33,026 nt of DNA, taken from a virus. Below the pieces are notes generated by a model that was given only the letters and a program-made list of their open reading frames with translations, was not told the origin of the DNA and ran no database searches. Shown here one piece after another: positions 1-33,026 of the stretch. How positions within the stretch are numbered: position 1 is the stretch's first letter; each line of letters starts with the position of its first letter. Made by a program: the position numbers and the translations under genes. The stretch covers positions 1 to 33,026 of the IMG/VR virus record IMGVR_UViG_3300047319_000924; one strand, 5' to 3'.

Positions 1-2
1 CC

Positions 3-1049
3 AATGCCGCCTTGGATTTTTACTACAACAAGGGAGACACTTTTAAACAGTCGATCCAGGCCAAGCCCCTCCTGAAGTGGGCCGAAGGGTCAAGCAAGTC
101 GTTCCCGGGTGGCAAGGGTAATATTTCCCTGGCCGTGAAGGGCGACTACGGCGCGGGCGGCGTCAACGATCATGTCGTGGGCTACACCCACAATGACACG
201 GTGAACTTCTACACGCCGGCCAACATCAAGCGGGTGAACTTCCCGTGGCGCGAGCATCACATCGGTCTCACGCTGACGCACACCGAACTGAAGATCGACG
301 GCATCTCGATCACCGACGACGCCGGCAACGGTTCGGACATGAGCAATCATTCCGACCGCGAAGTGACTGTCCTGGTGAACCTGCTTCAGGACAAGCTGGA
401 GGACTTTGGCGAACAGTATGCGCGCAACATGAACACCCTGCTGTGGGGCGATGGGACCGCCGACGCCAAGGCGCTGGCCGGGATGCAGAGCATCATCCTG
501 GATAGCCCCGCCGTGGGCACCACGGGTGGCCTCGCGCGCACAAATACATGGTGGCGCAACCGCGCCGCCACGACGGCGTTCGGCGCCGCCGGGGGCCGGG
601 GACCGGTGACTTCGTCGCCCACCAACGGCGGCGCGCTCATTGAGTTTCTGCAACAGGAATACCGGCAGTTGATCCGGTATGGCGGCAAGCCCTCCAAGGC
701 CCTGGCCGGCAGCGCCTTCATTTCGGCCATGGAAACCGAGTTCCGCGCCAACGGCAACTACAGCATGACGGGCTTCACCGGCACGCAGGATGGCTCCATG
801 GGGCAGCTTAAACTCCCCGGCGGCACCATGATCGAGTACGACCCGACGCTGGACGACCTGGGCTTCACCAAGCGCCTCTACTGGTGGGACCCGAGGCACA
901 TCTACCTGATGAAAATGGACGGCGAGTGGGATCACCGGTTCACCCCCGCGCGGCCTTACAATACTTTCGTCATGTATAAATCCCTTACGCATACGGGACA
1001 AATGTGCGCCCAGCAACTCAATGGTTCGGGCGTGTATGACATAGCTTAA
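3..1049 (+). CDS. Major capsid protein, 5' truncated
   Basis: The reading frame is open from the left edge. The residues before the first possible start (Asn-Ala-Ala-Leu-Asp-Phe-Tyr-Tyr) read as protein, so the gene begins upstream and about 348 residues are visible. The sequence looks like a phage coat protein: mixed alpha/beta, with a helix rich in Glu, Asn and Gln around residues 120-145 (NLLQDKLEDFGEQYARN) followed by a GDG turn, and an aromatic C-terminal part (YWWDPRHIYL) typical of the axial region of HK97-fold capsids. It is first in a set matching the T7-like order capsid, adaptor, nozzle, gp13, gp14, gp15, gp16, which supports the call more than any single motif. The stop is followed after 14 bases by a strong hairpin, as often seen after highly expressed capsid genes. 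Family membership is inferred from pattern and context; a different structural protein is possible but unlikely. Confidence 0.75.
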   Translation, partial: NAALDFYYNKGDTFKQSIQAKPLLKWAEGSSKSFPGGKGNISLAVKGDYGAGGVNDHVVGYTHNDTVNFYTPANIKRVNFPWREHHIGLTLTHTELKIDGISITDDAGNGSDMSNHSDREVTVLVNLLQDKLEDFGEQYARNMNTLLWGDGTADAKALAGMQSIILDSPAVGTTGGLARTNTWWRNRAATTAFGAAGGRGPVTSSPTNGGALIEFLQQEYRQLIRYGGKPSKALAGSAFISAMETEFRANGNYSMTGFTGTQDGSMGQLKLPGGTMIEYDPTLDDLGFTKRLYWWDPRHIYLMKMDGEWDHRFTPARPYNTFVMYKSLTHTGQMCAQQLNGSGVYDIA

Positions 1050-1063
1050 ATCTTGCCTTTCGA

Positions 1064-1091
1064 CGGGACGGGACAAGCGTGTCCCGTCCCG
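1064..1091 (+). terminator. Perfect hairpin after the capsid gene
   Basis: The 11-bp arms CGGGACGGGAC (1064-1074) and GTCCCGTCCCG (1081-1091) are perfectly complementary, with a 6-base loop. No T-run follows, so this is either a weak or partial terminator or an RNA-stabilising hairpin between the capsid gene and the next ribosome binding site near 1107. It would let capsid transcripts outnumber downstream ones. The GGGAC/GTCCC unit recurs twice more just downstream. Confidence 0.6.
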
Positions 1092-1119
1092 GGACCACCC
1101 GGGACAGGAGGATGACCCG

Positions 1120-1338
1120 ATGCACGCTTCGACTTTTGAATATCTCAAGCCGACCGACTTCCAGTTACAGGTGATGGCGAACGTGCGGGCGGAGTTCCGC
1201 TTGTTCATGGAAAGCCTTGAACATTCCATACCCGCTGGCCCGGACAAGACCTATCTGATGCGCCAGCTACGCGACTGCGCGATGTGGGCGAACATCGCGA
1301 TCACGCGCAACCCGGACGGCTCCCCGAGGACAGACTGA
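1120..1338 (+). CDS. Acb2-like cyclic-nucleotide sponge (anti-CBASS)
   Basis: This is a 72-residue protein with a strong AGGAGG ribosome binding site near 1107-1112. The pattern fits the small helical Acb2/T4 Vs.4 family: an N-terminal aromatic segment (F6, Y8, with Pro at 11), a first amphipathic helix (VRAEFRLFMESLEH, residues 22-35), a Pro-Asp turn (IPAGPDK, 37-43), then a helix ending in the family signature MWANIAITRN (55-64; family form MWANAxIARN). Known Acb2 proteins form hexamers that bind cyclic di- and trinucleotides made by CBASS enzymes, so they starve the effector of its signal and act in the host cytoplasm. Its place directly after the capsid gene suggests a moron-type defence gene or co-expression with structural genes. 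The assignment rests on pattern recognition from memory; binding residues have not been checked by alignment. Confidence 0.72.
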   Translation: MHASTFEYLKPTDFQLQVMANVRAEFRLFMESLEHSIPAGPDKTYLMRQLRDCAMWANIAITRNPDGSPRTD

Positions 1339-1339
1339 C

Positions 1340-2035
1340 ATGAACTTTCAACTTTTGCGCTGCTCCGTGGCGCTGGCCGGCGACCCCGAACAGGTGGTGG
1401 TCCGGCACCGAGGCCGGCCCATCGTCTTCCCGGAACTGATCGTGCTTCAGTTTCTGCACGGCGAGGAAGCGATCCAGGACATCCACGTGGTTGGCGAGTG
1501 GGACGCGACGCAGGCCGAAGTGCTGGAACGCCTGAAACTCACCTATGGCGACAAGGCCGTGGCCGAGGTCTTCCCGGGCGCGCGGCCCCGGTTGCCTCTG
1601 GCGGACGGCTCGCTGCCCATTTGCGTGGAGCCGATCCACGTCCCGGGACCGACCCGTCCCGACAGCCCCGACCCGATCCTCAAGCCGCTCGATGTCTTCA
1701 CCATGCCGGCCTCGATGCCGCGCGTGGTGAACACGTATAAGGACGAACCGCCGCCGCCTGACGTGAGCATCGACCAGATCGCGGGCCACGACGCCGATGA
1801 CCTGGGCGACGATCCCCTGGGGTTGGTGGACGTGGTCACGGCGGCGCCCAAACCCGAGATGCCCGACGCGGCCAGTTTCCGCGCCCGGGACAATATCCGG
1901 GGCGAGGGGACCAGCGCGCCCAGGACCGCCGATCACCTGCCCGACGTGGCCGGCGGCGCCATGCGACGCGAAAGCGAGGGCAACCTGACAGCGCGGACAA
2001 CCCGTGCCGCCCGGTTGAACCTGACCAATGGGTAA
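1340..2035 (+). CDS. Conserved head-region protein, function unknown
   Basis: This 231-residue protein starts one base after the previous stop. Residues 1-90 form a compact mixed domain (FPELIVLQFLHGEEAIQDIH, then a helix and VAEVFPG). The rest, from about residue 100, is Pro/Asp-rich and probably disordered, ending in a basic Arg/Ala stretch. Proteins of this shape sit between the capsid and the head-tail adaptor in BPP-1-like podoviruses; no enzymatic motif is visible. The gene overlaps the next one by 8 bases, so the two are probably translationally coupled. A head decoration or minor head protein is possible, but this is inference from position only. Confidence 0.7.
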   Translation: MNFQLLRCSVALAGDPEQVVVRHRGRPIVFPELIVLQFLHGEEAIQDIHVVGEWDATQAEVLERLKLTYGDKAVAEVFPGARPRLPLADGSLPICVEPIHVPGPTRPDSPDPILKPLDVFTMPASMPRVVNTYKDEPPPPDVSIDQIAGHDADDLGDDPLGLVDVVTAAPKPEMPDAASFRARDNIRGEGTSAPRTADHLPDVAGGAMRRESEGNLTARTTRAARLNLTNG

Positions 2036-2771
2036 GCAACTGCGCGACATGCTGACGGATCTGCGCGCTGAGTTAGGGCACTCCACCAACGTCGCGCACG
2101 GCATCAACGACCGGGACACGCTGCTCTACTATCTGAACAGGACCCAGCTTGATCTTTACCGGGACTATGACTGGCCGCAACTGATCGTGGACCGGGACAC
2201 GGACATGGTCCAGGGGCAAAGATACTATCAATACCCGGCGGATCTGACGTTCGAGGACGTGAGCAAACTCTGGCTCATCTCCGACAGCAACATGTGGATA
2301 TCGAACGTCACCTACGGCATCGGCCCACGTGAAATGCGCCTCTACGACAGCGACGCCGGCGCTCAGTCCTGGCCCCCCAGGCGCTGGATGCACAATGCCG
2401 ACAGCGGCATGTTCGAGGTCTGGCCGATCCCCGACGTGACCACCGTGGATCACGATGGCAGGCTGAGAATGCGCGGGACCAAAACCGTCACGCCCATGAT
2501 CCAGGACAGCGATCAGGCGACCCTGCCGGATCATCTGATCGTGCTGTTTTGCGCCGCCGAGATACTGGCCCGGGACGAAGCCAAAGACGCGCAACTCAAG
2601 ATGACCAAGGCGAACGAAGTCATGCGCCGGCATCGCGTGCGCCAGTACTCGCACAAACGCGAGCCCTTCGTGATGGGCGGCGGCGGTGGGGACGCGCGGG
2701 CGCCGATGGGCGAGTTCGATACCGGCGTGGTGGGGTTGGATTACATCCCACCGGGCTACGGTTCGGGCTGA
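2028..2771 (+). CDS. Head-to-tail adaptor, P22 gp4 / T7 gp11-like
   Basis: This is a 247-residue protein. The N-terminal 60 residues are helical (LRDMLTDLRAEL, then LLYYLNRTQLDLYRDYDWPQL), a pattern typical of phage adaptor proteins that dock under the portal. A beta-rich middle has conserved aromatic turns (YYQYPADL, SWPPRRWMH, FEVWPIPD). It is followed by LPDHLIVLFCAAEILARDEAKDAQ, the helix that usually closes this domain, and a Gly-rich tail. It would extend the portal channel and carry the nozzle. The next gene begins just after its stop, and its position matches the tail tubular A gene of T7. The family is recognised by pattern, so the exact structural role is an inference. Confidence 0.72.
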   Translation: MGKQLRDMLTDLRAELGHSTNVAHGINDRDTLLYYLNRTQLDLYRDYDWPQLIVDRDTDMVQGQRYYQYPADLTFEDVSKLWLISDSNMWISNVTYGIGPREMRLYDSDAGAQSWPPRRWMHNADSGMFEVWPIPDVTTVDHDGRLRMRGTKTVTPMIQDSDQATLPDHLIVLFCAAEILARDEAKDAQLKMTKANEVMRRHRVRQYSHKREPFVMGGGGGDARAPMGEFDTGVVGLDYIPPGYGSG

Positions 2772-2775
2772 CGAT

Positions 2776-4188
2776 GTGGGCAAAGTCTTCTCGATTTCTG
2801 ACTTTAAGGAAGGTTTGGATGTCCGCAAGTCGGCGCTGACAGCGCCGGGTGGTTCATTGCGCATCCTGGACAATGCCGTCCTGACGCCCGGCGGCGAGAT
2901 CGAGAAGCGCCTCGCCTTCGTGACGACCACCACATTACCCGCCAACACCGCCGCCATCTTCGGGCAGGGGGATTTACTTCATGTGTTCGGCGTCGGCCTG
3001 GGCGCGGTGGTCCCGGGGACCACGCCAGCCACTATTGTCCCGCACGAACTGGCCTCGCCGCCGGGCGGCACGCCTATCAAGATCGACGACATCGAGGCGT
3101 TCAACTTTAAGTTCTACGTGCTTGGAATGGCGGCGGACGGATCACGCCATATCTGGTACGACGGCGTCCTGGTGACCGAAGCGGGCGGGGAGCCCAGCGT
3201 GGGCACCTACGCGCGCACCTACAAAACCAAGATGTATCGCACGTCGGGACCCTACGTGAACTTCTCCGGGGTCAACGATCCTTCGGTGAACGATCCGGCC
3301 AGCGTGACCAACCCGGGCGCCGGGTTCATCAACGTGGGGCTGAACGACCCGGAGAACGAGAACGTCCTGTCGATGGAAGTGTTCTTCGACAAGATGGCGG
3401 TGTTCGCCCGCCTGACCACGCAGTTATGGCACCTGGACCCGGACCCGACGCAGGACACGCTGCAACAGGTCCTCCGCATCGGCACCCTCGCGCCGCATTC
3501 CGTGACGCAGTTCGGGACCGGTGATATTCTGTTCTTGTCGGACTCGGGCGTGCGCAGCCTCAAATCCCTGACCATCACCAACACGGCGTCGGTGAGCGAC
3601 GTGGGCAGCGCCATCGACCCGCTGATGACCGCCGCGATCCGTACCAACGAAGCCGCCGCCGCGCTGGCGAGAAGCGTCGTGCAGCCCATCGCCGGGCGTT
3701 ACTGGCTGTCCGTCGCGGACACGATCTACGCGCTGTCCTACTTCCCCGGCGGCAATATCACCGCATGGTCCCAGTTCACGCCGGGCTTCGTCGTCCAGGA
3801 GTTCGCCGTCGTCGCCAACCGGGTCTACGCGCGGGGACCGGACCAGAGCCTCTATCTCTACGGCGGCGTGGATAACCAGACCTACGACAGTTCCCGGGTC
3901 ACGGTGCGCACGCCGCACATGGAAATGGATGGTCCCACGACGCGCAAGCGCATCCAGAGCGTGGACGTGATGTGCCAGGGCCAATGGTCGATCAGCATGG
4001 GGATGCTGCCCAATAATACCGACGCGTTTGAACTGGTCGCCACGGTCCAGGACAATACCTTCGGGCTCCAGAGCATACCTTTCGCCGGCTACGGGACCCA
4101 CGTGGGCCTGGAACTGATCCACGAGGCGCCGGGGCCGGCATTGCTGGCGAGCATTCATCTCAACATGCAGGAGGGCAGCGTCAAGTGA
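2776..4188 (+). CDS. Tail nozzle-like structural protein
   Basis: This is a 470-residue protein read from GTG at 2776, four bases after the preceding stop. That start is preferred over an in-frame ATG at 2686 because family members open with a short Lys-Val-Phe segment followed by SDFKEGLDVRKSALTAPGG, and because the longer form would overlap the adaptor gene by 86 bases. The protein is beta-rich with many repeated short strands (for example YWLSVADTIYALSYFPGG near residue 315 and VYARGPDQSLYLYGG near 355). This is consistent with a propeller or nozzle subunit at the tail tip, and its place matches T7 gp12, although it is shorter than gp12. The stop overlaps the next GTG start (GTGA). The nozzle role is inferred from synteny. 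Confidence 0.62.
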   Translation: MGKVFSISDFKEGLDVRKSALTAPGGSLRILDNAVLTPGGEIEKRLAFVTTTTLPANTAAIFGQGDLLHVFGVGLGAVVPGTTPATIVPHELASPPGGTPIKIDDIEAFNFKFYVLGMAADGSRHIWYDGVLVTEAGGEPSVGTYARTYKTKMYRTSGPYVNFSGVNDPSVNDPASVTNPGAGFINVGLNDPENENVLSMEVFFDKMAVFARLTTQLWHLDPDPTQDTLQQVLRIGTLAPHSVTQFGTGDILFLSDSGVRSLKSLTITNTASVSDVGSAIDPLMTAAIRTNEAAAALARSVVQPIAGRYWLSVADTIYALSYFPGGNITAWSQFTPGFVVQEFAVVANRVYARGPDQSLYLYGGVDNQTYDSSRVTVRTPHMEMDGPTTRKRIQSVDVMCQGQWSISMGMLPNNTDAFELVATVQDNTFGLQSIPFAGYGTHVGLELIHEAPGPALLASIHLNMQEGSVK

Positions 4189-4934
4189 TTGAAGTCACGC
4201 GCGAGCCCGTCACCCGGGCGGCGGTGGACCATATCATCGCCAACCTGCGGGAGCATGACGCGCGGGAGATCTACGCGCAACGCTGGGATGATGACCCCAG
4301 GGCCCTGGCCGACTACGTCATGGTGCTGGCGTGCAACGACCTGTGGCGAACATTCTGGGCGGACGGCGAGCCCGTGGCGATGATCGGCGCCACGCTGATC
4401 CGCCCCGGCGTTTGCATGCTGTGCGGTTGCGGCACGAACCGCTGGGGCCGGGTCATCCGGCCTCTGACCCGCTACGTGCTGGACGAGATGATGCCCGCCG
4501 TGCTGCGCGCGGGGGTGCATCGCGCCGAGTGCCAGGTCATGGCGTCGAACACCCAGAACCTCAAATGGATCATGAGTTTGGGCGGCGAGATCGAGGGCAC
4601 GCTGCGCGGCTACGGGCGCGGCGGCGAGGACTTTCTGGCTTTGGGGTGGAGACGGGATCATGTGCATGGGTCATGGCGGCGGTTCCAGCGGGCCGCAGAT
4701 GGCGGACTACACGGACACGTCGAACAATATCGAGCGGGCCGAGGCGGGGATACCGCAACAGTATTTCGACCGGGGTGCCCGGACGGTGGCGCAGTACCAG
4801 TTGATGGCGCAGCAGGACGCGTCCGATCAGCAACTGAGCCAGCAGAAGCAGATTTCGGACCAGCAGAACGCGTTCAACCAGCAGCAGGTCGCGGATCAGA
4901 AGGCGCAGCAGGACAAGCTCCAGGCCCAGGCTGA
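4185..4934 (+). CDS. T7 gp13-like internal virion protein (GNAT-type), with extended overlap
   Basis: The start is GTG at 4185, sharing four bases with the previous stop. Residues 1-155 match the gp13/DUF2833 group related to GNAT acyltransferases. Visible features are a helix around 15-30, the strand segment GEPVAMIGATLIRPG (60-74), CGCGTNRWGRVI (79-90), a long helix into the conserved GVHRAECQVMASNT (about 111-124), and LRGYGRGGEDFLALGW ending at W155. In T7, gp13 is a minor morphogenesis protein; acetyl transfer has not been shown. After residue 155 the frame stays open for about 94 residues of Arg/Gly-rich sequence overlapping the next gene by 275 bases. That tail looks like a shadow of the next gene, so either a stop has been lost, a base is missing, or the tail is real overprinting. 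Confidence 0.65.
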   Translation: MIEVTREPVTRAAVDHIIANLREHDAREIYAQRWDDDPRALADYVMVLACNDLWRTFWADGEPVAMIGATLIRPGVCMLCGCGTNRWGRVIRPLTRYVLDEMMPAVLRAGVHRAECQVMASNTQNLKWIMSLGGEIEGTLRGYGRGGEDFLALGWRRDHVHGSWRRFQRAADGGLHGHVEQYRAGRGGDTATVFRPGCPDGGAVPVDGAAGRVRSATEPAEADFGPAERVQPAAGRGSEGAAGQAPGPG

Positions 4935-5607
4935 CGCCCAGTCCAAACGCCAGTCCGACTACGACACGGGCCGCGCCAGTCTTCTGGCTCAGGGCACGCA
5001 GCAGATCAGCGACGCGTTTGGCCGTTTCTCGCCCGATTACTTCAATCAATACACCAATGACTATATGACCAAGGCCACCGACGACATCAACTACCAGAAG
5101 GACATCGCCAACAAGCAGTTGTTATTTGGGCTGGCCCGGCAAGGACTTGGCTCGTCCCAGACGGCGGTGGACCAGAAGGGCCTGTTGGAGGAAGACGCGG
5201 GACGGGCCACGGCGGCGCAGACCCAGAACGCCACGGACGCCACCAACACGCTCAAAACCCAGGTCGCCAACACGAAGCAGAACCTCCTGGGACAGGTCAC
5301 GTCGGCTGAGTCCGTGGCGCCGCCCATCGCGGGTGTCAACGATCAGGCGGTGAACGCCGGCCTGGACACGACGCGGCAGGCCATCTCAGGCGTCACGAAC
5401 AACGCGGGCGACACCATCGCCAGCCTGGGCGGCGTGCCCACGGTGAGCCCGCTCACCAATATCTTCACCAACGTCCTGGGCGGCGTCGGCGGCTACGCGA
5501 GCGGGCAGAACGCGCTGGGAATATCCAACACCTACGGCGCCTACCGAAGCGCCGGCCTGGGCGGGACCAACCCGAGCGGCAACAGCGCCGGGCTCAGGAC
5601 ACCATAG
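4660..5607 (+). CDS. Internal virion protein, gp14-like, Gln-rich
   Basis: This 315-residue protein begins Met-Cys-Met-Gly followed by a Gly-rich stretch. Residues 45-110 are very rich in Gln, Asp and Ala and predict a long helix or coiled coil, followed by a Phe/Tyr-rich turn (FGRFSPDYFNQYTNDYM) and another long polar helix to about residue 215. The C-terminus is Gly/Asn-rich with a small hydrophobic stretch (IFTNVLGGVGGYASG). Ejection proteins of T7-like phages have this composition and sit in this place, between the gp13-like and gp15/16-like genes. It would be packed in the head and injected with the DNA. The start lies inside the open end of the previous frame. Function is inferred from composition and order. 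Confidence 0.65.
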   Translation: MCMGHGGGSSGPQMADYTDTSNNIERAEAGIPQQYFDRGARTVAQYQLMAQQDASDQQLSQQKQISDQQNAFNQQQVADQKAQQDKLQAQADAQSKRQSDYDTGRASLLAQGTQQISDAFGRFSPDYFNQYTNDYMTKATDDINYQKDIANKQLLFGLARQGLGSSQTAVDQKGLLEEDAGRATAAQTQNATDATNTLKTQVANTKQNLLGQVTSAESVAPPIAGVNDQAVNAGLDTTRQAISGVTNNAGDTIASLGGVPTVSPLTNIFTNVLGGVGGYASGQNALGISNTYGAYRSAGLGGTNPSGNSAGLRTP

Positions 5608-5619
5608 GGAGCGACGAAC

Positions 5620-6714
5620 ATGTGTACCGGCGCGGAGATTTCCGCCGCCATGGCAGCCGCCGCGCCCTATATCGCGGCGACTTCGGCGGCGGTGGGCGTG
5701 GGCGGAACGGTCTATGGCGCGGCCCAGTCGTCCGCCGCGCAGAGCCGCGCGGCCCAGGCCCTCCGGGACCAGAACCTCGCCACCAGTCAGGCGCAAAATC
5801 AGGCGTTCAACCAGCGCATGGCGGCGACACGGGACCAGTCCAACGCGCAGTTCAATACCGCCCAAACTGAGAACGCCGCGAGGATCACCCAGGCGGCGGC
5901 GACCCGTCAGGCGCAGATGAGCGCGCTGGACCGGCAGAACCAGACCGTCACCGCCGAGAACCAGACCGCTGACCAGTTACGCGCCGCCGCCGATGCGCGT
6001 GCGCAGGAACTGCTCCAGTCCACCACGGCGCCCGGCGGCATGGACCAATCCCAGCAGGGCGCCCAGGATCAGGCGGCGGCGTTGCTCGCCGCGTCCCAGG
6101 CCCCTGGTCCCACCGGTCCCGTCGCCACCAACCCGGACGGGTCCGGCGCGTCCACGTCCACCAATGACCCCGTGATGAAGACGGCGCTGGCCCGGCGCAT
6201 GGGGATCGCCGCCGCCAACATACGCCAGTATGGCGCCGACATCGCCAAAGTCGCCAGCTATGGTCAGCCCTTGCAGGACACGGGACAGGCGATCACCGAG
6301 AACCGGACCGCCATCATGCCCGAACAAGAGGCGGCGAAACTCCTGGCGAGCGGATCGGCGGTGCGTTTGCTGCCCTCGCAGATCGCCTATCGGAATGCCA
6401 CCGACTATGGCGGCGCGGTGGATCAGGCGATCCAGGCCAAGGCCCAGGGCGAAAACACCTACGCGGGACTGAAGTTCGGCAACGTCACGGGCGGCGCCAA
6501 CCTGGGCCAGTCCGACGCCGACACCGCCGCCGCCAACAAGGCGGCGCAAGCCAAGGCGGACACCGCATGGCAAACCCAGGTCGCCGGGCTCTACTCGGGG
6601 CTGGGCAACCTGGGCGCCTACGCCGCCGGGCGTTACGGCCCGGCGATCCTGCCCGGCGCCAGCGGGCAGACGCCCTCGACCATCGACACCAGTGGTTACA
6701 AAATAGGGGCCTGA
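5620..6714 (+). CDS. Internal virion protein, gp14-like, second copy
   Basis: This 364-residue protein again opens Met-Cys-x-Gly (MCTG). Residues 7-35 are Ala-rich and hydrophobic (AAAAPYIAATSAAVGVGGTV), as in ejection proteins that must enter the host envelope. They are followed by a Gln/Ala/Asn-rich coiled-coil region to about residue 140. The second half has mixed helices (ALARRMGIAAANIRQYGADIAK) and a Gly-rich C-terminus with a weak hydrophobic segment. It lies 12 bases after the previous stop and 3 bases before the next start, so these genes form one transcript. It resembles the preceding protein in its start and composition, which suggests an old duplication or two partners in one channel. 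No catalytic motif is seen. Confidence 0.65.
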   Translation: MCTGAEISAAMAAAAPYIAATSAAVGVGGTVYGAAQSSAAQSRAAQALRDQNLATSQAQNQAFNQRMAATRDQSNAQFNTAQTENAARITQAAATRQAQMSALDRQNQTVTAENQTADQLRAAADARAQELLQSTTAPGGMDQSQQGAQDQAAALLAASQAPGPTGPVATNPDGSGASTSTNDPVMKTALARRMGIAAANIRQYGADIAKVASYGQPLQDTGQAITENRTAIMPEQEAAKLLASGSAVRLLPSQIAYRNATDYGGAVDQAIQAKAQGENTYAGLKFGNVTGGANLGQSDADTAAANKAAQAKADTAWQTQVAGLYSGLGNLGAYAAGRYGPAILPGASGQTPSTIDTSGYKIGA

Positions 6715-6717
6715 ACC

Positions 6718-8610
6718 ATGCCGATGTTCGCCACGGGTAACGCCGGCTGGGACCAGGGCCTGAACAGCCTCGCCGGGAGTTTGTTCCCAGATCCGTCCAA
6801 GCAGGCCCAGGCCGGCTACTACGGCGCCGAGACGGCGAAGACCTTGCTCGACGCCCAGCGTTTGCGTGACGAGAAGGGCTACCGGGACAGCCTCGCGCGC
6901 CAATACCACCTGGACGGGAACGGCCAACCCATCGCCCCGGCGACCCCTCCAGCCGCCGGTCCGCCGCCGCTCGCTGACACGGTGGCGCCCCCGGGACCGC
7001 AACCCTTGGCGATCACGCGGCCAAACCTACCGCCGGCAGGCCCGGCGCCGCCGGACACGCCTTCGCCGGGACCGCCGTCCGCCGTCACCCCGGCGGCTTT
7101 GAACGCGGCGGGTCCGATGCCCGCGCCCAATACCGCCCCTGCTTCAGCCCCGCCGCCGTCGCCAACCTCAACGGCGCCCGGCGGGGGCGTCGCCACGATG
7201 AGCCTTCCGCAGCTTATCGCGCTGAGCCTGTTGGGGGGCCAGCACGCGCCCGAAGCCTCGTTGCTGGCGCGGGCTGAACTGGTCAACCGGGTGCGAACCG
7301 GCCAGATCGCCAATGACCCGGCGCAAATCAACCGGGAGCAGTCCGCCCTGGGCGACAGCCAGCCGCTCCAGTCGGCCACGACGATCCAGACCACGGGCAT
7401 GAACAACGCCACGACCCTGGCGAACACCCGTTTGCAGGGCCAGAACGCGATCAATCTGGCTGATAACGAGATCATGTCGGTGGTGCCGATAGGCCAGAAT
7501 GTGCCGGTCTCCAGGACCAAGGGCTACATCAAGGCGCATCCCGAGGAGTTCAACGCCTACGACAGCGCCCGCGCGGTGGCGGGCGACACGCCCAGGACTG
7601 TTTCTTCGGTGCCCGGCAGCACGACGGCGCCGCCCGTCACGGTTCCACAACGGGATAGCTACAACAGAACGCCTTACGACGAGAACCAGGCCCGGGACGA
7701 CGCCAAACCCGTCACGGTCATAGGCCCGCCATCGGCGCGGTTCCCCAACGGCAGGGGCACGATGACAAAGGGCGAGTTGCGCCAGAACCCGCAATACACC
7801 GAGGAAAACGCGCCGGACGCGGTGATCGGCACCCAGGCCACGCCCGAGGGGCCAAGATCGGCCCGCGCGGGTGGGATGGCCAACCAGGGCGCGACGCCTG
7901 TCCCGTCCAGCACCGACGCGCTGAACGCCCAGCGTCAGGCTGAAATCGCGGACGCGATACGCCGGGGGGACTATGACCTCGCGAAGACCCTGACCGACGC
8001 GATGCAACAGGCGACCGGCGCCACGCAGCCCAAAGGCGCCGTGTCCCAGAAGGAGAGTCAGGCCACCGACCGGTTCCTGGACGACAACTTCGCCAAGATG
8101 TTCCCGGTCCCGGCGCGTCGGGACTGGGGGCAGACCGACCTACCGGCGACGATGGACCCCGCGACCAAGGCTTACGCCACCGAGCGGATGCGCGAACTGT
8201 CGCTCACCGACCCGAGATACCGGTCCGACCCCAACGCCGCCGCCATCGCCGTGTTGGAGGAAATGCGCGGCCAGGGCGTGTGGGCGCGGAAAGGCACCGG
8301 GGACCGGAATGTCGGCGTGATGTCCGGCTGGGGGTTCCAGGGCGCCGACCAACTGACCGGCGGGGACAAGCCTCGCTACATCGTCAAGGGCGATCTGAAA
8401 GGCACGGGCAGGCCGGCGGCGCCGCCGAAACAGGCCGGGCCGCGTGTGGCGCAACCCCCACCCGGCGCGCTGGGACCGGCCCCGCCGGGCGCGGTTGAAG
8501 GCCAGACCGGCACTGGCCCGAACGGCGTCAAGGGCATCGTGCGCGGCGGCTGGATGATGCCCTTGCAAGACGCGGCTTCCGGTATGGGAACCGGCGGGGG
8601 CGGCGGATGA
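6718..8610 (+). CDS. Pro-rich internal or structural virion protein
   Basis: This 630-residue protein starts at an ATG three bases after the previous stop. A short N-terminal domain (residues 1-65; GYYGAETAKTLLDAQRLRDE is a clear helix) leads into a long Pro/Ala linker (about 70-158). A helical middle part follows (LPQLIALSLLGGQHAPEASL near 162-181), then an Asn/Thr/Gln-rich region, a helical segment around 400-510 (LNAQRQAEIADAIRRGDYDL; ATERMRELSLTDPRY), and a Pro/Gly-rich end. In the T7 order this slot belongs to gp15, a large ejection protein, so a scaffold or channel role in the ejectosome is likely. No enzyme motif is present and I cannot name a family. Confidence 0.6.
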   Translation: MPMFATGNAGWDQGLNSLAGSLFPDPSKQAQAGYYGAETAKTLLDAQRLRDEKGYRDSLARQYHLDGNGQPIAPATPPAAGPPPLADTVAPPGPQPLAITRPNLPPAGPAPPDTPSPGPPSAVTPAALNAAGPMPAPNTAPASAPPPSPTSTAPGGGVATMSLPQLIALSLLGGQHAPEASLLARAELVNRVRTGQIANDPAQINREQSALGDSQPLQSATTIQTTGMNNATTLANTRLQGQNAINLADNEIMSVVPIGQNVPVSRTKGYIKAHPEEFNAYDSARAVAGDTPRTVSSVPGSTTAPPVTVPQRDSYNRTPYDENQARDDAKPVTVIGPPSARFPNGRGTMTKGELRQNPQYTEENAPDAVIGTQATPEGPRSARAGGMANQGATPVPSSTDALNAQRQAEIADAIRRGDYDLAKTLTDAMQQATGATQPKGAVSQKESQATDRFLDDNFAKMFPVPARRDWGQTDLPATMDPATKAYATERMRELSLTDPRYRSDPNAAAIAVLEEMRGQGVWARKGTGDRNVGVMSGWGFQGADQLTGGDKPRYIVKGDLKGTGRPAAPPKQAGPRVAQPPPGALGPAPPGAVEGQTGTGPNGVKGIVRGGWMMPLQDAASGMGTGGGGG

Positions 8611-8650
8611 GCGCGGTAGCATCTCATGTGAGTGAGCGGAGCGAACGAAC

Positions 8651-9220
8651 ATGAGCGGCATCGACGATATGATCCGGGGCGCCGCCGAGAAATACAACCT
8701 GGATCACGACATATTCCGCCGCCAGTTGGTGGCCGAAAGCGGGCTCAACCCGAACGCGCGCAACCCGTCCGGCGCCGCCGGCATCGCGCAGTTCATGCCT
8801 GGGACCGCGCGCGGTATGGGGATCGACCCGATGGACCCGGCCCAGGCGATCCCGGCGGCGGCGCTCTACATGCGCCAGAACCTGAACAAGTTTGGCGGCG
8901 ACTACACGCACGCGCTCGCCGCCTACAACTGGGGACCGGGCAACGTATCGCGGAACGGCGTGGGCAACCTACCCTCCGAGACCCGGAACTACATCGCGAA
9001 GATCATGGGCGGCAGCGGCGGCGGTCCCCCGGCGCCGGCTGGCCCACTCCCATCAGCGGGACCGGACGCGCCAGCCGGACCGTTGATGGCGGCGGCGGCG
9101 CCGGACGGTCCTCCCCTTCCCATGCCGCCGCCGCCACAAGATCCCGCCATCGCGGGCGCGCCCACGTCGCTGGCGGACGCTTTCACCCAGGCCGCGCGGC
9201 GCGGTCAGGGTCTCGCATAG
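8651..9220 (+). CDS. Virion lytic transglycosylase (SLT domain)
   Basis: This is a 189-residue protein. Residues 5-120 form a soluble-lytic-transglycosylase/goose-lysozyme-like domain: catalytic Glu29 in LVAESGLNPNARN, the GIAQFMPGTARGMGID motif (about 44-59), and AAYNWGPGNV (about 96-105). The rest is a Pro/Ala-rich tail. It cleaves the glycan strands of peptidoglycan without water, giving 1,6-anhydro ends, and would open the wall during DNA entry. In T7 this domain is the N-terminus of gp16; here it is a separate gene whose stop directly abuts the start of the giant ejection protein. No signal peptide is seen, which fits delivery in the virion. A purine-rich stretch (GAGCGGAGCGAAC) precedes the start. 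Confidence 0.88.
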   Translation: MSGIDDMIRGAAEKYNLDHDIFRRQLVAESGLNPNARNPSGAAGIAQFMPGTARGMGIDPMDPAQAIPAAALYMRQNLNKFGGDYTHALAAYNWGPGNVSRNGVGNLPSETRNYIAKIMGGSGGGPPAPAGPLPSAGPDAPAGPLMAAAAPDGPPLPMPPPPQDPAIAGAPTSLADAFTQAARRGQGLA

Positions 9221-12200
9221 ATGCCGCCGCCGCCTTTGGACGGCTGGACGATGGACCCGCCGCCGGGACCGGAGCCTGTCAGTGCGCCGGCCAACGGCGG
9301 CTGGGCGATGGACCCACTTCCGGCGACCACGCCAAACCCCGCCCCGGCGCCCGCCACATCAGCGAATGGCTGGACGATGGACCCGCCTCCGGTGACGACC
9401 ACGCCGGCCCCTGTCCCGGCGCCCGCCACGTCCGCCACGTCGATGCCGCAGCCCATGCCGATGACCGATCTGGGGGCGATCTTCACGCCGCCGCCAGACC
9501 CCAACGCGCCGCCGGAACCGCCTGACACGCGCCCGGGGTTTGTCTCGGGTGTCCTGGGCGGGCTGGGCGCCGCCGGGCGGGAAGCGAAGCAACTGGCGGC
9601 GGGCGATGCTTTCACCGCCACCGAACCGCCCCCACCGCAGCCCGAAAGGACGCTCATGGGCCGGGTGGGTTACGGCGTGGCGCACAGCGCGCCCACGCTG
9701 GGCGGCATGGCGCTGGGCACGTATCTCGGCGCGGCGGCGGGCACCCCGGCGGGACCATGGGGGACCACCCTGGGCGGACTGGGCGGCGGCGCGCTGGGCG
9801 GGTCTCTCACCGACTTCGCCCAGAGCCTGATACCCGCTTACGAGGACGCGCTGCGCCAGGGCCTCGACCACGACGCCGCCGTCAATCAGGCATATCACGT
9901 GGCCGAAGCGTCTGGCGCCTTCACGGGCCTGACCGCGCCCTTGTTCGGTCTCCGCGCGGTGAAATCCATGGTAGGCAATCTACTGTTCCACGCCGCCGTG
10001 ACCGGTCCCGGGACCGGCGCCGTCAAGCAGGGCGTGATCGACCCCGCCATCACGGGCCAGCCGACGCCGAGCGCCGACGAGATGCTTCAGGGCGCCATCG
10101 AGAACGCCATCGGCGGCGGTGTCGCCGGGGGTGTGATGCACTACGGCCAGCACTTCGGGGGGCAACTCGCCACGCGGCTGCGCGGCGGCGCTACCACCAG
10201 CGGCGATGGATCAGGAACAGCGCCACCACCGTCAGGACCAGGGACGCCCCTGACAGCACCAGCGACAGAACCACCGCCCATTCCATCGCGACCCACGCCT
10301 TTCACCGATCTGGTCCGTCCCCCGCCCGAGGGCGTGGCGCCGGGCGAGGCCGTGCCGATCACGACGCCGACGCCTGAGCCCCCACCCATACCACCAAGGG
10401 AGACACCCCCGGATGCTATCACAGCCCAACCCCGTCCCGGCGAACCCACCGCCGCCCCTGTTATTCCCGAACCGCCCGCCGCCGTCCCGCCCGGTGAGCC
10501 AGCCGGCACGGAAACCGCCCGTCCTGGTATGGAGCCGCCCGCCCGTCCAACTGGAACTATTCCCGTGGATGAAACCCGGCCAGGACAACCGCCTGAGCCG
10601 GGCGTCGCTCCCGGCGTGGTTCGACCCGAGCCAGCCCTTGTTGCCCCGGAGCCCCCAACCCCCGGTGTAGAGCCTGGAACTGAGCCGGGCGCGCACCAAC
10701 CCGGCGCGCCCCTGGCCAACGGCTTCTTCACCGGTCCCGAGCCAGGGGACAGGTTCCGTGTCGGGCCAACCGCTTCAGTCAATGGCGCGCTTCTGCTCGA
10801 AAAGCGGAGCGGCGGTGGAAGCGTGTCGAGTTTCTTTCTCGGTAAGGACGGCAACCTGATCGACGCGGATACGGTCCGCTTAAATGATGCCGCGAGCCGT
10901 GACAGACTTTGGACGCCGGAAACGCCGGAACACGCGGCGGCGGCTACCGCGATCCTGCAAGAGATGGGCGCGCTACCGCTCACAGCGCCGCGACGGCTTG
11001 AACTTCGGGCGCGACTGCGCCGGCTCGTAACCGGCGAGGAACCACCCGGGACAGCACCGGTCCCGGGACAGGCCGAACCTGTCCCGGGACAAGCCGAACC
11101 CAGAGGAACGATAGCCAAACCGATCCCGATCACACCGGAACCGACCCCGTCACCAGAGTCCACGCCCCCAGCGCACGAAACGCCGGGCACCCCCGCCTAT
11201 AAGCTGGGTGAACTGGACCGCGCCAACGCCCCAGACGAAGCCTACCGCGACGCCCTTTCGACGGGGTCCAAGGACCCGCTCAAACCAGGCGAGACATGGC
11301 GGGACCGGCTCGTTAAGTGGGTGGACCAGGAACGCGCCGCCGCGACCGCCGGGGAACCCGAGACTTCCGCACAAGGAGCGAACGCACCGGGAACAGTCCC
11401 GGCGCCGCCCGCCGCAGCCGAGACGCCCACGCCTGTCGCCGCGCCCCAAGCGACTGAAACCCCACGCCCGGGGGATTACACCTACACCCCGATGAATGTG
11501 GACGAGCCCACCACGGACAAAGTCTTCTATCACGGCACGAAAGCGCCCATCGCGAAGCTGGCGGACGCCGACATATACTCGTTCAGCAACACCGGGAACC
11601 TATATGGCCATGGGCTGTATTTAACCGATCACCCGGAAGTCGCGCGGTCTTACTCCGAAGTAAAAGGGCGGGGACCCCCGGGCAAGGTTTTCGCCGCGCG
11701 GTTGCACGACCTGAAGCTGTTGGACCTGGACCGGCCCGCGCATCCCGATCTTGTCGCCGCGTTCCGTGACGCCGCCGGGGATTACCTCCCGGAACACCTC
11801 GACGAGGGCCTGACCGGCAAGGACCTGTTCGAGGCAGTAAAGGAGAACATGCGGGACGACGGGCTGACGCGTGATGAAGCGTCAGAGGTTCTTTATGGCG
11901 TCGCGCATAACCTCGACGAGCGAGGCTACGACGGCTTTCGCCACGAGGGCGGCGGGATCAGAGGCCGCGAGCATGGCAAGCACAACGTCGCCATACTGTT
12001 TGAAGCGGGGGCTTCGGTGGACGGGCGAGAGGTTGGAAAGCCTGTCGGATCGAAGTTCACGGAGATCAAACACCCTGGCGCGCGGCTGGCGGACCAGGAA
12101 CCACCCGGCACCCTGGAGTCCCGCGCGAGCGGTCCCGTATTCAAGCCGGTTCCAAAAGACTGGCGCTTCGACGCCGAGCCCGCCACCCCGGATGGGTATT

Positions 12201-15200
12201 CAACCCTGACACTGAAAGACGCCGCCGGGGCGGTGCAATATAAAGCCCAGATCCTGGAAGACAGCCCAGGGGTTTTCGGGCTGGGTCAGGTTGAAAACAT
12301 CTCCCGGTCGCAAAGAGGCATAGGCCCCGCCTTTTACCGTGACATAGCGGACCACGTGAACGCTCTGGGCGGCAAACTCTATGTCGGCATAGACGCCACG
12401 CCCCCCGCTCAGAACGTGCATGTCACGTTGGACAAAGCAGGGGCTTTGCGTAAAGTTTCGCCTGAAGAAGTCATCAGGGATCAATCAAGATCGGCTGACG
12501 CGGCTGGGATGTCCGCCAAGGAAGTGCGCGCCGAAATCGCGGATCGGAACATCTACGAAGTCTTGCCGAGAGAACCGCGCCTGACCGACCAGGAAGCGCC
12601 CGGCACCCTGGAGTCCCGCGCGGGCTTCCGCCGTAAAGCCCCGGCGCCGGGCGAGCCACCGCCTTTACCGCCTCGCACGCACGCCCCGACGCGCAAGGAC
12701 CCGGTGGTCACACCCCAGGTGGGCGATCCGCTCACGTTCAAGGACTACGCCTACAGCGAGGGCACGCCGGCCTATCGGGACGCGTTCCACGACGCGCTGC
12801 GCGGGACCGGGACCGACCCTAACACCATGACCAACCGGCCCATCGCGGAACAGGTCAAGGTCCTGGGCGACGCCCTGAAGACCAAATACGGCTTCGACAA
12901 GGTCGAGATCGACCCCGGCGTGGAGCACAAGACCACGCGCGATCAACTCCTGAACATGCACCATAACATGCAAAACATGGCCCACGCGCTGGGCTGGAGC
13001 CAGGAGACCATCGCGCTGAACGGCAGGCTGGGCCTGCATCTGGTGCCCTACAACTTCAAAGGCGAAAACTGGTTCGGGTCCTACAGCTTCGCGGACAAGA
13101 CGATCCATATTTCGGGTGGATCGAACTCCTACGCGCACGAACACTGGCACGCCATCGACGACTATATGACCGATCTGCTGCACGCCAACCCGAACAAGAA
13201 AGCGTTGCTGTCCTGGAACGCCCGGGACGGCGCGCTTGACCCGTCCGATCCCGTGCAAAGCGCGTTCGCCCGCGTACTGAACGCCATGTCCTACAACCGG
13301 GGCGAGGAAATGCTGCGCCGGTTAAAGCTGGAGCAAACCGCCCAGAAAGTCACCAAAGCGGGACAGCCCACCAAGAGCGCGCTGGCGGCGCGGGCTGAAA
13401 TCGAGAACCTGGACAAAGGCGCGTCCCGGCTGCGCATCCCGCCGTCCGACCTCAGAACCGCCGCGCTGAAGGGACCCAACCCCCAATATTGGGCCAGCAT
13501 CCATGAACTGTTCGCCCGCGTGGGCGAAGCCTTCACCGCCCATAAGATGGAACAGATGCACCTGGACCCGTCCGGCGTGGTGACGCCCGACAAGGGCTAC
13601 CAGGACCGGATGCTGGCCGAAGTCCTGCATCGCTACCCGGACGCGGGCGACAGGCGGGAGATGTTCAAGGCGTTCGCGGATCTGGTCACGGAACTGGATC
13701 ACGCGTCGGTCCTGAACCGGGGCCTGCCCCCGGCGGAACGGACCTCCGAGGCGCACACGCTCAAACCCTGGTCCCAGCGCCCGCCTGACATCAGGCCCGG
13801 CATGATGACGGCGATCCGCGAGGACCTGAAGTCGCTACGCTGGGCCAACCTGTTCGGTAAAAACGCGGGCCACGAGCCCCTGTTCCATGATCCCGACGCG
13901 CCCGCCGCGCCACTGGATTACTCCGGTTTCGGCAAGACACGGGGGCTGGTCTCGCCGGTCATGCGGCCCATCGTCGGTAAAGAGGCGGGACCCTTTTCTG
14001 GGACCGGCGAGAGCGCCCGGCGGATCTGGTATTCAGCCCTGGGTAATCTTGAGGATATCCGTGACAGGGCGCCGCCCGCCGCGCGGAAATACATCCAGCG
14101 CATCCGGGACCGCATCGGGACCGATCCCGAGTCAGGGCGCCTCATCGGCCAAACCTACGCGGAACGTGTCCGCTACGACGAGCAGCGCGGCGTGGCTCAG
14201 TTTGCCGACATCTTCCGGGACAATGGCATCGTCCAGAAGGTCACGCGCCGGCCCCAGTTGACCAATCTCCAGGACGCCATGGTGCGGCACGTGCTGACCA
14301 CGGGCGAGACCAGCTACCCGCGCGACGCGCACGACCTGACCGGCGCCGGTCCCAGGACCCAGATACCGCCGGAACTGGTCAAGGTGGCCCACGAAATCCG
14401 GGGCAAGACCCTGGACCCGCTCTACGACCGGATGAAAGCCGCCGGGATGGACATCGGCTACGCCAAAAGCGGTTATTTCCCCAGGTCCTATAACGACCGG
14501 AACATACTGAGCAACAAAGACGAGTTCATCCACGACAGGGCTCGCCTCAACCGTTTCATCTTCGACAAAGACCTTGGCGCTATGCCCGACGACGCCGCCA
14601 AGGCCGGGCGTTTGCACAAATGGTGGACCGAGACCCCCGACGCCGTGCGCCGAAGCGGGCTGTTCCCGAACGACACGCGGACGGCCATGGCCCAGTTGGG
14701 CCGTAACCTGCGGCGCATCGGCGAAATCGACCGGGAACTGGCGGCGGGACCAGGGGGGCCGGGGGTGAACCCGACCACGCACGATCCCATCGCCCTGGGC
14801 GCCGAGCGGGAAGGACTGCGCGTGGAGAACGCGAACATCCATGACCAGCACATGGAAGCCGTGCGCGACCCGCTGGCGCACCACGAGGCGAACAACGTCT
14901 TCAACCAGATCGCGGACGGCAATCCGCTCAGGTTCACCACGCTGGGACCGGACAGCCAGTTCACCCGAGGCCGGGTGCTGCCGCCCGAGACCGACCAGAT
15001 CATGCGGCGCTGGATGCACACCAAGGTCCTGGACACGATCCCGCACTACATCGGCGGGGTGTCCCGCAAGGCCGCGTATCAGGAGATGTTCGGCAAAAAC
15101 GGCGAGGCCAACGCCCAGGACATCAGCGACGCCCGAGCCAACGGGATGCACGGGTCTTACTCGGATCAGATCCACATGATTATCGAAGCGGTGACGGGCA

Positions 15201-16900
15201 GATCCGCGCGCACCACCGACGCCGGGATGACCCAGGCCGCGTCCCTGATTTCCACGCTGGGACAGACGATGCTCTTGCCGGGGGCCGCGCTCAGCGCGAC
15301 AGCCGAGCCGTTCGGGAGCGTGCTGGCGGCGCCGAGAGTCGGTCTCGGGTTCAAAACCATGTTCGGGACCTACGCGCGGATGGGCAGCGCGATGTTCGGG
15401 AAGGGCGACGCCGCCGAGCGCATGGCGACGCTGCGCTTCATCGGCGGCGTCAAGGACAGTCTCCAGGGCGCCGCCGCCGCGACCCGGTTCAGCGACTACG
15501 CCGGGACACCCGGACTCCAGCGATACAATAACGCGTTCTTTGAAACGACGGGACTCAGCCCGGCGATCCGCTGGATCAGGTCGGCCACCCTGGGCACGTT
15601 CCCGATGTATACGAAAACCCTCTTGAAGTGGGCCACCGAGCCGGCCACCGGGGCCAAGGCCCTGGCCCGCCAGGATGACGCGCGGATCGCGCTGCGGGAC
15701 CTGTTCATCTCAAACGAGCAGATGCCCGCGATGCGTGACTTCGTGAACCAGTTCCCCGACCTGCCCACGCGGGACGCGCTTGAGAACCACGACATGGGAC
15801 CGCTCTGGCAACTCGCCGCCAACCGCTTCCTGGACCGGTTCAACCAGGACCCGACCGCCGCGCAGAAGCCCCTGGGGGGCCTGCGAAGCCCCACGATGAA
15901 CATGGTCCAGGGGCTGACATCCTACCCCTGGACGTTCTGGCGCAATATCATGGAACCGGCGCTGCACCGCGCGGCGCGGGCCAATCAGCGCGAGTGGGAC
16001 CGGCGCACGGCGGCGGGCGAGGACGGCGCCGGGCGCGAGTTCCAGGCGGCGGCGGCGCGGTTCCAGAACTACGTGGCGACCGCCGCTGGCGCCGCCGCGC
16101 TACTGGCCGGGACCGGCCTGATGTGGATACCCCGGCAATACCTGTTCAACAACTCGCTCTGGCAAAAGCACGAAGACGCCGGGGATGTGGAGGACTGGCT
16201 GCTGAACGGCGCGATCAGCGCGTCCGGGCTCGCCGGTCCCCTGGATATGTTCAATCAGATGCTGACTTCGCTCCGCTACACCACCGACCTGTCCAACGCC
16301 GTGGAAGGCCCCTACCTGGGAACCATCATGCGCAACGCCATCGACGTGGTCCGGGGCATCGGCCACGTCGTCACGGGCACCGCCACCGGTTCCAACGTCG
16401 AGGTCTACAACGCCATCCTGGGGCTGGAGCAACTGGTGGTGAAACCGGGGATGCTGGCGGGGCTGACCTACATCGCCAATCGCGTCCCAGCGGGTGGCAT
16501 GCTCGCCGGGTTGCTCACCACGATGGCGGTCACGGCCACGTCGCAGACGGCGATGCGGTCCCTGGCCGATGCCGCCGCCGGACCCAAGGGCGCCACGGTC
16601 AAGCCACCGCCCAAGGACGGCGAGGAAGACGACGCCGAAGACAAGCCGGAACCCGATCCCCCGACCGACCTGGAGGAAGCGGACGCCGCGCGGGCGAAGA
16701 CGAAGACCGGGTCCGGCGAAGGGGCCACGTCCTTGCTGGTGGGCCTGAGCGACGACATTCTGCCGCCCCTGATGAAGCTGGTGCCTGGGCGCGCCAAAGC
16801 CGCCATCGCGGCGCTCATGGCGGCGGGCGGCGTTGGCGGGCTGCTCTACCAGGGGCATCAATACAAGACCCAGGGCGAGCCACCGGCCAAGGCTCATTGA
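9221..16900 (+). CDS. Giant polyvalent ejection protein with ART-like and zincin-like domains
   Basis: This is a 2559-residue protein starting right after the transglycosylase stop. Domains in order: a Pro-rich start with three GWxMDP repeats; a Gly/Ala-rich hydrophobic region (about 145-310); long Pro/Thr linkers; an ADP-ribosyltransferase-like domain (about 765-930) with YHGTK (Y770-H771-G772), GHGLYLT and a C-terminal NVAILFE strand; a second alpha/beta module (about 985-1100); a zincin-like metallopeptidase domain with H1306-E-H-W-H1310 and a downstream ELFARVGEAF helix (E1429, E1436) that could supply the third ligand; long helical regions; a hydrophobic segment near 2281-2305; and an acidic Asp/Glu linker near 2470 before a last hydrophobic helix. 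The layout matches polyvalent proteins, which are injected with the genome to modify or protect against host factors. The position matches T7 gp16. Enzyme activities are inferred. Confidence 0.8.
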   Translation: MPPPPLDGWTMDPPPGPEPVSAPANGGWAMDPLPATTPNPAPAPATSANGWTMDPPPVTTTPAPVPAPATSATSMPQPMPMTDLGAIFTPPPDPNAPPEPPDTRPGFVSGVLGGLGAAGREAKQLAAGDAFTATEPPPPQPERTLMGRVGYGVAHSAPTLGGMALGTYLGAAAGTPAGPWGTTLGGLGGGALGGSLTDFAQSLIPAYEDALRQGLDHDAAVNQAYHVAEASGAFTGLTAPLFGLRAVKSMVGNLLFHAAVTGPGTGAVKQGVIDPAITGQPTPSADEMLQGAIENAIGGGVAGGVMHYGQHFGGQLATRLRGGATTSGDGSGTAPPPSGPGTPLTAPATEPPPIPSRPTPFTDLVRPPPEGVAPGEAVPITTPTPEPPPIPPRETPPDAITAQPRPGEPTAAPVIPEPPAAVPPGEPAGTETARPGMEPPARPTGTIPVDETRPGQPPEPGVAPGVVRPEPALVAPEPPTPGVEPGTEPGAHQPGAPLANGFFTGPEPGDRFRVGPTASVNGALLLEKRSGGGSVSSFFLGKDGNLIDADTVRLNDAASRDRLWTPETPEHAAAATAILQEMGALPLTAPRRLELRARLRRLVTGEEPPGTAPVPGQAEPVPGQAEPRGTIAKPIPITPEPTPSPESTPPAHETPGTPAYKLGELDRANAPDEAYRDALSTGSKDPLKPGETWRDRLVKWVDQERAAATAGEPETSAQGANAPGTVPAPPAAAETPTPVAAPQATETPRPGDYTYTPMNVDEPTTDKVFYHGTKAPIAKLADADIYSFSNTGNLYGHGLYLTDHPEVARSYSEVKGRGPPGKVFAARLHDLKLLDLDRPAHPDLVAAFRDAAGDYLPEHLDEGLTGKDLFEAVKENMRDDGLTRDEASEVLYGVAHNLDERGYDGFRHEGGGIRGREHGKHNVAILFEAGASVDGREVGKPVGSKFTEIKHPGARLADQEPPGTLESRASGPVFKPVPKDWRFDAEPATPDGYSTLTLKDAAGAVQYKAQILEDSPGVFGLGQVENISRSQRGIGPAFYRDIADHVNALGGKLYVGIDATPPAQNVHVTLDKAGALRKVSPEEVIRDQSRSADAAGMSAKEVRAEIADRNIYEVLPREPRLTDQEAPGTLESRAGFRRKAPAPGEPPPLPPRTHAPTRKDPVVTPQVGDPLTFKDYAYSEGTPAYRDAFHDALRGTGTDPNTMTNRPIAEQVKVLGDALKTKYGFDKVEIDPGVEHKTTRDQLLNMHHNMQNMAHALGWSQETIALNGRLGLHLVPYNFKGENWFGSYSFADKTIHISGGSNSYAHEHWHAIDDYMTDLLHANPNKKALLSWNARDGALDPSDPVQSAFARVLNAMSYNRGEEMLRRLKLEQTAQKVTKAGQPTKSALAARAEIENLDKGASRLRIPPSDLRTAALKGPNPQYWASIHELFARVGEAFTAHKMEQMHLDPSGVVTPDKGYQDRMLAEVLHRYPDAGDRREMFKAFADLVTELDHASVLNRGLPPAERTSEAHTLKPWSQRPPDIRPGMMTAIREDLKSLRWANLFGKNAGHEPLFHDPDAPAAPLDYSGFGKTRGLVSPVMRPIVGKEAGPFSGTGESARRIWYSALGNLEDIRDRAPPAARKYIQRIRDRIGTDPESGRLIGQTYAERVRYDEQRGVAQFADIFRDNGIVQKVTRRPQLTNLQDAMVRHVLTTGETSYPRDAHDLTGAGPRTQIPPELVKVAHEIRGKTLDPLYDRMKAAGMDIGYAKSGYFPRSYNDRNILSNKDEFIHDRARLNRFIFDKDLGAMPDDAAKAGRLHKWWTETPDAVRRSGLFPNDTRTAMAQLGRNLRRIGEIDRELAAGPGGPGVNPTTHDPIALGAEREGLRVENANIHDQHMEAVRDPLAHHEANNVFNQIADGNPLRFTTLGPDSQFTRGRVLPPETDQIMRRWMHTKVLDTIPHYIGGVSRKAAYQEMFGKNGEANAQDISDARANGMHGSYSDQIHMIIEAVTGRSARTTDAGMTQAASLISTLGQTMLLPGAALSATAEPFGSVLAAPRVGLGFKTMFGTYARMGSAMFGKGDAAERMATLRFIGGVKDSLQGAAAATRFSDYAGTPGLQRYNNAFFETTGLSPAIRWIRSATLGTFPMYTKTLLKWATEPATGAKALARQDDARIALRDLFISNEQMPAMRDFVNQFPDLPTRDALENHDMGPLWQLAANRFLDRFNQDPTAAQKPLGGLRSPTMNMVQGLTSYPWTFWRNIMEPALHRAARANQREWDRRTAAGEDGAGREFQAAAARFQNYVATAAGAAALLAGTGLMWIPRQYLFNNSLWQKHEDAGDVEDWLLNGAISASGLAGPLDMFNQMLTSLRYTTDLSNAVEGPYLGTIMRNAIDVVRGIGHVVTGTATGSNVEVYNAILGLEQLVVKPGMLAGLTYIANRVPAGGMLAGLLTTMAVTATSQTAMRSLADAAAGPKGATVKPPPKDGEEDDAEDKPEPDPPTDLEEADAARAKTKTGSGEGATSLLVGLSDDILPPLMKLVPGRAKAAIAALMAAGGVGGLLYQGHQYKTQGEPPAKAH
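12092..12127 (+). repeat. Direct repeat flanking a domain cassette, copy 1
   Basis: This 36-base segment encodes DQEPPGTLESRA. It matches 12587-12622 at 34 of 36 positions, and the copies are exactly 495 bases (165 codons) apart. It lies inside the giant gene at the end of the ART-like domain. Confidence 0.85.
12587..12622 (+). repeat. Direct repeat flanking a domain cassette, copy 2
   Basis: The second copy encodes DQEAPGTLESRA and lies in the same frame. Together with copy 1 it brackets one alpha/beta domain of the giant protein, as expected if the domain was gained or duplicated by in-frame recombination. Confidence 0.85.
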
Positions 16901-17280
16901 CGCCGGGCTTGTCCTGAACCAACACAATCTCAGAACCTGGGACCGCAACGGATTAACCGTGTCTTATCAACGGTCCATGGTTTCGTATGCGGCATAGTGC
17001 AAGGAAATTGCAGTAAGTAACCGGACCAACATGATAGAAACACCCTATATATGAGCATGATACAGCCTGTGTGTCGGGTTTCGATTTACTTCGTGCTGAA
17101 CCAGATCAATATCGCGGAACAAAACATTCGATCCTGTTGGTTTCTCGTAATGTCGGCGGGTATCCTGGGTTTTCTGATGTATTGGTTTCAGTGTCTTGTT
17201 AATGTTTGTGCGGTGTATCAGGTGATTTTCCAAGCTGATTTCCAGCACGGATTTAACTACGGAACGAAAGGATCAACAGC
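16901..17280. other. AT-richer gap between convergent operons
   Basis: This stretch separates the end of the late operon from the end of the replication operon. It is visibly less GC-rich than the rest, particularly 16970-17260. Open frames exist (for example plus 17051-17437 and minus 17045-17248), but they lack a convincing ribosome binding site, show no family pattern, and one runs into the polymerase gene. Nothing certain is seen; a small RNA or the remnant of an inserted gene is possible. Confidence 0.5.
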
Positions 17281-17326
17281 CACGGGCCTTCCCGGGTTCG
17301 GCACTGTTCAGTGCGGGAAAGCCGTG
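17281..17326 (-). terminator. Long imperfect hairpin at convergent gene ends
   Basis: An inner perfect stem GCACTG/CAGTGC has a 2-base loop and sits within an outer imperfect stem: CACGGGCCTTCCCG pairs with CGGGAAAGCCGTG with one bulge and one wobble. It starts about 18 bases past the polymerase stop on the minus strand. No clear T-run follows, so it may be a structured transcript end rather than a classic intrinsic terminator. It would face both converging operons. Confidence 0.55.
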
Positions 17327-17344
17327 TCCTGTTTCGGAGCGCCG

Positions 17345-19327
17345 TCAGGCGTCTTTCCGGTAGCGCCGGCCTATCGTCGCGGCGGCTGCGACGGGCAGTC
17401 CCGGCGCCCAAACGGGTGCCCGGTTCATCGCCCGTGACAGCCAGTCCCGGGCGTCTTCGGCGCGTGCCTGGGGGACCTCGGAGATCAGTTCGTCATGCAC
17501 GGTCGCGATCAGGGGAGGCCCCCGGCGATGCACCTTGATGATCGCTTCGGCCATGACATCGCGGGCAATGGCCTGGACAATATTTTCCGTCAACTTCCCT
17601 GGCCACGAGCGCACCCAGGCCCAGCGCCCTTGCTCGACGCCCCGGTAGACGAACTCCAGGTGCCCGTGGTCGGGATGCCGCCGCACCTGGGGCTCGCGGT
17701 AGACCAGCGCCCGACCGCTTGGCAGGACGATGTCCAGGCTCTGGGACCGGCGGGCGAAGACCATGCCCCGAAAGCTGACCGCCGAACCCACCGGACCGGC
17801 GGCGACAGCCAGGGCGATCTTGTGGGCTTCCCACCACATATGGACGACATGGTGGTTCAAACCACGCCAGCCGGCGACGGCGTCTTCGGCCTCGCCCTCA
17901 GTGAGCGTGACGCCGAACGTCCGAGCAGTGTCGCGGAACCGCCGTGGTCCCATGCCGAAGCCGGTCGCCAGGACCAGGACCTTACCGAACTGGCGGTTGT
18001 CCGAACCCAGGGACTTCGCCGTGTAGGTGTAGACATCCTCGTCCCGGCGGAACAACTCGGTGACATCGTCCTGACCGGCCAGCCACACCAGGACCCGGGC
18101 TTCGATCTGGGAAAGATCGCACGACACCAGCATATGCCCCGGCGCCGCCTCGATGACGGATCTGAGCATTGACGCCAGGACACCCATGGGGCTGTCCTCA
18201 AAGAGAAGATCCAGGTCCGCGACGGTCGCGCCCTCGTTGACCAGATCCACGGCGGCGTGCGGGTCCTTGATCGTGCCGCGCGGAAAGTTCTGCCATTGCA
18301 CGCCGCGCCCGGCCCAGCGCCCGGTCCTGCTGGCACCGTAGTATTGGAACCCGCCCCGAACCCTGCCATCGGCGGACACCCGGTTCCTGATGGTGGTCAG
18401 CTTGGCGGTGGAAGACCGAGACACGTCCCGCCGACAGCGCAGGACCCGGTATACGTGGGTCGCCAGCCCGGGATCAGCCAGCATACCCTCGACCGCCTCA
18501 CGGCCCAAAGTGGGCCGGGGAGGGCTCCCCTCGCCTTTATCCAGCATGGGCACGGCAACGTCCTGATCCTTCAGCCACGCCGCCAGCCGGCCAACCTGAG
18601 CGCCTGACGTGACCTGACCGTTCGTGAGGCGGTTGATCCGGTCGTTGAGGCGCAGCTTCTCGGCGTCGCTCAGCGTCCGCATCCGATCCACCAGGGACAG
18701 GTCCACGCGCACGCCCCTTTGGTTGATCGCGTGATCGGCCAGGAAGATTTCATACTCGCGGGGGCTGAGTTCTGGGATCGCTTGATCCAGTTCCCGTTCC
18801 GCCGCTACATCGGTCCGGCAATACTCTATTAGCTTATCGAAACGGACAGGGTCAGTATGGTGCCACCAAACGGTCGGGTTCATGCTTCGAGGCCGGGCAA
18901 ATCTCAACATCGTATCTCTGGCGCTGGTATCCTTTTGAACACTCAGTCCCAGCGCGTGTCCCGCCATTTCCAGGGACGCGGGCAGGCCAGCAACCAGACA
19001 TCTCGCCATGGTGCAGTTCCACTGGGACACGGCGATGGGCGGAAAGCCCAACGGGACCAGGATCGCCGCCCATATATTCAGTTCAAAAGCAAAATTATGC
19101 GCGACTACCACACAGCCCGACGTGATCGCCGCGCGCAGATCGGCGGGACAGGGGCCGGCGATCCAGGTTCGTATCGGTTCCGCGTCAATCGCGTACGCCA
19201 TGACCGTTACGCGCGTGCTGGCGGCACTCGCGTACCGATGCACGCCCACGACACGAAGGTCGGCTTCTGACGCGGTTTCCAGGTCCAGGACAACGCGCGT
19301 TACCTTAGAATGGGTAGTCCGCGTCAT
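17345..19327 (-). CDS. Family A DNA polymerase with 3'-5' exonuclease domain
   Basis: This 660-residue protein replicates the phage genome. Exonuclease motifs: D15-L-E17 (LDLETA), AHNFAFELNIW for Exo II, and YCRTDVAAERE for Exo III. Polymerase motifs: motif A D404 in CDLSQIEARVLVWLAG, motif B KVLVLATGFGMG, and motif C H611-D612-E613 in TVHDELISEVP. No 5'-3' exonuclease domain is present, as usual for phage polymerases of about 650 residues. The ATG at 19327 is chosen because a GGGGGG-containing ribosome binding site precedes it by 7-8 bases; an in-frame start 30 bases upstream is weaker. The start lies inside the end of the preceding gene, indicating coupled translation. All catalytic motifs look intact. 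Confidence 0.95.
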   Translation of the reverse strand: MTRTTHSKVTRVVLDLETASEADLRVVGVHRYASAASTRVTVMAYAIDAEPIRTWIAGPCPADLRAAITSGCVVVAHNFAFELNIWAAILVPLGFPPIAVSQWNCTMARCLVAGLPASLEMAGHALGLSVQKDTSARDTMLRFARPRSMNPTVWWHHTDPVRFDKLIEYCRTDVAAERELDQAIPELSPREYEIFLADHAINQRGVRVDLSLVDRMRTLSDAEKLRLNDRINRLTNGQVTSGAQVGRLAAWLKDQDVAVPMLDKGEGSPPRPTLGREAVEGMLADPGLATHVYRVLRCRRDVSRSSTAKLTTIRNRVSADGRVRGGFQYYGASRTGRWAGRGVQWQNFPRGTIKDPHAAVDLVNEGATVADLDLLFEDSPMGVLASMLRSVIEAAPGHMLVSCDLSQIEARVLVWLAGQDDVTELFRRDEDVYTYTAKSLGSDNRQFGKVLVLATGFGMGPRRFRDTARTFGVTLTEGEAEDAVAGWRGLNHHVVHMWWEAHKIALAVAAGPVGSAVSFRGMVFARRSQSLDIVLPSGRALVYREPQVRRHPDHGHLEFVYRGVEQGRWAWVRSWPGKLTENIVQAIARDVMAEAIIKVHRRGPPLIATVHDELISEVPQARAEDARDWLSRAMNRAPVWAPGLPVAAAATIGRRYRKDA

Positions 19328-19601
19328 CGGGTGTCCCCCCTGACCCTGACTGCCCACGCGACCGGAACTGATACAGCGACAGGCGCCGGTCCACCACTAC
19401 GTAGTCAAGCCGGCCTTCCTGGCGCAGAACGCGCAGGATGCGTCCTGGACTGTCAGGTGCCACCTCAAGCAGCCTGCTGACGACGTAACACCGGAGGTCG
19501 TCGGCGTGAAATAACCGTCCCGCATACACAGCCGCGAAATCCATGATGACGGGCGCGATCTTCGAGTAGACCCGCGCCCGCGCACCTGGGTCGTCACTCA
19601 T
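19305..19601 (-). CDS. Small winged-helix-like protein next to polymerase
   Basis: This is a 98-residue protein read from ATG at 19601. A helical start (VYSKIAPVIMDFAAVYAGRLF) is followed by HADDLRCYVVSRL, then SPGRILRVLRQEGRLDYVVVDRRLSLYQFRSRG. That order looks like helix-helix-wing, a winged-helix DNA-binding fold. The C-terminus is Gly/Asp-rich. Small proteins of this shape are common just upstream of phage family A polymerases. It overlaps both the gene before it (8 bases) and the polymerase start (23 bases), so it is part of the replication transcript. A role in binding replication DNA is plausible but not shown. Confidence 0.7.
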   Translation of the reverse strand: MSDDPGARARVYSKIAPVIMDFAAVYAGRLFHADDLRCYVVSRLLEVAPDSPGRILRVLRQEGRLDYVVVDRRLSLYQFRSRGQSGSGGTPDDADYPF

Positions 19602-19872
19602 CGCGGTTCGCTGGCGAGTCCAGTGTCGGACTGGGCTCGCCGGTCCAGGCGACGCGCAGCGCCTCGACCAGCCGGCACTCATTCCATAGATGGAACAGCG
19701 GCGAACCGACGCCAAAGGCTTCCATCGCCGTGGCCTCGCCCACCGTGAACGGCACGGGAGCCCGCTTCACGGCGTCCAGCGAGTAGCGCAGCCCGTGATG
19801 CGCCACCAGCAAATCGTCAATCGCCCGGGACAGCCTGGGCAGATCAACGAAAATAAACTCGGCGGCGCTCAT
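19594..19872 (-). CDS. Hypothetical replication-operon protein
   Basis: This is a 92-residue protein read from ATG at 19872. The start is supported by its ATGA overlap with the stop of the upstream micropeptide gene. An in-frame upstream extension to 20082 would run through the SSB gene and has low-complexity composition, so it is rejected. The sequence has helices (LPRLSRAIDDLLVAHHGLRY, then FHLWNECRLVEALRVAW) and no motif I recognise. It lies between the SSB and polymerase genes in a run of overlapping genes, so a supporting role in replication is the most that can be inferred. Confidence 0.65.
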   Translation of the reverse strand: MSAAEFIFVDLPRLSRAIDDLLVAHHGLRYSLDAVKRAPVPFTVGEATAMEAFGVGSPLFHLWNECRLVEALRVAWTGEPSPTLDSPANRDE

Positions 19873-19931
19873 ACCGTGAGCCCCAGCCAAAGCAGCACCG
19901 ACATGAGAATGACCAGCGCGGCGACACCCAT
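19869..19931 (-). CDS. 20-residue membrane micropeptide
   Basis: A short frame encodes one hydrophobic segment (MGVAALVILMSVLLWL, then GLTV), long enough to cross a membrane once. A near-perfect ribosome binding site, GGGGGAGG, sits five bases before the ATG at 19931. The stop overlaps the next start as ATGA. An in-frame ATG at 19952 that overlaps the SSB stop would add seven residues, but it lacks its own ribosome binding site. The strong site and coupling argue for translation. The function is unknown; it could simply couple expression of its neighbours. Confidence 0.55.
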   Translation of the reverse strand: MGVAALVILMSVLLWLGLTV

Positions 19932-19951
19932 GATGACCTCCCCCATGCGCA

Positions 19952-20533
19952 TCAGAACGGCGCGTCGTCGTCTTCGTCGTCGGGGCCGTAGCCGCCTTCG
20001 CCCGCGCCGTAGGGGTCGAACTCGTCCTTGGCCTTCTTGCGGTCATCGAGGCGGGGACCGTCAATGCGGCATATTTGCACATTGTTCAGGTTGAAGTTCA
20101 CCCCCTTGTTGCCGGACACGTCGTAAGCGAAGGGCCTGACCGTGGCGCGGGCCATCTGTCCCGGCCATACGTCGCCGGGGACCGTGATGTCCTGGAGCCG
20201 CGCGTCCACCACGCCGGGGCGGTCCTTGCTCCAGGGCTGGATGTAGATGCCGTTCACCATGTCCTCGTAGCCCTTGGTCTTCTTGGCCTGGGTGCGCCTG
20301 AAGGGCGAGCGGATGGACTGGACGAAGTCCTTGTCCCGGGACTTGCCGGCGCCCCACATGTCGTCGATGGCCGCGCCCACGGCTTTGCGCAACTCCAGGA
20401 ACGCCGGGTCCTTCTGGGCGTTCTGGTCGAACAACAATGCGCAACTGAACCTTGGATCGGCGCCGGGCGCGGCGGGACGGGCGACAAAGAGATGCGGATA
20501 CGAAAGCAAAGCGATAGGCGTGCGGACAGCCAT
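19952..20533 (-). CDS. DUF2815 single-stranded DNA-binding protein
   Basis: This 193-residue protein is of the DUF2815 type, an OB-fold ssDNA-binding family found beside phage polymerases. Visible features are the N-terminal strand region (TPIALLSYPHLFVARPA), the basic and aromatic central part (FRRTQAKKTKGYEDMVNGIY), the WPGQMARATVRPFAY strand, and a strongly acidic tail ending DDEDDDAPF. An acidic tail closing in Phe is the arrangement used by T7 gp2.5 and bacterial SSBs to contact polymerase and helicase. It would coat single strands at the fork. The ATG is preceded by a GGAG site. It is the first of a run of tightly packed genes leading to the polymerase. Confidence 0.85.
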   Translation of the reverse strand: MAVRTPIALLSYPHLFVARPAAPGADPRFSCALLFDQNAQKDPAFLELRKAVGAAIDDMWGAGKSRDKDFVQSIRSPFRRTQAKKTKGYEDMVNGIYIQPWSKDRPGVVDARLQDITVPGDVWPGQMARATVRPFAYDVSGNKGVNFNLNNVQICRIDGPRLDDRKKAKDEFDPYGAGEGGYGPDDEDDDAPF

Positions 20534-20614
20534 GGGGCTTACTCCATTTCAGGGTTCCAGATCGGTAGGGACAGCTTCGCGGAGAAGACGGTGCGGCCGG
20601 GGGAGCGGAGAAGG

Positions 20615-20818
20615 TTACGTCAGTAGTTTGTCCTTGATACGTCCCAGCGCGGCGCGCTGACGGTCGGACAGGAACGTCTGGTCGCCGTAACGAACCACCC
20701 GGTCCCGCAGGTCATCCATGAACTGGTGTTCCCAGGCGCTCAGCAAAGTCGAGCGTTCGGCCTCGTAGAGCAGTTCAACGACGGCATCGAGTTCATCGCC
20801 TATCTCGCCGTCGGCCAT
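20615..20818 (-). CDS. Small conserved phage protein, helical
   Basis: This is a 67-residue acidic N-terminal/basic C-terminal protein. Its pattern (LLYEAERSTLLSAWEHQF, then LRDRVVRYGDQTFLSDRQRAALGRI) recurs in phage replication regions: a Glu/Trp-containing helix, then a short segment ending in a sequence that reads like a helix-turn-helix tip. A purine-rich site (GGGAGTGG) precedes the start. It lies between the HTH gene and the SSB gene. No activity is known to me, and the gene is called real from its conserved look and operon position. Confidence 0.7.
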   Translation of the reverse strand: MADGEIGDELDAVVELLYEAERSTLLSAWEHQFMDDLRDRVVRYGDQTFLSDRQRAALGRIKDKLLT

Positions 20819-20830
20819 ATCACCACTCCC

Positions 20831-20893
20831 TCAATGGCACAGGGCAGCGTTGGGTTTTCCACCAAGAAACGGATCGCGGCTTTCAAGATCCAT
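20831..20893 (-). CDS. Possible 20-residue micro-ORF
   Basis: An ATG-started frame of 20 codons plus stop begins one base after the stop of the HTH gene and ends before the next ribosome binding site. The product is polar and not membrane-like. It has no clear ribosome binding site, so translation would depend on reinitiation. It may be only a linker between genes. Confidence 0.22.
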   Translation of the reverse strand: MDLESRDPFLGGKPNAALCH

Positions 20894-20894
20894 T

Positions 20895-21092
20895 TCACTG
20901 TCCGTCATCCCTGCGGGCAAGCGTTTCCAGCCGCATTTGTATTGAGGAATGGCCGCGACTGAGTTCCCCCGCGATCTTTCTCAGGGACAAACCCGCAGTC
21001 CGAAGTTCTTCAATCCGCCGGTCCTCCGTGGCGTCGAACAAGCGAACGTCGCATGGCTTTCCGGCCCGATTTCGTTTCCGTATTACAATCAT
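20895..21092 (-). CDS. Small helix-turn-helix protein
   Basis: This is a protein of about 65 residues. A basic start (VIRKRNRAGKPCDV) is followed by RRIEELRTAGLSLRKIAGEL and SSIQMRLETL, a good helix-turn-helix in which GLSLRKIAGEL is the turn and second helix. The ATG at 21092 shares one base with the stop of the nuclease gene; a GTG one codon earlier is also possible. Coupled translation with the nuclease is therefore likely. It could regulate the operon or help load replication proteins; the sequence alone does not say which. Confidence 0.68.
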   Translation of the reverse strand: MIVIRKRNRAGKPCDVRLFDATEDRRIEELRTAGLSLRKIAGELSRGHSSIQMRLETLARRDDGQ

Positions 21093-22288
21093 CACACCGG
21101 CTCCATCATTTCGTCGAAGGCCAGGTCGTCACCCGGTCCCACGCGGGCCAGTTTGGTCCCGGAGGATTTGCTCTCCACGAAGGGTTCGACGGCGCGCCAG
21201 ATCGAGGAACCCTTTTTAACCAGCTTCTCGATCTGGGCGGGGGACTTCAGTTCGGCTTTCCAGGCGTCCACCCCGGCGCTTGTCAGGGTCTGACTGACGG
21301 CGGCGGTGTCGGTCCATTTGCGCGTGGGACGCGTAGGCACTTCGGCCCAGCCCGGCACGCGCAAACCCTCCTTGATCCGCTCCAGGCCATAGTTCTTCAT
21401 GGCCTCGGCCCAGAGGATCACCTTCTCGGCCAGGGCCAGTCTCTCAGCGAGGGTATCGCTCTCGGCGCTGTCGTCGAACTGGGTCTTCGCGGCCTCGCGC
21501 GCGGCGCCCAGCAGCGCGGGACAGGCGTGCGCGACGGGACAGAACCGGCACCAGGAGCCCGTCACGAAGCGCGCGTTGGGATCTTCACAAGCCCGCACCG
21601 CCGGGACCAGAACCTCGTCCACCCAGATCACCACGTCCAGCGTCGTCAGATCCTGGGAGCGTATTTTCTCAGGCGTCCGGGCGTTCGGCTGTACCACGGT
21701 CAGCCTGATCCTGGCCGGCCACAAACCCTGAGCGGTCAACTCGGCCAGCACGCCCGCGCCGTAATACATAAGCTGCATGTTGTCGGTGACGTTCACCAAC
21801 ACGCCGGAGCCATTTTTATAGTCAACGATTTCGACGAAGTCCCCGGCGCGAAACTGCACGTCGCAGCGCCCAAACATCCTGACCGGCGGCGGCTCGCTGA
21901 CGGGAAAGTAGCTATCCAGAAACACGGTTTGCTCAACCAAAGGCGTGACCTTCAGTTCGCGCCGCCGAAAGTCCATGTAGTCCAGCATCATACGCACCCC
22001 GGCGATCATGTCGGCGTCAACCGTGATGTCATAGCCATCAACCTCGACCGTGACGCCCTCGCTGCCGGCCAGCCCGTCCCCGGGTCTGCCGCCCGCGTTC
22101 CAGATGCTGAAGGCTTGTTCGATCAGAGTATGCGCCACCGTGCCCGTGGCGGCGTGAATGGTCGGGGCCTTGTGCCGCTCACGCCGGGACAAACCAAAGC
22201 TACCGGGACAATGCGACCACCGGTCCATGCCCGACGCGCCCAGTTCCGAGTGCGCTGGCAGCGGGGTCCCCAGGTCAGCCACGTCCAC
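21092..22288 (-). CDS. DUF2800 PD-(D/E)XK nuclease with Cys cluster
   Basis: This 398-residue protein belongs to the RecB/Cas4-like phage nuclease group DUF2800. Visible residues: His in THTLIEQAF (motif I), D143 in GRCDV, D156 and K158 in VDYKNG, and QLMYYG after it. Cys27 (HCPGS) plus Cys247, Cys250 and Cys256 in WCRFCPVAHAC make the four-cysteine set expected to bind a 4Fe-4S cluster, as in Cas4 and AddB. The C-terminal part is helical and Lys-rich. It would process DNA ends during recombination-linked replication. It starts three bases after the preceding stop. Length and motifs are complete, so it should be active. Confidence 0.85.
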   Translation of the reverse strand: MDVADLGTPLPAHSELGASGMDRWSHCPGSFGLSRRERHKAPTIHAATGTVAHTLIEQAFSIWNAGGRPGDGLAGSEGVTVEVDGYDITVDADMIAGVRMMLDYMDFRRRELKVTPLVEQTVFLDSYFPVSEPPPVRMFGRCDVQFRAGDFVEIVDYKNGSGVLVNVTDNMQLMYYGAGVLAELTAQGLWPARIRLTVVQPNARTPEKIRSQDLTTLDVVIWVDEVLVPAVRACEDPNARFVTGSWCRFCPVAHACPALLGAAREAAKTQFDDSAESDTLAERLALAEKVILWAEAMKNYGLERIKEGLRVPGWAEVPTRPTRKWTDTAAVSQTLTSAGVDAWKAELKSPAQIEKLVKKGSSIWRAVEPFVESKSSGTKLARVGPGDDLAFDEMMEPV

Positions 22289-22290
22289 GC

Positions 22291-22926
22291 TCAGAGCCCC
22301 GGCGGGATTTTGATTTGCAGCGTCCGCGCCAGATCCAGGCTTTGCTTCCAGAGTCCGGGCGCGGCATCCAAAGGCAAATCAATGAACTTGGAAACCTTAT
22401 AGGTCTTCTGAAGGGCCTTCACCGCGTCGGCGCCGCCCTGGGCGAAGCACTGACGTAAGAGGACGATACTTCCGTCCATGCACTCCTTGGGGGTGCGCAC
22501 ACGCTCCACGGGTTCAGCGGGTTTGGCGTCGGGACCGGGCGGCAACGGCGCGTCATCATCAGCGTCGTCCCCGAAAGGATCACCCGTGCCAGGACCACCC
22601 CCGGCGCCCAGGAGAGGATCGTCGGCCTGGGCGGCTTTCGCCTCAGCGTCGGCCTTCTCCTTGGCGGCGCGGCGTTCGGCGGTGCGGTCCCGCACGCGTT
22701 TGGCGGGCGGTGCCTGGGATGGCGCCGGTCCCGGCGACGGATCAAGATCAGGCAAGGGATCGTCCGGCTGATCGTCCGGCGGTTCAGGCGACAGGACCGT
22801 GACCGGCACGTCCCGGTTACGCAGTTCGGTCAGTATAAAGGATACCGTATCAAGCATACCCGCCGCCTCGTCAGGGCGCGTGGCATTGAAAATCAGATTG
22901 ACCGTGACGGTGACACCCTCTTGCAT
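22291..22926 (-). CDS. Hypothetical replication-operon protein with acidic Pro-rich linker
   Basis: This is a 211-residue protein read from ATG at 22926, which follows the helicase stop by one base. Residues 1-50 form a small beta/alpha unit (VTVTVNLIFNATRPDEAAGM, then SFILTELRNRDVPVTV). Residues 55-150 are a linker rich in Pro, Asp, Ala and Lys. The C-terminal 60 residues form a helical unit (LLRQCFAQGGADAVKALQKT, then KFIDLPLDAAPGLWKQ) resembling a short module seen at the end of several phage replication and recombination proteins. No catalytic motif is seen. Position between helicase and nuclease suggests an accessory role. Confidence 0.65.
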   Translation of the reverse strand: MQEGVTVTVNLIFNATRPDEAAGMLDTVSFILTELRNRDVPVTVLSPEPPDDQPDDPLPDLDPSPGPAPSQAPPAKRVRDRTAERRAAKEKADAEAKAAQADDPLLGAGGGPGTGDPFGDDADDDAPLPPGPDAKPAEPVERVRTPKECMDGSIVLLRQCFAQGGADAVKALQKTYKVSKFIDLPLDAAPGLWKQSLDLARTLQIKIPPGL

Positions 22927-22927
22927 T

Positions 22928-23524
22928 TCACTTGTCCTTGTCGGCTGTTTCGTAGAGGGGCAGGAGTTCGCTCGCCTTGCGGCGAAAGGCACGCATGATG
23001 CGCTGATCCAAAGACCCAGGCACATACAGGAAACTCGCCAGCACCGGGCGGACCTGCCCCATCCGCCACGCTCTGGCGATGACCTGTTCATTTTCGCCGG
23101 GGACCCAACTGGGTTCGACAATGCCGATATGCGCGGCGGCGGTGAGCGTGATCGCCGTGCCCGCCGCTTTGATCTGTCCTATGAAGACCCGGGTCGCGGG
23201 ATCGTGCTGGAACCGCCGGACCGCGATAGTCCTGTCCCGGGTCGCCGTGGCGCCCGTGATGGTTACAGGGTTAAAGTCCAATAATAGTTTCCCCAGCGTG
23301 GCGATGACCTCCACGTGCCACGCGAACAGCAGGATTTTATCAACGCCAGTATTTAGCTTTTCCCGCGCCCACTCCGCCGATGGCGCGGCCTTGGCCTCGC
23401 CCAGCATACGGCGCAGGGTCGCGAGATGTAGTTCTTCAGACTGTAACAGTTCGGGCAGCGCGTCCACCGGGACGGCCATGAGCAGATCCGTGATATCCCG
23501 TTGGGACAGGCCGGGCGCGATCAT
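22928..23524 (-). CDS. SNF2-type helicase, C-terminal lobe
   Basis: This is a 198-residue protein covering the second RecA-like lobe of an SNF2 helicase. It has KILLFAWHVEVIATL (motif IV area), VTITGATATRDRTIAVRRF, FIGQIKAAGTAITLTAA (motif V), and ARAWRMGQ (motif VI, where QxxRxxRxGQ is usual). Its ATG overlaps the stop of the N-terminal-lobe gene as ATGA. The lobe is incomplete alone and must pair with the preceding product. Upstream of the ATG this frame remains open and reads as a basic helical stretch, so a single frameshift would join the two halves. Confidence 0.8.
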   Translation of the reverse strand: MIAPGLSQRDITDLLMAVPVDALPELLQSEELHLATLRRMLGEAKAAPSAEWAREKLNTGVDKILLFAWHVEVIATLGKLLLDFNPVTITGATATRDRTIAVRRFQHDPATRVFIGQIKAAGTAITLTAAAHIGIVEPSWVPGENEQVIARAWRMGQVRPVLASFLYVPGSLDQRIMRAFRRKASELLPLYETADKDK

Positions 23525-24405
23525 GGCGCGCCGGTCCTGGCGAAGCCTTCTCCGAAGGAGCCGGGACCATGACGAACCAGCAAGGGCACGTCTTCGACCT
23601 GCAACGGAGGAAGTTCGCCCAACACATCACGCCGCCGACGCCGCAGAATGACCGGCGCGAACGCCTCACGCAAAACGTCCTGTCCCTGGGACCCGTGGAT
23701 GCTTCGGCCCCAGGCGCCGTCCGTGTATTTGGTGTAGCGTTCCTCAAAGTCGGTCTGCCCCAGGGACTTGCCATCGGGGGTCAGCAGCAGGTCGGGCCAG
23801 AACGTCCTGTAATGCGGGAACAACTCGCCCGCGTGGTTGGGCGTGGGCGAGCCCGTGAGCAACAACACCCTGTTCGCCGTGGACTGTATGCCCCGGTGCC
23901 CGAACCTGTCCCCGTAGATCGCCCGGGTGCGGTTGGACGAGCCTTCCTTGAGGTAGTGGGCCTCATCCAGGATCAGCAGGTCCCAGGCGCGTTCGCGCAA
24001 CGGCCCGGCCCAGCGGCGCATGGTGGCGCCGTGGCTGAACGTATCATAACTCAGGATCAGGAAAATCTGGTCGTCCAGCAGGCTGTCCGGGAACGCGTTG
24101 TGCGACGGGACGCGCGCGTAGTGCGCCATCTCGGGCCACCACCTGCGTATCTCCAAAGGCCAGGACACGCGGCCTATGGCCGGCGCGATGGTCAGGACGC
24201 GCGACGCGAACAAAGCTTTCGCGATCAGGATGGCCTGGAGGGATTTACCCAGGCCCGGGTCATCCGCGAGCATCGCCGCGCGGTGTCCCACCTGTGCGTT
24301 AACCTGTGTGTTGTGTGTATGTTTTGGGGACAGAACGTCCAACACGAACTTCACGCCGTCCAGTTGGTAGGGTCGAGGCGACGGGACAAGTCCCTGATTT
24401 CGCAT
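23521..24405 (-). CDS. SNF2-type helicase, N-terminal ATPase lobe
   Basis: This is a 294-residue protein with the first RecA-like lobe: a Q-motif-like RPYQLDGV (residues 11-18), Walker A DDPGLGKS (48-55), the DEAH box at 147-150 (LILDEAHYLKEG), and motif III LLLTGSPTPN. It continues to ILRRRRRDVLGELPPLQVED and then stops. Full-length phage SNF2 helicases of this kind have about 450-500 residues in one chain, so the protein is the front half only. The reader should treat this and the next gene as one helicase in two pieces. It would remodel or unwind DNA during replication or recombination. Upstream of the ATG lies a short GAGG site. Confidence 0.83.
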   Translation of the reverse strand: MRNQGLVPSPRPYQLDGVKFVLDVLSPKHTHNTQVNAQVGHRAAMLADDPGLGKSLQAILIAKALFASRVLTIAPAIGRVSWPLEIRRWWPEMAHYARVPSHNAFPDSLLDDQIFLILSYDTFSHGATMRRWAGPLRERAWDLLILDEAHYLKEGSSNRTRAIYGDRFGHRGIQSTANRVLLLTGSPTPNHAGELFPHYRTFWPDLLLTPDGKSLGQTDFEERYTKYTDGAWGRSIHGSQGQDVLREAFAPVILRRRRRDVLGELPPLQVEDVPLLVRHGPGSFGEGFARTGAP

Positions 24406-24486
24406 GGGATACCTCGATCCTGGAGGGTGAAGCCGGGGGAGCGCGTCTTGTTCTGGTTCCCGACACTAGACAGACTGTTGGGCGAG

Positions 24487-24969
24487 TCAACCCTGTTTTT
24501 TGTCCCCCATCCATTTAACACCACAGGAGGCGATCAGCGCGGCCTCGGCGCGATCATGGTCCCGCACCCGCTGAAAATAGTGTCCCGCGTCGGGGAACAG
24601 CCTCACCGCCATGGCCCTGGCCGCGCTCTTGTCCTGGCCCAGTTTCATGGCGCGCTTCCAGTCGCCGGGTGACACGAGATGCACCGGCACGCGAAGGGCG
24701 CCCAGCGCGCCCAGCACCACGCCATAACTACGTCCGAACGAGAAGACGCTGGACACACCCTGCTTGGGCATCGCGCCCACCCGTTCAATGAAACACACGT
24801 CAGGGTGGTTGTCCCGTATGATGTCCGCCACGAACACCGGGACCACTTCCTTGCGCGTGCCCGTGCCCGAGAGCGCCGTGGGCATGTCCCACACCATCAA
24901 CAGGTCCAGGCTCGTCTCGATGATGGCGAACGCACCCGTGAGCCCGGGATCAATCCCCATCACCCGCAT
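24487..24969 (-). CDS. RuvC-like Holliday junction resolvase
   Basis: This is a 160-residue protein of the RNase H-fold RuvC type. Acidic active-site residues are visible: D7 in GIDPGLTGAFA, E62 in CFIERVGAMP, and the pair in RDHDRAEAALIA near residues 138-141. The SSVFSFGRSYGVVLGAL segment after the second motif is also characteristic of RuvC-like proteins, and length is normal for phage members. It would cut four-way and branched DNA produced by recombination before packaging. Its start overlaps the end of the upstream HTH gene by 20 bases, and an 81-base gap separates it from the helicase gene. Confidence 0.9.
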   Translation of the reverse strand: MRVMGIDPGLTGAFAIIETSLDLLMVWDMPTALSGTGTRKEVVPVFVADIIRDNHPDVCFIERVGAMPKQGVSSVFSFGRSYGVVLGALGALRVPVHLVSPGDWKRAMKLGQDKSAARAMAVRLFPDAGHYFQRVRDHDRAEAALIASCGVKWMGDKKQG

Positions 24970-25234
24970 GGGTCAGCCCCCCGGCGACGGGCACGCCTTC
25001 GACGCCGAAAGGGTCCTGTTCGTCCACGAGAAGTTCACCGAGCGCGTGGCCGCGTTGGGTCATCATATAGATCAGCGGCACGATCCACGCCGCCGGGATT
25101 GATCTTCGTTGGCGCCACATCTGCACGGCGGCGTAGTTCAGGGGTGTCGCGGGCTCACCGCGCTGCAACAAATCCAACAGCGCCATGGGACCGCCCACGG
25201 CATCGAATATAAAAGGGACATCCAACGTGAGCAT
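24950..25234 (-). CDS. Cro/YdaS-like HTH protein heading the replication operon
   Basis: This 94-residue protein is the first gene of the minus-strand operon. The core FDAVGGPMALLDLL, then NYAAVQMWRQRRSIPAAWI, fits the small Cro/YdaS-type regulator family: a Gly-containing first helix, then a recognition helix followed by Trp and an Arg/Pro turn. The C-terminal part is acidic, then loses similarity. A Cro-like role at the divergent region, opposite the XRE gene across the gap, would be the usual lysis-lysogeny arrangement. A purine-rich site (AGGCGG) precedes the ATG. Confidence 0.68.
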   Translation of the reverse strand: MLTLDVPFIFDAVGGPMALLDLLQRGEPATPLNYAAVQMWRQRRSIPAAWIVPLIYMMTQRGHALGELLVDEQDPFGVEGVPVAGGLTHAGDGD

Positions 25235-25396
25235 GACCGCCTGGTTCTCCCGACGTTGTGAGGGGGGCGTGGGCCGGACACTGTAAGGACGGTGTCACAA
25301 CCCGTCCATACCAAAAACACACAACGCCGGGGTTATGTTCCACCGAGTCGGCCATGGAATAACGGGGATAATGTTGAAAACGGCACAACAATGGTT

Positions 25397-25424
25397 GACA
25401 AAACAACACGGGGGTTGTTTTGTC
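25397..25424. promoter_or_regulatory. Perfect palindrome, likely operator
   Basis: Arms GACAAAACAAC (25397-25407) and GTTGTTTTGTC (25414-25424) are perfectly complementary with a 6-base spacer. AT-rich arms in a GC-rich genome, at the centre of a divergent gap, fit a repressor operator better than a terminator. The XRE or the Cro-like protein are the candidate binders. Confidence 0.65.
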
Positions 25425-25485
25425 CCGATAGGAGATTGCCTAGGGCGCTCTCCTTGACCATCGCGACGTGCCCCCCACGCGCTCC

Positions 25486-25501
25486 TTGACTATCTTGTCA
25501 A
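25486..25501. promoter_or_regulatory. TTGAC-N6-GTCAA inverted repeat
   Basis: A 5-bp-arm inverted repeat with the same 6-base spacer as the large palindrome lies 24 bases before the regulator ATG. It is short, so chance cannot be excluded, but the shared spacing and TTGAC core suggest a second operator for the same dimeric protein. Confidence 0.4.
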
Positions 25502-25525
25502 ATGGCAAAAAGGGCTTAACTCACC

Positions 25526-26188
25526 ATGTTCAACGACCCTGACCACCACTCAATCGCTTCCCCGGCTAACCGAGTAACTCACCCCATGACTACTATCCCC
25601 TACCGCATGAAGCGTTCCATCGCCATGGCCACGGCGCTGGCGCCGGCCAACCCAGAACTTGAAAAGTTCCGCGACAACCTGATCAAAGGCATGGCAGCCA
25701 GGCATATGTCCGGTTCGGACGTGGCCCGTGCCGTCTGGGGCGTCAAAACCGACGCCCGGGGCAAACAAGTCGCGAGAAATCGCGACCGCATGACCCACTA
25801 TCTGGCCGGGCGCGGCTACCCGCGTCCCGAGACCGTGTTGAAGCTGGCCGAGGTTCTGGGCCTGGACCCGAAGGACCTGGAGCGCGAACCCGGCAAAGCC
25901 GCGATCCCGCCGCCCTTCGTCTGGGGCGACGCCGGCCCGTCCCCCGCATCGGGACAACAACCCGCCAGCGAAGGGACCGGCGCGCCGGTCCCGTCGCCGT
26001 CTCGGACCCCGGGAACCAGCGCGTTCAGGTTCGACGTGCAAACCCTGGGACGCGTGCATTTCCACTATGACAAACTGGTGGACATGCGGCTGGCGATCCG
26101 GCTGTTCGACGCGATCCGCGCGATAGACCCGGAGTTCCACGATCTGGGGCCGGGACCGGTCCCGGACGGCAAACCGCCGGAAGATTGA
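25526..26188 (+). CDS. XRE-type regulator, candidate phage repressor
   Basis: This is a 220-residue protein. The helix-turn-helix lies at about residues 47-117: FRDNLIKGMAARHMSGSDVA starts the fold, and RPETVLKLAEVLGLDPKDLE closes it as in XRE proteins. A Pro/Ser linker follows, then a C-terminal helical unit (YDKLVDMRLAIRLFDAIRAI). There is no S24 peptidase Ser-Lys pair, so it is not a LexA-cleaved CI protein; induction, if any, must work differently. The ATG at 25526 has a weak AAGGG site; the next in-frame ATG at 25586 has the same preceding sequence type (AACTCACC), so the true start is uncertain. It is the first gene of the plus lysogeny group. Confidence 0.72.
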   Translation: MFNDPDHHSIASPANRVTHPMTTIPYRMKRSIAMATALAPANPELEKFRDNLIKGMAARHMSGSDVARAVWGVKTDARGKQVARNRDRMTHYLAGRGYPRPETVLKLAEVLGLDPKDLEREPGKAAIPPPFVWGDAGPSPASGQQPASEGTGAPVPSPSRTPGTSAFRFDVQTLGRVHFHYDKLVDMRLAIRLFDAIRAIDPEFHDLGPGPVPDGKPPED

Positions 26189-26196
26189 GCCCCCAC

Positions 26197-26607
26197 GTGA
26201 TCGAACTGCTCACGCAGCGGGAAGCCGCCGCGCTGTTGCGCTGCGGGCTCTCCAAGATCCAGGCGCTGCGCCGCGACGGCAAGCTGCCTTATTTGCCGGG
26301 ACGACCGGTTCTCATACTCAAACAGGATATTGAAAAGTGGCTCTCAAAAAACATCAAATCAGCAAGCGGACCGGTATCGCCAAACCCGACCGGAGCCGTC
26401 GCCGCCCCGGCGAAAGCGCCATCGAGTGGACGGTTCGCACTGCCTGGCTTTCCCCCAACGCGACCGGCAAATGGGTCATCAAATACACCATCGCCACCGA
26501 CACGCCGGACGGTAAAACCACCTACCGGACATCGGAACAATCCACCCGGGCCACCGACAAGATCGCGGCGGAAGACTATTTCACCCGTTGGCGGGACCAC
26601 GCGCTAA
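26197..26607 (+). CDS. Excisionase-like HTH protein overlapping the integrase
   Basis: The frame opens at GTG 26197 or at an earlier TTG (26185) that overlaps the repressor stop. The first 50 residues are a classic small MerR/excisionase-type domain: LLTQREAAALLRCGLSKIQA, then RRDGKLPYLPGRPVLI and a helix ending in EKWL. Such proteins bend DNA at attachment sites and steer the integrase towards excision. Beyond about residue 50 the sequence turns into Pro/Ser/Thr/Arg-rich material running 271 bases inside the integrase gene in another frame. That part looks like a shadow rather than a domain. The functional protein is probably the first 55-60 residues, with a missing stop or a frame change into the integrase as possible explanations. 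Confidence 0.6.
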   Translation: MIELLTQREAAALLRCGLSKIQALRRDGKLPYLPGRPVLILKQDIEKWLSKNIKSASGPVSPNPTGAVAAPAKAPSSGRFALPGFPPTRPANGSSNTPSPPTRRTVKPPTGHRNNPPGPPTRSRRKTISPVGGTTR

Positions 26608-27542
26608 GCCTGAAACAGAATGGTATCACGCGATACACGTTCCGTGACGTGGCCAGCGCCTACAAGACCACACGCACGCAACGGTTCTCCGACGCGAACG
26701 ACCAGAAAGCGCGCCAGCTTTGTGACTGGCTGGGCGATGATCCGGTGGACGCCATTCAGGAACGCCGCCTGGACGAGCTACACGCCATCCTAACGGCGGA
26801 AGGCTACGCGCCGGGCACGGTGCGGAACTTCCTGTCCGTGGCGCTGACTTTGCTACGTTACGCTGAGCGCAACGACATGGTCCCGAAGAACTCCACGCCC
26901 CGCTACAGGATGCCATCCGTGCCCGACTCAAAACCGCACGCGCTAACCCAGGAACAGGACGCCATGACGTTCGCCGCCGCCGCCGCGTGGGGCCAGGACA
27001 GCCAGGACCCGGTAAAACTCAGGACCGGCTTGTTTGTCTGCATCGCGCTGGACACCGCGCAGCGCCGCGAGGCCATACTTAAACTCACCTGGGAGCGGAT
27101 CGACCTGAAGAACGAACTGATCGACTTCACGGACCCAAAGCACGCACCCAAAAACAAGCGGCGTTGTGACGCCATGCCGATCATGCCCCGCCTCATGAAC
27201 GTGCTGAACCGCGCGGCGCTCACCGCCAGGAAGAACCCGGCGGGCGAGTCCACCGGGCTTGTGTTCCCCACGCATCGCCTGTGGGAGGGCTTCGTGGCGT
27301 TCCGGGACGCGGCGGGCCTGCCCGCGTGGTTCACCCCGCATACCTGCCGGCACACCTGGGTCACGCTGGCGATGGGCACACAGATGCCGCTCCAAACAAT
27401 TTCAGACATGACCGGGGACAGCGTGGCGACGCTCCAAAAGACATACACGCATGTCCACGTAAATACTCACCGCGAAAACCTGAAGCGGTTTCTCTATCAC
27501 GTCCACGCCAGTCCGCCTTCACCGCCCGGAGCGAACTCATGA
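26337..27542 (+). CDS. int: Tyrosine site-specific integrase
   Basis: This 401-residue protein inserts the phage genome at an attachment site through a 3'-phosphotyrosine link. Catalytic residues are visible: Arg243 in AQRREAILKLTWERI, His335 and Arg338 in HTCRHTWVTLAMG, and the nucleophile Tyr370 in QKTYTHVHV. The N-terminal part includes an AP2-like beta region (GKWVIKYTIATDTPDGK) and a SAM-like core-binding domain (about 95-190). The start is GTG at 26337, inside the HTH gene. Its stop overlaps the next ATG. The integrase makes the element temperate, or recently so. The attachment site could not be recognised in this window. Confidence 0.93.
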   Translation: MALKKHQISKRTGIAKPDRSRRRPGESAIEWTVRTAWLSPNATGKWVIKYTIATDTPDGKTTYRTSEQSTRATDKIAAEDYFTRWRDHALSLKQNGITRYTFRDVASAYKTTRTQRFSDANDQKARQLCDWLGDDPVDAIQERRLDELHAILTAEGYAPGTVRNFLSVALTLLRYAERNDMVPKNSTPRYRMPSVPDSKPHALTQEQDAMTFAAAAAWGQDSQDPVKLRTGLFVCIALDTAQRREAILKLTWERIDLKNELIDFTDPKHAPKNKRRCDAMPIMPRLMNVLNRAALTARKNPAGESTGLVFPTHRLWEGFVAFRDAAGLPAWFTPHTCRHTWVTLAMGTQMPLQTISDMTGDSVATLQKTYTHVHVNTHRENLKRFLYHVHASPPSPPGANS

Positions 27543-27760
27543 GCGCGAGCCTTCCGCTGCCCACGACCGAGCAAACCCAACGCGCCAAATGGGACCTGTT
27601 ACTGCTCGACATCGAGGCGCGCACCGAACAGGTCCGCCAACTCAAGACGTTCGAGGGAAGGCGGCTGCTGATCCAGGGGCTGACCGCCGGGGGCGTGCTG
27701 CTGGGCGCGGGCGCGGCGGTGGGGGCGGCGCTCACGGCGTTGCTCACGCATGTCCACTGA
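27539..27760 (+). CDS. Small protein with C-terminal membrane segment
   Basis: This is a 73-residue protein whose ATG overlaps the integrase stop (ATGA). The first 45 residues are a polar, charged helix (AKWDLLLLDIEARTEQVRQL). Residues 48-70 are a Gly/Ala/Leu-rich hydrophobic stretch (GLTAGGVLLGAGAAVGAALT) that would span the membrane, ending in Thr-His-Val-His. A tail-anchored protein is indicated. It could be a superinfection-exclusion or lysogenic conversion protein or a holin-like accessory protein, but nothing specific is recognised. It overlaps the next gene by 11 bases. Confidence 0.7.
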   Translation: MSASLPLPTTEQTQRAKWDLLLLDIEARTEQVRQLKTFEGRRLLIQGLTAGGVLLGAGAAVGAALTALLTHVH

Positions 27761-27989
27761 GCCGCCCCCCACGCTGAACGATCCGCCCTGGGGTCCCACG
27801 CCCCTGACGCCGAGGGAGCGCGCGATCCTGGAGTTGTATCGCAGGCACGGTTGCCTTCCCGCCACGGGGGGCAACCGGGAACGCCGCCTGACCGGGCTGG
27901 GCTACCTGCGGGAGATCCCGGAAGGACCCACGAGCGGCTGGCTGGAGATTACCCCAAACGGCATCCTGGCGCTCACCCCCCTGGAGTAA
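27750..27989 (+). CDS. Small winged-helix-like hypothetical protein
   Basis: This is a 79-residue protein. The central part LTPRERAILELYRRHGCLPA, then RERRLTGLGYLREIPEGPT, followed by a strand pair (GWLEITPNGILAL), reads as a winged helix with a wing at the end. The start overlaps the previous gene by 11 bases. It has no signal peptide. Function is unknown; a small DNA-binding accessory of the lysogeny module is the likeliest guess. Confidence 0.68.
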   Translation: MSTEPPPTLNDPPWGPTPLTPRERAILELYRRHGCLPATGGNRERRLTGLGYLREIPEGPTSGWLEITPNGILALTPLE

Positions 27990-27998
27990 CCCAACCCC

Positions 27999-28202
27999 AT
28001 GATTACAGCCCTGTTGACCGACCCGAACGGCAAGACGTTCATTGCGATCGGCCTGAGTTTCGAGAACCTGAGATGGCTGCGCGCGAAGCCGCTGGACGTT
28101 CATATCAGGATCGAGGGCGCGAGCCTTGGCCTGTCGCGTGACATCGTCATCACGGCGGGGGAGACCGAGGACGCCATCGTGGACGCACTCAGGAGGGGCT
28201 AA
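27999..28202 (+). CDS. Small hypothetical protein before terminator
   Basis: This is a 67-residue protein with alternating strands and one helix (ITALLTDPNGKTFIAIGLSF, then FENLRWLRAKPLDVHIRIEG, then TEDAIVDALRRG). It has a compact alpha/beta look and no known motif. It lies nine bases after the previous stop and is followed after five bases by a strong terminator, so it closes the lysogeny operon. Confidence 0.7.
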   Translation: MITALLTDPNGKTFIAIGLSFENLRWLRAKPLDVHIRIEGASLGLSRDIVITAGETEDAIVDALRRG

Positions 28203-28207
28203 CGCAG

Positions 28208-28241
28208 AAACGCCCGGCGGTGTGACTGGCGCCGGGCGTTT
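28208..28241 (+). terminator. Strong terminator after lysogeny operon
   Basis: Arms AAACGCCCGGCG (28208-28219) and CGCCGGGCGTTT (28230-28241) pair perfectly over 12 bp with a 10-base loop. A-tract and T-tract ends make it bidirectional. It starts five bases after the preceding stop codon. Confidence 0.85.
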
Positions 28242-28244
28242 GAG

Positions 28245-28272
28245 TTCCGTCGCACACCCCTGCGCGACGGAA
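28245..28272 (+). terminator. Second tandem hairpin
   Basis: TTCCGTCGC (28245-28253) and GCGACGGAA (28264-28272) pair perfectly over 9 bp with a 10-base loop, directly after the first terminator. It may back up termination or mark the beginning of the primase control region. Confidence 0.55.
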
Positions 28273-28370
28273 TACGGTCCTGCAACCCCGCCCACGCGGA
28301 CAGAACCCGCGCGAGTGGAAAGCCACGCACATTTAGTTCGCCGCGCGCCGCGCCGCAAGGCTCATCTTAT

Positions 28371-28387
28371 TTTCGCATTGTCGCTTT
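28371..28387 (+). repeat. 17-bp repeat, copy 1 (TTTCGCATTGTCGCTTT)
   Basis: This is identical to 31135-31151 and 31176-31192. This copy lies in the 309-base gap before the primase-helicase gene, 124 bases upstream of its ATG, in the same orientation as the gene. Confidence 0.85.
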
Positions 28388-28511
28388 CGGCGGCTTGACC
28401 CGTGTCGGTCGCGGGCACAGGGTCGCCGCCCCGCGCGAACAACACGCGCGAGACACATACGGACCCAGCAACCTCGCACGGAAAGGAGCGCCACGCGGCG
28501 CGCGATCCCCC

Positions 28512-30962
28512 ATGCCCAAAACCCAACCCATCACGAACAACCAGGAGTTTCTGGAACTGATCTTCGGGGCCGACTGGCCCCGGGTGGAAGTCTGTTCGGT
28601 CCCGGTCCTGGGACAGGACGACAAATACCGCCCCTACTGGGCCACGCAGCCCGCCAAGGGCGTGCTGTCCCGGTTCAGCCCGGACTGGAATAATTACTTC
28701 TGCGTCGGGCTCGTGAACACGCCCGGCCTGCGGCGGATCGAGAACTTCGAGGCGCTGCGTGCCCTGGTGGTGGACGATGTCGGCCCCAAGGTCGCCCCCG
28801 GTGAAGTCCAGGGCCTGCTGGGCGAGCCCACTTACAAGGTCGAGACCTCGCCCGGTAACGAACACTGGGGGTATGTCCTGGACCCGCCCGTGACCGACAG
28901 GACGCGGGGTGACGCGCTGATCGACGCCGTCATAGATGTCCTGTTCGGCGGCAAGGACCCCGGCATGGACGGCGTGGCGCGGATCATGCGCCTGCCCTTT
29001 GGGAGCAACACCAAATACGAGCCGGCGCACAAAGCGCGGCTCACCCACGCGACGGGACCCAGGCACGACCCGGCGGAACTTGAACGGCGTTTACCCATCA
29101 GGGTCAAAGCCGTGGTGCAGCACACCGAGCCAGAACCCTTCGATCCGTTCGACAAAGCGACCTCGACCTCGCCCCCGGGACCAGCGCCAGGACCGAGCCG
29201 CCGTCCCGTGGATCCCACCCTGCGGGCGATGCGCAAGCTTGGGTTGGTCCTGGGCAACGAGCGCAAAGCATCCCAGGGCACCGGCTGGGACGTGCGCTGC
29301 CCGTGGGTGCATGAACACACGGCCTCGACGGTGGCGGATACGGGCACGATGTATTTCCGGGGCGGCGGCTTCAAGTGCTGGCACGGCCATTGCCAGGACC
29401 GCAAGCCCGAGGACGTGCGCGCCCGGGTGAACCAGATGCTCAGCGACGAGACCGGGGGTTTATTCACCATCGACGACTTCGACCCGAACAAGCTGGACGC
29501 GGTGGACCCGGAGACCGTGCCCCAAAGCCCTTTACCCCCAGACCCGCACGCCGCTGAGTTCTGGGACCGGATCATCTATCTCGCGTCCGAGGAAAAGTTC
29601 ATCAACCTCGTGACCGACGAGGCGCTGACCGAGCGCGGCCTGAACAGCGTGTGGACGAACCGGCTGGGCGGACAGCTTCCGCCGACCGCCAAAGGCGACA
29701 AGCGCCTGACGCCCTCGCAATGGTACCTGAGCGATGACCGGCGGCGGCTGGTTCACGCGAGGACATGGGCGCCGGGACGCCCGAGGGTGTTCAGCCAGAT
29801 CATGGAGGACGGTTCACGCCGGGACTACCTCAACATCTGGCGCGAACTGCCTCGCGCCATGGCCACGGTCCCGGCCCCGGACCTGGATACCCACGCGCGG
29901 AACAGCGACTGGTGGAAGCTGATCCATGAACTGTGCGGCGACGCCACCCACGAGGAACGCGAGAACGCCCGAAGATTGCTGTTCTACATGGCGATGATCG
30001 TCGGCGCGCCGCACGTCAAACCGGGCAACAATCCCTTGCTGATCGGCAAGCAGGGCGTGGGCAAGGACCAGATATGGTCGCCGCTGATGAAGGTCCTGGG
30101 ACCGGAACGATCCATTACCGTGTCACACCACATGTGGAACAGTCAGTTCAACCCCTGGATGATGAACCGCCTCGTGATGATGCCCGAACTGCGCATGACC
30201 ACGCGGCTCACCGCCACCGCGCACGATCAATACGAGACCATCAAGCGGATGTGCGATCCGGGGCGCGAGTTCGACAGCATGAACGAAAAGAACATGCGGG
30301 CGGTCAACGTGGTCAACGCGTTCGTGCTGGTGATGACCACCAACGAGGACAAGCCCATGACCTTGCCCGAGGACGACCGGCGGATCTGGGTTATTAACGT
30401 CAAGGACCCGGGCTGGCCCGTGACACGCCATCAGGCGCTGGCCGCGTGGTTGAACGCGCCCTCGCCATGGGGCCAGACCAACGCGCACGCCGTCGTGGAG
30501 TGGCTGATCCGGTTCTGGGACGAAAGCATCATGCTGGATGAGGTCCAGGGGCCGGCGCCCATGACACAGGACAAGAGCATGTTGGTGAAACACAGCGCCG
30601 ATCCCATACAGGCGTGGCTGGAGGACAGGCTGTCCCAGGTGCTGCCCAGCCCGCTGACCCTGCCCGATTTGTTCACGTCCCAGGACATCGTCAACGCCGC
30701 GAGCGCCGCTGTCAGGTCCGGGACAGAGGGCTTACCGCCGCGCACGGCTGTCCCCCATGTCGATGGCATGTCCCATATCCTGATCCGGCTGCGCTGCCGG
30801 GTCATCAACAAGGGCAACCCAGTATCAACACGATACGGACGCCGTCGCCTGTGGGTCAGGCCGTGGGCAGACCCAACGTATGAAACCATGTCGGGTGCTG
30901 ATCTGGCGCAAGTCGTTGATAACTGGGCAAATCGCCGTGCATCTGACGCGTTTTCGCCATGA
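28512..30962 (+). CDS. Primase-helicase fusion (DUF5906/SF3-like)
   Basis: This is an 816-residue replication protein. The N-terminal part contains LRALVVDDVGPKV with D88-D89, the metal-binding pattern of prim-pol-type primases. Residues 263-294 hold a zinc-binding module: C263-P-W-V-H267 and C289-W-H-G-H293-C294. The helicase domain has Walker A GKQGVGKD (512-519) in the NNPLLIGKQGVGKDQIWSPL segment, MMNRLVMMPEL (Walker B region), and FVLVMTTNEDKP, followed by PEDDRRIWVINV. This is the plan of phage-encoded primase-helicases. The ATG at 28512 is used; an AAAGGAG site lies about 25 bases upstream with no other start between. The gene stands alone, flanked by repeats and by a candidate origin on its 3' side. 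Confidence 0.85.
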   Translation: MPKTQPITNNQEFLELIFGADWPRVEVCSVPVLGQDDKYRPYWATQPAKGVLSRFSPDWNNYFCVGLVNTPGLRRIENFEALRALVVDDVGPKVAPGEVQGLLGEPTYKVETSPGNEHWGYVLDPPVTDRTRGDALIDAVIDVLFGGKDPGMDGVARIMRLPFGSNTKYEPAHKARLTHATGPRHDPAELERRLPIRVKAVVQHTEPEPFDPFDKATSTSPPGPAPGPSRRPVDPTLRAMRKLGLVLGNERKASQGTGWDVRCPWVHEHTASTVADTGTMYFRGGGFKCWHGHCQDRKPEDVRARVNQMLSDETGGLFTIDDFDPNKLDAVDPETVPQSPLPPDPHAAEFWDRIIYLASEEKFINLVTDEALTERGLNSVWTNRLGGQLPPTAKGDKRLTPSQWYLSDDRRRLVHARTWAPGRPRVFSQIMEDGSRRDYLNIWRELPRAMATVPAPDLDTHARNSDWWKLIHELCGDATHEERENARRLLFYMAMIVGAPHVKPGNNPLLIGKQGVGKDQIWSPLMKVLGPERSITVSHHMWNSQFNPWMMNRLVMMPELRMTTRLTATAHDQYETIKRMCDPGREFDSMNEKNMRAVNVVNAFVLVMTTNEDKPMTLPEDDRRIWVINVKDPGWPVTRHQALAAWLNAPSPWGQTNAHAVVEWLIRFWDESIMLDEVQGPAPMTQDKSMLVKHSADPIQAWLEDRLSQVLPSPLTLPDLFTSQDIVNAASAAVRSGTEGLPPRTAVPHVDGMSHILIRLRCRVINKGNPVSTRYGRRRLWVRPWADPTYETMSGADLAQVVDNWANRRASDAFSP

Positions 30963-31002
30963 AACCATGCCCACGAACACAACCTGTGTGTTGACACGCA
31001 CG

Positions 31003-31086
31003 GCACGGCTTATTTTGCCCTTATGTATAGAGCGACTAAAGATAAGTAATATATATATATATAAAGGTATATGGAATAAGCCGTGC
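31003..31086. other. Candidate replication origin: AT-rich segment in perfect inverted repeats
   Basis: GCACGGCTTATT (31003-31014) and AATAAGCCGTGC (31075-31086) are perfect 12-bp inverted repeats. Between them are 60 bases that are strongly AT-rich and include a run of alternating TA near 31048-31063. It follows the primase-helicase gene by 40 bases, and two copies of the 17-bp repeat lie 49 and 90 bases downstream. This arrangement resembles a melting element beside initiator sites. Origin function is inferred; a large stem-loop in RNA is the main alternative. Confidence 0.5.
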
Positions 31087-31134
31087 AAGGCGTCGTTTTG
31101 CCTTAAGATAAACGCACCACCTGGACGTTGTGGT

Positions 31135-31151
31135 TTTCGCATTGTCGCTTT
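31135..31151 (+). repeat. 17-bp repeat, copy 2
   Basis: Identical to copy 1. It is separated from copy 3 by 41 bases start to start, close to four helical turns, and lies between the candidate origin and the coiled-coil gene. Confidence 0.85.
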
Positions 31152-31175
31152 AATAACGCGGGCGTTGTGTGGTGA

Positions 31176-31192
31176 TTTCGCATTGTCGCTTT
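31176..31192 (+). repeat. 17-bp repeat, copy 3
   Basis: Identical to copies 1 and 2 and in the same orientation. It ends 46 bases before the ATG of the coiled-coil gene. Confidence 0.85.
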
Positions 31193-31238
31193 GCCGTGGT
31201 GGCGCCCGGCGACAGGCACGGAACGGGGGTTCGCGGGC

Positions 31239-31541
31239 ATGGACGATGAGATGGGACGCCGACTGGACGCGATGATGCGGCGGATCAACGACAACCACGA
31301 AGCGGTCTTGCTGGAACTCCGGGCCATGCGGTCCAGCCTCGCCGTGGTTGAGGCCGACACGCGCCATGTCAAGGCGGATCATGCCGCGCTACGGGCGTTC
31401 ATCGCGGCGCGGGCCGGCGAGACCGAGACCATGATCCTCCGGGCGTTCGACACGCTGTATGCGCGGTTGGACCAGACGGAGCGCAGCCTGGAAGAGCGGG
31501 TGCGACGGCTGGAAGATGGCACGGGAAAGCCGCCAGCCTGA
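31239..31541 (+). CDS. Coiled-coil hypothetical protein
   Basis: This 100-residue, nearly all-helical protein is read from ATG at 31239. Heptad-like spacing of Leu, Met, Val and Ala runs from about residue 5 to 95 (LDAMMRRINDNHEAVLLELR; LDQTERSLEERVRRLE), so it should form a parallel coiled coil. No enzymatic motif or signal peptide is seen. The stop lies inside the stem of a strong terminator, so the gene ends its own transcript. It is preceded by two 17-bp repeats and may be controlled with the primase. Confidence 0.68.
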   Translation: MDDEMGRRLDAMMRRINDNHEAVLLELRAMRSSLAVVEADTRHVKADHAALRAFIAARAGETETMILRAFDTLYARLDQTERSLEERVRRLEDGTGKPPA

Positions 31542-31557
31542 GACAGGCTGGCGGCTT
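31527..31557 (+). terminator. Terminator overlapping the stop codon
   Basis: AAGCCGCCAGCCTG (31527-31540) and CAGGCTGGCGGCTT (31544-31557) form a perfect 14-bp stem with a 3-base loop. The TGA of the coiled-coil gene is inside the hairpin. No long T-run follows, but stability should be very high. Confidence 0.8.
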
Positions 31558-31578
31558 CAACAGGCACGGCGTTGAGGC

Positions 31579-31734
31579 TCAGGGCTTCGGTGGTGGCGCC
31601 AGCGCCGGCGGCTTGCCATCCCTGGCCACCCGTTCCGCCATGGCCGCGCGGCGCATGGCACGGCGCGCCACCCTGGCCGCGCGCGGTCCAGGGTCCCGGG
31701 TTATCAGCCTCTCAGGCGGGGCACGGCGGGTCAT
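31579..31734 (-). CDS. Small Arg/Ala-rich basic protein
   Basis: This is a 51-residue protein starting at ATG 31734, which overlaps the stop of the membrane-protein gene (ATGA). It is rich in Arg and Ala (GPRAARVARRAMRRAAMAER) and ends in Pro-rich sequence. The composition suggests nucleic-acid binding or a basic tail, but in GC-rich DNA such peptides can also be chance. The coupled start is the main support. Confidence 0.5.
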   Translation of the reverse strand: MTRRAPPERLITRDPGPRAARVARRAMRRAAMAERVARDGKPPALAPPPKP

Positions 31735-31925
31735 AGGCCGATCCGGCGCGCGATGGGCCGCACCACCAGCCAATAGACCAGCACGCCGGCGAAAGGCCAC
31801 GGGGAACGCCACAGGATGGCGATGGGCAGCATCGCCCACGCCGCGCACCATACGTCGCCGTAGCCGGCGGGGCGGGCTTGCCGTGCTTGTTCAGCGTGCC
31901 ACGCGGCGAGGTCATCATCGTTCAT
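31731..31925 (-). CDS. Small two-helix membrane protein
   Basis: This is a 64-residue protein with an acidic N-terminus (MNDDDLAAWHAEQARQARPA), then hydrophobic segments around residues 27-38 (WCAAWAMLPIAIL) and 42-57 (PWPFAGVLVYWLVV), ending basic (RPIARRIG). A GGAGAG site precedes the ATG by eight bases. Topology with two short spans could be a holin or a Rz-like accessory, but no family is recognised and no endolysin sits beside it in this window. It is coupled to the following small basic protein. Confidence 0.65.
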   Translation of the reverse strand: MNDDDLAAWHAEQARQARPAGYGDVWCAAWAMLPIAILWRSPWPFAGVLVYWLVVRPIARRIGL

Positions 31926-31961
31926 GGAAATCTCTCCGGTCGTTGAAGCGGAAAAGCGAAA

Positions 31962-31986
31962 GCCGCGCGGTGACATGCCGCGCGGC
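31962..31986 (-). terminator. Intrinsic terminator of the VWA gene
   Basis: GCCGCGCGG (31962-31970) and CCGCGCGGC (31978-31986) pair perfectly with a 7-base loop. On the minus strand the stem is followed by TTTCGCTTTTCC, a T-rich tail. It sits 17 bases after the VWA gene stop. Confidence 0.8.
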
Positions 31987-32003
31987 GATTGGTGGGCGGC
32001 AGG

Positions 32004-33026
32004 CTAGCCAAGATCCGGCGCGGCTTCCTCCAGCATCCGCGCCAGCACGCCCAAACCGGTTTGACCAAGCGCGGCCAGGGTCGGCACGTTGACGCTGTGA
32101 CCGTCTGGGAAAGCCGCCGCGACCTGTGGCGCGGCCATGCCCAAACCGACAACCTCAACGCCCCATGACCGCGCCACGAGGCAAGCATCGGTCACGCAAC
32201 CATTGCCGTAGTCGCAGTCACCATCGGTGAGGACCATCATGACGTGGCGCGTGGCGTCGATAGTCCGCAGGACTTCCGCGCATCCCAGAATGGCGGGGCT
32301 CAGCGGCGTCGTGACATGCGGTTGCGCGGCCATGATCCTGTGTGCATTGGCGCGCACGGCCATGCCGAACGGCAAGAGCGGGATAAGCCGCGCGCTCGCC
32401 ACGTCAACGATATCATTGTCCTGGAAGCCATACACGGCGACCCTGGCGCCAGCATCTTCGGCAGCGGCGGCAAGGTGGAACGCCGTCACGCAAGCCATCG
32501 CGTGGGCGGGACCGCGCATGGAACTGGACAGGTCGATAAGCACAAGCAGCGCGGTGTCCATCCCGGGCGTTTCCTGCTTGCGTGAAAACACGTCCAGGGC
32601 GCCCGTGCCGATGCGCGCGAGCGCGCGGCGGTCCAGTCGCCCCGACGTTTCGCGGTGTGTCACGGACACGCGCTCCGGTGACACAAGCAACCGCGATATC
32701 TGGCCGTGCAGCACGGCGCGTCCAGGCAATGCCGCGTTGTAAGCCGCGACATGCGGCATCGGATCGGCGCGCGACACATGGGACGGCAATGCCGCCGTGA
32801 CATTGCGATACCCGTGCAAGCCGCCTGCCATGGGCTTCGGCGCATCGGGCGCCTGGCGCTCGGTGATGGCTTCCGTGACTTCCGCCAGGGTTTCGCTCGC
32901 TTCGGGCGCATCGTCCAGGCTGTAAGTCTCCGAACCATCGCCGTGACCGGCGCCAGGGGCGTCCTGAGCCTCGCCAGCCTCGCCAGCCTCGCCAGCCTCG
33001 CCAGCCTCGCCAGCCTCGCCATCGGC
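32004..33026 (-). CDS. CobT-like VWA-domain protein, 5' part outside window
   Basis: The reading frame is open to the right edge (341 codons including stop). The visible N-terminal part is acidic and contains six Gly-Glu-Ala-type repeats, followed by a helical region and a complete von Willebrand A domain. MIDAS residues are visible: D-x-S-x-S in IDLSSSMRG, Thr in HVTTPLSPAI, and Asp in MVLTDGDCDYG. An acidic middle followed by a C-terminal VWA domain is the plan of the cobaltochelatase subunit CobT, and phages often carry a CobT-like protein together with a CobS/MoxR-like AAA ATPase. In phage it is more likely a remodelling partner than a cobalamin enzyme. A CobS-like gene would be expected just upstream, beyond this window. 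Confidence 0.75.
   Translation of the reverse strand, partial: ADGEAGEAGEAGEAGEAGEAQDAPGAGHGDGSETYSLDDAPEASETLAEVTEAITERQAPDAPKPMAGGLHGYRNVTAALPSHVSRADPMPHVAAYNAALPGRAVLHGQISRLLVSPERVSVTHRETSGRLDRRALARIGTGALDVFSRKQETPGMDTALLVLIDLSSSMRGPAHAMACVTAFHLAAAAEDAGARVAVYGFQDNDIVDVASARLIPLLPFGMAVRANAHRIMAAQPHVTTPLSPAILGCAEVLRTIDATRHVMMVLTDGDCDYGNGCVTDACLVARSWGVEVVGLGMAAPQVAAAFPDGHSVNVPTLAALGQTGLGVLARMLEEAAPDLG
32967..33020. repeat. Six tandem 9-bp units in the CobT-like gene
   Basis: Six perfect copies of AGCCTCGCC (plus strand) encode Gly-Glu-Ala in the minus-strand protein. Identical units imply recent slippage, so copy number may vary between related phages. Confidence 0.85.

Follow-up and report, generated by a model that had tools for sequence, protein, structure and literature searches.

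A divergent Acb2/Tad1-hairpin gene at an allele-exchange site behind a phage capsid gene

The reading frame and its family

The 33,026-base virus contig analysed here, referred to as the window, starts inside a capsid gene, and directly behind that gene stands a reading frame of 72 codons. What does so small a gene encode, and what might its product do at this place? A sequence-only reading of the DNA had proposed an anti-CBASS protein of the Acb2/T4 Vs.4 family. The features that bear on this question are the following:

3–1049 (+): gene for the major capsid protein, truncated by the start of the contig (NF033394, PHROG 9953)
1064–1091 (+): perfect 12-bp stem with a 4-base loop in the interval between the capsid gene and acb2 (from the fold)
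1106–1111 (+): AGGAGG ribosome-binding site, 8 bases 5' of the acb2 ATG (from the sequence)
1120–1338 (+): R-type acb2 gene, 72 aa, Acb2/Tad1-hairpin protein (ORF, PF24729, PHROG 1454, AlphaFold, hhalign)
1156–1230 (+): variable core of acb2, codons 13–37, approximately helix 1 (DNA identity to the sister contig L107, per-column variability)
1340–2035 (+): "G3", 231 aa, without an assigned function (ORF; starts 1 base behind the acb2 stop)
2028–2771 (+): SU10-type head-tail adaptor gene (PF24175, E 6.1e-14)

NCBIfam NF033394 (E 2.7e-72) and PHROG 9953, major head protein (E 8e-31), identify the product of 3–1049 as a major capsid protein of podovirus type, an assignment that upholds the placement of acb2 directly after a capsid gene. 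The descriptive particulars of the sequence-only reading were recovered as well: the frame starts with ATG, its 72-residue product carries the MWANxAIxRN motif as MWANIAITRN (residues 55–64), a Pro-Asp turn within PAGPD (38–42) and an aromatic N-terminus (F6 and Y8), and the AGGAGG site is present, from which the sequence-only reading surmised high expression. Between the two genes, the segment 1040–1125 folds with −33.8 kcal/mol (z −2.4; equalled by 4 of 200 shuffles); the 12-bp stem within it has no T-run behind it and is found by eye, whole or with differences, in the related loci L283, L292, L294 and L295. The reverse-strand ORFs 90–1247 and 1301–2119 match no Pfam family and were taken as spurious frames arising from high GC. 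No Pfam family was matched by G3, and within the window there is no tRNA or Rfam match at gathering score. Because relatives of the acb2 product are encoded at 68 IMG/VR loci and dN/dS is low in three of seven acb2 pairs (given below), the acb2 frame is more than a chance ORF.

The gene is real and its product is a member of the Acb2/Tad1-hairpin family (PF24729), as had been proposed. The window protein by itself matches PF24729 with E 9.9e-5 but scores only 22.9 bits against a curated cut-off of 27; the match begins at its residue 8 and covers profile positions 2–58 of 58. "Divergent member" was an apt description. It also matches PHROG 1454 (E 3e-10), which T4 Vs.4 matches weakly, via its C-terminal part. 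Alignment A1, hereafter the clade, comprises 45 distinct proteins from the 68 loci plus the window protein (46 rows). PF24729 matches all 46 sequences (E up to 0.1; best E 6.3e-13), and of four proteins scored, L078 (34.7 bits) and L058 (31.6 bits) pass the cut-off, with L107 (26.2 bits) and the window protein under it. On these scores, PF24729 membership holds for the clade and is borderline for the window sequence alone. In a control with PF24729 at E up to 1, matches occurred in 8 of 14 well-known genomes, above the cut-off in 0 of 14. Profile-profile comparison by hhalign of A1 with T4 Vs.4, PaP2 p26, JBD67 gp34, Jasmine gp9 and KimJongPhill gp38 gave a probability of 96.1 and E 3.6e-9, and a search of IMG/VR with the A1 profile found 328 stretches encoding a relative, the best 80 of which were kept.

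Predicted structure points the same way. The AlphaFold model (pLDDT 92.9) has helices at residues 3–9, 13–34 and 41–62 and consists of helices only, save isolated bridge residues 63 and 69. The modelled layout, in which two long antiparallel helices come after a short one, is that of an Acb2 protomer, which the excerpted text of PMC12043709 gives as a short helix plus two long helices. In a structure search of BFVD, ranks 1–12 are all named Acb2/Tad1 hairpin (E 0.0074 to 0.11), with no match at E 0.001 or better. Against the PDB, T4 Vs.4 ranks first both with Foldseek (E 1.4, not significant) and with VIA (Z 6.6, 64 aligned, rmsd 3.2), unrelated helical chains being tied at 6.4 in the latter. 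Profile, BFVD and residue evidence together decide the family; the PDB comparison alone would not.

Sequence searches of the PDB did not reach the solved Acb2 chains: the single protein found nothing beyond a chance match (MAD protein, E 0.72), and the clade profile found one designed helical bundle (E 0.01, with no individually passing stretch) and one other chain. PADLOC (2023) and NCBIfam hold no model matching the window protein. In INPHARED, the window protein retrieved 4 records from two phages at 29–31% identity, and the clade member L058 retrieved one record at 39% identity; the R-type subfamily is almost without cultured members there. A pattern-limited search of the genome contig collection found at least two loci with relatives, one of them spanning residues 23–70 only. 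In G001, PF18144, the one CD-NTase family searched, was not found. Most such genes are named as hypothetical in the phage records examined, as the sequence-only reading had anticipated.

Pocket residues of the R-type clade

The 46 clade rows were set against a canonical set of 90 distinct short hairpin sequences from IMG/VR (113 loci kept), gathered with the Jasmine and KimJongPhill proteins as queries. Both sets share Phe6 (46/46 in the clade, 89/90 in the canonical set), Arg23 (46/46 and 90/90), Trp56 (46/46 and 90/90), Asn58 (45/46 and 90/90) and Arg63 (46/46 and 87/90). Tyr8 is present in 42 of the 46 clade rows, the others having three His and one Asp, and 75 of the 90 canonical sequences have Tyr or Phe there. 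Elsewhere the sets differ sharply. Position 19 changes from His in 80/90 canonical sequences to Met in 46/46 clade rows. Position 41 changes from Arg (88/90) to Pro (46/46) and position 42 from Glu (88/90) to Asp (46/46), an invariance that is perhaps slightly inflated, both residues lying within GPDKTYLM, one of the six clade search patterns (19/46 rows). At position 48, Thr in 85/90 canonical sequences (a count that is not inflated, Thr being present in 80 of the 85 rows without a Thr-bearing pattern), and also in T4, PaP2 and JBD67, is replaced by Arg in 46/46. At position 51, Glu in 87/90, a count inflated by the search pattern EEAMFWAN that contains it (65/90 rows), is replaced by Arg in 46/46. 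Positions 48 and 51 lie outside all six clade search patterns.

Position 48 corresponds to T4 T68 and is the sole invariant column in the five-member alignment. The window Y8 is in register with T4 Y8, and R23 aligns with T4 K23 and with PaP2 K26, which we take to be a ligand contact. In the excerpted text of PMC12657230, T4 Acb2 Y8A is binding-deficient and T68M is a mutation that lowers binding affinity. The comparison of ligand-contact residues suggested by the sequence-only reading thus came out divided: Tyr8 and the basic residue 23 are kept, whereas the T4 T68 equivalent is Arg in all 46 rows. Since Arg48 replaces the canonical Thr throughout the clade, the ligand of R-type proteins may differ from that of canonical Acb2.

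In a tree, the clade forms one side of a branch with support 98/95, and ScoobyDoobyDoo gp210 adjoins it at 100/97; both figures are rough, given few columns and an unsettled bootstrap. Judged from these alignments, the window protein appears to lie outside the canonical T-type subfamily and to belong to the wider Acb2/Tad1-hairpin family only. The family itself is already known; what is new, within the literature covered here, is an R-type subfamily with fixed pocket changes.

Named systems place these changes in context. T4 Vs.4/Acb2 (PDB 7UQ2) shares with the window protein the register of Tyr8, a basic residue 23, MW in helix 2 and the short helix plus hairpin, but it has a longer hairpin loop (88 aa in total against 72 aa), carries T68 where the window has Arg48, and lacks the PDGSPR-like tail of the window protein. 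PaP2 p26/Acb2 (PDB 8H2J) is a PF24729 member (65.3 bits) whose Tyr11 and Lys26 align with the window Tyr8 and Arg23, yet it has a longer insert, Thr at the Arg48 position and no MWAN motif. JBD67 gp34, reportedly tested as an Acb2, is likewise a PF24729 member (57.1 bits); it differs in being longer and in having Thr at position 48. The actinophage proteins Jasmine gp9 and KimJongPhill gp38, at about 30% identity to the window protein and with 53–56% of the layout common by eye, are short hairpins with no insert and share F-x-Y, Arg23, P-x-G, MWAN or FWAN, and Arg63, but read GRE...T..EE where the window clade reads GPDK...R..R(D/E). Mycobacterium phage ScoobyDoobyDoo gp210, at 39% identity to a clade member, has the Asp42, Lys43, Arg48 and Arg51 of the clade; unlike the clade, it has Ala41, Thr in place of Trp56 and Leu in place of Arg63, and it carries a long extension at its C-terminus. 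The helical hairpin of Tad1 falls by name in the same Pfam family; however, Tad1 has an N-terminal beta-sheet domain (PMC12043709, in the excerpted text), whereas the window protein has 7 residues before the hairpin match and no N-terminal sheet in the model.

Some relatives deserve separate mention. In Arthrobacter phage Jasmine (L071), a second PF24729-like gene at 4472–4672 (21.3 bits, under the cut-off) lies directly behind the first, a possible tandem sponge pair. The clade member at L059:4001–4288 has a C-terminal extension to 95 aa. A PaP2 p26 relative in Pseudomonas phage MR7 (L169, 2501–2731; tblastn, 37.6% identity) is annotated "NAD/FAD-utilizing enzyme", which looks like a misannotation.

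A variable slot and exchanged alleles

Is the place behind the capsid gene a property of the subfamily? Relatives elsewhere were taken from 81 non-redundant places, 64 of which have a same-strand upstream neighbour, giving 59 neighbours of at least 70 aa on the same strand. PHROGs assign 3 of the 59 to this head-protein family, all from this phage group; 6 are Sak4-like annealing proteins, and several are terminases, portals and primosomal proteins, among the 25 of 40 families listed. Upstream neighbours are mostly other genes, so the link to the capsid gene belongs to this phage group rather than to the R-type subfamily. The genes of T4 and PaP2 lie away from the major head gene, that of PaP2 adjoining replication genes on the other strand. 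The idea that an Acb2 gene behind a capsid gene is unprecedented is ruled out by JBD67 gp34, two genes behind the major head gene gp32 with another gene between them, which is the nearest precedent for the position. By tblastn, two more phages encode PaP2 p26-like proteins behind the capsid gene, at a distance of three genes in Shewanella phage 1/41 and of four in Vibrio phage 1.087.A.

Within the phage group, the slot between the capsid gene and G3 was compared across 80 loci with related capsid genes, the best 80 of 126 found; G3 lies behind the capsid gene in 76 of them. Counted as contigs, many of them from kindred metagenomes, and not as independent events, 39 of the 80 loci have a gap of at most 150 bases and no gene, 6 carry R-type acb2 (L283, and L287–L291 with one protein sequence among them), 1 carries a T-type Acb2 (L295; PF24729, E 7e-13), 8 an HNH-like gene (by Pfam only for L285, the others by likeness), 16 a small basic MPSxSKAQSRLMHG protein and 6 other ORFs; the last 4 have no G3 match. 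A profile search of the 80 loci found Acb2-type proteins in those seven only (six R-type and L295). Even sister phages with capsid proteins 94–99% identical differ here, some with a different acb2 allele, some with an HNH gene or, in one case, a canonical Acb2, and some with nothing in the slot; the 16 loci at or above 94% capsid identity comprise 6 R-type, 1 T-type, 2 HNH-like and 7 empty slots. L295 holds a canonical Acb2-type gene, so the site has received such proteins at least twice.

The leader GGGACAGGAGGATG(C/A)CCC immediately precedes the start of G3 in the empty loci L292 and L294, the T-type gene in L295, and acb2 in the window, L283 and L287. Within this phage group, the sponge ORF therefore lies, give or take a few bases, between a ribosome-binding site and the start codon of the gene that follows. 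The empty locus L297 has a similar leader; the empty loci L284, L296, L298 and L299 and the HNH-bearing L285 have other leaders.

Other occupants of the slot were noted as well. In L285 and L286, whose capsid proteins are 98–99% identical, an HNH endonuclease gene (HNH_3, E 7.1e-7; L285:4060–4464) takes the place of acb2, and six further loci have an HNH-like gene there by eye; the slot HNH gene may help cassette exchange. The MPSxSKAQSRLMHGVASG... protein occupies the slot in L301, L303, L304, L306, L308, L317, L320 and L323 and further in L325–L327, L331, L332, L338, L347 and L348; the one of these 16 that was scanned has no Pfam match.

Close relatives of the window show how alleles change at the site. 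L107 (the same contig as L035 and L283) is the clean case, with a capsid protein 99% identical to that of the window. Measured per 60 bases over 1.8 kb, its DNA identity to the window is 87–98% before position 1081 and after 1380, falls to 81–85% at 1081–1140 and 1261–1380, and to 58–63% at 1141–1260. Synonymous sites have diverged more in acb2 (0.97) than in the capsid gene (0.18) or the compared part of G3 (0.20), and sister alleles differ most in codons 13–37. The L107 allele is 90.5% identical over 210 bp to that of L079, the sole match between 1.7 kb of L107 and the 10-kb L079 locus. L078 (the same contig as L007), with a capsid protein 97% identical to that of the window, also differs from the window elsewhere; in 12 kb each, it has only acb2 in common with L091 (90.0% over 209 bp). 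In the acb2 tree, the window groups with L002 (support 95/78) and then L003 (98/86), L035 with L008, and L007 with L021; three near relatives therefore carry three alleles, each with different nearest kin. Fast point mutation as the cause of low identity between sister alleles is ruled out by the 90% matches of L107 with L079 and of L078 with L091, together with the gene tree.

We conclude that acb2 is a swappable cassette whose alleles are exchanged between phages. Among seven acb2 pairs, dN/dS is 0.04–0.06 in three and 0.10–0.39 in the other four; the three close pairs have 15–21 synonymous against 3–5 non-synonymous differences, and near pairs (3 of 7) are under purifying selection. A site where phages exchange alleles and classes of sponge is, with the R-type subfamily, the second new element of this work: the excerpted literature on Acb2, anti-CBASS and capsid-side anti-defence genes (PMC12043709, PMC12657218, PMC11722364, PMC10419184, PMC10286901, PMC12657230 and PMC13348362, each in part) contains no description of an R-type subfamily or of the slot.

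Proposed function and its alternatives

We consider it probable that the gene encodes a small helical sponge of the Acb2/Tad1-hairpin type for a defence nucleotide signal, supplied from the cassette site behind the capsid gene. The predicted product, a small all-helical protein with a short helix and then a two-helix hairpin, would most likely assemble into an Acb2-like oligomer. Such an oligomer would bind a nucleotide second messenger of host defence, a cyclic di- or trinucleotide of CBASS being the likeliest, and once the messenger is bound the defence effector would not be triggered. acb2 appears to use the leader and ribosome-binding site that serve the next gene in some sister phages without acb2; with these elements lying behind the capsid gene, the late structural transcript is probably the message from which it is translated. 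The swapping of alleles presumably reflects differences between hosts, either in the signals they use or in their sponge-guarding systems, and the HNH gene in sister slots offers one guess at how the cassettes might move.

Three other readings deserve weighing against this one. A sponge of the same fold could bind a signal outside CBASS, for example of the Thoeris gcADPR type or a cyclic oligoadenylate of type III CRISPR, with the Arg48/Arg51 pair remaking the pocket for it. The fixation of both substitutions in 46/46 sequences, rather than a scatter of changes, speaks for such a shift, as does the name of PF24729, which also covers Tad1, a gcADPR sponge (PMC12043709, in the excerpted text). 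However, Tyr8, Arg23, Trp56, Asn58 and Arg63 are kept, and altered contacts need not alter the class of ligand; we hold a non-CBASS signal to be unlikely. The position between the capsid gene and the adaptor genes would suit a small head-associated structural or assembly protein, a helical hairpin with no role in immunity. Against this, the slot is empty in 7 of the 16 sister loci at or above 94% capsid identity, only 3 of the 59 upstream neighbours of relatives match this head-protein family, and the profile and fold matches are Acb2/Tad1 hairpins. This reading was set aside as the main one because sister phages do without the gene, and we give it very little credence.

The protein might also be a sponge relative that lacks tight binding, or that binds so narrowly that guards such as Panoptes stay untriggered. 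According to the excerpted text of PMC12657230, Panoptes is triggered by Acb2, and the escape cases related to Panoptes include T4-like phages whose Acb2 carries T68M or whose acb2 is deleted; the T68-equivalent position is the one altered in the R-type clade. Yet the substitutions are fixed to a defined set, unlike scattered decay, and near pairs (3 of 7) are under strong purifying selection, which leaves this the least credible of the readings, scarcely to be expected. The sponge for a defence nucleotide, most likely one of CBASS, is thus the reading we prefer.

Going beyond it, we offer a broader proposal that we regard as speculative and would not yet bet on. R-type proteins might form a largely uncultured sponge class with a remade Arg48/Arg51 site, directed at an immune nucleotide not favoured by canonical Acb2 or sparing the guards that sense sponges, and the slot might be a counter-defence socket under the control of the capsid gene, at which alleles and classes are swapped and whose small genes would be candidates for counter-defence. 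The T-type gene of L295 and the R-type gene of the window, at one site in near-identical phages, form a natural matched pair. If R-type proteins bind, comparing T48 with R48 would show how hairpin sponges choose their ligand; and should the slot prove to be a counter-defence socket, the other small genes in it would become ranked candidates.

Further observations concern the rest of the window. A tyrosine integrase is encoded at 26337–27539 (PF00589, E 7.4e-11), and the region 25526–27539 (+) joins to it an HTH-domain protein (under the Pfam cut-off); together the two suggest that the window phage is temperate. At the contig end, 32007–32831 (−) encodes a CobT_C VWA-domain protein (PF11775, 23.4 bits, cut-off 21) with an acidic Gly-Glu-Ala repeat before the domain, either a phage gene or host flank. 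The hexamer CGGGAC/GTCCCG occurs 127 times in the window against about 43 expected from trinucleotides, spread over the window on both strands and in all three frames of one long gene; it is as dense in L284–L286 (3.4–4.0 per kb) and rarer in six remoter relatives (0.7–2.3 per kb).

Follow-up and report, generated by a model that had tools for sequence, protein, structure and literature searches.

Gene setting and conserved chassis

The analysed stretch of DNA (hereafter the window) is a linear IMG/VR virus record of 33,026 bases that is possibly a fragment. Its gene content points to a temperate, T7-like podophage; there are genes for a major head protein, tail proteins, a transglycosylase, a PolA-type polymerase, a Gp2.5-like SSB, an exonuclease, a helicase, RuvC, an integrase, and a primase. 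An initial annotation of the window described a 2559-residue protein in the position of the gp16 ejection protein. The corresponding reading frame (9221-16900) is uninterrupted and lies where T7-like phages keep their last ejection protein, and its ATG is located at the base right after the stop codon of the transglycosylase gene. The two genes and the conserved portions of the giant protein are as follows.

8651..9220, plus strand: lytic transglycosylase gene, 189 aa (Pfam SLT, E 1e-20; phrog_342)
9221..16900, plus strand: giant polyvalent ejection-type protein, 2559 aa (gp16-like position behind head/tail and transglycosylase genes; PHROG matches)
9242..9391, plus strand: three copies of GW(T/A)MDP(P/L)P, aa 8-15, 27-34, and 50-57, a candidate docking/packaging tag
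9548..10210, plus strand: N-terminal conserved chassis, Gly/Ala-rich, aa 110-330 (alignments and blastp with relatives)
13991..16630, plus strand: C-terminal chassis, aa 1591-2470, with hydrophobic segments near 2285-2303 and 2422-2440

The transglycosylase matches phrog_342 (“internal virion protein with endolysin domain”) with an E-value of 1e-29 over profile positions 14-154 of 1235, and is the counterpart of the N-terminal endolysin part of T7-gp16-type proteins, which here forms a separate gene. The giant protein has no match to phrog_342; its C-terminal part matches the PHROG virion structural proteins phrog_6958 (E 7e-14) and phrog_684 (E 2e-6). Hydrophobic segments are clear toward its C-terminus and weaker toward its N-terminus. 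A profile of the C-terminal chassis had no meaningful match among solved structures, T7 gp16 included. In a set of 50,697 phage genomes a related protein occurred in just one record, Microcystis phage Mae-Yong1326-1 (27.5% identity across half the length), and many further relatives were present in viral contigs and bacterial genomes.

The N-termini of these proteins carry short repeats in two or three copies, whose motif differs by phage (GWTMDPPP in the window, LPDFDKLVPLG in L002, LIPADEWxPV in L006, and NPFADLVP in L020) and even among otherwise close relatives. Such repeats were observed in L002, L005, L006, L018, L020, L040, L049, and L066, and a repeat within the first 120 residues was found in 25 of 33 proteins, compared to 0.8% of shuffled sequences and 4% of internal stretches. 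A role as docking or packaging tag may be considered for this element.

Two further features of the gene setting deserve mention. Directly upstream of the transglycosylase lies a gene of 630 aa (6718-8610), whose counterpart in L003 has 768 aa; the first residues are common to both and the rest much less so, although the flanking genes are 92-97% identical. Judged from this comparison, it appears to be a second fast-changing virion gene. A SWI2/SNF2-like helicase at 22928-24405 consists of two overlapping minus-strand reading frames (23521-24405 and 22928-23524). The same split occurs in the relative L010 (L101 1988-2944 and 2941-3549) and thus is probably not a sequencing error.

A slot of variable content and its ART and GNAT-like domains

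Comparison of the window with L010 by blastn aligned 8458-11410 to 5895-8868 (88% identical) and then 12576-16975 to 8864-13193, so that the flanks are contiguous in L010 where the window has 11411-12575. This slot and its surroundings contain the following elements.

11411..12575, plus strand: slot content of ~1.17 kb, absent from L010
11510..12040, plus strand: ADP-ribosyltransferase (ART) domain, aa 764-940, with H771, Y800, and D904 (profiles, AlphaFold model)
12092..12127, plus strand: boundary linker copy 1, DQEPPGTLESRA, aa 958-969, between the ART and the GNAT-like domain
12143..12565, plus strand: predicted GNAT-like acetyltransferase domain, aa 975-1115 (AlphaFold, Foldseek, VIA)
12587..12622, plus strand: boundary linker copy 2, DQEAPGTLESRA, aa 1123-1134, common to L002 and L003 at the 3' edge of the slot

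The slot is empty in L003 as well as in L010, and L002, whose gene is otherwise 97-98% like that of L003, holds a different domain of approximately 150 aa. A different and possibly ART-like domain occupies the slot in L002, L040, and L051; the L002 cargo matched the ART profile weakly (hhalign probability 58%, E 1e-4) and had no ART match in the PDB or Pfam. In L006 and L011 the slot contains a DdrB-ParB domain (77.3 and 76.4 bits, respectively; cut-off 27.6), and the same assignment was made for L008 through its similarity to L006. Among 39 homologues ddrB-ParB was found in 19 and ART-PolyVal in three, the window protein included. The neighbouring genes of relatives with differing slot content are roughly 83-97% identical in DNA. 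At its 3' boundary the slot ends in the linker DQExPGTLESRA, a further copy of which separates the ART from the GNAT-like domain in the window, and at the DNA level the two copies are nearly identical. As a pattern in sequence, this is the trace that an exchange by recombination at the linkers would be expected to leave. A separate module of about 110 aa, unnamed and without Pfam match, lies in the cargo region of L011 (8449-8829) and L013 (8443-8847); by eye it seems common to both, whose chassis proteins are otherwise divergent.

The ART-like domain had been annotated on the basis of Y770-H771-G772 and GLYLT, and both motifs are located as described (the latter at 798-802, extending to GLYLTD at 798-803). 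An ART fold with intact key residues is predicted by AlphaFold as well as by sequence profiles. The Pfam family ART-PolyVal was matched weakly by the full-length protein (E 0.005), and the isolated domain obtained 24.7 bits (PF18760; E 4.4e-5, profile positions 6-125 of 140), which falls short of the curated cut-off of 31.2 bits; the domain is consequently filed as a member of the ART superfamily only. A scan for the motif (HGT, a gap, and a GLYLTD-like sequence) yielded 18 stretches and from them an alignment of 11 rows, in which Y770, H771, and G772 are invariant and conservation at Y800 and D904 is 90% or more; some circularity is inherent in this set, as the scan motif came from the window protein. 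A profile made without the window protein, run on about 50 proteins, matched its residues 764-933 with 47 bits (i-E 7.8e-15), with most members of that profile still fetched by the motif from the window protein. When the PDB was searched with the ART profile, 27 of the 28 hits were ART-superfamily chains (best E 0.0028), including diphtheria toxin, PARP10, and cholix and relatives.

In the AlphaFold model of the ART half, the core blocks mostly reach a pLDDT of 78-90 and strands are located at 767-773, 799-802, and 905-910. The H-Y-[D/E] pattern (H on strand 1, Y on strand 2, and D/E on strand 5) is present as H771, Y800, and D904, the last of which would be the catalytic acid. Among PDB entries, this model was matched best by a chain from the pre-ejectosome of cyanophage A4 (chain B; Z 12.5, rmsd 3.3, 158 residues). 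By sequence, the nearest relative is found in L095 (27-29% identity) within a protein of 1480 aa that matches phrog_342 with an E-value of 2.6e-63. Scans with the single ART sequence retrieved no homologue from viral contigs, from eight related genomes or records, or from 289 genomes sampled from the class of a Devosia relative, and show little as they were run with no positive control; a search of the phage collection gave weak ART matches only. The 3040-aa protein of L029 (4285-13404) has a different chassis, with a zincin at 1658 and then an ART-like motif at 1869 (profile match of 41 bits), which is the opposite order to that in the window protein.

The labels of the PHROG matches would also suit an ordinary structural protein of the tail or head, which would not be ejected at all and whose domains would act in assembly inside the producing cell, and P1 DdrB is known to be processed prior to packaging (PMC5512222). 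We consider this highly improbable for the giant protein, given its gp16-like position beside a transglycosylase gene, the location of the closest ART relative inside a gp16-family internal virion protein, and the fold match to a pre-ejectosome. Based on gene position, the gp16 context in L095, and this fold match, the giant protein is likely ejected together with the DNA.

Adjoining the ART domain, residues 975-1115 form a second domain that is absent from the initial annotation and had no family match in Pfam, PHROGs, or NCBIfam. The duplicated linker and the optional nature of the insertion had likewise gone unnoticed there. In the model of the second domain, four strands are followed by a GxG loop that leads into a helix, then by another strand and another helix. 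Foldseek assigned it to a GNAT with a probability of 1.00 (E 5.9e-4), VIA aligned it with GCN5 (Z 9.3, 120 residues, rmsd 3.6), and practically all listed matches of both tools were GNATs or GNAT-fold proteins. A GNAT fold is thus highly probable, at a strength set by the single input sequence and the middling model confidence of about 60-80. The putative acyl-CoA loop is SQRGIG (1030-1035); compared to the pattern (Q/R)xxGx(G/A) it has the GxG and, as its first residue, Ser instead of the usual Q/R. No relatives of this domain were detected in the viral contigs, the class sample, or the related loci compared.

The zincin and its relation to LPD1

12842..13720, plus strand: zincin-like metallopeptidase, aa 1208-1500, with HExxHxxD at 1306-1313 and a Glu helix at 1427-1445
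13478..13702, plus strand: Pfam LPD1 match, aa 1420-1494, apparently the half of the zincin that contains the Glu helix

The HExxH motif at 1306-1310 (HEHWH) and the downstream Glu helix (1427-1445, with E1429 and E1436) are real features of the protein, as initially proposed, and model and profiles agree in predicting a zincin-like fold with intact key residues. Structure prediction, suggested at the outset as a check, returned both ART and zincin architectures. In 39 homologues H1306, E1307, H1310, D1313, Y1423, E1429, A1432, R1433, and E1436 are invariant, E1429 and E1436 being the only invariant acidic positions downstream of HExxH. A chance occurrence of the motif was rejected on the basis of its invariance. 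The probable third zinc ligand is E1429, 119 residues past the motif and inside Pfam LPD1. The zincin model (pLDDT 85.5, pTM 0.88) has a helix at model positions 141-158 that carries HEHWH and follows short strands, and a second helix at 264-282 that carries E1429 (model position 266) and E1436. Its 19 best matches in VIA were lethal factor structures, followed at Z 7.1 by 4l7a, a putative zinc metallopeptidase, and at a Z of about 6 by PPEP zinc proteases, and the matches down to rank 50 besides lethal factor were mostly zinc proteases. The top Z of 8.6 is modest and near the level that the tool calls ambiguous, and VIA was used with caution. Foldseek alone found no significant match of the zincin in the PDB, and the best PDB match of the zincin profile A5 was again lethal factor (E 0.02).

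LPD1 (PF18796) scored 26.4 bits on the isolated region, 0.6 under the curated cut-off of 27. Since the match begins at the second, Glu-carrying helix, LPD1 appears to represent the C-terminal half of the zincin in this protein, and its interpretation as a separate domain here was rejected. Pfam LPD1 in general may be the Glu-helix half of polyvalent-protein zincins. A widespread clade of phage metallopeptidases (MPTases) has an Asp three residues past HExxH (PMC5512222), and this residue is present as D1313, invariant in 39 sequences. The His typical of that clade at the end of strand 2 is missing, the window having GSYSF at 1286-1290, and for this reason the zincin was not placed in the clade.

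Against the four nearest relatives, dN/dS was estimated at 0.20-0.24 in the zincin core and at 0.48-0.56 in the C-terminal chassis; against two more distant relatives, the estimates were 0.26-0.47 and 0.70-0.77, respectively. By these estimates the zincin appears as the most constrained part of the giant protein. L068 and L072 have retained the C-terminal chassis, and a six-frame search of both with the zincin profile gave no match, indicating that the zincin is not indispensable and was either lost there or gained elsewhere.

Loss of the key residues in close relatives had been named as possible evidence against the annotated domains. For the zincin, the residues proved invariant; the ART domain is wholly absent from several relatives. 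Decay of the ART residues was considered and rejected, as the whole domain is missing instead, and an ART that is absent and not decayed in close relatives is best described as optional cargo. The optional nature of the ART and the structural pre-ejectosome protein that is its best fold match would be compatible with both folds being structural relics, that is, pre-ejectosome scaffolding without an enzymatic role. This is improbable in view of the intact key residues of both domains, the invariance of the catalytic zincin residues in all 39 homologues, and the purifying selection on the zincin.

The same conservation bears on the target of the protease. The zincin itself could act as an effector, cutting defence or transcription proteins of the host once inside, next to ART and GNAT as additional effectors; its fold resembles protease toxins and Pro-Pro endopeptidases, and this option was kept open by Iyer et al. 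(2017; PMC5512222). We nevertheless regard it as unlikely, because the zincin is the most conserved domain and is retained as the cargo changes, in contrast to the variable or absent effectors of the slot. Purifying selection of such strength would be less expected in an arms race, although a conserved host target could still account for it. Of the injected protein that modifies or cleaves host proteins, as envisaged in the initial annotation, the domains are thus upheld with regard to fold, and action of the zincin on host proteins is the less likely reading.

Proposed working and comparison with known systems

According to the reading that we favour as probable, the phage, a temperate podophage of the T7-like kind, encodes a polyvalent ejection protein in which a virion chassis carries an integral zincin and a slot for exchangeable effectors. 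The giant protein would be packed in the head and leave it with the DNA, after or along with the transglycosylase, and the chassis would aid DNA delivery. The zincin may have a maintenance role as a protease by which parts of the protein are trimmed or set free, either in virion assembly or after entry, with the Pro-rich linkers or the adjacent conserved boundary motif DQExPGTLESRAGFRRKAPAPGEP as conceivable cut sites. Once freed, the ART and GNAT-like domains could attach ADP-ribose and acyl groups to macromolecules of the host within the first minutes of infection. Packaging, ejection, catalysis, cleavage sites, and every target are given here as we infer them. Since the zincin stays while the cargo changes, it was assigned to the chassis, and most likely serves its processing or release, with ART and GNAT as optional early effectors. 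A more far-reaching version, in which whole effectors are swapped into and out of the slot by recombination at the conserved linker DNA, the zincin cuts at that linker and so frees the effector present, and the repeated, phage-specific N-terminal motif directs the giant protein to the virion of its own phage, has a rather small probability in our estimation; if true, it would describe an injected-effector delivery device with interchangeable payloads.

Iyer et al. (2017; PMC5512222) have already described polyvalent proteins of phages that combine ART with zincin, or have ART adjoining GNAT, so that the domain mix is not uncharacterised as initially supposed. The same authors proposed that the MPTases of these proteins process or release protein parts. 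With the published polyvalent proteins (PMC5512222) the giant protein shares the very large size and virion association, the unrelated enzyme domains with a zincin as hub, the ART, the GNAT beside it, ddrB-ParB (here in relatives), and the Asp after HExxH; it differs in that its ART and LPD1 score below the Pfam cut-offs. T7 gp16 and phrog_342 proteins resemble the locus in the position as last ejection protein, the lytic transglycosylase (here in the neighbouring gene), the C-terminal hydrophobic segments, and the nearest ART relative, which in L095 is built into a phrog_342 protein. In contrast to gp16, the window protein is about twice as large, with the transglycosylase split off, enzyme domains inserted, and a C-terminal profile without detectable similarity to the solved gp16 structure. 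For T7 gp16, the central part, flanked by two membrane segments, is thought to reach the cytoplasm of the host (PMC8954989).

The pre-ejectosome chain matched by the ART model (PDB 9k3a chain B) is ORF27 of Anabaena phage A-4L, a protein of 1717 aa. Its gene likewise follows capsid and tail genes, and it contains the domain with the fold predicted for the window ART, with a YHGT motif near 1425, but it has neither significant sequence similarity to this ART nor a match to the zincin or C-terminal chassis profiles of the window. T4 Alt is also an ART packaged in the head, with a presumed immediate action on proteins of the host (PMC5512222); it belongs to the R-S-E clade, whereas the window ART is of the H-Y-D type and is a single domain within a giant protein. 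The best fold matches of the zincin model, anthrax lethal factor and PPEP-1, have 12-16% identity to it, and this likeness is one of fold alone that implies no common substrate.

In the literature searched, no description was found of the window chassis and of the variation in slot content that its close relatives display. The giant protein adds a good new example to the known polyvalent class and does not represent a novel type of system. What it contributes is the occurrence of one slot in both empty and filled form in closely related phages, a GNAT-like domain that the family libraries searched do not recognise, and the likely identity of LPD1. One and the same slot is empty in some close relatives and in others holds ART and GNAT, ParB-like, or other contents, and with this natural series the role of each injected domain and the host defence or process that it counters become testable. 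The series further points to the zincin of polyvalent proteins as a function of the chassis.
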